Origin: Buxus sempervirens
Lineage: Eukaryota; Streptophyta; Magnoliopsida; Buxales; Buxaceae
DNA: 64,000 nt
Assembly (NCBI GenBank): GCA_947561395.2
Contig: OX387187.1
Span: forward strand, 38,979,829 to 39,043,828
Direction of reading: 5' to 3'
The notes under the pieces are model-generated. The model was given only the letters and a program-made list of their open reading frames with translations, was not told the origin of the DNA and did no database searches. Each line of letters opens with the position of its first letter. The first letter of the stretch is position 1. Shown piece by piece: positions 1-64,000 of this stretch. A program made the translations under genes and the position numbers.

Positions 1-385
1 CGTGATTGCTACAGAAGACATTGCAAACCATGTAAATTAGTTTGATTGACAATTAAATGGCGGATCAGTCCCGTTGAGACCCGATAAATGGCCGACTCCA
101 CCCGGTCAGTTGAATCGCTTGCAGTCCTTACTCCTTGCTTCTTCAAGCGTATTAGAAGTTAGAAACGCATTTTTATCGCGAGCGGGAAAACTCAAATCTC
201 GAATGTTCCCTCTCGTTAAGAGAAGGGGGAGCCTTCCCTTCTGGAACCAATCGTTTCTCATCGGTTGATCAATCTGCTTTGCCCTAGGGCTCGTATCGTC
301 CAAATTTGGAGTTTGTGAATTTTGATTCGCCAATAAAAGGTTATTTCGCCTTAAAAGCGGTTTCTTTTATCCCATTGGTAGAACC
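1..385 (+). other. 5' flank / 5'UTR of the SRS2-like gene
   Basis: This stretch lies before the first start codon of the helicase gene. The sequence GAACCATGAA around 386 is an acceptable plant start context. I see no clear TATA box, so the promoter may lie left of the window. Short open frames here (74-268 on +, 106-333 on -) have no recognisable content and are best read as chance frames. Confidence 0.4.
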
Positions 386-3300
386 ATGAACAAGGAAAAT
401 GTGCTCCAAACGCCGCCAGATATGGTTCCTCAAGGGATCACAGAAGAACAAAGGACTCGAATAACCCAGAATTTCAGAGCAGCAAAGGCACTTCTTGCTC
501 GCAAGAGACCCCGTGAAACCCTAAAAATCCCCAATCAAAGCCCGCAGTAATTTACTTGACCTTTTCCTTTGCTTACTAAATTTTCAATTCTATTTTTATT
601 TTTATTGCATTATAAGTTGCAGTTATCTGTACGTTTTTTGTTGCCCGTAAAAACGAAATGGTTTATTGAGAGTGTGAACAGGATTAAAGTCAATACAGGT
701 GTTTAGTTACACGAATAATTTTGGCTTTTCAGAGATGTGGATGCAAATAGAATCACCTCGCCGGGGCCTGTGCCCAGCATCCATAGATATCCTCTTTCAG
801 AGATACCGATAAACACACCATCCAGAATTGCCAGCAAGGGCTTGAGATTACTGAAGGACAAACGTGTTAAATCATGTCCTGGGAAAATGTTAGTCAAGAA
901 CGACTGTGACAATGTGAATGCACGGACAAAGGGAGCTGCTATGGAAGGAAGAGTTAGAGCACCATTTACTTGCACTCCGACAAGTCAGTCAGGACAGTCT
1001 AGTTTAAGTGAACCACTCTCATTGTCTAGTCTTCTGGACGAAGCTTTTGATGAGTCCATTTTGACAGAAATTGATGCTTTATGCGATAAACCGGCAGCAA
1101 AGGCAGAAGGGGAGGAATCATGCATTGGTGTTTCTGTGGGAAATCAGTGCAGTGAAAGTAGTAGTGGGGATGATCAGAGTTATCTGGAGTCTGCTGCTGT
1201 GAAGAAGCCGTCAGACCATGAGGAAAAGCTGGACCATTTAGAATCAGTAACAGAAGGGTCAGGTATTTCTGGGATCATACAGTGTGGGAGTATGCCAAAA
1301 CCGTATTTGGATTATTTGCAGTCTCTGAATGACAAGCAAAAGGAGGCAGCTTGTAGTGATATTTCAGTTCCTTTAATGATTGTTGCAGGCCCAGGTAGTG
1401 GAAAGGTAACATGGGAAACATCCACTTGTCTCTTTTTTTCTTCCTTTTGTTCTCTGTTCTTGAATTTTGTGCTCTATTCTTATATCTGAATTTGATGTTT
1501 GATGTCAGACCTCTACAATGGTTGGCCGAATATTAGTCCTTCTCAATGAGGTGCATTTGCATGCTTTCAATGAATCTTTTGTTATTTACTTCGTATCTTT
1601 TATGTTTGATCATATTTCTTACCCTTTAGAACATGGGTAGGGCATTTGTCCATCCCACATTCTGGCTATGACCTTCACAACAGCGGCTGCATCTGAGATG
1701 AGAGATCGAATTGGAGCAGTGGCAGGGAAGAAAGTGGCGAAGGAACTTACAATCAGCACATTCCACTCATTTTCTTTGCAACTTTGTCGTTTGCATGCAG
1801 AGAAGTATGGATGTTATCTTAATGTTAATATGTTTCAATGTTATATTTTGGACATATGTATATTCAACGTAGACATTACGTATTTCTACCTTTTGAAATT
1901 GATAGTATTTATGCTCTGAGGTCCTGTTTCCACTGAGAAAACATTTGAAATATGGTTACTTCACTTATAAAGAGTAATGAATTCTCCATCATTGTTGGTG
2001 CCCCATTTGAAGCATTCATTTTGCAGTTACCACCAGTTTTGGTGATTTTCTTATCAAAGAAGTGCTGATACTTTATTAAGTTTTAAACTCTTTGAAGTGA
2101 TTCTGGTGCCTTATTATTTATTTTTTTTAGAGTTTAAGCTGTTAAATTGATCTTTGAAAACTAGTTTAAGGGTCTGGTTTGAGTGAGTTACAGGCCAGAT
2201 GGCTTTCCAATCCTGCTTCAGATCCTTTTCCAAATTGAGATCTGATGCCAGTAGATAGTCTTTTCTGGTTTTGGATATTTGATTAGGTGGTGGTAACCTT
2301 GAACTAGCCATGTATTTGTTTGGACCTGCTTGATATTTGCATCGTTATGGGTATATGTGATGGAATCTGACATGAAGCGTTTGATTCAGCATCTGAGAAA
2401 TTGGTATCTGATGACTGGAAGAGTAGTTGAACTATTGATATTAAACAGTTAAATTCACAATATCACCGCGCCGCCCGCGGGGGGGGGGGGGGGGGGGGGG
2501 GGTGGCATAGATAATGTGAAAAAAACAAAACAAAAAGTGAAATATTAAAATCTGGTTGGTGAGGTATAGGGATAAATCTAAAAGTTAGAGCGTAGAAACT
2601 TTGAAATGGAAATTAATAAGAGATAGATTTACATAAGATGAGGAGAACATAAAAATCAGAAAATGTAAGTTAGAGATTAATGAAAGGGAAGAAGCGAAGA
2701 GGGCATATGTGCTAGAATCGACTAGTTACTGCAACATTCCTTGTCCTTCCCATTTTTACTTTCTGTTCTTTTTGAAGCTGTAATGCTTTTAAGATTGTTA
2801 TCTTTAACCCGTTAATATGAAATTTGTAACATAGGTAGTGATAGACAAAGTAAAACTGATATGACATTTATATCTCTATTGACTCAAGTTTGAGCACCTT
2901 GCTACATATTTTTATCTAGTTGACTGCCTAAAAACTAGGCTAGTGCTTGGGTTGAATTTTTGCAGGAACATTAAATTCCATCTTGACGAGTAGATGAATA
3001 AATATCATGTGTTTACAAGAAATTAAAGGGAAAGTGGAGAAGGCTGAGGAAGTTAAAAGTATTAACTTTGGTATACAGTGAACGGTAATAATAGAAATGT
3101 GGTAGGAATAATGGTAGATAAAAATATGAAAAGCTATGTTGTTAGTAGAACTAGCGGTAGAACAATGTTGATTTAGTCATAGGTGAAGATGTTTTGATCA
3201 TTATTGTCTTGTATGCACCTCAAGTAGGTTTGGATGAAAGCCTTGAAAAGGATTTTTGGGAAGAAACGGATTGGTTGATACAAGGCATATCTGAAATTAA

Positions 3301-6300
3301 AAGGATATTTATAGGAGGGGACTTAAATGGTTATGTGGGAGATGAAATTGATGGTTATAATAGAATACATGGAGGGTTAGGCTTTGGTCAAAGGAATGAG
3401 ATGGGATAATCAGTACTTGAGTTCGTAGTAGCCTATGACCTTTCTTTTGCATTTACCTTTTTCTAAAAGAGAATTGAACATTTGGTGACTTTTACCAGTC
3501 TATGGTATTGAGGAACGTCTAGGACTCATTGGTTAGGGTTCCTTTTGAACAAGGTTTGAAATATCGCTAACAAGAGACAAACCACCCCTTACGTCTTTCG
3601 ATGTATTGTTGGCGTGCTGCCAATTATTGTTGGCAGGTTGCTCATGTCATTGACAAATGCAAGTCTTGAAATATCACTTTGTTTCGTGATATATTGCACC
3701 ATGAAAGGGACAAGGGGGAAGTGATTATTTGGACCCTTTTATCATGCCATTGGAGGCTTTGGTGGTGATATATTGTGTCGGCTAGTAAACCATGCTTTTG
3801 AAAGCAATTGAATATCTATTTTCCTTGTTAGTAACTTAGCAAAGAATTACTACAAAAGTGGCATTTAATATACTTTTAGAGAATTTTAGCTATTTTTTTT
3901 TGATAATTAATGAGAGAAATGATATAAATAGGGTAGAAAAGAACAATACAATCAAAAGGACCCATGAGAAATGGGTCCTCAAAAAATGCCAGGACTACTC
4001 AAAATGCATAACAGACGAACCCCAAATAAAACCCCAGCTAAGAAGCCGTAGGAGAGAGGCAGAAGCTGTGCCAATCTCTCACAATCTCTGAAATAGACAA
4101 TCCTCTAAACTCAGGACGAATGGAGACCCATGAGGCAATTGACGACATCGAATTTTCCAGGACATGCTCCATATTTCCCCTTTTATTATGGAAAATTCTG
4201 CGATTCCTCTCGAGCCAAATGTACCACACAACTGCATGGAAAGCCAATCTGTACATGATGTGACCTCTCAACTCAAGGCCCCTGAATCGCCATTGATCAA
4301 GCATCTGGGTGATAGAATTGGGCATAACCCACGAGATCCCAACAATGCTAATGAGTCTCGTCCATATGGCCCAAGCGAACCGATACTCCAAGAAAGTGTG
4401 GTCAATACTCTCTCCTGCCTCCATGCACAACATGCAGATGTGAGGGGAAATAGCCATTTTCTTCCATCTCCTCTGAATCCGGTCAGCCGTGTTAATCTTG
4501 TAAAGAAGTGCCATTCACAGAAAAGCTTTAATCCGAGGAGGAACTTTAGGTTTCCACAGCCTAGGCACCGTGAAGGGGGTGGAGGATCCCCCCCACAGGA
4601 CGAAGGGAATGGAAGAATGATTTGCATGAGTAGGATCCCGAAGGGGATGCCGACCACTTAGGTATGTCAGAGCTGGAGTGGTCAATAAAAATGTCTTTGA
4701 GACTATCAAGCAAAGAAGCAAGCTCCTCAAACTCAAAAGGTCTAAGATCCTTACGAAGATCAAGGTTCCAAGAGAGCCCGGAGGAAGACCAAGAAAGAAT
4801 GTCAGACACTAATGCCTCTGGGTGACGGGCAAGGGAAAAATGCGTGGGAAAACAAGCAATAAGGCCTCTTTTCCCCACCACTGGTCGAACCAAAACCAAA
4901 TAGAAGAGCTGTCCCCGACAATGAGTCGGAAATGAGGATAAAAGTAGAAGCAATTGCAACGACGGCCTTCCAAGGGCTACAACCCTTTGGATGCGCCCTC
5001 ATATTAATGGACCATCTATTATCTCCCAATCCATACTTACTAACAATCACTTGATGCCAGAGACTGTCTTGATCTGTGTTGAATCGCCAAAGCCACTTAG
5101 CCAAAAGAGATGAATTGCGCAAAGCCACATTGACAATGTCAATGCCCCCTTTCTCCCTTGTCTTACACCTCTGAATCCATCTAACTAGATGAGCCCTTTT
5201 CACCCCACCACCCTCCCACAAGAAATCTCTCTGAGCCTTCTCAATAATGTCTACCATTCTCTTAGGCATGCGGAATAAAGACATGAAGTAAACGGGGAGG
5301 TTAGCTATTAATAGAGTTAAATATTTAATATGATAGTTGGAAGAAAATATTTGTCTTATAAACTTTGGAAACTAAAGAATAAGACAGTCTATATATGCTA
5401 ATAAAGGAGCCAAAACTACAGCTTAGACTATTTTTAATGGCTTATGCTTTGCAATTTATTTTATTTTTCCTTTTTGGTCTACATCATGCTTTCCATATTC
5501 TTATTATTTTGCAAGCTGTACTCTTTAGTCATAAATTACGTTAAAATCTCACGTGACTTGTTCAAATATTTGTCATATATTCTAGCTTTCATTGTAGGTC
5601 AGGGTGCACAAATAATTAGGATAAGTTATTTTGTTTTGTTTTTATTACAGGTTAGGGCGAACATCAGAATTCTCAATATATGGACATGTGCAGCAAAGGC
5701 GGGCAATCTTTGAGGCTATGCGGTTATATGAAAATGAAAGGATGAACAGAAAAAATCATGAAGGCCACAAACCTGGTGAAGACTTTAGCGGTATAAATTG
5801 TCCACAAAATTTTCAGGATAAGTCAAAGAAATGGCAGAAGTTTGTTACTCAAGTAAGGACCTTTCTACCATGAATTGCTTTATATTATTTCCTAAAGTTT
5901 CTGTTTGTGATAAAGTTCCTATTTTTGATGTGATCTGCTTTGATTTTCATAAGTTTACAGAAAAACAATGAGTTCCATTTGGTTTTGACACTTATGTCTA
6001 TATGTAGTTGTTCCTGTAACTTTTAGGTGAACTTGTTGATGCTTGTAATCCATATCATTTCTAGTTTTCTTATTTCTTATACTTGAAAGGAGCCCAAACT
6101 TTGTCATCATTGCATGCAAGCTATAACATTTTATACTATTTGTCATCATTGATGCACTGAGGTTCTCTGTAAATTTAATTATGGTAGCTACAGGAACAAG
6201 GGCATGGCTCCTCCTAATAGACTAGTTCCTTTTTGTTTGGACTCAAAAGATACATCTTACTTGTTTCTGCATTGTTCTTTTGCCCATTTTATCTGGTCTA

Positions 6301-9300
6301 TAAGTAAGATAATATCACTAATCCTATAGAGAATCTAAGATCATACTTCTTGTTTGGGAACAGTGTATCGGGGGTGCTGGGCTAGTGTTAATATCTTATG
6401 TATTGCCTTCCTCAGCTCCTCTATTCATTTATGTATTCTCTGTAAAATGAGTAATTGTCTTTATTTCCTTTAGCTAAAAGTAAAATCAATATTATAGTAT
6501 TTCTTAACATGCCATTCTACAAAACTGAACCACTTTATTAATTCTTCAAGGACTTGGTGTCCTTGATGTTTATCTCCTCATTGATGTTTATCCCCTCATT
6601 GATTAGTCATTTCGTGTTATTGCATATTGCATTCGTTGAAAATACCAGCAACCTGTAAAGACTGCCCTTCTATTCCCTGCTTGTCTGCCCTTCTCTTACT
6701 GAAGGTAGAAATGTTACTGCAAGATCCTGTATATTTCATGAATGTATGTTGATTTGCAATTGGTGTTATTAAGTGTACATTATTTCAGGCTAAAGCATCT
6801 GGAAAGACTCCGGCAGAATTCCAAGAAATGGGTGATGATATAGGAGTAAGTTGATATTATGTTATTGTTTTTTTTTTTTTATAGTTTTTGGAGGATGCTA
6901 CTTATACAAATCCATTCATGTTTTCTTGCTTTGGATATGGTTAAGGCAGTAATTCTTGGGAACTACAATGACATCCTAAAATCTTGTAATGCTTTGGATT
7001 ACCATGACTTAATCATCTGTTCGGTGAAGCTGCTCACTGATTTTCCTGAAGGTTCATATCATCTGTCAGTACTTTATTAGATTTTGTAATTTTGAGGACC
7101 TTTTTTCATTGACTATATTTTATACATCATTCAGTATTCAGGGAGTGTCAAGAATCATGGAATGCCATTGTAATAGATGAATTTCAGGATACAAGTTCCA
7201 TGCAATACAGTCTTTTGCGAATTCTTGCATCTCAGAACTGCATAACTATTGTTGGTGATGAAGACCAGGTGCAGTTTTTCTTTAGTAATTATGTTTTTGA
7301 AAATTTCAAGATTGAGTTTTTTTTTTTCAAAACATAAATTTTGTATTTATGTCTTATTAATGCTGTAACATGAATATCTTAATCTTATTGCAGTCCATTT
7401 TCAGTTTCAATGGGGCTGACATTTCTGGATTTGATTCATTTCGTGAAAATTTTCCGAACCACAAAGAGGTTTGGACTTGGTTTATTTTCTCCTGAGAGTT
7501 TCCTTGGATACTGGTATCTTTCATGTTTATCGAATGTTGAACTATCATCAACAATTCAGGTTGTGTGGAACTTCGAATAACTTCTTTATGGTTATGGAAG
7601 TGGTTAATTGAACAAAATAATTGTTTGAAGAAAAACATGTTATCCAACTGACTTTCTCATATGGTTCTTTGAATCTTGAGTTACATATAAATACGTTTTT
7701 TGGTGATTCAGATTAGACTAAACAAAAACTACCGATCCACACGCTGTATTGTTGAGGCTGCATCATCTCTCATTAACAATAATGTGAAGCGATGCCAACA
7801 AAAGCAAGTATTCACTGACAATTCATCTGGTTCTAAGGTGTCCCTCTAAATGATCCCTTTTTGTGTGTGTGTGAATGAATGTATGTATAATGTATTTATA
7901 TATGCATGCATGGAGGAATATGTATATGCATATATGTATGTATGAATGTACGTTTGTATATGTAAGTATGTTTTCATGCATGCATGTATACATATATGTA
8001 TATATATGTTCTGCCAGCTAATGGCAGAAATTTTATATGTTTCACATTATGCAGATAACTGTCAAGGAATGCCACAATGAAGTTGCACAGTGCGCATTTG
8101 TGGTTGATAAAATCTTAGAAGCAACTTCTGATGGTTCAACTGCTGAGTGCTCCTTTGGCAATATAGCAATTCTTTATCGGAGGCAGGTAAATTTACTCCA
8201 CATCCTGTTATTGGTCCACTTGAAATAATTCATAAACATCTGCTGAACAACTTATGTCTTCATCTTAAATTTATCAGGTCTCTGGCAAAGTGTTCCAAGC
8301 AGCTTTTCGCAGTAGGAGAATTCCCTTTAATGTTCATGGTGTGGCCTTTTATCGAAAGAAGGTTGTTGAAATCAGTACCATGATGGGAAGTTTAACATTT
8401 AGTTGATGTCCTTGTGTTTATATTTGTATCTCTTGTTTATGTTCTTTTTGTATTTGCCTTTTTGGCAGCCGAGTTTTGTTCCTAACATTGTCTATCTCTT
8501 TTTTTCTTTGGATTTCTTTGTATCACTGGGCCCAGCTACTCAGGATACTGAAAAAGAAAAAAAAACATTGTCAATCTCTTCTTCTCTTTGGATTTCTTTG
8601 TACCACTGAGCCCAGCTATTCAGGATACTATCTCTTCTTCTCTTTGGATGTAAATTAACTTGTTGCTTTTAGGCCACAAACTGTTTTCCTTGGAGATTAC
8701 TTTGGATTTTGTCCATTCAGCATAACAGCTTATACCGTGCTTTGATTTGTGGTGCTTGACGAAATGCTTGTTATCTTGAGATTATTCTTCAAGTGTAAGC
8801 TCTTTGTTTTAACTACTGATGTATGACCTGGAGGCTCTTCTGCAGTTCTGCCAATTCTTGATACAATTGCATTGAACCCCTGCATGTGGCATTTGCCACT
8901 TATATACAATTGGAGAAATCTTTTAACAAATACAATTTTTCAAGATTTGTTGTTCTAGTTATGAATTTATGATTGCTTTCTTTTTGGCTGGAAGCAGGGG
9001 TAGTTATGTCTTTGTTTCCGTTTTTATATATATATATTTTTTGATTTTTTTAGTATTGATCAACAAGGACATGTAACAACTGTTTTTTAGCCAATGCAAG
9101 TTCCATGAATTGATGTTATTTTGATTGATTTACTTTTTGTTGGAAGCAGGTTTAGTTGTTTTGTTGCTTCCATATATCTTTTTGACCTTGCCTTCAAAAA
9201 AATGACCACAAGGACTTGAAAAACTAGATGTTTTTTTTTTCCTGGGTCTGTTTACATTTTACTGCCTTATGACAGATAATCAAAGCCATTTTGGCTATGC

Positions 9301-12300
9301 TTAGGACAACATTGCCTGGTTGTGATGATACCTCATTTCGTCAAGTATTTAAAGCTTTATTACCATGTGGGAAAGAAGAAAAGAAGGCGGTAATTTTTTT
9401 GACCATGTCTTATATAATTCAGTTTAACATGGACACATTACAAACACACTCACACAAATAAATAAATATAGTCCATTTTTTCTTAAAGTCTTTGTGCCTT
9501 TTCCTTCATATATGAGCTTCTAGTGGTGACTTATTGCAGGTAATCGGCCACATAGAGAAAATATCTGGTGTTAGGAATTGCAGCTTTATTTCAACTGCAC
9601 ATGACATATTCACTGCAAAAGTCTCTGGTACCTTCAAGAGGTCCTATTTCAAATATCTTTGATCCTTACATACATAATATATATAATATAATATTTATAT
9701 ATATATACATATACATGTTGTATATATGTATATATTTTATGTATGTATGTAACTATGTATGTATGTTTATATAATTATATATGTATATATATATTCCTAC
9801 TTACACTTATTTTTAATGTGCATTTGTTTGTAATGATTGCGATAGTTGGAGCTGCTTGAACTTAATATGTAGAGTGCTAGAATATACTCCCACATACACT
9901 TATTTTTAATGTGCATTTGTTTGTAATGATTGCGATAGTTGGAGCTGCTTGAACTTAATATGTAGAGTGCTAGAATATACTCCCACATACACTTATTTTT
10001 AATGTGCATTTATTTGTAATGATTGCGATAGTAGGAGCTGCTTGAACTTATTATGTAAAATACTAGATGATTATGGTACCAGTTATAGGGAGGCTGAAGG
10101 GAGAGTTTTTGGGACGTTGGTACCAGTTATAGGTTGGGTGATGGAGGTTCATGACCGAGTTGGGTTGTATTTCATTGATCTGCATGTTGGTCTGTGCATA
10201 GGCACTGTTGTACAGTCATTCTTCTATTTTTATATATATATGCACATTCATTATTCATCACAAAAAAAAAAATTAAATGTTTTTATGCATTTTCTTCTAA
10301 AAACATTTTCTTCTACTGTATTTTTTTTGGTTATGTTTATATTTTTAGTGTATCGATTTTCCAGAAGCTTTCTGTTATGCCAAATATGTTAATGGGTTTT
10401 ATGATATTTAGGCAGTTTTGTTTCTAATATAAATAATATTACTTTAATGAACTGGGGAGAAATCTGATACAGGGCCGTCGACCCCCAATACTACATCAAG
10501 CTTCTCATATGTGGGGGTGGTGTGGGTTCATTTGAAGGTGAAATTTTTGGCAACCACCCTCGCTTGTAAAATTAATTATATGGTTAGGTGATCATGGTTC
10601 ATGAGAAAAAAAGATGTTCAAAGCCCTAGACAGGGCATGGGCCAATTGAATTAGGTGAATCATCTTCTAATTGCAGTTCTCTTTGTTAATCAGCCATGAA
10701 GCAGCTATAGGTGATTTTCCTTTTACCACAATGGTGGGAAAAGTGGTATAACTAGCCACATTTTATTGGTTACTAGTTTACTATTAACATAAATCTCCAA
10801 TCTCTTGGCATTTCTCCCCTTTATATGAGACTTTAGGTTGTGATGCCATCAATAGTGTTTGAATCAATTTATTAGGGATATGCAGAACTTTAGCAGTGCT
10901 CTGTTTGCAACTAGATGTGTTGAGGAGCAAATGAACTCTAGGATGCTTGTACTTGTTTGTCAATTGGAGACTTTGTATTACTCCAAGGATTAAAGCCTTT
11001 GTTTGGACTGCCTTAGTACACCACATCAACCCTCTTGACATTTCTATTGTGCCACAGAATAAAAATGAGGTGTGCTTTATTTGTAGGTTCCATTGTGAGT
11101 CTTAAGATATATTTTTGTGTAATACTGGTCCTTGAGGTCTGGTTCATCTTACTGGAATTCTTGGGGTGGATTGAGAATTTTTCAATCCGTGTAGGATAGC
11201 AAGCATTTCTTGGTTTGAGGAAAAGAGGCCTAATTATGTTTTGGTTACTGTTCCACTCTATCTATTGTTGTATGTGGGGGGAGAGGAATACGAGGATGTT
11301 TGATGATTTTTGTTCATCTAGTTGTGCCATGATAGATGCTAAGGTGATTTTAGTAGCCTCATAGGTGTCTAAATTTCAAGATTTTAGAGGTCTATCTGTG
11401 AAAAGATTGTTGAAGAGGAGCCAGTTGTCAGATTAACATCTTTCACTATTCATAAAGATGTTGTGGTTTTGAGTGCCCTGCTTGAGGGGTCGTTGGAGTT
11501 GAATTTTGGTGGATGTTCACTTGGGAAATCCTAGGCCATCTAGTATTAGAGATTTGCTTATAGATCACTCTGTGGTGGTGTTACTTGCATTATGAGGCCC
11601 TATTATGGGTGATTTTACTTGAGCTGAACTTTATGCTCTTTTTATAAGGCCGCAAGAAACCATATTCATGGGTTGCTCTCCTTTAGTGTTGTAAGGTGAA
11701 TATGATACATATTCTTGGTGGAAAATTTGTTATGTTGGTTACTTAATTACTTGAATATCTTGTTCAACTATATACCTAGATCAGCCAATAATAATGCTGG
11801 TAGGGCAGCTGTTAGGACCTATGGGGGTTGACATTTATTTGGTGTGCCTAAAGATGAGATATTTCCACATGAATGGAGTGTCCTGAGTGTAGGATGGTTT
11901 GAGTTGGAGACTGAATTATATGTAGGAATATTGATATTTCTCTTCCTTTTTATCTTTTCTTTCACGAGTGTATGTCTGAGAAGTCTACCTTTTGTATTGC
12001 TTTACACCCTTTCTTTTCTTGATAAAATCTTATTAATTATTAAGAGTATTGAAATATAGGTTCTTCTTGAAAATTGTAAATTAGAAAATGTACTTAGGAA
12101 ATTAGTAATATCACATTACTTTTTAATTAGTTTTGAATTTTATAATTTAGATGGTATTAGAAAAATTTAAAATTTTTAAAAAATATTTCAGTTACAATTT
12201 ATTTAGGAATCATTTTAAATTGACATTTGCATCATGTGCAATGCACTGTATGCATGTATTTCTAAAGAAATCTTCTGGTTTTGGAGTTGTTCTAAGAACT

Positions 12301-15300
12301 TTTGAATTGCTTGAATTAGTACTTTTCCGGATATTACTTCACTTGATTGGAATCCTAGTTTTTGATTGCAGTTAAAGTACATTTTGTGTTTTATTTCACC
12401 TACATAACATGGTTTGAATTTTCTTTTCGTTATTTTTTTTCTTATTTCACTAGGTGGTAGTAGAATGGTTTTTATATGCAAAAAAAAAAAAAAAAAAAAA
12501 AAAATTTGTTGATTCGAAGGTTGCATGCACGGTCTCGGGGGGATATTATTTACATTATAGTTGACAAAGAACTATAAAGACTCTAGAAGCACCCGACAAG
12601 TTGATTGGGCAATATAAGAGATGTACGGTAATGCTGCTTAGTTGACATGTAATGATGTATTATTGGAAAGTTCTTTTAAGATGATGGTATTAGGAAATTG
12701 GTTGAACATTGTCATCTCCTCTTGAGGATGTTGGTTTTAAAAGAAAAGCAATTTATGAGCTCTAATTGCGTGTGCATGCTTTTCAAAGGTAAAGTGATAT
12801 GTAAAAGATCAAGTTGGTTGATACTTGTGGGTTGTTAGTAATTCTTTCCTAGGTTCCAGTTAAGAAGGTGGAAACTGAAAGTTGTTGATGTTTAAAAATC
12901 TATCATTTGATCTCTTTATTATGTTTTCTATTACTGATAAAAAAAAACACTTGAGTATGCATTCTCTTCCAAGTGGAGGAGCATGATCTTCTGAATCTGT
13001 AAATTATGCAAATCAATGGAATGTGTTTTGAGGGCAACGTTAGATCAAGGACACCTGTATGGTCATTGTGGTCAAGTCTCACTGAGAACAAATTTTGCTT
13101 AAATATCTATTGGAAAATCCATCTGATCATTAGAAAGTAGAGACCTCTGGTTCTGCTTATCCTCTCAAATGTAAAATGCTTCACATGGAGATATTATTCC
13201 TAGGTGTAAATTGAAGATCTCCTTGTAAGCTTGCATTATGTTTAGGGAAAGTAGATTTCTCCCTTGAAATTCTAGTGCCAAAGCATCTCCAAACATAGAT
13301 GTGAATGGTAACTTATTAAAGAATTCTTTTTCTTTACATTGCAGTACTTTTTGTTCATTCTGCTTTTATTTGTTGTTTGCATTTGGTCACAAGACTATCC
13401 TTTTTATTGCACAGATGTTTTTGTTCACAAATTGTTAAACTTGGACCAGCCTTTTAGAGCTATTGCAATTTATGCTGGTTGGTTTTTTCATTTATAATTT
13501 GCACTCTCTCTAGAGAATGTTCGTTCTCTTTTCTTTATCGCTTTTATTATTATTTTTTTTGTTATTTGTTTTTGAATGAGCATAGGAACCAACTTACGCA
13601 AGGACGCAGGGTGTTGCTTACGATGGAAATGATTTCAAAACTCGTTCGAAGGGTATGACTAACCATTACTTTCAATTGGGAAAATTATAATTTTTATGTT
13701 TCTACCTGCATTGAAGTATATTTTTGGTATTATAATTTAGATGAAAAAAACTCTTGGCATTCAGTATATTGGAACCTTCAGAAACCACACTAGATTATGT
13801 GAGAAGAATGCTTGATGGTGTCTTTGGTTCCAAAACCTTAGAACGTTGCGTGGTTCACATGGCTTTTGAATCAATTGAGTTACTTTTCTCCCCTGAATTC
13901 TAGCCCTGTTGGAAAAGTTACCGTCTCGAGTTATATCCTATGGTTTCACTATGGTTGAAGATATGCTCACACTTTCATCTTAGTAATTGCGTTGCAATGT
14001 TTACCATTCCAACAATACTTTGTTTGTTGTGAGCTGTGTAACTTATGTTTCATATCATGGAAAATTGATATTACATGTTGGCCTTTACAGGAGCAATCAA
14101 TTTCGGCTATCATAACTTCAGTGGCCAATATGTTACCCCAGGTTTGTTTCCCTTAGTTCCACTTAAACAAGCATGTCACGATATTGAAAATTTTATATTA
14201 GATTCTATAAATATAACTTGAAATGGTTCTAATAAATGTTGTTGCTATGTGCTCTGACTTGGTTATCTCAAGGCATCTTGGTAGACGCTAAAATAATTTA
14301 TGGAAACTTAAAAGGAATTTTGAGCATGCTACTGAAGATAAGAAGTGAACCTTGCTTTTATATATATTTCGCAACCTAACAGTTTAAGAAACATGGCCAC
14401 ATCTCTGATACGAAGCATACGTAGGAGAAATATTGAGGATGGCCTTCATTCAGCCCTTCATTGTGGTGAAGAAGAAGATGGTGTTGCAATAACGTTACTA
14501 AGATACCCCTTATGAGATTCACTGCTTGGTTTGATTTGTGATCTTTGAAGAGTGTTCTGTATGGGCTTAAGCATGTGGGACTTGTATTTATAGCTTTGAA
14601 GGGGTTAATACTAAGGTCCAATCTTGTGTGGTTGAATGCATTATTTATTTATTCTTTTTAAATTGGATTTTATTCTGCAGAATTAGGACTTGGATGGAGT
14701 TGGAATAGAGTTTTGAGGCCTATTTGTCACCAGTCAGTGGCTGGTGAATGATTAATCCTACTACCATAGAACTTGTTTAGACAATGAATGTGATTCATGA
14801 TAGAAGATTCAGTTTAATTTTTTTCTTTTTTTTTTTTGGGGCACTTTCTGTTTTCCTCTTATTTTCCATTTATCTCATGTCCGATCTTCTCAAGATTTTT
14901 ACTAGTATTTTCACGGTTTTTTTTGTGCCATTGTTTTACTTTTCAATGCTTGGTAAGATTGAATCTTTGATTTCCATAGTGTCAGAACCCCAATTTTGGG
15001 AGTTTAAATTGCAAAAACAGGGAAAGGGTTTTTTTTTGAAATAAAAGTTGGAAAACAGGGGAAAATGAAACTTTGAAAATTAATTTTCGTACCCTGTACT
15101 TTTTAAAATAACAAGAAAGGAATGAAATTTTTTAAATTTACAAAAATCTGCCCCGGGATTTCAACGAACAGAAAATCTCTGTTCTTGATCATGGGTTGCT
15201 ATTTGGCAACCAAAATCAAAGGAAAATGTGCAAAAATGAATCCTATGATCAAATTGAGAGATTGAGAGAAGAATTAGAAGATATCTTTGGGTTTTTAACA

Positions 15301-18300
15301 GTTTTTCAACTTTTGGAAACTTCCTAATGCTGTAAACTTCTGAAATCCAACTCTTTTGTTCTCTCACACATCTCTTGATCTTTGGCTCTCTCTCTCTCTT
15401 TCTATTTTCTCTTCTAGGTCCGAAATATTCCGAAGAGTAGGGGGATTTTGCTGTAACTCTCTCTCTCTCTACCGTGAGCAATCAGCCCTTATAAAAGGGG
15501 GCTTCTTCCATTTTCGTGGGGCAATTTTTTCTGCTGGTGGAGGAAGAAATTTTTTTTCTTTGGCTGGTAGCAAACCCATCTCTCTGTTTCATAATCTCCC
15601 TCTCAGACTCTCTTTTCAGACGCTGTCTTCACTCTAAGCTGCTGCTCACTGTCGCCCCTCTCCATCGCACTCTCTCTCTTTGTCGCAGCAGCATGTCCTT
15701 TTAGTTGCATCTCCCTCTTGCGCGAGCTCTTTTCTCGGATAATATTCAACAAGCTTTCACTCTCTCCTTGTCTGTGTGCTCCAGATTTCTGCTGTTGCCT
15801 CCTTCCTGTAATAACTCTCTCACGCGACGCTCTCTGTGGAGTATATTTCGTGGAAGTCGAAGCCTCCCTCTTCTGTGTGTAAATTAGTAGAGCTTGTCTG
15901 TAGGTCATAACTTCAGCACAAAAAGTTTGCAGGTGAGTCCTGTAGACTCTTCATTGTTTTCCTGAAGTTAATCACAACTTGTTTGCTGTATTCATTCGTC
16001 TGAAATGGTTTTTGGGTCGGAGAGTTTAGCTATTCAATTTTTATTGTTGTGTGCTATTAATCAACCGTGTATTCCTCAGTTTACTGCGATGTTACTATAA
16101 TACTTTCTGAAACACACTAAACTCTGTTCTTTTATTTCATAATGTGACTCAATCAGTGAATAAATTCTACCTTGTTTTTTTTGCAAAATGAAAGTGATCA
16201 ATTATGTTTATAGACATTTTTTAGTTATGTGATCAGTGTTTTGTCTCCCTTATTTATCCCATATCTGCTATATGGTTTGATTGTCTCGTTCCGTTCATGC
16301 TATTACATCTGTGAATTTTCTGATTGTATTTAAAAGTAAAATCTCAAGCTTTTTAGTGCTTTGTCTCATTATAATTTTGGGGAGTTGAGGAATTTTTGAA
16401 GTTTAATACCATTTATAAGGGCTGCTGTTTAACTTTTACAGCAATTAATGGTTTAAACAAAAAGCAAAGACAATGTTTTTAATTAAATTAAATAAAACAT
16501 GAATGGTTATTTAATGTTTTTAATTACTTCCTTTTACCTTTAAATGTAAATTTCATGAGTAGCCATATTTTAGATTTTTTTAAGGGATTGGGTCTATATC
16601 ATATTAAATCACCATTTTATGTGATGAACCCTATAATCCCATATTTTTATTTTTATTTCTTTTTCTTTTCTTGTGTGTAAATATTGAGGTTTAAATTATT
16701 ATTATTATTATTATTTTAATTTATTTTATTTTATTTTTGAAAGATTGTATGTTTAGAAATTTTGGATTTAAATTTAAGAATTTTTGTTCATATGAAATTC
16801 TTGATTTTTCTTAATCTTGCCATTTGAGAAATATTCTCTTTGTACAAATTGTAACAAAATTAGAAACTTTTCTTTTTTAGTAAATTTAGAAACCTTCTTT
16901 TTTAATATTTAGAAATTTGTAAATATTAGTATTTTAGAAGTAATTCTCTTGTATAAAATCCAAAAAAATTTATAAATGTTTCCTTTTTAGGATTTGTATA
17001 TATTAGTAAATTATGAAACATTTAGAAATTTAGAAACTTTCCTTTTTTAGTAAATTTAGAAACTTTTTTTTTAATTTTAGAAATTTGTAAAGATTATCAA
17101 TTTTAGAAATATTTAGCAAACTTAGAAACTTCCTTTTTTTTAGGATTTGTAAAATTTTTCATTAAAATTTTAGGAAACTGTAAATAAATAAAAATTTTTT
17201 TAGGGTGAAATTTAGATAAGGTAACTGGTTCATGGAACCAGGGGTAGTTGGGTACCTAACACCTTCCTAACCACTTAATTGAACCCCCTAACCCAAAATC
17301 TGGTTGGACCAAATTTCAAATTCTCACTTAATTAATAATGTTGTTCATCCACACCCAAAATTGAACCATGGATGGTGGCGACTCCATTGACCCGAATCGA
17401 CCCCACGGGCCTTGTTCCTACACATAGTGCAAAAATTCCTTTGTTATATGTATATATATTGCTATCATGTATTTGGAATGAGCAATGTTTTATTTTTGTT
17501 GCAGTAAAAAATTTGGCTTCATGACTGTGTATGACACTGTGTACTTAATTGTTCTCTTTTGAAATACAGTGAACCTTTCATAATGTTTTTCCTGATTTAA
17601 AATATGGTTTCTTCAGTTACAAGGTTGAATGTAGTTCTGGGTATGTATGTTGGCCTTATATCACTAGTTGTTTTTATTTTAACTTCAATTTTGTAGAAGT
17701 ACCTTCTTGAGCAACGGGCAATTGTTGATGTTGACAGTGGGAAATTGTTGAATGAAGACAATGATCTCAGATCTGTAAGTTCAATCCAGATAGATTTTTT
17801 TTTGAAAGTGCGTATGTGTGCACACAAACACATACACACATATATATGTTTTTTTTCCTTCATTTACAATCTATTTCTTTTGAACTCATTCATTTCCATT
17901 AAAATTTTTTTATCTCCTTTTTGCTTGACAACAAGCAATGAGAGTTTGGATCTATTGATAGAATGCTTTTAAAGGTAATTTCTATTCTTGATGTGAAAAA
18001 TAGAAGAAAAATCCTAAGCGAGCAGCATACTGTACTGAATGTTGCAATTCCGTTCAGCTTTGTTTGGGTTGATTGACATAAACTAAATTGTGGTCTGTGA
18101 AGGTCCACCTGTAACTGTATCAAAATGAAGTTAGAACTGACCTTCCAAACCGTAATCAAAATTAATTCAGTGTTAGTCATATTCATAACTTGGAATCGAA
18201 ATGTTATAACATTAATTAATACTATATGGAGTGTAAATTTAAGACAAATAATCTTAAGAGTGAAGTAATGATAAAAATAAGGAATCAAAGATTTCTAAAA

Positions 18301-21300
18301 ATAATTGATTTTGTTATCTAGGACCAATTATCATAAAGAGGGATATATTGTTGAGGATTTTGCACATAGAATTAGTGGTGGATGAGTTAAGTGGGGAGTC
18401 AATTTTAGATTGTTATGCAATGGATGTGTTCTGCTTCAACCGGAAGGGAAAGTTTTACAAGATAGTTGTTAGGAATGCTATGGATTTGTGGGTCAGAATG
18501 TTGGGCAATAAGGAAGCAACATATTTATAGGATGAACAATTATTAGATAAGGATTTTTAAGTGGATATGTATAAATATTAGGAAACATAAAAGTTAGGAA
18601 TGAACTTATTTGAGAGTATCTAAATGTTCCCAAAATAGGAGACATTATGGTTATTGATTGACTAAGATGGAGAAATATGATCCATCTTGCCTATCCCAAC
18701 TAGTTGGGTGGCATATAGCATAAGATATAATATATATCGTAAATTGATCCATATAGAGATTTAATTCAGCTGGAATATGTTTGCTTTGGTTTTATGTTGT
18801 ATACATTAGAGGCCATTTTTGGTTTGGATTCTGTTGGTCAGGGCTTCAACCCAAAAATGGATAAATCTAAAGGATGAGCACTTATCCTCTGCACCCAATT
18901 AATTGTACATCCATGCAGCCATTCGTTGTGATCGGTGCATTCACATTTTAAAAAGTCAATTTAAGAGAGAGAAATGATTTTTTTAAGTGAAATGTACCAA
19001 TCACAATTGGCCGGTGCAAGGGCGCATGATAAATTGGGTGCAGATGATTTATATTCCTAAAGGACCTGGATCTATTGTATTTCATATTTTTATCATTATT
19101 TATATAATAGTAATTTTCACAAAAAAAGAAGAAGAAGATAAAAGACCATCTACATTAAAAAACGAAGGGAAACTTTTATATAGCTACTTGTGGAATGAGA
19201 AATTCAAAATGGAAAGAATTTCAGCGAAGCATCTAGTTTTGTTTTCAGTGATAGACCCAGCAGCAGATCTTAGAGGGGCAACATAATAAAAACAATCCCA
19301 ATGTCGAGTAAGAATAAATGCTTATTGTTGCTACTTATAAAAGCCTAGATTGTTATTATTGTAATTGCGTTCTTTATTTGGACCATTTTCATGTTGTTTT
19401 GTTTTAATGCTGGCTTACTCGCATATTCTTTAGGTTAATATGATACCTCCGTATTTTTGAAGTAATTGTTTTGATATGTGCAGGTCCTCCAGTATCTACT
19501 GGATGATGTCTCTGATTTCTTGGCAGTATACTTCAGTAATGAAGAAGCAGAAAAAAATTGTACAGTTGGCGAGAAAGGATGTACTAGCGTGCTTAAAGCA
19601 TTTATTGACTATATATCGACAAGGGAGAGAGAGAATTTTCGTTCTAGGAGGCGTGAGAATGAAGATTCTGTGACATTGACTACAATCCATCAGGTGCTTC
19701 CCCAAGAATAATTTTTGTGTTGTTATATTCTTATTCATTTGAAGGTTTGGAAGCATCTTTTACTCCATGTTCTTTTTACTTTGTGCAGTCAAAGGGCTTA
19801 GAATGGGACATTGTTTTCATTGTGAAGGTAAATTACTATGATGACTTACTGGATTCTGGCCGTTAATTTTTTTTCCAGTTGTCTTTTGTCATCTTTGATT
19901 TAATTCAGGTGGAAAAATAGTGGGCTGTTAGTTTTTTTTGTTGTCATATATGGTTTCCTGAAAGGGAAAAAAAGAGAGCTATAATCTTGTACGTGTTGTT
20001 GTATAGAACAGTTGTGTTATTTTAAAAGTTATTCCTAACTTGATGTAGATTGTGGTATCTGTTTTGTATTTAGTTTCTAATCATACAAAATGGAAGATCT
20101 TATGTTCAGAGTACTGTAATTATTGGTTCTGCGTTTGGTGTTACAATGTGATGAATACATTAATATGATTGCTTTGGGTTGCTGTATTAACTAATATATT
20201 TGAAACTTGGATAAGTATTTTTTCATTTTTAGGCTTCAAATCATGCATTGCACTCAATCCTAACCAACATGTCCTTGGTTTGAGTCTTTTAAGTCGTGAT
20301 GGCGTTGAGTATACCATTTGAATTTGGTGAAATGATCCTCAATATTTTTCAGTTGTTAACCTAGAGTGATTATTTCCATGTCGATTTGAGTGAGGTAATC
20401 TTGTGTGACTGGAGTCTGGAAGTTGTAATGCTCTGAATTGGAACCTTGATGACTGACGTAGGCAAATGAATCAGAGATCCCTCTGTTGCATGAATTTAAA
20501 AGTGAATTGAGTGAAAGTGGCTCTTCTGTGGAGGTAACGATTTACCTTTTAAATGTTTTTTTATCTGTTCGATGTGCCCTCTATTTTTTCTGTTTATTTA
20601 TTTTGGCTCACTTGTTTCTTTTTGAACTTCATAGGAGGAGCGGCGTCTGCTATATGTGGCAATGACTCGTGCTCGGATAAAGCTTTATATATTATATGTT
20701 ATTTTGGACTCGAATTGGCAGGTAAGATTGACTTATTAATCTGTTATACAGTTATTACTGCATTTTGCATCTTTGAGTAATGAACAAAAACCTTCCAGCT
20801 GCTTCAGCCTTCACGTTTTCTTAAAGAAATTCCAGACAATCTCAGGGAGGCCCAGGTGTGTGTTCTGTGTGGATGCGATAATTTTATGATTTCGCTGATT
20901 TATTGTTACTTATACCTTTGGGTAATGTTTGTCTCAATAAGCTTTTTTGGTTATTGCACATGCTGGCATGGTGTCTTGCTGTTTCAAATTCGATTATCTG
21001 GTAGCATATCATCTAAAGCATTTTTTTCCTGTTGCAACTCTTACTTAATGTTTGTTGCCGCACTAAGCTGCTTCCATATGTAACCTCATATTGTGAAACA
21101 ATTTTAGTTAAGCATTCTGTCAGGTGTGCTGGGATGTTATATAGGATGCCATGGAAATCCATATCAAATTTTTTCACAATTATCTCATTTACATGTTTTC
21201 TAATGCCATGTTCCTAGTTTTTGATGCAGAAAATTAGGCACAGTGGTAAATGTGGACTTAAAGATCTATTCCTGCAATGAGATGTCTCTTTAATGTCATT

Positions 21301-24300
21301 CCTAAAATCTTACCCTTTTTGTCTTGAAAGTGGTATTGGGTCTGTGATAAAAACAGCTTGATTGCCTTCTTCAGAATGGATAGATATTGGATAGCATTTT
21401 ACTTATACTTGAATAAATGGTGGGGGATGAAGGTATGTAAAGCCAAAAAAAGGCTTACGAAATAAAAGGCACCCTTTTTTATTTTGTAACACTTTTAAAG
21501 GCTTTTCAGTTCCTCTAGAGGTCTTTGTGAATCTTGTGTCTCCTTTTACTTTTTCCCCGGTGCAAGGAATACATTTTGGCGAAATTTCGCCCCTGTTGCC
21601 ACACCGAAATTTTGCTCATGTTGGTGGAAAGTGGCATTGAAACCACTTGATTTTGGTGAACTACCAGTTTCGGTTAAAAATTACGTGTCATAGGTGGAAC
21701 ATGTCACCTGTTCTGCTTATTTTGCTCACTAAATGGGAGGCATAGGAGGCATGTTCCGCCGGTTCTGCCCATGTTTAAATTGAAATATGAAAGTTTTTGA
21801 AATTTCTTCCATTTTGGTTAGTTTTTTAACGACACGGACCGAAATTACGCACATGTTGTTATAAACTAACTATTTTAACAGCGTGGGCTTTGATCTATTC
21901 TTGATTTTAATTTTTTGATGGAAATTTTTTTTTATAAGTGGTGGAAAATTATTAAAAATTTATCAACATATGAAATATTTCTCAAAAATTAGGAAATACA
22001 ATTAAAAATAATTAGCCGTTTGTATAAGATATTTCTTTGATAAAAGTGGTATGATTAAGTTAAGAACAATTATTAAATTACTAATTTAATTTAGAAAATA
22101 AAAAATTTTTAAAAAAAGATCACTAAAAATTATGAAAAAGGACATGGAAGCTTATAATGTGAGTTTACTTGTCCAAATGTAATTTGAATAGTTAAATATT
22201 TTAAATAATATTTCATTTACTAAAAATTTATGAGAAGTAAAAAAATTATTAAAATTCAAAAAAGGTACTAGAAGTTTGTGGAAGTCTCAAGTCTATTTGT
22301 TTTTTATTTTTTGCTTTTTTTTCTTACAATTTTTTCCCTTTGTTATCAATTTTTTTTTGAATTTTGAAATTTCTTAGCACGATGGCATGGAATTTATGGT
22401 AGCATGAGCAGTGTGCTGATTAAATTCCAACAGAATGTCACAACAGAACTTGAGCAAAACTGCATCGAAAACGGCATGGCAAGCCTTGCTCTGTTGGGTG
22501 ATGTTCTCTATATTTTTTCAATAAGGTGAACTGTGAAAAATACTGTATCTAGAGCATTTGTTTGGTCTATTTCAAGCTTTAATTGTAGCATCAACTGTAG
22601 AATGTGATTTTGATGAGAGTCGTATTTGATATCTTGGTCTCAATTAGTTGTTGATACTTAAAAAGTTAATTTTTAGGGGCCTCCAATATGGAGAAGAAAA
22701 ATAAGAAATTAACAATGTATAGTTGCTATATTAATTTATGGGTCATATTAGCCTTGTTAGGACTATTTCATGCACTTTTATTATTTCTTTCTCCTCCACT
22801 TTTGGTTGCATGTCAGTGTGATTAGGAGAATATAAGAAAATCATTATGGAATTACTTAGGTAGCTGGTGTGGCCAAGAAAGATCACCTTGTGGGTGGAAG
22901 GTTCTTTGTGGAGAATGATCTCTTGGGGGCCTCAGCCTTGGTATCACTCTTGCTTACCAGTGTGCGTTGTTATTATTTTTTTTAAATCACTCTCCCCCAC
23001 ACACACACGCACGCACGCACGCACACACGCATCTAAGAAAGGTAGAAAAAGATAAAACCCTTATTTTGACAATGGCTTTGGTTGTTTTTCATTACGCAAA
23101 ATTGTGTGTAGCAGATGGTCAATAAGAATAAACAAGGTTCAGATTGTGACTATTTGGGATTCACTAAACTGGCTTAAACGGACTGCTATAGTTCATGGAA
23201 ATATTTTTGACCCAATCTTATACTTGCTACCATTTTCTCCATTTCATGATGGATTGTGGACGTTGTATTTGGTTTGAGAAGGATATCTGATGAGGTTAAA
23301 TTCATTTATTATACCTAAAGATCTGTTTGAAAAAGGACGCTTTTAAACCCACTTTTAGGTTTACTAGTAAATATGCACGTGCGTTGCACGTGGAAATTTT
23401 ATTTATATTCTTATTCTGAGATGAAGTTATCCAAACAAATTATAATATCGCGCATTGTTATCTTAAATGACTAATTGAAGTGAAGTACAAATGGAAGACA
23501 ACATACCATTCTCACTTTAGTAAATAGAAACTCGAAAATACTCTATGAAATCTCTAAATAAGATTGCCAACTGTATCATAATCCATAATCATAACAAAAA
23601 AAAAAAAAAAAAGAAAAGAAAAAGAAAATGGTCTGCCTAGAAATAATCAATCATATATTGGAGAAATAACATTTCTTGTAGGAGGAATATATGTAGTCAT
23701 TCCGTGTGTTTTAGTAACATGGGCAATTTTTTAAAATTTTATTTGGCATTTGTATTGCTTGATTTATTGTCAAACATTTTTACATTTATAAAAAAACTCA
23801 ACATTGCAAATATCCTTTTCGATTTTGCTAATATGAAGGTGCCTTGAATTTTTTATTCCAAACACGTAATGCATTTCGATATTCAATAGCAGTCAGGTTC
23901 TGTTTCTTTTGGATTTTGGAATGCTATAAAATCGAAAATTTATCCTCCCCTTGTTCTTGGAAATAGTCACCATCTTCTCGCTTCATTTGTTTTGTGCAAC
24001 TTTGACGCTTTTCTTTGAAGCCATTAATAATTTGATTCTAGCAAAAAGAATTAACATTTAATTAGATGTTATGATTATATTGTATTATATATTTATATGG
24101 TATAACAAGGGAAAAAACTAACATTCTCAAGCTATCATGAACAAAAGCAGTCATATCTTATGAAATAATAATTAAAAAATATATTTATTAATAATAAATG
24201 CATTAAACTATACCTAGTTTCAAGATTCAACTATAGCTATCTATACCTATATTTTAATAATATTGATTTCGATAGTTGCCTAATATTAAAATATTAATAT

Positions 24301-27300
24301 TAATTTTAAAAAATGATTTGGTCCAATTTTCCTTCCTATTTTTAAGTATCCTATTATTCTAAAATATAGGTATCTATTATCTAAAAGTATTTTAATTTAA
24401 AAGAATTTTCACTTTTATTTAAATATTTAATTTGGAAAGTACCTTTTTTTTTGTTCTAGCCGTGAATGCTAGATAAACCTTAATTATATGATTCTTATCT
24501 AAAAGATTTCAGTTAAATAATATCAACCTAAATTAATAAAGAGTGCATAACCTACATATTAGATAAAATGTAGTTAACCTAAATTATAGTTCTAGCTACA
24601 AATATAGATAAAGCCACAAAACTTAAAACAAAGAGTACATAACCTAAATATTTAAGGATAAAATGTAGTGAATGTAGTAGATAAGGATTTTTGAGAATAA
24701 AATGTTGATACATGTTTTAAGGAATCGTAACATGTTCTCAATAGAATTTCATATTTATGCAACGTTAGGAATGTAATTAAACTAACCTGGATGATCTTCA
24801 TCACTCTATCCAATCTAAGATGTGAATGCCATGAGTCCAATCTGAGAAAATCTCATCAACAGATTCACTGTCAATCTATTTTGAAAACTATAAGGGAAAA
24901 TTATGGAAAAGGGTCACTTTTCGTCGATATTTATAAAAACATGCCACTAAGATCCCAAATCATGGAAAAGGGCCACTTTTTGTCGATATTTATAAAAATG
25001 TCTGTAGAAATTAAATTATAGGATTACTTTTCAAAAATAATTAAATTTGAGGATCATATTTTTGGGACACAAGCTCATTATACATAGGACTCAAGCTTAT
25101 TACATGGGACACAAGCTCATCTTACATGGGACACGAGCGTATTCTATGTGGGATGCGAGCGCATCATACGTGGACTTGAGTGCGGTTTGTCTATAATAAA
25201 ATGACACTATTTTTTAATTATTTTTGAGAAGTGACCCTTCAAGTTTATTATCGACAAAAAGTAGCCATTTTCTACAATTTGACATCTTAGTGGCATGTTT
25301 TTATAAATATCGGCCAAAAGTGACCCTTTTCCATAATTTCCCCAAACTATAACATGTTTGGAAGATGACAACGGTTGGTAGAGAAGAGGTACGATGGTTA
25401 ACATTCGGAGGTGGGGCGGTTACAAGGTGGTTTGAAAGGGGATATCAAGGGGAAATATGGATAACATGGGGGATTTTTTGGGAAACAAAATGTGGACAAA
25501 CATTAAGGCCCTTCGTACTTTTTATAGTAGTAAAGATAAAGATAAATTCAAAAACATCCCACATGTAGTTAAAAAAGGATTACCCTCCTTTCATAATTTT
25601 TGTTGTTGTAACATGTACTACCATTTTGTAAGGGGATACCTTATCATCAACATAAGCTAGTTCCAGCCAAAGTGGGGTTGGTTATACGAATCTTGTCTCT
25701 CCATCCCGTTTGACCAAAGATCATAATATCATATCTTCAATTAATTTAGGTTTATGTAAATCTTGTTTATTAACTCCATCCATGTCTTTTTAGGTCTTCC
25801 TCTTGATCTCTTGGGCCCTTCAATATGCTTTTTCACAAACCTTCTTGCAATTGCATCTATAGGTCTTTATTTTACATGTCCAAACCACCCTAATATACAA
25901 TTCTCAATTTTGTCCCTAATGCATGTTATGTTGAACCCCTTTTGAATATTATAATTTTTTACTTTGTCTTTTCTAGTTTTGCCACACGTCCATCCTAGTA
26001 TCCTCATTCTCGATAAGATTTATCTTCTAAACATGTTTCTTTGTCACGTAAAATTCTGTACCATACAACATTGCTGCTCTAGTTCCTGTCTTTGGAAACT
26101 TACCGTTTGGTTATGGTGGAACATGCTTGTTACATAGTACCATAGAAGCACCTCTTCACTTAAGCCAACCAGCTCTACCCCCATGTGCTACATCTTTGTC
26201 AATTTCGCCATCTTTTTGTACATTTGATTTGAGATATCTGAATTTATTGCTTAAAGGGATATCCTGATTTTCAAGTCTAATTGTTTCATTAGTTATGTCG
26301 TTATTTATATTAAAGGGCATTTCACATATCCATTCTTCGCATGACTTAATTTAAAATCCTTTGATTCTAAGGTATCTCTCCACTATTCTTACTAAACGTT
26401 ATCTTCTTCTCTAGTGTGATGCATCAAGACTCACTGCAAAAATATGCACCAAGGCACCTCAAATTAAATATGATTTGTCAACTTATGCATAACTAAAGTG
26501 AACAGATAAGGGCTAATAGCTGACACTAGGTGCAAACTGATCTTAACTGAAAACTTAGTTGTTTCACTGCCAATATTTTTTTCCCTTTTCTAAAGCTCCC
26601 TCATACATATCCTTAATTACACAATATGTTTCGTTGGCATACCCTTTTTTTTTTCTTAAAGTCTATAACAATCAGCTTGAGTCCGTTCATGAATAACATT
26701 GTTGTTTTGAAAATTAGTTTTTTTCCATTAGCACATAGATAATTCACTTCTTGTAAGAAATATGGTCATGAAATCTGCACATGATTATTTAGTGCACTAT
26801 TTAGTGAACTTATTGGTTCCTGTACAAAATCTTAATACAATGGTTTTGTTAAACAAAGTTGAAGTCCTTTGATGCTTGTGAGGCCTTTAACATTATTCAT
26901 GATGTTTATGGTGATGCTGTGGCAAATATAAAATGAAGAGTGAAGTCTAGCTTTCATGTTAACAATGAGTCATTAACTCTTTCATGTTAACAATGAGTCA
27001 TTAACTCTGTCACGAATGAGAAAGTTTTTACTAATTATGTTAGTTATTTATGCCTATTGTCTACATAAATTTGCATAGATATTTCGTGCATATGTAATCT
27101 ATTATAGGTAATGGTTTTTAATTTTTACCCTTGTGAGTATGATAGAGGGAAGAAAAATATTCACTTAGACGAGCTATAAGGATTTATACTTGAGGCTTAA
27201 ATTCCTGTTGGAGGAAAGTTTCCGCATTTGCCCTGTATCTTCTTCACTATGATTTTATATTTTATGATACATCACATTGAGAATGGCTTTTGTTTCTGTG

Positions 27301-30300
27301 TTGTCCACTTCCTTTTTGTTTCTTTTTCCTTTTTCCAATCTTTGCTTTTTGGCTGATTTTATTCGTACCATATAATATATAGAATAATTGCAAAGAAAAG
27401 CTTGCTTGTTTGATGATATTCTTTGTGTAGGATGATGTGTCCGAAAAGGAATTACAAATGGTGCCCGGAGTCTTCTCAAAAGATTTATGTCAGTCTAATG
27501 TTGCTTTACCAAGTCATGAAGAATCTGCCAGAGCCAATTCAGTAAAAACTGAATTTCCCTATGTTCAAGATGATGAAGCTTGTCTGAAGGAATCAGCCGA
27601 ACTGACTGAAGCATGCATTGGAAATGGTTTTCTAAGGAGGCATGTCTTTGGATGTGATGGTGACTTAATATTTACATTATTTCATTTCTATGTACCCAAT
27701 TTGGAGTTAAACCTTTATCTGTCAATGTTTATAGATTCCCTGCGGAGGAGAGATCAATTATTTCGCATTTATTCCATCAATGGGCAAAGAAGAAAGCATT
27801 TCGAGACCCAAAGAGGTTGCTTAACAAGGTGGCATAAATACACATTATTATTATCTGCTGATGTTTGTGTCATTGTACAGTAATTATTCTTTTATTGTAG
27901 GAACCTGGTAGTTTACTTGACTCTTGTGTGTGGGATGTTGTAGCATCTCCGTGTTGTTCTTTGTCCGAACACATGTTTTTATGTTACAAGAAAATGAGAT
28001 GAAATTTACTCGTTCTTTGTGCTTGTTGTTGGAGATTAATTTCCTAATTCACTATAAGAATTAACATTTCCTTGCTTTTTCTCTCTTTGTGACATTTAAC
28101 CAAGGGACCATGCTCAAGTTTTAAATTCAATACAAAATTAGTAGGGGTTGAGATATTTGATAGAGATAGTCCTTTTTCTCAAGTACGTATGTGTGTGTGG
28201 TTAGTTGTAATGTGCCGAAGATATATCAATTTGTTTAATGCATACAATTTCCAATTTAGGGTCATGTGTATGTGTATTTACATACATACATCCATTCTAA
28301 CACACACACATATAAGATATATATATATACATATCTGTGTTGTTTTGATCTTATTTGTTTTTCTCTTTTGATGGTTGCATTAGGCATTTTATCAATCACT
28401 TTTCCATCATTTCAATGCATCATTGATTACCAAGAGAGAAAAAAAGAAAAAAAAAATAATACAAGGGTCGTATTCCAAGTGGTGTTATATTGTGAATGAT
28501 GGGTGTGTAAGGCTTTCTGTAGAAGGCCTGCTATTTTGGAATTTGGTCCCTCTTGTCATCTATTGGGATATTCGAATGGAAAGGAAGAATCATATTTTTG
28601 AAGGTCAAGATACTGCCTCCTTGGAAGATTTACAACACAATCAGCATGCTTATAATGGATTGTTGAACATTGTTTAAATAGTTCCTCGAGATACATCTGC
28701 TCCTTAAGTACCTGTGATGCAGGGCAGCCCTAGAAATAGTTGGAGTCTCACCAACCCTTACGAGGGCTAGGTAATGACGTCTCACCACGACTAAGTAATA
28801 TATCCTTGAAAAGATTGGAGTCTAACCAATACTCGAGTCTCACCATTTTCAGGTAATGGAGTCTCACCACTACCAAAGAACAAGAGGAGTCTCACCTTAA
28901 GAACCCAGTACAAAAATTATGCTTATTCCCTACTCAAAATAGAAGATTATGTGGCTATTTATAAACACAGTTCCCTATGTTCAATCAAATTCTGATCCTA
29001 CTCAATTTGAAAAAAAATCTAATATTTATCTTAAAAAGCATATCCTAATTAAACTATAACTCTACTTGGGCATGGAGTATGGACTGGCTTTCTGGGCCAT
29101 ATTTACATAAAGTTGGTTCTAATAATTTGAAGTGGGCATATGCCATTGGAGATCTGGTTAATTTCTGTTTATGAGTCACAAAATGTTCTTGAGGGTCTCA
29201 TAAAGCCAACATTTATTAAATAGAACCAGCAATCATGATTTTTTTTTCATAATTGTTTTTTTAATTTATATTTATTTTAAGATGTTTTTTTTTCTTGTAG
29301 TTACATTTGTTATCATAAATCTTATAAATGTATTTTTCCATTTTTTTTTTCAATTCAAACTTACAAGTTACAACAATTTTCGCATTATTTGAAACATAGG
29401 AATTTTTTTCCTGTTTACTCTTTTCCGTTAAACTGAATTTATATTTTCCAGGTTGGCTTTGTGGTTGATGAACGGTTGAGAATCAAGGCTAGCAAAAACA
29501 AGGTTTTGCAACTTCTACATTCCCAATAATGCTTTTGCTTGTTTCTCTAAATGTCGGTTTTTAATTGTCATCAGTTGTAGTCTGTGTTTCTCTCTCTCTT
29601 ATATAAATTGTTATACTCTAGCATTCTAGGTACTTTTTCATATTTATCCATTGCTTTCAATTACCGCACTTGTATAGATGTCATTAACTTGATTATGTAT
29701 TAGATCAGTATATTCTAGAAGTCTAATTATTCCGGGTGAATAGGAGCTGATGGATAGGTAACTTCTTGTAGATTAGTTCCAACTTAATTGATTGTGATGC
29801 TACCTTTGTATAATTCCCCAATATGATACGGTGACTCAACTTTCTGAAGAGCCTATTTGTAGTATTTTTAAAGTAAAGCTATTTTCTATTATGGCTCTAA
29901 AAATGGGACTTTGGGTAAAAAGCTGTGTATTAGCTGAATCAAAAACCTTGATAACTCTTGAGGTCCCCTTTGATTTTTAGGCAGATGTGCAAGTTGATTA
30001 TTTATTAACTTGATATTAGTACACTTCAGTCCATATGGAATGGAAAGTTGCTCTAACATATATGATTCGTAATTCATATGTTGTTTTTCTTTGAACTTGT
30101 TGGGTGTCAAAACCAATATCAAATTATCAATTATTGATAACAGCCATTACTAAAATGGCTATCTTAAAATATATTGGTTGCAAGACCATAGATGATGACA
30201 TTCGAAATAAGACTAATTGAAAGTCCAATATTGGCTCATTCATAATAAGTTAGGGACTCCGTTATGCTCTAGATTAGATAGGTGTCTTACATTGGGCTTG

Positions 30301-33300
30301 TGGGATAATCTCTTCATGCCAATTGTTCAAATGGTTCTTCTGAGACCAGTCTCTGATCATTCTCCAGTGTTTTTGTCTAATGACCCTATGCAGGGTGGTC
30401 CTACCCCATTCCATTTTGAAAATATGTGGCTGTCCCATCACTCTTTCCAGAATCTTATGGAGGGATGGTGGGGTGAAGGAAGAAATGCAGTATCGGGGTG
30501 GGCAGGATTTAGGTTTATGGGGTGTTTGCGAGAGGTCAAAATTAAAATAAAGGGGTGGAATAAGGAAAGTTTTGGAAGAGTGGAGATTCAGAAAAAGGAG
30601 GCTATGGATGGGCTAGCGGCCTTGGATTTTAAGGAAGTGGGGATTGGGGGCCCCAAGATAGGGGAAGAAGATTGGAGAGGTTAAAGATTCCTTGGAAAGG
30701 ATTTTGAAATATGGGGAAACTCATTGGAGACAAAAATCAAGGCTTAAATGGTTAAAGGAGGGAGACGGGAATACAACCTTTTTGCATAGGATGGCGAATG
30801 GGAGAAGAATCAAAAACACAATCACGTGGTTGGAGGTTGATGGCAGAAGTATTGAGGATAGTGAGGAAATTGGATAGTCCCTCTATCAATTTTATGCCAA
30901 TCTTTACAAATCTAAGCAAGAATTGTGTTTCAAATTAAAGGAGAATGATCAATCAAAGGTGTGCGAGGTGATGAATGGGTGGATTGAAATAGAGTTTGAG
31001 GTGGAGGAGATTAAGGAAGCAATATGGGAGATGGAAGGAGATAAGGTGCTCGGGCCCGATGGATTTACAATTGAATTTCTTAAGAAAAATTGTGAGATTG
31101 TCAAGGATGATTTGCTTAAGATGTTCCAAGAGTTTTTTTAGGAATGACATTATTCATAAGGCTGCAAATGCGACCATCGTTGTCCTAATTCCTAGAAAAG
31201 TAGGGGCAATAGGGGTTAAGGATTTCAAGCCTATAAGTCTAACCAGTAGTGTTTATAAGATAATAGCAAAGGTATTGCCAGTTAGGTTAGAAAAGGTGTT
31301 GCCAAAAATTATCTCTTTGAATCAAAGTGCCTTTGTGGAGGGGTGTCAAATCATGGATTGTGAGTTAATTGCAAATGAATGTGTGAAAAGCAGGAAGAGG
31401 TTTGGGGAGCCAGGAGTAGTGTGTAAATTGGATATTGAAAAGGCGTATGACAAAGTGGAGTGGGGTTTCATATACTCAGTGTTGAGATGGAAAGGATTTG
31501 GTTAGCGGTGAAGGAGGTGGATTCATGGTTGTTTGGGAAATGTTCACTTCTCTATATTGGTAAATGGAGTGATGAGAGGGTTTTTCCCATCTTCTAGGGG
31601 TATTCAGCCGGGGGATCCGCTATCCCCCTTCTTATTCACTTTGGTAGTTGAGGTGTTGCATTGTTTTTTCATGATTGGTAGGAGTCAAGGCTTGATCAAA
31701 GGTTTCAAGGTCAGAAGAGATGTGGTAACAATATCTCACCTACAGTTTGCTGATGATACCTTGGTGTTCTTGGAAGCATCTAAGGATCAAATGATTTGGT
31801 TGCAGAGTATATTGCACACATTTCATATGGTCTCAAGTCTGAAGGTTAATTGGAAGAAGAGTTCCTTAGTGGGATTGAATCTAGGGGAGGAATAATCACT
31901 GTCTTTTAGTTGGATTTTAGGTTGTTAGGTGGGTTCTTGGCCGATGTTGTATCTAGGTCTTCCTCTAGGTGTGTCCCCTTGTAATGTCAGTTTTTGGGAG
32001 CCGGTCATTGAGAGAGCTGAGAAGAGACTGGCATTATGGAAGAGGAATTACTTATTTTTAGGGGGTAGGGTAATCCTAATTAAAGCAGTGCTTGCAAATA
32101 TTCCGGTCTATTTTATGTTTTTGTTTAGGATGCCTGGAAGAGTTGTGGACATTATTGAAAAAGCCCAAAGGGGTTTTCTGTGGGAGGGTGGGCGAGAAAG
32201 AAAGACTCATTTAGTAAGGTGGGAAAAGGTGTGTCTGGAAAGGAAGATGGGAGGAATTGGTTTGGGCAAGATAGCCCATCGAAACTCCTCTCTTTTAGGT
32301 AAATGGTTGTGGCGTTTCGGCACAAAAAAGGAAAGTTTGTGGCATCAAGTGATCGCAAGCAAATATGGAAGTAATGATAATGGATGGTTCATAAACGTGA
32401 GGGCACGAGCTTCACAAAATTACCCGTGGAAGGCCATTATGAGACTAGCACCTTTGTTTTACCCTCATGTTGGATTGAGCATTGAATTTGGCTCATCTGT
32501 TCATTTTTGGCATGACCAGTGATGGGTTAATCAGACGTTATCTAGCCAGTTTCCTCGGTTATTTTCCCTTGCTCTTCATCCTAATGCATGGCCGATACCT
32601 TGCCTTGGTCTTCTTCTGGTTCATCTTGGAATCTTCCATTTTGGAGGAATCTTCATTGTCTAGAATTGGAAGAGATAATCTTGCTCATTGATGGTTTAAA
32701 GGATGTGATTCTTGATCCCCTAGGTTTTGATAAGATATTATTGTGGCTTTCGTCCAATAGATTGTACTCTTGCAAATCTTTTTTCAATTTGATCACGCAT
32801 AGCTCATCACATCCCAGGGTGTCCTCGGTATATCAGCTATGGAAGCCTAAGGTTCCTCTTAAGATTAAAGCTTTCTTATGGATTGCCATCTTATATAGGA
32901 TAAACACGGTTCATCAAATTCAAGAAGATGGAAAATAATTGCTTTATCCCCACATGTGTGCTTTATGTGTAGGCGAGATCATAGAACATCTTTTTGTTTA
33001 GTGTCATTTTTCCATTATTATTTGGATGTGGTTATTTGAGATGATCGGAGTCTCTTGGGTACTACTAGATACTCTTAGGGCATGGTTTGAGCAGTGGTGA
33101 GTTAGGGGCCTGGGTATGAGGGGGAACTTGTTGTATGATGCGTTATTCCGTGCAGTTGTTTGGCTCAATGGTTGGAGCACAACAGTAGGATCTTCAGGGA
33201 TGTTCAGTTATCGGTGGACCGGGTGTTTGATTCTATTTTGATTGCTGTATCATCGTGGGCATCGATTCTTCCAGAGTTCTAGGGTTTATGGGCTACAGAG

Positions 33301-36300
33301 ATTGTGAAGAAGTGGAAAAAGTGGTGCTTTTGTCTCTTATTGTGGAGGATGACACGATGAGAGGGGTGGTCCCAGACATGACATAGGAGATAGGGATTGA
33401 GACATGTTCTTGGTCTGAAGTTGAGTGGCTTGTTCAGCTTTGGATTAAGGTGTCTTGAGAGTTGTTAGATGTGAATCATGTGATATGTACAGTGGATTGA
33501 GATTGTTTTGTTTTGGGGTTCGATGGGGTCTTGTGAGGATTTTGTAGAGTGTTCTTTTTGCGTTAATGATTGTACACTCCATACTTTTACACACACACAC
33601 ACACACACACACAAGCACACACAAGCACACACACACACACACACACACACACAACTTCATTATTCATCCAAAAAAAAAAAAAGTTAGGTAGAATCAATGC
33701 AGATGCTGTGGTCACATGGTACAAATAGCTATGACAACTCTGGTGAGGAGTGCTCTCGTAGAGATTGAATATTTCCATGGAAAGTAATGATCAAAAAGAG
33801 CATGGATAGGTGGAGTAATTGCTGATTTGAAGTATGTCATTATAACAGAATATATTGGTTCATTGACTGGAGTGGTAAACCTAAATGTCATGGCTGGAAC
33901 AGATGTTGTGGATGAGGATTGGACAGTGATAACATGCTGAATTCAATTTCTTTTTTCGTGCTAATTATGTATATCTCTAGATATGCAATTGCTTTTATAG
34001 AATGGAACATATGGATTTTCTAGTGGCATGGGTATCTAATATGTTGTTCAATATACTGAGGAAACATGAAAGTTAATGCTTACATGATTCTGTATTTATC
34101 TTGTCATCTATGTTTTTCGTCTATTCGGACATTTTATGTGTGTGTGCTGATTACTGTCTCAGTTTTGCTCTCTCTCTCTCTTCTTTTTGTAATTCTTCAG
34201 GATCTTTTATGCTCCCTGAAGTCCTGCTTGAGGTGTGATGAGGCATTTCAGTATGCAGAATATGTAAGTTTGTTCACATTCTGCGAAGGATTTAGTTTCA
34301 GAGAAATTTTAGTAAAATCTCCACTGATCTTTAAAAATAATCTTTTGTCAATACTTTGTTGTGGCTGTAGGTTTTGTCCATACTTTTATATGTTCATTTG
34401 GTATATGCACATATACACATACACGTGAGAATGTATCTATTTGAACATGAATTGTGAATGTACTGGCTGCCATGCTTTCACCATGCGGTGGCCTTGGTTC
34501 TGTGCTTTTGTAAATGACATCTATTTTGTGCTGTTTTATTCTGTGAGCTACTTTGTAAATGCCTTTTTTCCATATTTGACTCTTCCTTCTTAATATGTGT
34601 TATTTATGCTTGATACAATATTGAAAATTTCCTTGTTATTTGTGTCTGACTTTATACATGAAGAAAATGTATAGTGTTATTTTTTATACATGTGTGTGTG
34701 TATAGTGTATATTGTTATATTAATGCCAACCATATACATAAACACATGGGTGTATGTACATGTATGTTTTTGTCTGTTTATGTATATCAATATACATATA
34801 TGGAAATATGGATACATGTGGAGACATGTCTATCAGGTATCTTTAAGGGCTTTGCTTTATGCCAATTATTTCCTGAACGATTTATTGATCAAATTGATTG
34901 CAGAAGACCTGTGAAAGGATGAGAATTGTCTACTACATTTGTACATTAAAATGTGAGAGAAATACCTTGATAAAGCTTATCTATGTTCCAGTATGGTCCA
35001 TGTGGCCCATCTAGAGAGCTACATATCAAATGGTTGGTTTGGATAGATGTTGTCTTTATTTCTTGTTGCAGAAGCTTATTATGGAAATTATTGGGAAATA
35101 AAATGGCTTTTCATGCTTCAAAAAACAGTTTGTTAGAGAAGTAAAATTGTGCATCCATTTAGTTATCAAGTTGTATGTAAGATGTGCCGTCTAGTAGTTT
35201 AAGCAATGTTTCCATAATTTTCTATATAGATGAATTCACCACTAGTTTTCATGTCCTTGTCAGACTCTTATCAAGGCATTAAGGCAATGATATTTTCTAT
35301 GAAAACCAATCCTTTGTTTCATTTATTATATTTTCAAAGGAGAAATGGATTTTTGGTATGTCTTACTGGGTTTATTTTCCTGGTGAAGCATGGTAGTAGT
35401 GGGCCTCATGGAGCGATGAAGCCAATCGGCCCAATCCACACCTTCCACCTATGGGGCATCCTTTGGATTCACTTTTTTATAATGTATCTATCCATCTTTG
35501 CTTAATAAGACTCATTGGAAGCTGTTAATTTTTTGATATTCTTAGCGTTTTGATAAAGGGCATATTAAGGGAATGTTTTTCCACCAACCTATGCCCAATT
35601 CATCATTATTTGTTTAAAATGAACTGTTAAATTTTTTATTTCATGTGGCTGATGTGTTTGAGCCTGAAATTTGATGTGAAGTCAGTTCTTGCAGAAAAGA
35701 ATATGGGTAGGTGGGTTGGCCAACACAGCCGCCAGATGAATCCATGTCCATGATTCCATGACAAATTTTGATTTGTTATAGTAATTAGTGAGAAAAGTTT
35801 CATTGATAAATTATCATCGAAATCAAACAAAGACTCTTAATCCAAATTCATAATATGAAAATTTGTAGAATAGAAGTTGTTTTGTGGCTAAATGGCACTC
35901 AAAATTCTCATCTTTGAAAAAGAGAAAAAAATGTAGGAACTAAAATATCGAGGTCTAGATGTAGTGTGGGAGAGAGGTGGTTGATTATTGCCGTCTTCCT
36001 CCTCTTTTGATGCTTGATTATTGTTGTGACCTTCTTGCTTTTATGGCACTTGGTTGCTGCTATGGTCCTCTTTACCAACAACCTAACCTCCCCCACTCCC
36101 AAACATGCACAAGAACTTCTTTGTTTTGCTTTTTTGGCTTTCCTTATTTTTTCTTAAAGTTTATTTGTTTTTATTTTTTATTTTTTTTTCAGTTTCCTTT
36201 ATCATCTCTCTTCTTCCTTTATTTGTTTCGGAAACCCTGCCATCTGCAGAAAGAAAGTTTGTTTGCCATGAACTGTTTTTTTTTTTTTGTTGGAAGCTTA

Positions 36301-39300
36301 GTTTGTTCTTTTTCATTTAGCAGTAGTTAATCACATATGGCATTCAAAATGAAATCTATTAGCATGAATTATCTTATCAACTTTGGTTTCTAAGGTCATT
36401 TGCCTTGTTTTTTGGTGGTTGGCTCATTGCTTAGCAGTCATGTGGCCATGGTATTGTTGCATGCCTCAAAGAGGTTGCTTTGTAAAAATTCCGACATCAC
36501 CACACCTTAGATTGTAGTATTTATGTTCATCTTGATGCATTAATCCCCAAATTCTATTCATTAATCGAAATTTTATTTAACAGGTGTTGAAATGGGAGCA
36601 AATTCCTGCCGATAAACGTGCTCATCTGATAAGAGAGAAACAGGTATTTTTACCACTCTATAAACCACTACCTTCAATGATGTGTTATTATTAAATTATT
36701 GCTCTAATTTGTTGGCTGTTTTATGGAGGAGCATTGAAATTTGAAACACTAATTTTTTGGCTAATTTTTCTAAACTAGATACAAAAAATTGATAGCACAG
36801 CTGGTCAATATTAGATTCCTACTATTACAATGAAATGACAGAGAACGAGCTGGGTGTATTGCTTGTCGGTAAATTGGACCATTTTATTTGGATAGTTATA
36901 TGTATTTTGTTAGTTTTTTTCTTATGATATAATCTCTTGTTAAAGGTTTTTATTGTGTCTTCTCTCTCTGTCTCTTTTTAAATTTTTATTTTTGTAATAT
37001 TTCTATAATTTTGTTAGAGAAGAAACTCATTAAAATATCAGGACTGCATGTTTCATGAAGGGCCGATTTCTGTAAATGTTTACTGTCAATTCTTTTCATT
37101 TTTAAAGCTGGAAAAGTTTGCTTTTTTATTTTAGTATGTTAGTTGTTTGGAATGAATAATTACATTCACATGCGTGCACTCAAGTTCTGTTTGGATCAGG
37201 TCAATGTTATTGTGAACTAATTTGGCATAGCCCTTTTTTGAATCAAAATATCAATATCATTGTAATTTCGTTCTTTAAAACAATTATAACTTACAGTTTT
37301 ATTCATTAAATTTATCATGAAACTATCATTTGAATTACCTTTTTAAGTTTTAACCTTTTTAAACTTCCACAGATAAGTAGCCAAATGAAATCAGCATAAG
37401 GTCACTACAAATAACTAAAATATAGAAAACGAATTTGATTTTATTATTATTCTTTAGTAATAATGTATTTAAAAACTTAGGAACCAAAATAGAAACTCCA
37501 TTTAATAACCTGAATATTGTGGACTTATATTTGCAGACTTCCAAGCAGTCCAAACACATCAAATCCCATCCAGCCAGAAAGTGAAATGATAAAATAAGCA
37601 ATTTACCATTTTTTTTCTTATCTTTTTTCTCTCAAATCATACAAAATTTGAGCCAATAATGGACCAGTGACAATCTCAAACTCTTCTAGCTTTTCTTAGT
37701 TCTTTCTATAGTGCATCTAGTTGTTAGTTGTCAATGCTCATAATCCCCGGTCACTAACTCACTATCTAAATCTAAATACCTTCTTAACCCATAGCAACAT
37801 AGAAATGGAATGCTTCCATAGCATCAGATTTCTGCCTTGAAAGGTGTCCACACGATCTATATATCACCTGGTAGTAAAAAAATGGAAATGCACACCTTTG
37901 TTGGTGCATACATCATGAAGAAAAGGTATCGTTGCATCCTTCAATTTGGTTTCTTGCAAGAGAATGCCATCTGGCTTCTGGAAACTTCCAAAGCAGCCAT
38001 AATGACACCTTTATTCTTTGTTGTTAAGACTTATCAAATTTCAAGAAATAATATACTTATCAATGATTAATTTATTTCAGGCCCTCTGTCAATCCCATCT
38101 GCTTCTCCCTCTGTTGCCACTCAGAGGGAAAATATTTCAAGAAATAATATACTTACCATGTAGGCTTCAAAAGCTACCTGTTTTTTTTTTGTATTTCTGA
38201 GGCTTACCTTGTGTTGGTTTTCAACATCTATTAACAGTGCTTTTGGTTCATCTTCAAAGCCCTTAAGGGACACACCTATCGATTTGCTGAAATTTATGAG
38301 TTCTTGAGTACTCATTCAAACTCCATCTCCTCTTCTGTACTCCATTATCATCTAGCAATTTATTGATGTCAAACCATGACACCCATATTGTCTTTGCCCA
38401 TACTCCCACAACCTAGTTACAATGAACTCTCTGATCATATTTTAAGCATCATTGCATATTCAGCCACATCTTAATTAATTCCAGCACTCTCCATGCTTCA
38501 GATTGTGAATTTGTGCAGTAACAGCTATATCAAAGTTGTGTGATTGTTTTGTTGCCATAACCCCACCATACTTGTCATGATCTCCATTTTACTCCTTGAT
38601 GAATGATACTGCCAGAAGGCTTCTGTACATACAGGCATTGTACCCATTGCACCATATAGAGTCACCACAACAGGATTAACAGGTCTTGTTGAGCTCTGAC
38701 TTCTAAAGGGATCATTCATAGAAATAAAAGGAATAGATGAAACTGACAAGGAAAGATGAATAGGGGACATGAATTAGAAGAATCAAAAGTCTGGACTCAC
38801 TGGTGTGAGTAACTGAGGAGGTGAATGATATCCATTGAAATTGATATGCACATCTTTGATGGATGGGTCCTGAATATTAACTGTTGGATAGACATGGGTG
38901 CTGCTCTAGTGATTGAATGAGAGGATTTTGGCAGTGTGCACAGCATGATGCATGCTTTATTGCCCCTAATCGATTTCCAATTGACACCGCTGAACCTTGT
39001 TGATATCTTTGCCCATTGGAGCATTGATGCTTGGCGGAAGGCCCTCATGGTGTACTCATTCGTCTCCGGATACGTGAGATTAACCTAAGTCCTTACATTT
39101 ATTAGAAGATTGATTGGGCTAATGAGCACCGAATAAGAGTTGGAATTATTTTACTAATGACCACCGAATCCTTATCTTCTATCAACCTGATACAATTTTA
39201 TGGTAGCCAGTGGCCATTCAAAAGGGTTTGTTCTCAAACCACGAGCAGTAACCTTAATGTCAACCTTTTCCAGCCAAATGCAACTTGTTCAAAAATTTTA

Positions 39301-41713
39301 GGTTGGCTGCCTAACTTGGATGGACTGCATGAAGCCATGTTGAGAATGCGCCAAATATTGGTAGAAACTGTTGCACCACAAATTTAGTAGTAGACCCATC
39401 AATTGCACTAGATATTACAGTCATCTATAATTGAACCTTGACATCCTGGCTCTGGTGATCAATGTTCAAGAACTAGCTTGTGGAGCGCATGCTTCCGGTT
39501 GCCTTCTTCAAGTGGCTGGGTTGGTGAAAGGAAGCTGTATTGCTCCCATGGAGTTTCACATGAACAAACCAGCCATTTTCCGTCCTCAATCGCATTGTAT
39601 GTCCATGACTTCTGATTTGACCAGGTAGATGAGCCAATAGGCCTAACCTCTCCATGGACTTGCCCAGCAGCTGAAATACCTCTTCAGTTAGTAATCAATG
39701 GGTGAATGCCCAAATCAGGTCTAGAGCATTGTATTTTCTTTGCTATTCCAATCTATTTCCTTCCACTGGGAAAATGATCAACCACCGTTCGTGACTTGAT
39801 GATCTCTTTGACAATATCAGGAAGTGACCTCCTTTTTTGTTGGCTTCCATCATAGAAAATTTGGTCTTTGCTTTGGTTGCAACCTTATCACCCCTCATGG
39901 ATCTGTACTTTGATGTTGAATTCAAAAAACTTGAAAAGATGATGTGATTGAGCGTAATTTATGGCATAAAGCTCTCTCCCATCAGTTGTCCTATGTATGA
40001 TTTTGGTTATTCTTTAGTGGTTAAATTGATAGAACCAAACCTCCAAGCTGAAAATTTAGTTAGATCCGTAGATTCTGAACAGAGAAGGTGAAGACTTGCT
40101 AGCTGTCAAATAATATTCTTTGTGAACTTGTTCTAGGAATGGGCTTCGATGAAGAAATAATTTAACAAAAATAAACAAATTAGCAGGTAGAAATTGAACA
40201 GAGAGTTTAAGTGTGAGGGTAGGATAATGTCATGCATGGAAGTTGACATCTTGTGAATTTTTTAGCAAGCTTGTGGCTTATAATTAATTATTAGTGGGAT
40301 AAATATTTGCAGTCGACAGTGATAGATGTCTAAGTAATGGGTAATAGTATGAGGTTATGGTATGGAGACTTCCTCCTTCAGATGCTTATTTAATATGCTT
40401 TGATTGTTAGTTTGAAATTGACGAAATAAACTAAGCAACAACCATCTTGTCTCATGCTTGTCATAATCTTGCAGGCTGTCTATTCAAAGTGGGTTAGTTA
40501 TGAATTAAGATATTAATGTATGCTTTCTTTTCCTTTTTCAGGAGCATTTCCAGAAGCTGAGGATGGAAAATGCAATGGGTTCATCAGCTGCAACAGTTAA
40601 ACAGGCAGGCAATTTACACTGTTTATTGTTTTAATCCTTATGATTACCTGATCATATGATGTATACCTTCTTCTGCAAATTAATTTGGTACCTACTTTGC
40701 ACGTGGGAAGAGTCACTATTGTAGCCTATGTTTTATCATTTGATATGATGTGTACAGATGTCCTTATTTCAAACCCTGAAATTTTTGGCTTTTAATGTGT
40801 TGTTTGAAGTGGTATGAATTGATCTGGCAATGGGTCGGGTGATAATTGGTTTTGGTTGACCAGTGCATGCTATAATGCTACAAAAGCCAATGAACCTTCC
40901 TAATTAATGTTCAGGTTGGTGGTACCCTGCCATTTAAATCGGGGCTGGTCTGTTTGAGACATAAATTGCCAGCTGTAATTGTACTGCAATTTGTAATCAG
41001 TTGACCGTAGTTTTACGTGCATTTCTAATTGGATGCTGGTCGGGGTGCTTTAATTGTACATTGCTGATGCATTGTGTGTTTTGTGCGTTCCTTACAAATA
41101 TTTTATGTCCATAAACCAAACAATAATCATATCATTTGCTTGGGAGAAAAAAATTTGTTTTGGTTTCACACAGATGCTTCGGTTGCAGAGCTAAGCAAAG
41201 TCCACTAGTCCCTCAAATTGGTAAAATTTAAGATTGTTCAAGTGTGAGAATCTCTTCAAAAGTAGATTACCTTTGATGACTATTGAAGCTTTGTACATAA
41301 CCTTTGATTTAGCTTCTCAATTGGGGGAAAAAAAAGAAGAGAACTCACTTGGTAGAGTGTGCTATCGAAACATCCTACGGCATAAGTTGCATTATAACAT
41401 AAGCTTAGTTGTTGTTTTTCCTGCCTTTCCCTTATGATTATGTTTGTGAAAAATTAATTTATTTTACTTAATTATAGGTTTTGCTCCAATATCAGTTGCT
41501 AATTTTGGTTTTTGAGTTTTGGTGTTATCACTGATGATTCGTCGATAGGAACCTCTGAACAGGGCTATATATTTTGCCAACCCCCCACCTTTTACCGGTC
41601 TTATTTATTTATTTTGACTGCAGATTGCTTATCTTCAGAGTTTGGGATGCACTGTAGTTCCTACATCACGTCTGCACGCTTCTCGGTTGATCGAGCAGTA
41701 CAAGTCTATTTGA
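386..41713 (+). CDS. SRS2: SRS2-like UvrD/SF1A ATP-dependent DNA helicase (29 exons)
   Basis: Superfamily 1A 3'-5' DNA helicase of the plant SRS2/UvrD-like family (At4g25120 type). Yeast Srs2 removes Rad51 filaments and limits recombination; the nuclear role here is inferred from family. Exons by my reading: 386-546, 733-1405, 1509-1550, 1641-1804, 5651-5852, 6789-6845, 6946-7051, 7135-7268, 7394-7468, 7712-7837, 8055-8186, 8278-8361, 9276-9389, 9540-9640, 13586-13652, 14091-14141, 17697-17774, 19484-19693, 19789-19827, 20462-20533, 20635-20721, 20799-20855, 27431-27639, 27735-27828, 29452-29502, 34201-34263, 36584-36643, 40542-40604, 41624-41713. They sum to 3462 nt, 1153 aa, with all phases consistent. 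Residues 1-245 look disordered, with an acidic [10 protein letters not shown] patch near 155. Motifs: GPGSGKT 273-279 (I), [11 protein letters not shown] (Ia), STFHSF (Ib), DEFQD 483-487 (II), [14 protein letters not shown] about 508-521 (III), LNKNYRS 541-547 (IV), [12 protein letters not shown] 855-866 (V), [10 protein letters not shown] 901-910 (VI). The C-terminus has a conserved tail ending EQYKSI. Introns 23 and 28 use GC donors. Nothing in the frame suggests a pseudogene. Confidence 0.93.
2479..2502 (+). repeat. 24-nt G homopolymer in intron 4
   Basis: An uninterrupted run of 24 G follows a short CG-rich leader (CACCGCGCCGCCCGC) inside an otherwise AT-rich intron. Such a tract can fold as a G-quadruplex and is also prone to sequencing length error. 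Confidence 0.9.
2990..3480 (+). mobile_element. RTE-type LINE endonuclease fragment (intron 4)
   Basis: Translation gives pieces of an apurinic-type endonuclease domain of plant RTE-clade LINEs: [12 protein letters not shown] near 3010, [11 protein letters not shown] near 3210, and [16 protein letters not shown] near 3310-3355, followed by GFGQRNEMG and a stop. The usual ETKW is EIKG here, and the frame is broken several times. No reverse transcriptase follows. It is an old fragment inside intron 4. Confidence 0.75.
3895..5300 (-). mobile_element. 5'-truncated LINE copy with candidate TSD (intron 4)
   Basis: On the minus strand the pieces read: end of RT ([23 protein letters not shown]), [16 protein letters not shown], then a zf-RVT region ([56 protein letters not shown]-like) and the tail [17 protein letters not shown]. 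Several frameshifts separate the frames at 4038-4514, 4515-4763, 4561-4959 and 4802-5284. The 3' end is a T-run at 3893-3901 (poly(A) on the minus strand), and the 5' end is lost at about 5300. TTAGCTATT occurs at both edges (3886-3894 and 5301-5309) and fits a short target-site duplication, typical of incomplete reverse transcription. Confidence 0.82.
6190..6330 (+). mobile_element. Small zf-RVT LINE relic (intron 5)
   Basis: The + strand reads [18 protein letters not shown], then [16 protein letters not shown], which resembles the zinc-binding zf-RVT segment of plant LINE ORF2 (C...FLHC.FA..IW). It is only about 45 codons long and the flanks are unrecognisable, so the call rests on that one motif. 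Confidence 0.4.
7860..8022. repeat. TATG/TG-rich microsatellite (intron 10)
   Basis: Imperfect repeats of TGTG, TATG, TGCATG and TATA occupy most of the second half of intron 10, ending about 30 nt before the acceptor of exon 11. Confidence 0.8.
8486..8650 (+). repeat. 80-bp tandem duplication (intron 12)
   Basis: A unit beginning CATTGTCWATCTCTT and containing CCCAGCTA(C/T)TCAGGATACT occurs at 8486 and 8566. A partial third copy (TCTCTTCTTCTCTTTGGATG) starts near 8631. The copies differ at a few sites, so the duplication is recent but not brand new. Confidence 0.85.
9660..9800. repeat. (TA)n/(TATG)n low-complexity tract
   Basis: TA, TATG and TGTATG repeats fill this part of intron 14 directly before the 93-bp tandem repeat. 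Confidence 0.85.
9805..10072 (+). repeat. 93-bp tandem repeat, about 2.9 copies (intron 14)
   Basis: Units start with ACTTATTTTTAATGTGCATT at 9805, 9898 and 9991, each running through GATTGCGATAG, GGAGCTGCTTGAACTTA and ATACTCCCACATAC. Copies 1 and 2 are almost identical; copy 3 differs at several bases and ends in the ACTAGATGATTATGG junction. There are no spacers, so this is a simple tandem array. Confidence 0.92.
10060..10272 (+). mobile_element. Possible LINE 3' tail ending in poly(A) (intron 14)
   Basis: The segment ends with a TA-repeat, CATTCATTATTCATC and an A-run at 10261-10271. The intron-25 LINE ends in the same order: dinucleotide repeat, CTTCATTATTCATCC, A-run. That shared tail suggests a very short 5'-truncated copy of the same family. 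The rest of the segment is not recognisable. Confidence 0.35.
11030..12060 (+). mobile_element. Decayed LINE ORF2 3' part with RNase H (intron 14)
   Basis: The + strand gives broken frames reading WGERNTRMF and [14 protein letters not shown] (zf-RVT to linker region), then near 11490-11830 an RNase H-like stretch: [36 protein letters not shown], and [10 protein letters not shown]-like text. The catalytic-type order (D/G-S-GNP, then A-E-L-AL) is visible but stop codons and shifts are frequent. The 3' end is probably near the A-rich TTGATAAAATCTTATTAATTATT at 12020-12045. Confidence 0.6.
12480..12504 (+). repeat. A25 homopolymer (intron 14)
   Basis: A pure run of 25 A, possibly the poly(A) tail of an unrecognised retroposed sequence to its left. 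The sequence before it has no protein I recognise. Confidence 0.85.
12505..13585. other. Intron 14 end, nothing recognised
   Basis: AT-rich sequence up to the exon 15 acceptor (CATAG at 13581-13585). I see no coding, repeat or RNA signal. Confidence 0.5.
14980..17422 (+). mobile_element. 2.44-kb solo LTR with 5-bp TSD (intron 16)
   Basis: The segment starts TGTCAGAACCCC and ends TTGTTCCTACA. It is flanked by CATAG on both sides (14975-14979 and 17423-17427), the 5-bp duplication expected of an LTR retrotransposon. No gag-pol lies inside, so it is a solo LTR left by LTR-LTR recombination. Inside are a TATAAAAG at 15490, a CT-rich stretch (15370-15850), a diverged AATTTAGAAACTTT-type repeat field (16800-17170), and near the 3' end GGTACCTAACACCTTCC and GGTGGCGACTCC, which I associate with long Ty3/Gypsy (Tat/Ogre-like) LTRs. 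Lineage is inference; the boundaries are seen directly. Confidence 0.85.
15490..15497 (+). promoter_or_regulatory. TATA box of the solo LTR
   Basis: TATAAAAG, followed by a GGGGGC and a CT-rich downstream stretch, is a typical LTR core promoter layout on the same strand as the host gene. Confidence 0.55.
18340..18730 (+). mobile_element. RTE-type LINE RT C-terminal fragment (intron 17)
   Basis: Frames here read [28 protein letters not shown], the degenerate equivalent of the KGKFYRTAIRPAMLYG...W..K block near the C-terminus of RTE reverse transcriptases, then [13 protein letters not shown] (usual LRWFGHV...) and the 3' end motif CCCAACTAGTTGGG. Many stops. Same clade as the pieces at 2990 and 25655. 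Confidence 0.6.
18875..19056. mobile_element. 182-bp MITE with 8-bp TSD (intron 17)
   Basis: CTAAAGGA occurs on both sides (18867-18874 and 19057-19064). Inside, the left half (TCTGCACCCAATTAATTGTAC...GTTGTGATCGGTGC) is the diverged inverted complement of the right half (GTACCAATCACAATTGGCCGGTGC...AAATTGGGTGCAGATGA). An 8-bp duplication with long imperfect inverted repeats fits a hAT-like MITE. Confidence 0.65.
20856..22990. other. First part of intron 22, no clear content
   Basis: AT-rich intron. Around 21590-21860 and 22370-22470 there are scattered CGAAATTTCG-like and ACAGAA/ATGTC words that look like an eroded repeat, but I cannot define ends or a family. Confidence 0.4.
22995..23031. 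repeat. (CA)n/(ACGC)n microsatellite
   Basis: ACACACACACGCACGCACGCACGCACACACGC inside intron 22. Confidence 0.9.
23364..23392 (-). mobile_element. Helitron-like 3' terminus (intron 22)
   Basis: Read on the minus strand: a 7-bp-stem hairpin CACGTGC-AAC-GCACGTG (23392-23376), eight nucleotides (CATATTTA), then CTAG at 23367-23364, followed by T. A hairpin shortly before CTRR with insertion next to T is the standard Helitron 3' end. The element would extend rightwards on the + map; its TC-type 5' end was not identified, and no Rep/helicase is visible, so it would be non-autonomous. Confidence 0.55.
23400..24884. other. AT-rich stretch of intron 22, probably Helitron interior
   Basis: Very AT-rich, with an A-run mix at 23597-23625. 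No coding signal. If the Helitron end at 23364 is real, part of this is the element's interior. Confidence 0.35.
24894..25343. mobile_element. 450-bp Mutator-like MITE with 9-bp TSD (intron 22)
   Basis: AAACTATAA flanks both ends (24885-24893 and 25344-25352). The terminal inverted repeats are about 65-70 bp: left GGGAAAATTATGGAAAAGGG, TCACTTTTCGTCGATATTTA, AAAACATGCCACTAAGAT; the right end is its near-perfect inverted complement. A 9-bp duplication with long TIRs starting GGG is the Mutator/MULE hallmark. A second internal copy of the TIR motif follows each end, and the centre (about 25060-25180) holds 21-25-bp tandem units containing GGGACACAAGCTCAT. There is no transposase. Confidence 0.9.
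25655..26435 (-). mobile_element. RTE-type LINE fragment (intron 22)
   Basis: The + strand reads as the complement of the RTE reverse-transcriptase C-terminal half. The recognisable blocks run in the usual order: GTGGGGTTGGTTATACGAATC at the 3' side, CATGTCCAAACCACCCTAAT (complement of LRWFGHV), AAATTCTGTACCATACAAC (complement of AMLYG), AAGCCAACCAGCTCTACCC, and CATCTTTTTGTACATTTGA. Many stops and shifts. The opposite orientation to the piece at 18340 shows independent insertions. Confidence 0.65.
26952..27007 (+). repeat. Perfect 28-bp tandem duplication (intron 22)
   Basis: The unit TTTCATGTTAACAATGAG + TCATTAACTC occurs twice head to tail at 26952 and 26980 without visible mismatch. Confidence 0.9.
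28465..28645 (+). mobile_element. Small LINE zf-RVT tail relic (intron 24)
   Basis: The frame around 28530-28640 reads [35 protein letters not shown], matching the W..(V/I)W.ERN.RIFEG consensus after the zf-RVT domain of plant LINE ORF2. It is short and isolated. Confidence 0.5.
28730..28895 (+). repeat. Six dispersed copies of a GAGTCTCACC motif (intron 24)
   Basis: Variants GGAGTCTCACCAA, GACGTCTCACCAC, GGAGTCTAACCAA, CGAGTCTCACCAT, GGAGTCTCACCAC and GGAGTCTCACCTT occur about every 20-45 bp. A TATTTATA-type TATA (about 28957) follows. This could be the U3 of an LTR, but I could not find TG/CA ends or a TSD. Confidence 0.6.
30200..33683 (+). mobile_element. Large degenerate LINE copy in intron 25
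   Basis: A 5'-truncated LINE in the same sense as the host gene. In order: end of the endonuclease ([13 protein letters not shown] near 30340), linker, RT (GPDGFTIEF near 31055; [19 protein letters not shown] near 31180; [13 protein letters not shown] near 31430; [13 protein letters not shown] near 31600; [10 protein letters not shown] near 31745), [24 protein letters not shown]-like text near 32130, KWLWRF, and zf-RVT ([15 protein letters not shown] near 32835). At least eight frame breaks. The tail is CA-repeat, CTTCATTATTCATCC and A13 at 33671-33683. No TSD was found. Confidence 0.88.
33589..33653. repeat. (CA)n microsatellite in the LINE tail
   Basis: About 30 CA units with two AAG interruptions. 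Open frames over it on the minus strand are only poly-CV. Confidence 0.95.
34264..36583. other. Intron 26, no recognised insertion
   Basis: AT-rich intron with a TG/TA-rich tract at 34685-34830 and T-runs around 36140-36290. I see no coding remnant or terminal repeats. Confidence 0.45.
37800..40000 (-). mobile_element. Degenerate LINE ORF1/ORF2 junction region (intron 27)
   Basis: On the minus strand, from 39960 downwards: [33 protein letters not shown] (ORF1 body seen in plant LINEs), [20 protein letters not shown], later [18 protein letters not shown] at about 38290-38250 (usual end of ORF1), and finally [15 protein letters not shown] near 37955-37910 (endonuclease LQETKL motif). The order is correct for ORF1 to start of ORF2 but all frames are broken, and the RT part is missing. 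This call rests on motif recall, not on alignment. Confidence 0.5.
40605..41623. other. Intron 28 (GC-AG), no insertion recognised
   Basis: The intron begins GCAGGC after AAACAG and ends GACTGCAG. It contains no recognisable element. No in-phase GT donor is available nearby. Confidence 0.7.
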
Positions 41714-42175
41714 GGAAGGACGTGTGTTGATTTAATTAGAAACGGTTGGTCATTGGGACACCTGATGTATGTCTGTTTCATCACTTATATCTATATCATG
41801 TAAAGGTATATCGAATTCACTTCTAAGAGCTTGTAATCTAATCATGTTCTTTTTGTTGTCTCCTTCATTATAGGAGGATTAAAAGTGTATATTATGATTG
41901 CTAATTTGGAGTTAGGTCGAGTTTCTTTCCAAAATAACCTCATATCTGCAGCTTGATAAATGAAAAACAATGCATTATTGGACTCTGTTAAGATTTTCTT
42001 TTAAATCTTTGAGTTGTTATTGGATTAGAGATGTGGGAACAGAAAGTCTGGAAATCCAATTTGAACAATGTCCCATAAATTTTGAAATCCATACAACACT
42101 TTGTTTGGATATGCAATTGATTTTAATTTTTTGCATTTAAACGATATTCGGAGCCATCATTGTCTATCATCAAAG
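41714..42175. other. 3' flank of the helicase gene
   Basis: Contains the 3'UTR of the helicase. I see no canonical AATAAA in the first 200 nt. Repeat sequence begins at about 42176. Confidence 0.4.
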
Positions 42176-42781
42176 GCCCTGATACCACTTTGTTGTTATG
42201 ATGGAGTTAAACCAACATAATGGAGGAACAAGAATAGCAAAATCAACATAAAAGTGTGCTTTGGATGCAAGAAACGCTTAATGAAAAAGTTGAGCTTCTA
42301 TCACAACTCTAATAACTTTATTTTTTATTGTAAATTTTTTGGTACAAACTTTGTATGACTTTTGATTGATTTTAAGAGTTATTATATTCTCAAAGTCATT
42401 AAACAACTAATGCTTAAACACCATACACAAAAGATTTCAAAACAGAAATAAAGAGCAATATTATGTGCCCAACTGTTGCTCTAAAAGCCTTAAGGCTTAT
42501 AGAGACTTCGTCAGTTATGCACTTAACATTTAGGATCATAATACGCCCCCATGCTTCCATGGCTGATGTCCCCCACTCTATCGACACTGACTCGGTGGTA
42601 GTTCTTTCTTTTTTGACGGTTTCACTCATTTATCAGTGTTCAATGACTTAACACCATGTCCATGCATAATACCGAAGCATTTTAATTTAGTTTATAAGTC
42701 TTCCCGTTCATGAATTGATCTAGTTTAACATCTATATAGGCAAGCTAACTACCCCATATAAAGATTAATTATGGGCTAACA
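42176..42781 (-). mobile_element. LTR plus tRNA-Met primer-binding site, partial element
   Basis: On the minus strand the segment starts TGTTAGCCCATAATTAATC (from 42781), ends ...TAACAACA at 42191, and is followed three nucleotides later by TGGTATCAGGGC (42187-42176), the usual primer-binding site complementary to initiator tRNA-Met. That layout is a 591-bp 5' LTR of a Copia-like element; the internal region beyond is lost within about 100 bp. No TSD can be tested because only one end is present. Confidence 0.55.
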
Positions 42782-42975
42782 CATGTATTGGACGAAATTG
42801 TTTGCTATTCTACGTGGAGAATCCCACATTTACTATATATTTAAGTGCCTCCTATAAAATATTTACAAAGGGTGAAAAGCAGTAGCCATAAGATGCTCCA
42901 CATTGAAGAATCATACTCCAATAGCAGGAAGCAATTTAGTTAAGCATTATCGCTTTCATAGACCAAAATATGTGT

Positions 42976-43853
42976 CTAGCTTATGCGTATACTTGAGGTG
43001 CCAATGTAGACAGGAAGGTCACATGAAGTCGTGGCTTCGAGAAGGTCTTGGATGGCCAGGCTTTCTGGCCCTTTTGAATCCTTCTTATAATTCTTTATGA
43101 TATCTAGGGTTGTTTTGTTGTTCGTGTTCTTGGCGTTCACATCTATTATTCCTACCTTGTTAAGATTCTTTGCGTTGAGCAGCTCGTCTATCATTTGCGA
43201 AAGTAACGGTTAAGTCTATCAAGCTTTAGAAATATTGCATCTTTTATCGAAGTTGAAATTGAAGAAAGGAAGAAAGAAACATATGGCTTTGCCTGGAAAT
43301 TTGTTTTGTGGCCGCAAGGTGCAAGAGGGTGTTGCCTTCGTTATCCTTCCAATTCAAAAGATCCTCCTTGCTGGACATTGAAGCCTTTAACAGTATTTTC
43401 ATGGCGTCAAGGCTTCCATGTTTCACAGCCAGATGAGCAGCAGTCTCATCTTCAACCGTCAACTCTCCAATGGAGTCTGGACAAGCCTTGAGTATTTCAT
43501 CCAAAACACCGATGCTTCCCGTTGCAGCAGCGCAATGAAGTGGGGTTTTCTTATTTCTGCCTTTTAGAATTCCCTGACGCCATGGATTCCCTCACCATCT
43601 CCACTGACCCATCGGTAGAAGCCAGATGCACCGGGCTAAGACCACCTTGGTTGAGTTTCCTGACAAATGAGGGCTTCAGACTCGCTAATTCCTTTGCAAA
43701 ACGGATTTGCTTGTTTATTACAGCTAAATGTAATGGAGTATCTGTGAAGGGTATGGCTTCAATCTTGTTCAAAAGATATGGGTCTCGACGGATTGACGCA
43801 TAGGGGTCATCTATATGTCCCTTTTCTGCGGCATGGACCAAACTCGTGTCCAT
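42976..43853 (-). pseudogene. BDA1/ITN1-like ankyrin-repeat gene, broken
   Basis: Plant ankyrin-repeat membrane proteins of this type act in defence signalling. The start at 43853 (MDTSLVHAAEKGHIDD) leads into repeats TPLHLAVINKQIRFAKEL and LSPVHLASTDGSVEMV. A one-base shift near 43580 moves the frame to NKKTPLHCAAATGSIGVLDE, TAAHLAVKHGSLDAMKIL and NTLLHLAATKQ (43504 down to about 43300). The next exon-like piece, DELLNAKNLNKVGIIDVNAK...TTLDIIKNY, lies at 43194-42980, but I find no good splice acceptor before it. The C-terminal transmembrane part is absent; an LTR (42191-42781) sits where it should follow. The frameshift, lost acceptor and lost C-terminus together make a pseudogene likely. 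Confidence 0.8.
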
Positions 43854-44199
43854 TATTACTTAAAGAGGTGTAAAACAATAGGGTAGCAAGCGTTATCTTC
43901 TCTATTTTGGCTTTAAAAAGGCTTGGAGCTTGGTTGCAGTTACATAGCTTGATATAATACGTATATAGCTTTTCAAAACAGGATTTCTTAATCACTTAGA
44001 AGGTATTTATGCCTTGCTTATGAATGGGTGGGAGCATTAATTGGTATTGGGGAGTTCTTAGATTACTCTTCTTGCATATTTTTGTGTAAAATGTGCATGC
44101 AAGGATAGGTAGCCCGTTTGGTGGTAGATCCGAAATAGAAAAGAAACAACCAAGAAGAGAGGCAAACAATATCCTCTCAACCCTTTTTTGCAAATTAGT

Positions 44200-46570
44200 T
44201 CAAAAAATTTTTTGGGGGTCTTTTAGTCCATTTTCAAATTTTGTCTCTTTATTTTAAAAGAGTCTCTTGGCAATGGGGCAGGTCAATGCGGACTGTATTA
44301 TAAGATACAAAAATTAGATGCTTTAAAATGTAATATATATGTTAATAAAGTGTCTGGTTTGGGGAAACATAGAACTTCCTAACTGTAATGTAGAGAGAGA
44401 CAATGTTTTCCACTATTATATAACTAAGGCATGTGGTGTGGTGAAGTTAATTTTAACTCTTAAATCTTACACAAATAACCACAATCGGGGTTAAAGCATT
44501 TATGCATAAAATCTTATTTTTGAGTTTTATAAATCCCATTGATATTGAGATCTTACTGTTGAAAAAAATGTTCTTGTTGCATGCTAATTGGCTGTTCCCC
44601 GTACAAAGTTGTCTAAGATTATTAATTGCCTTTTATTTTGTTATTTCTTGGGGTATTAATTTGGTATAAGATACTAATCTCACATATATTTAAGCTTAAA
44701 ACAACAACTCATCATATTAACAAATGAACTTGCTATAAGATAGCCCACTAATTAATAAGGTATATATATAACCGATGATCGGGATAACGGGTTGTTGGTT
44801 ACAGGCATGTTTAGTGTCGCACATGGTATGTGAAATCTCGATCCCACATTGGAAACGGATGAATTTTTAATAAGGCATAAGAGTCAGGGAAAATACTCTA
44901 ACTAGCAAGGTACTTTTTGGGGACAAAACCTTGCCGGTTTAGAACCCAAGACAGACAATACCTCATTAGGTTGGGTCGTTACATAGTAATCATTGTAGAG
45001 TTTACCATTTTTAATTCTTGTAAGTATTTAAATTCAATTTGAAGTTTTGAACGGCTCTTCGTCTAAGTATTCACATCCTTTGGTATTGCCATATGCGATC
45101 GGCATCTCGTGTGATCAGAGAGAATGGGTTACCTGTCACCTTTTCTCGATCTGGTGGTAAGGAGTTCTCTCTACTAACGCTGATTTTTTTTTTTGTGTGG
45201 TAGTTCAAGGAGAAGTCTCGGATAAACTTGTCTTAATTTAGGTTTTAAATTTTAATTTTCAATTCATGAGACGAGATATATATATATTGAGCTTTTTAAT
45301 TTTGATTGAATTTTAGAATCCTCAATGCCTAAGTCGTCGTCCAAGATAGGATGTGATCGAAACAGTTATTCCTGGACTTGCTTAGTTAATTAAGCTATAA
45401 TCTCCACTAAAAATAGTTTTCCCCATAAAACCAAAGGCTTACTTATGTGTTACGACTCAATCTAGCATCAATTTTACAGCACAAACCGAATGCTTATGCT
45501 ACTTTGCTTGGTTTTGCTTGGATGGCAACTGTCTCATTGTAATTATTTTGGATTGGTAAGGGGTGTTAATGGGTTAGGCCCAAACTACTCATGAACAGGT
45601 GACAAACATGTATTAATATATATCAAGGTCTTTATGAGCTTGTGTGGAATAATCCGTGCTTTTTATTCTTTGTCTCCTTCTTTGGCACTTGAGTTTAGTA
45701 GTGATATGTTACTTTTGTGCTGGTAAGTTGTGGTATGTCAATTGGGCTAATCACTTGGAAGATCTTTCCAATTACTTGCTAATATATATAATGATTTTAT
45801 GACAAGTTTGTAAACCTTGAGAAACTACATTCACTTGCTACCTCATTCAATTTGTGCTCATCCCATCTCTACAGTTCCCAGGGTCACACCTGCAATTGTT
45901 CTCAAGTGGGTTCCAGAAAAAACAGTGGCTTTGCTTTTCATAGCTTCATCATCTTAGTGATGACATCTGGGGTTAGAGTGGAACTTGTTCCACTGATCAT
46001 AAGGTTAATTTACATTACACCTGCATTTGATTTATGGCTCTCTGTAATTTTTTCTGAGATGAGTTGTGAACAACTGGAAACCTCTTCAAGCTTGGTTGGT
46101 AAGGGGGTGATCATGTATAGCTTCTGTCTCTTTCCCAGAAGCTCGCAGGTGGAGGGAGACATGAAGAACAGAAACCCTATAAACCATGGACCATACACGT
46201 ACTAGGGTATAAGGTGGCTTTTGGCTTGCGATTACACAGTCTTTGTGTCACATCGTGTTGTGATCTTCAGTCCACTGGCTCTATGATAATTGATGATCCA
46301 CTTCTTGGTGAATCTTTATGCAATATTCAACCATCATAATTATTGACCCATTATCACTGCTCCTGCGTATGCAACGTGGCATGGCGGGCAGATCAGACAA
46401 AGGTTGCACAGGATTTCAATTGAGATCAGACCGACACAGAACAAGTGCCAGAAGGTTAAAAACGTTGTATCTATTATTCTTTTATGAACTCCTATTGGCC
46501 TCTCTAAGTGCTTGTGCGCCTAATTCTAGGTCCACTTGTGCAAATCCATGACACGAAAGGGTGAGGTGGT
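44200..46570. other. Intergenic, sparse repeats
   Basis: No gene recognised. The segment at about 44807-44984 (TGTTTAGTGTCGCACATGG ... GGTTGGGTCGTTACA) has TG/CA ends and the CCCACATTGGAAA and GTCGTTACA words seen in some plant LTR/TRIM ends, but no TSD is visible. Confidence 0.4.
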
Positions 46571-46573
46571 GAA

Positions 46574-46681
46574 GGATAAGAACGTATGCAGCTAGCACAC
46601 CATCCTACCTGGTTGAATCTCAGTGATACAACACCAAATTAGAGTCTAGGATAAGAACATATGCTGCTAGCACACCATCCG
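46574..46681 (+). repeat. Short direct duplication upstream of the expansin gene
   Basis: AGGATAAGAAC(G/A)TATGC(A/T)GCTAGCACACCATCC occurs at about 46574 and 46649, 75 bp apart, with two mismatches. Confidence 0.8.
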
Positions 46682-46948
46682 ATATGTATATCAATAATAG
46701 AGAGTGAATGTAAGTGGGGGAATTTTCCTTATGTCAGGCGTTGTGGGTGTAAGACAAAAAGTGAAACAAGAGAAGGAAAAGTTGGGCAAGTCAGGGTTAA
46801 TGGAGTTTGTTGCTGTTAATATATTTAATTTTCTTCTAATCAAATGGTCTTATGGAGTCAATTAAGGTGTCTTGTTGTACATATCTAGTGTTTTGGTCTG
46901 CCTTTAATTTGGGCCCCTCAGGGATGAAAGTATTGTGACTCCCTCAGC

Positions 46949-46956
46949 TATAAATA
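46949..46956 (+). promoter_or_regulatory. TATA box of the expansin-like gene
   Basis: TATAAATA lies about 100 nt before the start codon at 47058, a normal plant spacing for a short 5'UTR. Confidence 0.6.
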
Positions 46957-47057
46957 TGGCTTCAGTTTGTATGTTCCCTCAACCACAACCTTCCTCGATC
47001 TCCATCAGTAGTTTTAGAGGATTTTGTCATTAATCGACTTGTAAAGACCTATTAGAC

Positions 47058-48299
47058 ATGGGTCTGGAACATAGCTTTGTCTCCTCTTGTGTTCTGTGTT
47101 TTCTTGTTCTCTTTCCTGTGTTATGTAGCTCTCAAGACCCCTTTGTGCACTCTAGAGCTACTTACTACGGTAGCCGTGATGGCTATGGAACCTCAAGTAT
47201 GCTCTCTCTCTCTCTCTCTCTCTCTCTCACATCTCTGTAATGTATTTTTACATATGCCGGTTAAGATTGAATAGATATATCGTTTTGAAATGAATCAGCC
47301 GGGGCATGTGGATATGGAAAATTTGGAAGAAACGTTAATGGTGGACAAGTTTCTGGCGTTTCAAGGCTGTACAAGAATGGCACAGGCTGCGGTGCATGCT
47401 ACCAGGTGCATATATATCCCTTACGAAGCTATATAAGCTACTATTTGAAGTTACCAAAAAAAAAAAAAAAATCTACTGTTTGAAACTTTCAAAGCAACAA
47501 TGATGAAAGTCATGAAGCCTCCCTCACGTTTCAATCATTTGTCATTATTCATAAATCAGGTTAGGTGCAAGATACCGAAATTATGCACTGAAGAGGGGGC
47601 GAACATCGTGGTTACAGATCATGGCAAAGGTGACCGCACCGACTTCATCCTAAGCGTCCGAGCCTACGCAAAGTTGGCTCTTCCTTACTTGGCCTCAAAA
47701 CTCATGGCTTACGGTGTAGTTGACGTTGAGTATAAGAGGTAACATCTTCTTCTTCATACATTCACATTTATAACAAGCAGGTTCTGGCGTGAAACCCAAC
47801 ATGGAGGAGCATTAACATCCTTTAATTTTTGACTGGTTCTTGTTGGTGCCATGCAGGGTCCCATGCCAGTACCCAGGTTCCAACCTTCAGCTAAAGGTCC
47901 ATGAACGCAGTAGGTATCCTGAATATCTAGCCCTTGTTATACTGTTTCAAGCTGGCCAGAAGGAGATCACAGCGGTTGAACTGTGGCAGGTAATAACAAG
48001 CTAGCCCATGAGACCTTCTCCAGTTCTCTGTGAGTTTGTCATTAATGGAGTAAATAAGTTTGCTTTGTTTGTGTTTGGGTTGCTGTTTGCTGGTGCAGGA
48101 GGATTATCAGAGTTGGAGGCCAATGCGCAGGGCCTATGGTGCAGTTTGGGACACGTATAATACACAAAGGGGTGCACTCAGCGTCAGACTCCAAGTGAGT
48201 GGTTATGTTGGAGAAGAAAAGTGGGTGCAGCTGAGGAGTGTGATCCCTAGTTATTGGAAGGCCGGGGTTGCCTATGACTCAGACTTTCAGCTTGATTAA
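47058..48299 (+). CDS. EXLB1: Expansin-like B (EXLB), five exons
   Basis: Exons 47058-47196, 47299-47405, 47560-47738, 47857-47989 and 48099-48299 give 759 nt, 252 aa, with all GT-AG junctions in phase. A hydrophobic signal peptide (about residues 1-29, FLVLFPVLCSS) sends it to the cell wall. Domain 1 is the six-stranded double-psi beta-barrel with TYYGSRDGYGTSTGACGYG, NGTGCGACYQVRC and VVTDHGKGDRTDF. Domain 2 (CBM63) begins after YKRVPCQYPG and contains VELWQEDYQSWRPMRRAYGAVW. The HFD triad of alpha- and beta-expansins is replaced by VVDVEYKRVPC, as usual in the expansin-like A/B groups, so wall-loosening activity cannot be assumed. Length is standard for the family. It is convergent with the ankyrin remnant downstream. 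The subclass (B rather than A) is by recall of sequence style. Confidence 0.93.
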
Positions 48300-48431
48300 G
48301 TTCATGACTTCCAGCTTCTACAGCTCTTCTATAGTTCTTATATATTAATCAGTTCTTGCTAGCTAGTATGTCATGTTAAGTATAGTTTTTATGTCACATC
48401 AGAGAGCAAGTGCTAGCTGTTGCTTTTGCTC

Positions 48432-48440
48432 AATAAATAA
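48432..48440 (+). terminator. Poly(A) signal of the expansin-like gene
   Basis: AATAAATAA about 135 nt after the stop codon. The same signal is repeated in the duplicated copy at about 50212. Confidence 0.55.
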
Positions 48441-49253
48441 TGAGACTATGTACTTTGTTTGCTCACATATTGAGAATAAAATAAAGTTTCCCTTTTGTAT
48501 ATGGTTTCATTAAATGATAATCAAATGAAGCACTAAGTGGCAGCTAGCACTGCAACTTATCATGTGGGAAAAAAACATTCTTGCTTTTGCAGTGACCTAA
48601 TCCTTCCATGGATGGTACCATGAAACGCAGGAGAGGAAATGCATTCGACTCGCATACATGCATTCTCTTTTTTATATGTTAAAGCAAAGTTATCAGAATC
48701 AATCAATAAAAATAAATAAAAAAGGGATTTATATAAAAGGAGAATTAGACTTGAGAACTTTTCACTTGTATAGTTCATATGGGCTCATGACCGATCCTGG
48801 CAGGGAAGGTGATGCATAGTGGTTTGTTTTTGGGCCGTGCTTAATTAACAAGGCACATACCTACTTTGGGGCTTATCCAAGCCCAGATCAGCCCGGATTT
48901 CGGGCCTCACACTCAAACTCAAGCACCACCCTAAAATAGAAATATGTACCTGGCCCGACCCAACTGAGTTCGATTTTTGCATTTTTAAAAATTTTTTTCG
49001 AATCTTATTGGAAAAATACTTGGAAATATTCCTACTTACCTATACTTAAAGGTTTCTTATACTTATATTTCAATAAATTAAGCAAAAAAAAACTATGATA
49101 AAAATTATAAAATGAATTAGTAATGTAACAAAACTAATTTAAGATATACATATAAACATTTAACTATAGTTTTACACATGCAATGACATTCAAAACCGGG
49201 CTGGGCCTAGATAGGCCAGGCTTTAATACACCTAATTCAAGCCTGGTTTAAAC

Positions 49254-49732
49254 TAGGGCTGTCAATGGGTTGTTGGATAAAGATCTGAATTCGACCCGAT
49301 TATCCGAATAAGATCCGATTATATTCAGATTCGAATATGGTATTGCACATATTCGACCCGATAAAGATCCGACAGATTATTTTGTATATATGTTATGTTT
49401 TTTAGGCCTTTTAAAGTTTTTTTTATATATTAGTATATAAGGATTGAATGTTTCATATAATATTTATTGATTTAAGGTCATAATATAAGACAAATTTGAA
49501 TTAATACATTCTTATTTGATCCACTATCTTAAGGTTTATAATATCTAATTCTTTTTCATATATAATGTAATCGGATTCGGATATCAGATAATCGGTCGGA
49601 TTTGAATTCGGTATTAGATGTGAAAGATCCGTCGGATAATCGGTTCGATCGAATTCGGATATCGGATTTTCTTATCGGAACAAATTCGGATCTTAGCAGA
49701 TCCGTACTGTATTCAACCTGTTTACAACCCTA
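49254..49732. mobile_element. 479-bp hAT-type MITE with 8-bp TSD
   Basis: GTTTAAAC flanks both ends (49246-49253 and 49733-49740). The ends are TAGGGCTGTCAATGGG and ...CAGGTTT-type/TTTACAACCCTA, giving a terminal inverted repeat TAGGG(C/T)TGT(C/A)AA. An 8-bp TSD plus this terminus is typical of plant hAT MITEs. Copy B of the duplication has one uninterrupted GTTTAAAC at the matching place (about 51251), so it is the empty site. The interior is rich in ATCCGA/TCGGAT words on both strands. There is no coding capacity. Confidence 0.93.
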
Positions 49733-49950
49733 GTTTAAACAGGGTAGATTTGTCGGGCCAAGAGTTGCCACCCCAACAGTAATGTATGTATTTAGTTAAA
49801 TGTACATGAAGATAGAATCAATATTAAGCTCTCAGTAAGCATATAAAGTCCCGCATTTATTTATCCATATCGATCAACAAGAGTTCTGTTTTATTTATAG
49901 CCAATCACATATATAATAGAGTGGCATACAATAGAGAGGCAGTAATAAAT

Positions 49951-50098
49951 TTAGGGAACAAACCTGTTGAGTACGATCAAGATGAGCTTAAAGGCACAAG
50001 CGACGATAAGCATGATCTTAGCCCCCAACCACACGAACCAAAAGCTTGGAATGTGAAAGCCAAGGCATTTTATTACGAATCTTGGCATGATCTGAGCT
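49951..50098 (-). pseudogene. Duplicated C-terminal scrap of the ankyrin/PGG-type gene
   Basis: The minus strand reads IMPRFVIKCLGFHIPSFWF, VWLGAKIMLIVACA, FKLILIVLNRFVP and a stop at 49951. It is 49 codons, without upstream exons, and is the paralogue of the end of the gene at 51461-52154. It exists only because the segment was duplicated. Confidence 0.85.
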
Positions 50099-50122
50099 CT
50101 CCTATAGAAGAGTAGGATCCTC

Positions 50123-51608
50123 ATATATATTAATCGGTTCTTGTTTGTTAATATGTCATTTTAAGCATAGTTTATATGTCACATTAGAGCAAGTGCTGTA
50201 GCTTTTGCTCAATAAATAATGAGATTGTCTACTTTGTTTGCTCAGATATTGAAAATAAAATAAAGTTTCCCTTTTTGTATATGGTTTCTTCAAATGATAA
50301 TCAAATGAAGCACTAAGTGGCGGCCTGCAACTTGTCATGTGGGAAAAAAAACATTCTTCCATAACTAATTGAGACTCACCTACATGCGTTGTGTTTTTTA
50401 TATGTTTAAAGCAAAGTTATCAGAATCAATCTTTTTAAAATAAATAAAGGGATTTATATAAAAAAGGAGAATTAGACTCGAGAACTGGAACCAACAGTTT
50501 TTCACTCGTATAGTTCGTATGGGCTCATGACGGCTCCTGGCTGGGAAGGTGATGCATAGTGGCTAGTTTATGGGCCGGGCTTAACAAGGCACATACATAC
50601 TTTGGGGCTTATCCAAGCCCAGATCGGCCTGGTTTTCGGGCCTCACACTCAAACATAAGCACCACCCTAAAATAAAAATAGAAACCTGTGCTCGGCCAAG
50701 TCGAGTCCGTTTTTGCCATTTTAAAAATTTTTTTGCGATCTTATTGGAAAAACACTTGGAAATATTCCTACTTACTTATACTTAAAGGTTTCTTATACTT
50801 ATTTATACTATTAGTAAGGAGAAGAAGAGGGAATATTCTTTGATTCTGGCTCTTCTTTTTTTTCCCCAAAAAATTTTAAAAAGAATCCTAACATATAACT
50901 ACCACAACCACTGCTTCTTTCACTTTTAAATTGAAACCCCCTTCTTCTATGCTACTTCTCCTATCCAGAATTATCTACCTATTGGTTTAAAATCTAGATA
51001 GTTGCAACTATTCCCTCCCCTACGTACAGTTTTGCACGTGCACCCTACTTGTATTTCAATAAAGTAAGCAAAAAAAAAAAAAAAAAAAAGAAACTACGAT
51101 AAAAATTATAAAATGAATTAGAAATGTAATAAAACTAATTTATGATACGCATATAAACACATTAAACTTGTTTTACACATGTAATGACATTCAAAACCGG
51201 GCTAGGTCTAGATAGGCCAGACTTTAAGATGTCTAGCTAGCCCAAGCTCGGTTTAAACAGGGCCGGGCTAGTCGGGCCTAGAATTACCACCCCTACAGTA
51301 ATGTACGTATTTAGTCAAATGTACATGCAGATAGAATCAATAATAAGCTCTCAATAAACATATATAGGCCCGAATTTATTTATGGATAGATCAACGAGAG
51401 TTCTATTTAATTTATTCACAGCCAATCACATAGAATGCCATACAACAGAGAGGCAAGAATTTACGAGACAAACTTGTTGAGTACGATCAAGGTGAGCTTA
51501 AGGGCACAAGCGAAGATGATCATGATCTCAGCCCGCAACCACACAAACCAGAAACTTGGGATGTGAAAGCCAAGGCATTTTATTACGAATCTTGGCATGA
51601 TCTGAGCC
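50123..51608 (+). repeat. Tandem segmental duplication, copy B
   Basis: Second copy of the expansin-3'UTR to ankyrin-C-terminus segment. It lacks the MITE but has about 245 bp extra at about 50802-51047 (starting after CTTATACTTAT and ending before ATTTCAATAAA), of unknown origin. The right edge of this block has CCACCCCTA (about 51289), reminiscent of a hAT terminus. Confidence 0.9.
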
Positions 51609-52154
51609 ATAGTGAAGCCGTAACATATGAATACTATAAACCAGACAAATGAGAAAATATCTCGCAAAGGAAGCGACCATATGATCAGTGGTATTGCAGA
51701 CATCGTCCCAACAAAGCCAACCGTGTTGAATATCAAGTGCAGCACAGGGAGTAGCCGGCAAGGGCGACGGACAACGTCGCTGCAGGAAGTTGCACCCAAG
51801 TCTCCCATATTCAGTATGGCCTCATCGTGCTGCAGCAGAACTTGGAAGAAGAGGATGGCAAATGCTGTGGTGATCATCAAAAGGATATTTCTTGTCTCCA
51901 ACGACCACAACTAAGAGCACTGCCTTGGAGGTCCTCCTGAGCTTTGGGTGAAACGGATTTGGTGTCTTGTGATTTTCTAAATCACCATCACGGGCAGCAC
52001 CTGCACATAAAAGGATCGCCAGGATTTCTCTATCTTGGGATTCCCTTGGACTTTCTATCAACAAGTCCAATGCAGTGAAACCTTTGTTGTTCTTGGTGTT
52101 TACCTGCTTAGCTGCGCTTGATGAGGTACTGTTGGTGAGCAAGAACTCCAGTGT
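51461..52154 (-). pseudogene. C-terminal exon of an ankyrin/PGG-type membrane protein, frameshifted
   Basis: The exon begins after a TAG acceptor at 52155-52157: TLEFLLTNSTSSSAAKQ, VNTKNNKGFTALDLL, ESPRESQDREILAIL. A one-base shift near 51905 is needed to reach WSLETRNILLMITTAFAILF. Four hydrophobic segments follow: ILLMITTAFAILFFQVLL, HLIFNTVGFVGTMSAIPLII, FSFVWFIVFICYGFTMAQ and IMIIFACALKLTLIVL, with a stop at 51461. This is the second-exon layout of plant ITN1/BDA1-type proteins (end of ankyrin repeats plus a membrane domain), but the NPPGG motif of the PGG domain is missing. The ankyrin exon 1 is not found in the window; it may be deleted, or lie beyond 64 kb across an intron holding the LINE and Copia elements. 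Confidence 0.78.
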
Positions 52155-52159
52155 CTACA

Positions 52160-53590
52160 CTTTGGTTCTTAAGATGAAACTGATTCATACAAAACCAAAA
52201 ACCAACACTAATAGTTTTACTAACATTTCTTAGTCTCACACTTTGGATTGTTCAGTGGAGGGGTGCTTCTAGGGTTTTTCGTGATTATTGTATTCCACTT
52301 AAATAAAAGGGTAAGTTCTATAAGACAACAATTTGACCGGCGCCTATATATGTCGTATATATGGAGCAGAATGTTGGGCAGCAAAGAACCAATATGTTCA
52401 AAACTCAATGTTGGGCGTAATGTTTCTAATATCCTTTTATATAGTATATGCTACCCTGCATTATTATTTAAAACTCAACTTGGAATGACAAACATGAACT
52501 AAATGAGCTGTTATCTAATAGTTATGAACACATGTGCTTCTTTACAAGTCCTGCAAACAACATACACATCTTCTGTTGTTCATAGATTCAACAAACATAT
52601 AAAAATCATCCAAAATATTTGCATTACTGCTCTCTAATAGCAACTCAATTCCCAAATGCCAAACAAAACAACACGGAAAAAACCCTTCCCTGCTAAGGCA
52701 CTAAAATAAAAAATCCAAAGCAAAAAGTTCTAGGTCTCCCCAACTAATCTCAATCATTTGCCTAGCACAACTTCACAACAAAAAGACATGCAGACACCAT
52801 CTTTATAAAATTGAAAAACTAATTTCAGATACTAATCATAATGCCAAACATGAATGGGCCCTCGAAAACAGATTGTGAGAGCCCATAAGCAGAACTTCCA
52901 GAATATGCACTAAAAACTTTGCTGACACCAAAGTGCTCCCTGATATAAAGGGAAAAGAATGATACGTTATTAAGATATCAATCCGTCCATGCTTTTTGTT
53001 TTTTGGGATGAAAAAATCCATCCACGCTTCAAAATAAGATATGTCACATATCTGCACGCCAAAATGAACACTTTCATACTTCAACAATTATCTTATGGCA
53101 TCTAATAATTTTGTTTCAATCATTGAACAATACAAATAGGAAGAAATTGCATCAAAGCTCACTACAAAAGCTGATTAATTCCTAAAATTTACAGTGAAAT
53201 ACTAATATCCAATGTAAATGCTTCATACAATGCCATGTCTGCAACAAATACCAAATATACATATATATATCTAAGTTATAGTGACAACAAGAATTTATAG
53301 GATTATTACTAAGGATTTCACTAAAATAGGATTCTTACTTCATGGTGGCAACAATGTAAAAGAGAACCTAGTGACAATGACAACTATCCCATGCAAATTA
53401 GGTAAGCCTCCTAGAATAAATGCATTAGAGTTCACTACAAAAAGCTAATTAAATAAACTTAGCAACAAAATATGTATTGTATTCCCAGAATTTACAGCAA
53501 AATACTACTATGCAATGGATGTAAATGCTAGACTTGTTTTTTTTTTTTTTATCGGTATGTAAATGCTTCATATTGCAAACATAGAACTCA
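52160..53590. other. Intergenic or intron, nothing recognised
   Basis: AT-rich sequence with no protein motif. If the ankyrin gene is real this could be its first intron. Confidence 0.4.
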
Positions 53591-53744
53591 CAAAGGCTAA
53601 CAACAACTTCAGTACAATAGGAATCTTACTTCATTGTTGAAACAATGTAAAGACATACAAGTTGATACAAAGGCTAACAACAACTTCAGTACAATAGGAA
53701 TCTTACTTCATTGTTGAAACAATGTAAAGACATACAAGTTGATA
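53591..53744 (+). repeat. 77-bp perfect tandem duplication
   Basis: The unit CAAAGGCTAACAACAACTTC ... ACATACAAGTTGATA occurs at 53591 and 53668 with no mismatch seen. Confidence 0.92.
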
Positions 53745-54297
53745 TGACGATGAAGACAATCCCACATAACTCAGCTAAGCCTCCCACTATAACTTCTGTT
53801 GAAAGGAAGGATCGGGAATGATCATCATTGACATGCAAAACCTCCCACTTACTAAAATCTATCCAATATCTGCTTTAAAGGGAAAATAAAATAATTACAA
53901 GACTAAAAAAAGGATGAGCACCATATCATGTAGACAGTAGAAGCTGCCAACCAACAATATGATATCTTAAATATTAAACATTGCCACAGAAAAGCATCTG
54001 ATCGTGTCTGAGACTGCAGCTTTTGACGAAGCATTGCCACTACTGAATCAATCTGATGAACACGGATTGGAATAATTCTTCCCAAACTTATGTGGAATTC
54101 CCTTCCTAAGTAAACTTGTTCAATTTCTGGTCATCTTTGCGAAGAAAATTTAGAGGGATGTCAACATCAACAACATAAAGGCCAGGAACAAGAGAAGTGA
54201 TTTTTTTTTAAAAATTGGGCCACCAATTTCCTTGCTGCAGATGGTATTAATGAACCACACAACTCAGCACTATTGTTGGAAGTTGATACAATTGAAG
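53745..54297. other. Left flank of the LINE insertion
   Basis: No coding content. At 54260-54287 lies one copy of the CAACTCAGCAC...GTTGGAAGTTGAT motif that recurs twice on the far side of the LINE. Confidence 0.5.
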
Positions 54298-54310
54298 GAT
54301 CAAAGGCAAG
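54298..54310 (+). repeat. LINE target-site duplication, left copy
   Basis: GATCAAAGGCAAG, directly before the T-run of the LINE. Matches 61038-61050 exactly (15 bp if the following TT is counted). Confidence 0.95.
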
Positions 54311-54492
54311 TTTTTTTTTTTTTTTTTTTTTTTAAGAAAAACCCACTAAGGCAGGAATAACCTTAGTGGCACTCCAACGGTGGGAGGAGGGCTGAGGCAG
54401 ACCCTGACCTGTAGATTAATTCCAAAGAAATTGATACACAATCACGGGGGGGACTTGAAGCCTTACCCCTGGAAAACAATAAGATAAATAAA

Positions 54493-57400
54493 TTATTTCC
54501 TAAATGCATACAATCCTGATCGATCAAGAAACAAGCAACCTTTTACTTTAGAAGAAAGGATTCCTTGTGACTCAAAAATATATTTGGAAGTGTTTTCACA
54601 GCCTTCATTTGCAAGCGCATCCGCAACAGCGTTAGCTTCTCTATAAATGTGGTGCACTATCCGATTTTGGATACTAAGTCTTCCTTTAATTTCTTGCCAC
54701 CAGATCATAAACTTCCATGGGATGGAAGCCTTTCCGTTGACCATGTCAACAAGAATTTTTGAATCTGTCTCAATAACCAGCTCTTGTAAACCGAAGCTAT
54801 CAGCCAATCGGAGACCATCCCTTAAAGCAAGAAGCTCAGCCATGAGATTAGATTGAAACCCATAATTAGCAGAAAAAGCAACAAGAAATAAACCTGAATT
54901 GTTTCGAATTACTCCTCCACCACCAGAAATTCCTGGGTTCCCCTTAGATGCCCCGTCCACATTTAAGATAAACGCAGGTGCCCTTTGCCGTAACCAACGA
55001 ACAATCTGAAGTCTTCTGGCTCTGATATGTGGGGAATATAACAACAGTTGCTCAAGAACTAAGACTCCTTGGGGCTTGCAATTCCGAGTAGGTTTTGTAA
55101 GATAAGCAATCTCTTGAAGCCAACGATAGACCTTGCTTGTTATTTGCTCTTTTAGCATTGGCGCATCTTCAAATCTGCTATTGCATCTGGCTAGCCAAAT
55201 CTCCCAACAGATTAAGAGAGGAGTTGCTTTTAAAAGAAGACCATATTGATCATCAAGATGCCCACTAAACCAGAAAGAAATTTTAGTGGCTAGATCATGC
55301 AAAGGATGAAATTGGAATTTGAAACAATTAGCAAAATATTCCCAAACAAAACTTGCAATTTCCCCAAACGAAAATAGATGATTCAAAGTCTCCAAATTTT
55401 TGGATGTGCAACAATTGCATTGAGAGCAAAGTTGAATGCCACTAGCTGTAATTCTGTCATCTGTAGGCAGCTCCCCATTCAAAAGCTTCCAAAAGAATAC
55501 TGATATCTTTTTAGGAATGTGGTTAACCCAAATGCTTTTACTCCAAACACAATTATTACCAAATTTTCTGATGAGATTCCAAGCAGATGAAGTGGAAAAA
55601 ATACCTGATGACGATGGCTTCCAAAGCGGCTTGTCCTTGAGATTGGATAGCCGAAATTGAATTTCCAAGAGCTGAGAGTTGATATCAGGAGGGAGGACGC
55701 CATTTAGAAGGCCCACATTCAAAGAACCAGTCGGGTTGAGCATATCTGAGACCCTTGCTTCAGCAAGAGGAATGTCTTCATCTTGGACCAACTCAGATAA
55801 TTTTCCTAGATGGGACCAGTGATCAAACCAAAAGCTTATTTTACCTTCTTCTATGGACCAGGCTGTGTTTTCAAGAATGGCCTCTTTCACCTTTAGGATT
55901 GATTTCCATATCTTAGAACTACCACTTCTATCTTGAAGATTCTGAAGATTCCCCGAAGCACAATACTTTGCCCTCATAAATTCAGACCATAAACTATCTC
56001 CATGCAAGGCCTTCCAACCCATTTTTATTTGCAAGCTTTTCATAACATCTGAAACCGATTTTATGTCCAGACCACCTTCTGATTTAGGAAGACAAATCTT
56101 CTCCCATCTTAACCAATGCTTTTTAGGACCATGATCAATACTCTCCCCCCAGAAAAAATTAGCAAATAACCCTTCAATTCTTTTCAAGACGACTTTAGGG
56201 AAAGGAATGGCAGACAAAGTATGAATGTGAATACTTGAGAGGACACTTTGGATAAGTGTCACTCTCCCACCATGGGAAAGAGTTTTGGATTTCCAGCCAC
56301 TAATCCGTTTTTGAATTTTTTCTAAGATTTCAGAAAACATAGGCGTCGAAGAACGACCATGGAAAAGAGGAGCACCCAAATATTTGATAGGCAAACTAAC
56401 TTTTCTGATTCCTGACATCGATTGAAGCATGGCCAACCGAGAACTAGAAATTCTTGAAGAAGAAATCAAACCGCTTTTGGACTTGTTCACCAATTGGCCC
56501 GATGCTTCCTCATAAGTCTTGATGAAATTCAAAAGATTATCAAGGGAAGATTTCTTACCATTTGTAAAGACAAGGATATCATCAGCAAAGAGGATGTGAG
56601 TCACTTTAAGAGGTGTTCTGCCAGAGTGATAGAAACCAATAGAACCTTCCTGGACCATTGAGAACAAACCTCTGCTAAAAACTTCTTCAGCAATGATGAA
56701 TAACAAAGGAGAAAGAGGGTCTCCTTGCCTTAGACCTCTGGAGGATTTAAAGAAACCACACGCCCTGCCTTTAAGAAGAACACTAAACCAGCAGTTGTTT
56801 AAGCACCGAGAAATAAGATTACACCATGATTCAGAGAATCCATACCTTCTGCAAACCTCTATAAGGAAATCCCACTCCATTCTGTCGAATGCCTTTGCCA
56901 TGTCAAGCTTAATAATAATATTACTCCCCAGACATTTTCTGTTGATATCCTGGCATAATTCATGTGCAAGAGATATACTATCCGAGATGCTTCTCCCTTT
57001 GACAAAAGCACTTTGTTCTCTACTGATAATGTTAGGAAGAATAACAGAAAGCCTTGTTGCCAGAATTTTTGAGATTACCTTGTAAGAATAGTTGCATAGA
57101 CTGATTGGACGAAAATCTGAAAAAGATTCGGGGTGATCCACCTTGGGAATGAGAGCTATATGAGAAGCAGTAAAGGAGGTAGGAAGCATTCTATCGTGGA
57201 AGAACTCAGAAACAGCCGCCTCTAGATCATCCGCTATGATTTCCCAACAACTCTGATAAAACCATCCTGTAAAACCGTCAGGGCCTGGAGCACTATCAGG
57301 GTCAAGCTCAAAGACTGCTTGTTTTATTTCCTCCCTGGAAGGATTGTCAGTGAGTTTCTCATTCATATTCTCATTAAGAATTTTGGGGATGTAACCCAAA

Positions 57401-58638
57401 CTGTCATTTATGCAATGGGGAGCCGAGGTGAAACAGTTAGAGAAAAAAGTGATTGCTTCATCTTTGATATTCTGGTTATTATTAAACCACTCACTACCAT
57501 TCATCCTCTGTTTATGCTTACGAATCTGAAGAGAGGCATGGAAAAAGTTTGAGTTCCTATCCCCGTCTTGTAACCATTTAACTCTGGATTGCTGTCTATA
57601 AAGGATCTCTTGTTGGGATATGCTTTTGATGAACTCTTTCTTATTGAGATGAAGAGAGTCTGCACTTTGCTGATTCCATTGTGTCTGTAAGATATTTTCC
57701 AGCTCAGAAATTTTCAAAGAAAGATTCTTTATTCTAGTGTGAACATCTCCAAATACTTCCCAATTCCATTTCCGGAGAGCTGCTCTCAATTGCTTCAACT
57801 TTCTTGAAAACACAAACATTGGAGAGCCCATAGTATTAGCATGCCAGTTGGACTTGACAAAGTCAGAGAAATCATGGTGAGAAGTCCACATCTTCTGGAA
57901 TTTGAACATAGAATGTCCTTGATTCCCAGATGCATGAGCAACAGTTAGAAGGATTGGGCTGTGATCTGAGCAAACCCGAGGAAGATGCAATACCTTGAGA
58001 GAATCCAATAAATTAAGACCCTGATGATTAATCAAAAATCTGTCTAACCGAGCCCAAATTCTTCTTTGACCGGCCTGCTCATTACACCAAGTGTATTTAT
58101 CTCCATGGAATCCCATATCCTTTAATCCTGCACATTGAATGAAGTCCTGGAACTCTTGCATCGATCTATTTTCTGGATTTCTCCCACCTTTTTTGTCTTC
58201 CACAGATAGAATTGCATTGAAATCTCCCCCTAGAACCCAAGGAAGGCTAACAGTACTTGAGAAACTCAGCATCTCTTGCCAAATTTGTCTTCTCTCCAGC
58301 ACATCACATTTAGCATAGATGAAAGATATTAAATAAGGAGAAAAAGAAGCATTATTCCCTGGACTTACAAGAGCAGTAATGTATTGTTCAGAAACAGTTA
58401 TGAAGTCCAAATTCAAGATATCAGACCAGAAAATCCAGATTTTGCTAATTTGATGTTGACTACTAAAATAGTTCTTCATTTTAATCTTCTTTGCTACCTT
58501 TTTGCACCTGTCAGTTGTACACATCGGCTCAAGAATTGCTAGAAGCTGGATTTTGTTTGAGGCTACATGAGACTTTAACATGTTTATAGAATCTGAGTTT
58601 GCCACCCCTCTTATATTCCATATCATTGTGTCAATCAT
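54493..58638 (-). CDS. LINE ORF2: endonuclease, reverse transcriptase, RNase H
   Basis: 1381 aa, unbroken. AP-type endonuclease at the N-terminus: MIWNIRG (Asn8), ILEP (Glu37), VLGGDFNAIL about 135, VCSDHSPIL about 225. Reverse transcriptase: GPDGFTG, ALIPKV, DFRPISLCN, KLDMAKAFDRMEW, GLRQGDPLSPLLF and the catalytic FADD near 683. A zf-RVT region follows (WVNHIPKKISVFFWKLL, then a CSQCNCC...LNHLF cluster near 1050-1080). A C-terminal RNase H domain has NVDGASKGNPG (about 1228), MAELLALRDGL, ETDSK (about 1291) and REANAVADALA, so all four acidic residues are present. It makes target-primed cDNA copies; plant L1-type elements with an added RNase H are known. Its ATG overlaps the ORF1 stop. Confidence 0.95.
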   Translation of the reverse strand: MIDTMIWNIRGVANSDSINMLKSHVASNKIQLLAILEPMCTTDRCKKVAKKIKMKNYFSSQHQISKIWIFWSDILNLDFITVSEQYITALVSPGNNASFSPYLISFIYAKCDVLERRQIWQEMLSFSSTVSLPWVLGGDFNAILSVEDKKGGRNPENRSMQEFQDFIQCAGLKDMGFHGDKYTWCNEQAGQRRIWARLDRFLINHQGLNLLDSLKVLHLPRVCSDHSPILLTVAHASGNQGHSMFKFQKMWTSHHDFSDFVKSNWHANTMGSPMFVFSRKLKQLRAALRKWNWEVFGDVHTRIKNLSLKISELENILQTQWNQQSADSLHLNKKEFIKSISQQEILYRQQSRVKWLQDGDRNSNFFHASLQIRKHKQRMNGSEWFNNNQNIKDEAITFFSNCFTSAPHCINDSLGYIPKILNENMNEKLTDNPSREEIKQAVFELDPDSAPGPDGFTGWFYQSCWEIIADDLEAAVSEFFHDRMLPTSFTASHIALIPKVDHPESFSDFRPISLCNYSYKVISKILATRLSVILPNIISREQSAFVKGRSISDSISLAHELCQDINRKCLGSNIIIKLDMAKAFDRMEWDFLIEVCRRYGFSESWCNLISRCLNNCWFSVLLKGRACGFFKSSRGLRQGDPLSPLLFIIAEEVFSRGLFSMVQEGSIGFYHSGRTPLKVTHILFADDILVFTNGKKSSLDNLLNFIKTYEEASGQLVNKSKSGLISSSRISSSRLAMLQSMSGIRKVSLPIKYLGAPLFHGRSSTPMFSEILEKIQKRISGWKSKTLSHGGRVTLIQSVLSSIHIHTLSAIPFPKVVLKRIEGLFANFFWGESIDHGPKKHWLRWEKICLPKSEGGLDIKSVSDVMKSLQIKMGWKALHGDSLWSEFMRAKYCASGNLQNLQDRSGSSKIWKSILKVKEAILENTAWSIEEGKISFWFDHWSHLGKLSELVQDEDIPLAEARVSDMLNPTGSLNVGLLNGVLPPDINSQLLEIQFRLSNLKDKPLWKPSSSGIFSTSSAWNLIRKFGNNCVWSKSIWVNHIPKKISVFFWKLLNGELPTDDRITASGIQLCSQCNCCTSKNLETLNHLFSFGEIASFVWEYFANCFKFQFHPLHDLATKISFWFSGHLDDQYGLLLKATPLLICWEIWLARCNSRFEDAPMLKEQITSKVYRWLQEIAYLTKPTRNCKPQGVLVLEQLLLYSPHIRARRLQIVRWLRQRAPAFILNVDGASKGNPGISGGGGVIRNNSGLFLVAFSANYGFQSNLMAELLALRDGLRLADSFGLQELVIETDSKILVDMVNGKASIPWKFMIWWQEIKGRLSIQNRIVHHIYREANAVADALANEGCENTSKYIFESQGILSSKVKGCLFLDRSGLYAFRK

Positions 58639-60140
58639 TAAGACGATTTGATAAAATTAGAAGATGAGGTCTTTACCTTGGACCTTGTGGTAATGCCTGA
58701 TGCAGAGTTAATATGATTCTTCTTTGAAGTCTGAATCGGTGAGGCCAACTGATTGTTATCTCTCTGAGAAATTTCCAAATTACGATCCAGCGAATTAAAG
58801 GCAAGATCCACTCGTTTTGACAAAGCAACTTGGTCCCTTAATAAGGATATCTTAGCATCATTCAAGGATAAATGTCCCTTAACAGAATTTGCCTTAACCG
58901 AATCCAAAGTAAGAGCTTGGATTAAAGAATCTGAATATATGTACTGCGAGAGATCTACAATGAGGTTTCTTTCTAATGTGTTTGAAGACTGCTCATTCCT
59001 TCCTTCTTCAACATTTGTCCTTGTTTCTATATCCTTTTCAACTTCCTTGTGGGATTGCTCCAAGAGACCATTCTCGAGATTTCTTATCTGCTCCTCTTGG
59101 ATTCCTTCTGAAATCTGTTCGGTGCCACTTGACTCAAAAAATATTGGATTTTGCTGTTGTGTAATCTTCTCCGTTGAAACAGGTGGTGGACATTCTTGCT
59201 GGTTCTCGACGGCTTCTTTCCCAGATGTAATAATCTCATGAGAATCCTCTAATGAAGGCCATTTATCAAAAACCCCAATGCTCCTATACTGCTGCTGAGG
59301 AAAATCAAGGCCATCTTCTAATGAAGGACATTTTTCAAATACCCCAACACGCCTATACTGCTGTTGTGGAATTTCTGTTGATTTTTTCTTCAATGCAATT
59401 CTACAGCTTGAAACATCATGCCCACGATGAGAGCAGCCTGTGCAATAAGGAGGAACCTTCTCGTAGAGTATATGTTGCCATCTTCCATACTCAGATCCCA
59501 TCCGTATCCAGATTTTTGTTGGGTGCTCCTTTAACAGGTCCAATAAAACACAGACTCTTGCTAAGCTTGGTCTAGTTAAGCTTCTTGTTGGGCCATCAAC
59601 TGCCAGAGGTTTACCAACAGCTCCTGCAATGGAGAAGAAAAAAGATTCAGAGAATAAATTTATTGGAAGGTTGGGCAAAGATATCCAAACCGGTACTAGT
59701 GAAGACTCTTTAGATGGATCAAATCTCATGTTCCATTGAAATAAACGAAACTGAATCCCCTTGATAGATAGGTTCTCTCTCGTCCATGCTCTAATGAAGT
59801 CTTTCTCCTCTTTGAAAAGAAATAACAAGTGCCGGTTGTCCAGCACTCCAACATGAAACCTATCTTGCAAGCCCCAAGATTTTTGAATGGTGTCTCGAAC
59901 CACATCCACCGAAGGTCTACCATTGATAAACTTTGCTACCAAAGTGTGGACAAAAGGGTTAATGGACTTCTTGATTTCAACGTCTGAAAACTCCACTGCT
60001 GGGAAGCCATGGAAGCTTGTTACTGCTTTTCTTGGGATAGAGATTTCTTCAACTTCAAGCGGAGAGCCTGCTACAACAGAAGCAAAAGTTCTCTTGTCTG
60101 GAGGAACCGAGGAAGAGCCACCTTGAAGGTTGACTGCCAT
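58638..60140 (-). CDS. LINE ORF1: DUF4283-type RNA-binding protein with zinc knuckle
   Basis: 500 aa. Residues about 60-200 have the DUF4283-like fold seen in plant LINE ORF1 (VAKFINGRPSVDVVRD, HLLFLFKEEKDFIRAW, FRLFQWNMRFDPSKE, VWISLPNLPINLF, GKPLAVDGPT). A CCHC knuckle follows (YCTGCSHRGHDVSSC, C-x2-C-x4-H-x4-C), then a low-complexity acidic/polar tail. After the knuckle there is a 23-residue tandem duplication, PQQQYRRVGVFEKCPSLED then PQQQYRSIGVFDKWPSLED (DNA period 69 bp, 59248 and 59317). The protein is expected to bind the LINE RNA. The ATG at 60140 is the first in a good context after the GC-rich array. Confidence 0.92.
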   Translation of the reverse strand: MAVNLQGGSSSVPPDKRTFASVVAGSPLEVEEISIPRKAVTSFHGFPAVEFSDVEIKKSINPFVHTLVAKFINGRPSVDVVRDTIQKSWGLQDRFHVGVLDNRHLLFLFKEEKDFIRAWTRENLSIKGIQFRLFQWNMRFDPSKESSLVPVWISLPNLPINLFSESFFFSIAGAVGKPLAVDGPTRSLTRPSLARVCVLLDLLKEHPTKIWIRMGSEYGRWQHILYEKVPPYCTGCSHRGHDVSSCRIALKKKSTEIPQQQYRRVGVFEKCPSLEDGLDFPQQQYRSIGVFDKWPSLEDSHEIITSGKEAVENQQECPPPVSTEKITQQQNPIFFESSGTEQISEGIQEEQIRNLENGLLEQSHKEVEKDIETRTNVEEGRNEQSSNTLERNLIVDLSQYIYSDSLIQALTLDSVKANSVKGHLSLNDAKISLLRDQVALSKRVDLAFNSLDRNLEISQRDNNQLASPIQTSKKNHINSASGITTRSKVKTSSSNFIKSS

Positions 60141-60199
60141 TGGAGAGAAAGACGCCCCTTCTCAGAAGAAAAGGCGCCTCTCTCAAGCCCTGAACCTCC

Positions 60200-60960
60200 G
60201 TGAACCTGCCTGAGGCTGCGACAGAGACTCAGGTGGCGCTGCAGGAGACGCTACAGAGTCCCAGGTCGCAGGTCGCAGGGCCGCCTTGCCTCGAGAAGAA
60301 ACCCCAGGTCGCAGGAAACCTCTCCTCCCAGGTCGCGGGTCCCCTCGCCCCAGGGCGCAGGTCTTCTCTCCGCAGGTCACAGGACGCCTCTCCGCAGGTC
60401 GCCTCTCCCCAGGACGCAGGTCGCGGTTCTCCTCTCCGCAGGTCGCAGGTCCTCTCCGCAGGTAGCCTCTCTGCAGGTCGCAGGTTCTCCGCAGGTCCTC
60501 TCCGCAGGTTCGCCGCAGGTTCTCGCCGCAGGTTCGCCGCAGGTTCTCGCCGCAGGTTCTCGTCCCAAGTCCTCTCCGCAGGTTCGCCGCAGGTTCTCGC
60601 CTCTCCCCAGGACGCAGGCCGCAGGTCCGCCTCGCCGCAGGTCCTCTCCGCAAGTCACAGGTCCTCTCCGCAGGTCGCAGGTCTCCGCAGGTCCTCTCCC
60701 CTAAGGTCTCCGCAGGTCTCCGCAGGTCGCCGCAGGTCGCCGCAGGTTCGCCTGGCCGCAGGTCGCCGCAGGTTCGCCTCGCCGCAGGTTCGCCTCGCCG
60801 CAGGTCGCCGCAGGTTCGCCTCACCGCAGGTCGCCGCAGGCCTCCGCAGGTTCGCCTCGCCTCCGCAGGTTCTCGCCGCAGGTCGCCGCAGGCCTCCGCA
60901 GGTTGCCGCAGGTTCGCCTCGCCGCAGGTCGCCGCAGGCCTCCGCAGGTTCGCCTCGCCT
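60200..60960 (-). repeat. CpG-rich tandem array forming the LINE 5'UTR
   Basis: About 36 copies of CCGCAGG (CCTGCGG on the LINE strand) by eye, separated by 2-8 nt such as TTCG, TCG, CCT and TTCTCG; longer units like CGCAGGTTCGCCTCGC recur. GC content is far above the rest of the window and CpG is dense. The array lies between the LINE 5' end (61037) and ORF1 (60140), inside the TSDs, so it is part of the element. By position it is analogous to the monomer arrays of mouse L1 promoters; promoter function is inference. Long open frames over it on both strands come from the absence of stop codons in the repeat. Confidence 0.93.
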
Positions 60961-61037
60961 ATAGATCAACCTAGTTCCTATATCCTATTAGGTTTCTTCT
61001 TCTTTGTCATGAATCATTCAAACGACAAGTGAGATCC

Positions 61038-61050
61038 GATCAAAGGCAAG
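61038..61050 (+). repeat. LINE target-site duplication, right copy
   Basis: GATCAAAGGCAAG at the 5' edge of the minus-strand LINE, identical to 54298-54310. Confidence 0.95.
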
Positions 61051-61180
61051 TTCCAACTCAGCACTATTGTTGGAAGTTGATTCTACAATAAAGGGAAGAG
61101 AAGGAGACATTTGAGCTGGGCATATAGGGAAGGAGACGTTTGAAATTCCAACTCAGCACTATTGTTGGAAGTTGATCCTA
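61051..61180 (+). repeat. 95-bp-spaced repeat with TTCCAAC/GTTGGAA inverted core
   Basis: TTCCAACTCAGCACTATTG followed by TTGGAAGTTGAT occurs at 61051 and 61146, and once left of the LINE (54260). TTCCAAC and GTTGGAA form an inverted repeat around an 11-nt loop. ACAATAAAGGGAAG follows two copies. TGTTGGAA and TTCCAACA-type ends are common in Copia LTRs, so this may be an eroded LTR region. Confidence 0.7.
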
Positions 61181-61246
61181 CAATAAAGGGAAGGGAAGAA
61201 GACGTTTGAGCTGCTTGGCATTCATTCTATCACAAATCTAACCGTT

Positions 61247-61298
61247 GGGGACTATTGCTGGAAAAGAGACGTTGGAATTTATTCCAGCAATAATCCCC
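61247..61298. other. Inverted repeat (17-bp arms)
   Basis: GGGGACTATTGCTGGAA (61247-61263) and TTCCAGCAATAATCCCC (61282-61298) are complementary except for one base, with an 18-nt loop. AACCGTTGGGGA recurs at 61240 and 61320. Confidence 0.8.
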
Positions 61299-61467
61299 AT
61301 TCATTCTCTCACCAATCTAACCGTTGGGGATCATTCTCTCACAATTCTCTCCTCCCATTTTGTTTTATGTTAAAACCACAACGTGGTGTACTTTGAAAGT
61401 TGACGGTTGATGTTAGAGAGACTTGTATTGTTGTTTCTTCGTAGTTTTATTGTTTTCTTTAATTAAT

Positions 61468-61571
61468 GCATGAATATTTATCTCAAATTAATTAAAGCAT
61501 TAAAAGAATTTGTTTTCTTCAAACCATTAGGAAAGGTAATCAAAGCATGAATATTTATCTCAAATTAATTA
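61468..61571 (+). repeat. 27-bp direct repeat before the Copia gag frame
   Basis: GCATGAATATTTATCTC + AAATTAATTA occurs at 61468 and 61545. The gag frame opens inside the second copy, so a small duplication may have rebuilt the upstream junction. Confidence 0.85.
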
Positions 61572-64000
61572 AGAGAATTTGTGATGAATTATTTGCTATG
61601 CACAAACCTGTCTTCGATAGAGACAAAGTTTTTTGGACGATTAATGGCCTTGGACAAAGGTTCGATAGCTTTGTAGATGCTATCATGGCTCGACCACCTC
61701 TTCCCACATTCAGTCAACTCTCTGCTTCGTTGCTTGCCCTAGAGCAACGAACACCGATGAACAACTCCGAAAAAATGGAAGTACAGGAACATCAAGCCTA
61801 TGTTGGACAAAGACAAGCTCAAAGCAATAAGGGAAGTAGAAACTGGAATCAACCCTTTGATTCCAAGGGACGTGGTTTCCCTCAAAATGGTCAACGTCAA
61901 ACTCAAAATCCTCGTCAACCATTAAATCTACCTGCAGAAAATGAAAAAAAGGAAGAACGATACAACAATCGTCCTCAGGAAAGAGATAATCAGAACCTCC
62001 AGAAATCATACAACTTGACTATACCTGTCTGCCAGATTTGCAAGAAACTCGGACACAAGGCAATACGATGCTGGTATCATTTTAATCACACCTACCAACT
62101 AGAAGAAATTCCCCAAGCTTTAGCAGCTATGACCATAACTGATCCTAGTGATCCCGAATGGATCCCTGACACTGGTGCTACATCTCACATGACCAATACT
62201 ACAGGTAATCTTTCTACTGCTTCTCCTTATCATGGATCATATAAAATATTGATAGGTGATGGAAATACTTTGACCATCTTTCATATTGGAAGGACCACAC
62301 TTTCAACAACACATGGTGTTTTACAATTAAAGGATGTGTTGGTTGTACCACATATTACTAAAAATCTCTTATCTGTTAGTCAATTATCTTCTGATTCTTC
62401 ATGTATTTTTGAATTTAACTCTAATGGCTTTTGTGATTAAGGATCAGCAGACAGGGACAATCCTAGGGAAGGGAACTAGAGACGGCGGCCTCTACAAACT
62501 AACAAGGGAATCACCAATGGCAGCTCTATACTCCAATCGGCAAAGAATTGCTTCTGAGGAAATTTGGCACAAAAGGCTTGGCCATCCCCAATCTAGAGTT
62601 TTATCTCTTTTACACTCCAATAATCTTATTTCTGTTACTTCTTGGAATAAAACTAACTCAATATGTCCTAGTTGTCAGTTGGGAAAAAGTAGTAAGCTTC
62701 CTTTTGTGACTACCTTTACTCATTCTGACCAACCTTTTGATAAGATCCATTGTGATCTTTGGGGTCCTGCACCTCTCACATCTATACAAGGTTTCAAATA
62801 CTATGTCTCTTTTGTAGATGATCACACACGGTACACATGGCTATGCCCTCTCAAATACAAATCTGATTTTTCCGAATGCTTCCACAATTTTATCACTATG
62901 CTTGAAACTCAGTTTCAAGCAAAAATAAAGGTTTTTCAAAGTGATGGAGGGGGTGAATTTGAAGATAATGGGTTTAATAACCTTCTTCTTAAAAAGGGCA
63001 TAGTAAGACAAATATCATGCCCAAAGACCCCGGAACAAAATAGCATAGCAGAATGGAAACATTGTAACATTGTAGAGTTCGGACTCTCGATCAATGCTAT
63101 TTCATAGTGGCCTGCCAAAAACTTATTGGTTTGAAGCTTTCAAAACTGCTATTTTTCTAATTAATCGGTTACCTTGAAGAATATTAGAAATGACCTCACC
63201 TTTTAAACTCTTATTTGGAAAACATCCAGATTACACGTCTCTTAGAGTCTTTGGTTGTAGGTGTTACCCATACTTGAGAGATAATGGGAAAAATAAATTT
63301 TCTCCAAGATCCCTCCTGTGCGTATTTATTGGATATAGCACTATCCATAAAGGGTACCAGTGTCTTTTCCCTACAACTGGACGTGTTTATATCTGTAGAC
63401 ATGTTATTTTTGATGAAACAGTGCTACCCTTTTCCAACACTCCTAATGATAATCCCATCTCTCACAATACCAACATGGAGCTTTATTCCTATGAAGAATG
63501 GGATTGCAATAATGTGACCACTGATACACCACACAACAACACCCAAGTTGTACCCTTCACAATCCATGAGGGTGAAATCATTGAGACTAACATTACACCT
63601 GAGACCCAAAGGCAATCGCCAATTCATGAACCTATCTCTCCGGTTAATGGTGAACCGAATAGTATGAACCACTCAAAACGTCAAGAACTTGATCCTAGTC
63701 ACCCGACTCAAGGGAATGGTCCATCCGATGCCCTCTCAACACCAAACATGAGTTTGGATGAACACATTAAAACGGGTAGTTTGGTGAATGATCTTGGGCC
63801 CCTTATTGACACCTCTATCCCAAACTCAAGCACTATGTTGACTCAACTCCATCCCACCACCGGACAATATTTTGGACTCAACACTCATCCCATGAAAACA
63901 AGAGGGAAAACCCAAGCCGGGCTAACCCATTCGGTCATAAGATCACCTCTTATTCCCATCGAGCCTAGCAATATTCAAGTTGCTCTTAAGCATCCTGGCT
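61547..64000 (+). mobile_element. Ty1/Copia element, decayed, cut by the window edge
   Basis: Gag remnant with SFVDAIMARPPLPTF and knuckle CQICKKLGHKAIRC (about 62030), protease DTGATSHMT (about 62168), GAG-pre-integrase EIWHKRLGHPQ and CPSCQLGKS (HHCC), then the integrase core with HCDLWGPAP, FQSDGGGEFEDNG and PEQNSIAEWKH (D-D-E). The protease-before-integrase order is the Copia signature. Breaks: a one-base shift in TTTT near 62425-62430, a second shift near 63090, and a TGA at about 63178. From 63184 the C-terminal integrase frame (LFGKHPDYTSLRVFGC, FIGYS) continues to the edge. Reverse transcriptase lies beyond 64 kb. The gag N-terminus is missing or altered. Not functional as it stands. 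Confidence 0.9.

Follow-up and report, generated by a model that had tools for sequence, protein, structure and literature searches.

The LINE and its surroundings

The window, a stretch of 64,000 nucleotides of Buxus sempervirens DNA, contains a full-length plant L1-type LINE on its minus strand (54313–61037), with both ORFs open and flanked by a target site duplication (TSD) of 15 bp (Table 1). LINEs of the plant L1 clade encode an ORF1 with a DUF4283 domain and an ORF2 with reverse transcriptase, zf-RVT and RNase H-like domains. All of these are found here: ORF1 contains DUF4283, and ORF2 matches the Pfam domains RVT_1, zf-RVT and RVT_3, with an additional endonuclease match under Pfam's cut-off. 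The element also has the poly(A) tail and TSD of the clade, and the TSD sequence, GATCAAAGGCAAGTT, is identical at 54298–54312 and 61038–61052. The inverted repeat in the 3' UTR (54343–54369) is possibly a recognition element. No relatives were found in viral contigs.

Several other features of the region were observed. Within ORF1 (59244–59371) there is a direct duplication of 59 bp, with copies 85% identical and 10 bp apart, that yields two PQQQYR..PSLED repeats. The LINE is inserted within repeats, with CAACTCAGCACTATTGTTGGAAGTTGAT on either side of the insertion site, and Copia-type gag and integrase frames (61547–63107) adjoin it. A perfect 77-bp tandem duplication is found at 53590–53744 on the 3' side of the LINE. 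A second, broken LINE is located on the plus strand at 30268–32519, and its protein is approximately 34% identical to ORF2 across 467 residues.

Table 1. Features of the LINE and its flanks (coordinates are those of the window).
Feature	Coordinates	Strand	Basis
5'-side TSD of LINE	61038..61052		15 bp identical to 54298–54312
SAUR (auxin-induced) gene piece, sense, 80 nt: last codons, stop, 3' UTR	60957..61036	-	78/80 identical to C12 locus L012; PF02519
Tandem array, CCTG-headed units including 36 CCTGCGG	60234..60956	-	GC ~0.70, CpG o/e ~0.93
ATG-proximal conserved block, tether-like	60195..60275	-	matches in sister clades that have other arrays, and in a LINE whose ORF1 DNA is only 59% identical
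RNA hairpin, 18 bp	60145..60184	-	~ -30 kcal/mol in window copy; 4 nt from ORF1 ATG
ORF1, 500 aa, DUF4283	58638..60140	-	open frame and domain match
ORF2, 1381 aa: endonuclease (weak match), reverse transcriptase, zf-RVT, RVT_3 (RNase H-like)	54493..58638	-	open frame and domain matches
3' UTR inverted repeat, 9-bp arms CCACTAAGG/CCTTAGTGG, beside poly(A)	54343..54369	-	identical letters in five relatives
Poly(A) tail	54313..54333	-	sequence
3'-side TSD of LINE	54298..54312		exact 15-bp copy of 61038–61052

The SAUR-derived tip

An earlier note on this DNA had taken the stretch up to 61037 as the 5' region of the LINE, made up largely of repeat units. That reading stands for the array (60234–60956) but not for the 80 nt at 60957–61036, which are derived from a SAUR gene; position 61037 is a single extra base outside this piece. 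Elsewhere in the genome, the sequence adjoining the 5' TSD is matched only twice, and both matches fall in a single stretch of contig C12 (98% across 80 nt, 92% across 50 nt). The 98% match corresponds to the last codons (DLTCRLNDS, stop) and the 3' UTR of a gene encoding an Auxin_inducible domain (PF02519, E 1.3e-22), and the two mismatches in the alignment are adjacent and fall at one CpG. The piece reads in the sense direction of the LINE, and three nucleotides at the junction (GGC) are assignable to either side. The other six copies of the subfamily do not have this tip.

Sequence of a host transcript, presumed to be transcribed because it belongs to a gene, is thus found in sense inside the TSDs, and judged from the sequence the window copy is a SAUR mRNA–LINE chimera, in which the 3' end of a host gene is fused onto the 5' end of a plant LINE. 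The reverse transcriptase may have switched templates at the shared GGC, leaving the LINE RNA for a SAUR mRNA, or the RNA may have been recombined beforehand. A template jump is favoured over 5' transduction from a LINE that once lay downstream of the SAUR gene. Transduction is unlikely: the sense orientation and the internal junction are also compatible with read-through, but there is no match to a LINE ORF or to the array in the 9.5 kb around the SAUR gene, the only two other matches to the tip in the genome both lie in that C12 stretch, and three nucleotides are shared at the junction. What the tip itself demonstrates is limited to the joining of a foreign 5' end to the element.

Units and composition of the array

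The array contains 36 exact copies of CCTGCGG (CCGCAGG on the plus strand), compared with a mean of 0.18 and a maximum of two in 1000 composition-shuffled copies, in agreement with the earlier note's figure of about 36 CCGCAGG-type units. Every one of the 36 CCGCAGG occurrences on the plus strand of the window lies inside the array, and CCTGCGG occurs on that strand once, at 27739. A total of 56 CCTG-headed units are found across the 897-nt 5' UTR. The unit length is not fixed. The spacing between the starts of successive CCTGCGG motifs ranges from 10 to 44 nt, and CCTG-headed units within the array measure 7–29 nt. The array proper spans about 0.72 kb, and the 93 nt between it and the start of ORF1 (60141–60233) are unrepeated. 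The distal (high-coordinate) half is the most homogeneous part, and the long distal array carries CCTGCGGCGA.

Between 60200 and 60948 the GC content is 0.70 and the observed/expected CpG ratio 0.93, versus 0.41 and 0.40 in ORF1 and 0.39 and 0.33 in ORF2. The dense CpG and the contrast with the rest of the LINE that had been noted from the letters are thus borne out.

Two other roles for the array were considered and rejected. Long open frames occur on both strands, with no ATG-started frame seen in the sense array, and they are best regarded as a by-product of repetition. A structural role for the array RNA is disfavoured by its folding, which is less stable than that of dinucleotide shuffles (z +3.2; 20 of 20 shuffles at least equally stable).

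Association of the array with the LINE family

We searched the 5' UTR against the window's own 676-Mb genome using a search that skips simple repeats, and identified 29 matches including the window copy. The majority (23 of 29) end no more than 15 nt from an ORF1 start, where the ORF1 starts were taken from at least 65 ORF1 matches (40 of 175 candidates scored). Of the six others, one was read (L061, C3:7.897M), and it is likewise the 5' UTR of a LINE. Because the matches adjoin ORF1 in this way and the one other that was read is also a LINE 5' UTR, the sequence evidence supports the array as the LINE family's own 5' UTR rather than a captured satellite.

The DNA 5' of ORF1 in other copies, a comparison proposed in the earlier note, gives a consistent picture. 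ORF1 starts were read at 27 loci (L020–L046, the window copy among them), and at 23 of these a GC-rich repeat UTR of approximately 0.2–1 kb lies immediately upstream. L043 retains 93 nt of the UTR with about one unit, and in L027, L033 and L046 no more than about 30 nt of the UTR is present. Ten remoter ORF1 matches (74–77% identity) have no counterpart among the 29 matches to the 5' UTR in the genome search. The array is documented for the LINE family of the window copy and for L061, but not for plant LINEs generally.

Array length within the window subfamily

The window copy belongs to a subfamily of seven copies whose ORF1 sequences are 97–100% identical. The number of CCTGCGG units differs between them (36, 19, 11, 10, 7, 4 and 2), and the window copy, with the longest array, is not typical of the subfamily. 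The arrays of all six close relatives align collinearly with the window array on its ATG-proximal side, starting at positions 132, 326, 348, 419, 451 and 500 of this array (809 nt). Array length tracks relatedness: the closer a relative is to the window copy by ORF1 distance, the longer its array (rho -0.94, six relatives; one-sided permutation p 0.008). When insertion age is approximated by terminal branch length, no significant relation to array length is seen (rho -0.54, p 0.21, n = 7), and growth is thus not proved via insertion age. Between the window copy and L021, ORF1 has four differences in 1480 sites, and the arrays differ by seven gap blocks and 132 extra distal (5'-side) nt. For length, polarity and 9-mer analyses L025 was counted without a 31-nt piece of non-array sequence with which it begins, and the array of L024 was taken as 532 nt in the polarity count and 521 nt elsewhere.

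TSDs of 10–16 bp were identified in six of the seven copies; the 3' end of L024 was not found in the piece examined. The 5' ends of L021, L022 and L026, as defined by the TSDs, lie directly in the array, and L023 starts about 20 nt ahead of its first exact unit, in an apparently degenerate unit. Beyond the subfamily, TSDs were identified in three of the six loci tried: L043 (9 bp), L044 (19 bp) and L045 (16 bp). In L021, L022, L023, L026 and L043, the 5' end set by the TSDs thus falls inside the array or at its edge. Other sequence makes up the first 38 nt or so of L045 and about 35 nt near the tip of L044. The search for TSDs and 3' ends was without result in L019/L028, L024, L027 and L033 (3' end found in three of seven tried).

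A search with the end of ORF2 (40 of 397 candidates scored) gave at least eight matches at 96% or more, which are members of the subfamily by identity; C4:51.28M, absent from this list, brings the count to at least nine. Two of the nine (C1:38616687 and C4:29.2M) have no counterpart among the listed ORF1-start matches, over 5.8 kb, versus seven copies that reach the UTR, each with a start point of its own and all within 0.5 kb of array. The 5' ends in the array are therefore more clustered than truncation along 5.8 kb predicts, unless the enzyme stalls there.

Distal units and polarity in sister clades

Clades were defined from trees of ORF1 and neighbouring sequence: the window subfamily (seven copies), L037–L041, L034/L035/L042, L031/L032 and L044/L045. 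A tree of ORF1 alone was used as well because L024 and L030 had long branches in the first tree, probably from unrelated downstream sequence. L046 was left out of both trees. The distal units were compared in 19 copies (7 + 5 + 3 + 2 + 2), leaving out L028, L029, L030, L036, L043 and the array-free loci. For this comparison L040 was cut by hand to 700 instead of 812 nt, and L038, in which the GC-based edge ran into other sequence with N, to 800 nt.

CCTGCGG is found in the distal array of all seven subfamily copies versus none of the 12 copies of the four sister clades, which have CGACTG-type distal units above an alignable ATG-proximal block. CGACTGAG is present in all four sister clades. CGACTGTG is commonest in L037–L041 and occurs once each in L044 and L045; CCTGGGCGACTG is commonest in L034/L035/L042 and occurs once in two copies of the L037–L041 clade; and CGACTGCTGG is restricted to L031/L032. 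The fraction of distal 9-mers shared is 0.61–1.00 within clades, 0.02–0.11 between the window subfamily and the rest, and 0.20–0.37 among the rest. The corresponding values for the proximal 150 nt are 0.52–0.97, 0.11–0.19 and 0.22–0.64. From these fractions the array of the window subfamily appears sharply its own, and those of the sister clades appear to be related variants of one another.

The arrays are also polar. Of 19 copies, 16 are more self-similar in the half away from ORF1 (17 when the first edges are used); the three contrary cases are L025, L030 and L038, the last with its edge misplaced. Together, the clade-specific distal units and the gradient in homogeneity support the gain of new units, mostly at the 5' side, although individual short arrays may still be truncated.

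The ATG-proximal block and hairpin

L061 (C3:7896650–7897149) belongs to a different LINE subfamily and has units of the same type immediately ahead of ORF1. Its ATG-proximal UTR is identical to that of the window copy at 73 of 89 positions (82%), compared with 202 of 344 (59%) in the first 344 compared bases of ORF1. The same contrast is found with ten other copies (UTR 67–83%, ORF1 57–59%), and it reflects either strong constraint on the ATG-proximal block or an exchange of 5' UTRs between subfamilies.

The hairpin preceding the ORF1 start codon is intact in six of the seven subfamily copies and in L028, and is broken in L023 (L033 was left out). The other clades do not have the inserted 22-nt piece that makes it. 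A hairpin ending four nucleotides ahead of the ATG would be expected to hinder scanning ribosomes.

CpG transitions

The ATG-proximal part is the only part of the array that can be aligned for a comparison of CpG transitions. Across seven aligned copies, the 300 nt immediately upstream of the ATG show 11 CpG-type transitions at 42 CpG positions (C or G) versus 14 at 158 other G/C positions. The numbers for ORF1 are 8 at 54 versus 30 at 564, and those for part of ORF2 (six copies) 3 at 26 versus 17 at 553. The per-position excess is approximately three- to fourfold in all three regions, although the counts are small, and it is as expected of methylated DNA. Since transitions are raised similarly here and in ORF1, the comparison suggests that methylation of the ATG-proximal array follows that of the LINE body instead of being a special case. 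The similar excess in all three regions also means that the high CpG content of the array is better explained by the renewal of units than by an absence of methylation.

Proposed function and alternatives

We consider it probable that the array, as the family's own 5' UTR, is an internal promoter composed of short GC-rich repeats, in which units turn over rapidly, the youngest lying distally, above a conserved tether. Promoter activity, start sites and the mode of unit addition are what we infer here. By analogy with mouse L1, each of the many units may permit initiation. If transcription starts inside the array, new copies would begin at varied units and yet retain some promoter. Gain and loss of units would be much faster than change in the ORFs, and the side away from ORF1 would be the youngest; clades would acquire different distal units because of this fast turnover at the side away from ORF1. 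Units may be added by slippage during DNA replication, or by slipping of the reverse transcriptase on its template during target-primed reverse transcription.

An improbable alternative is that the ancestral array had a fixed length and that the short arrays are 5' truncations produced during reverse transcription, perhaps by the enzyme falling off the GC-rich repeats. The array of every close relative is a proximal piece of the window array, as truncation would leave it, length has no significant relation to terminal branch length, and a GC-rich template is a plausible obstacle. However, truncation should be independent of relatedness, which array length tracks, and it cannot make the other distal units of the sister clades. 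The two copies without a listed ORF1-start match over 5.8 kb, against seven different starts within 0.5 kb of array, also argue against it. While the shorter arrays are possibly truncations, the distal units that differ between clades and the gradient in homogeneity speak for true gain.

It is similarly doubtful that the 5' UTR merely tolerates the array as a passive minisatellite, with promoter activity in the conserved ATG-proximal block alone. Between the window copy and L061, conservation is higher in this block than in ORF1, the distal units differ between the subfamily and its sister clades, and the array RNA has no structural signal, all of which would fit a passive array. However, 23 of 27 loci keep a GC-rich array despite the differences in units, which suggests that composition or repetition itself is kept.

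Finally, a captured GC-rich satellite with an independent existence would account for short, quickly varying repeats of a composition sharply unlike that of the element, but it is very improbable given that no array outside LINEs was found among the 23 ORF1-adjoining matches and the one other that was read, even if a search that skips simple repeats is not airtight; other copies with a different 5' UTR and a free array, which the earlier note had named as signs of capture, were thus not what the source genome revealed.

With the array as a probable internal promoter, a broader possibility can be put forward tentatively for plant L1 elements, namely that repeat promoters which renew themselves evolved in them independently of rodents. 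Short CpG-rich units would be added at the 5' side above the tether, unit types would be replaced lineage by lineage, the surplus of units would shield the promoter against 5' truncation, and array length would track the active lineage. We hold this broader proposal to be somewhat less likely than not to be correct, because the units of the sister clades are related variants and the remoter ORF1 matches have no match to the 5' UTR.

Comparison with known systems

Tandem repeats in L1 5' UTRs are already known from rodents and perissodactyls (PMC9022269, PMC6454616, PMC5872511). In the open-licence literature we recognized no tandem-array 5' UTR in a plant LINE; with subscription papers outside this scope, this is weak evidence of novelty. 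Celine, a centromeric LINE of poplar, resembles the Buxus LINE in its length of 6.1 kb, its DUF4283 ORF1 and its overlapping ORFs, and it has a 5' UTR of 635 bp. However, the available part of its description does not mention a tandem array in this 5' UTR (PMC11288735).

The mRNA–LINE-1 chimeras of mammals likewise carry host RNA at the 5' end of a LINE between the TSDs, and 17 human cases with mRNA or lncRNA sequence are reported (PMC13174262). The mammalian chimeras often join at splice sites of 5' exons, whereas the Buxus chimera contains the 3' end of the SAUR gene.

The L1 5' UTRs of perissodactyls are also GC-rich (49.9–68.8% GC), two types have tandem repeats, and new 5' UTRs have been recruited repeatedly (PMC5872511). 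These are mammalian elements, however, and their repeats are few (three in ancestral type 1; PMC5872511). The VNTR of SVA and LAVA elements consists of short GC-rich units (30–50 bp) that form lineage-specific arrays and expand, as in the Buxus LINE (PMC4432496). However, SVA and LAVA are non-autonomous composites with a central array, and their expansion was attributed to microhomology events in DNA, not to reverse transcription (PMC4432496).

In the 5' UTR of mouse L1Md (A, Tf and Gf subfamilies), tandem units also lie upstream of a tether (PMC9022269, PMC6454616). The Buxus LINE has this layout, a 5' tandem array with a tether beside ORF1. In both systems the tether is more widely shared between subfamilies than the monomer or unit, extension is upstream, and copies start at various points of the array (PMC9022269, PMC6454616). 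Younger mouse subfamilies have more monomers (PMC9022269); mouse arrays are extended upstream, and the duplication of monomers is said to help promoters survive a retrotransposition process prone to truncation (PMC6454616). The likeness to mouse L1 monomers drawn in the earlier note holds in layout, in units that differ between clades and in the longer arrays of closer relatives. However, the mouse units are about 200 bp long and those of the Buxus LINE only 7–29 nt. The Buxus LINE is moreover a plant L1 with a DUF4283 ORF1, and the likeness is one of layout, not of sequence comparison. The array would therefore at most work like a mouse monomer array, and it is not a member of that type.

If true, a mouse-like layout in a plant L1 would be a case of convergence, with units roughly one-tenth to one-twentieth as long and with unit types that vary among the clades of a single genome. 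The window subfamily provides a natural series, from 2 to 36 CCTGCGG units above an ORF1 that is 97–100% identical. Such an array would allow one to ask what purpose the repetition serves, be it protection against truncation, promoter strength or escape from silencing.
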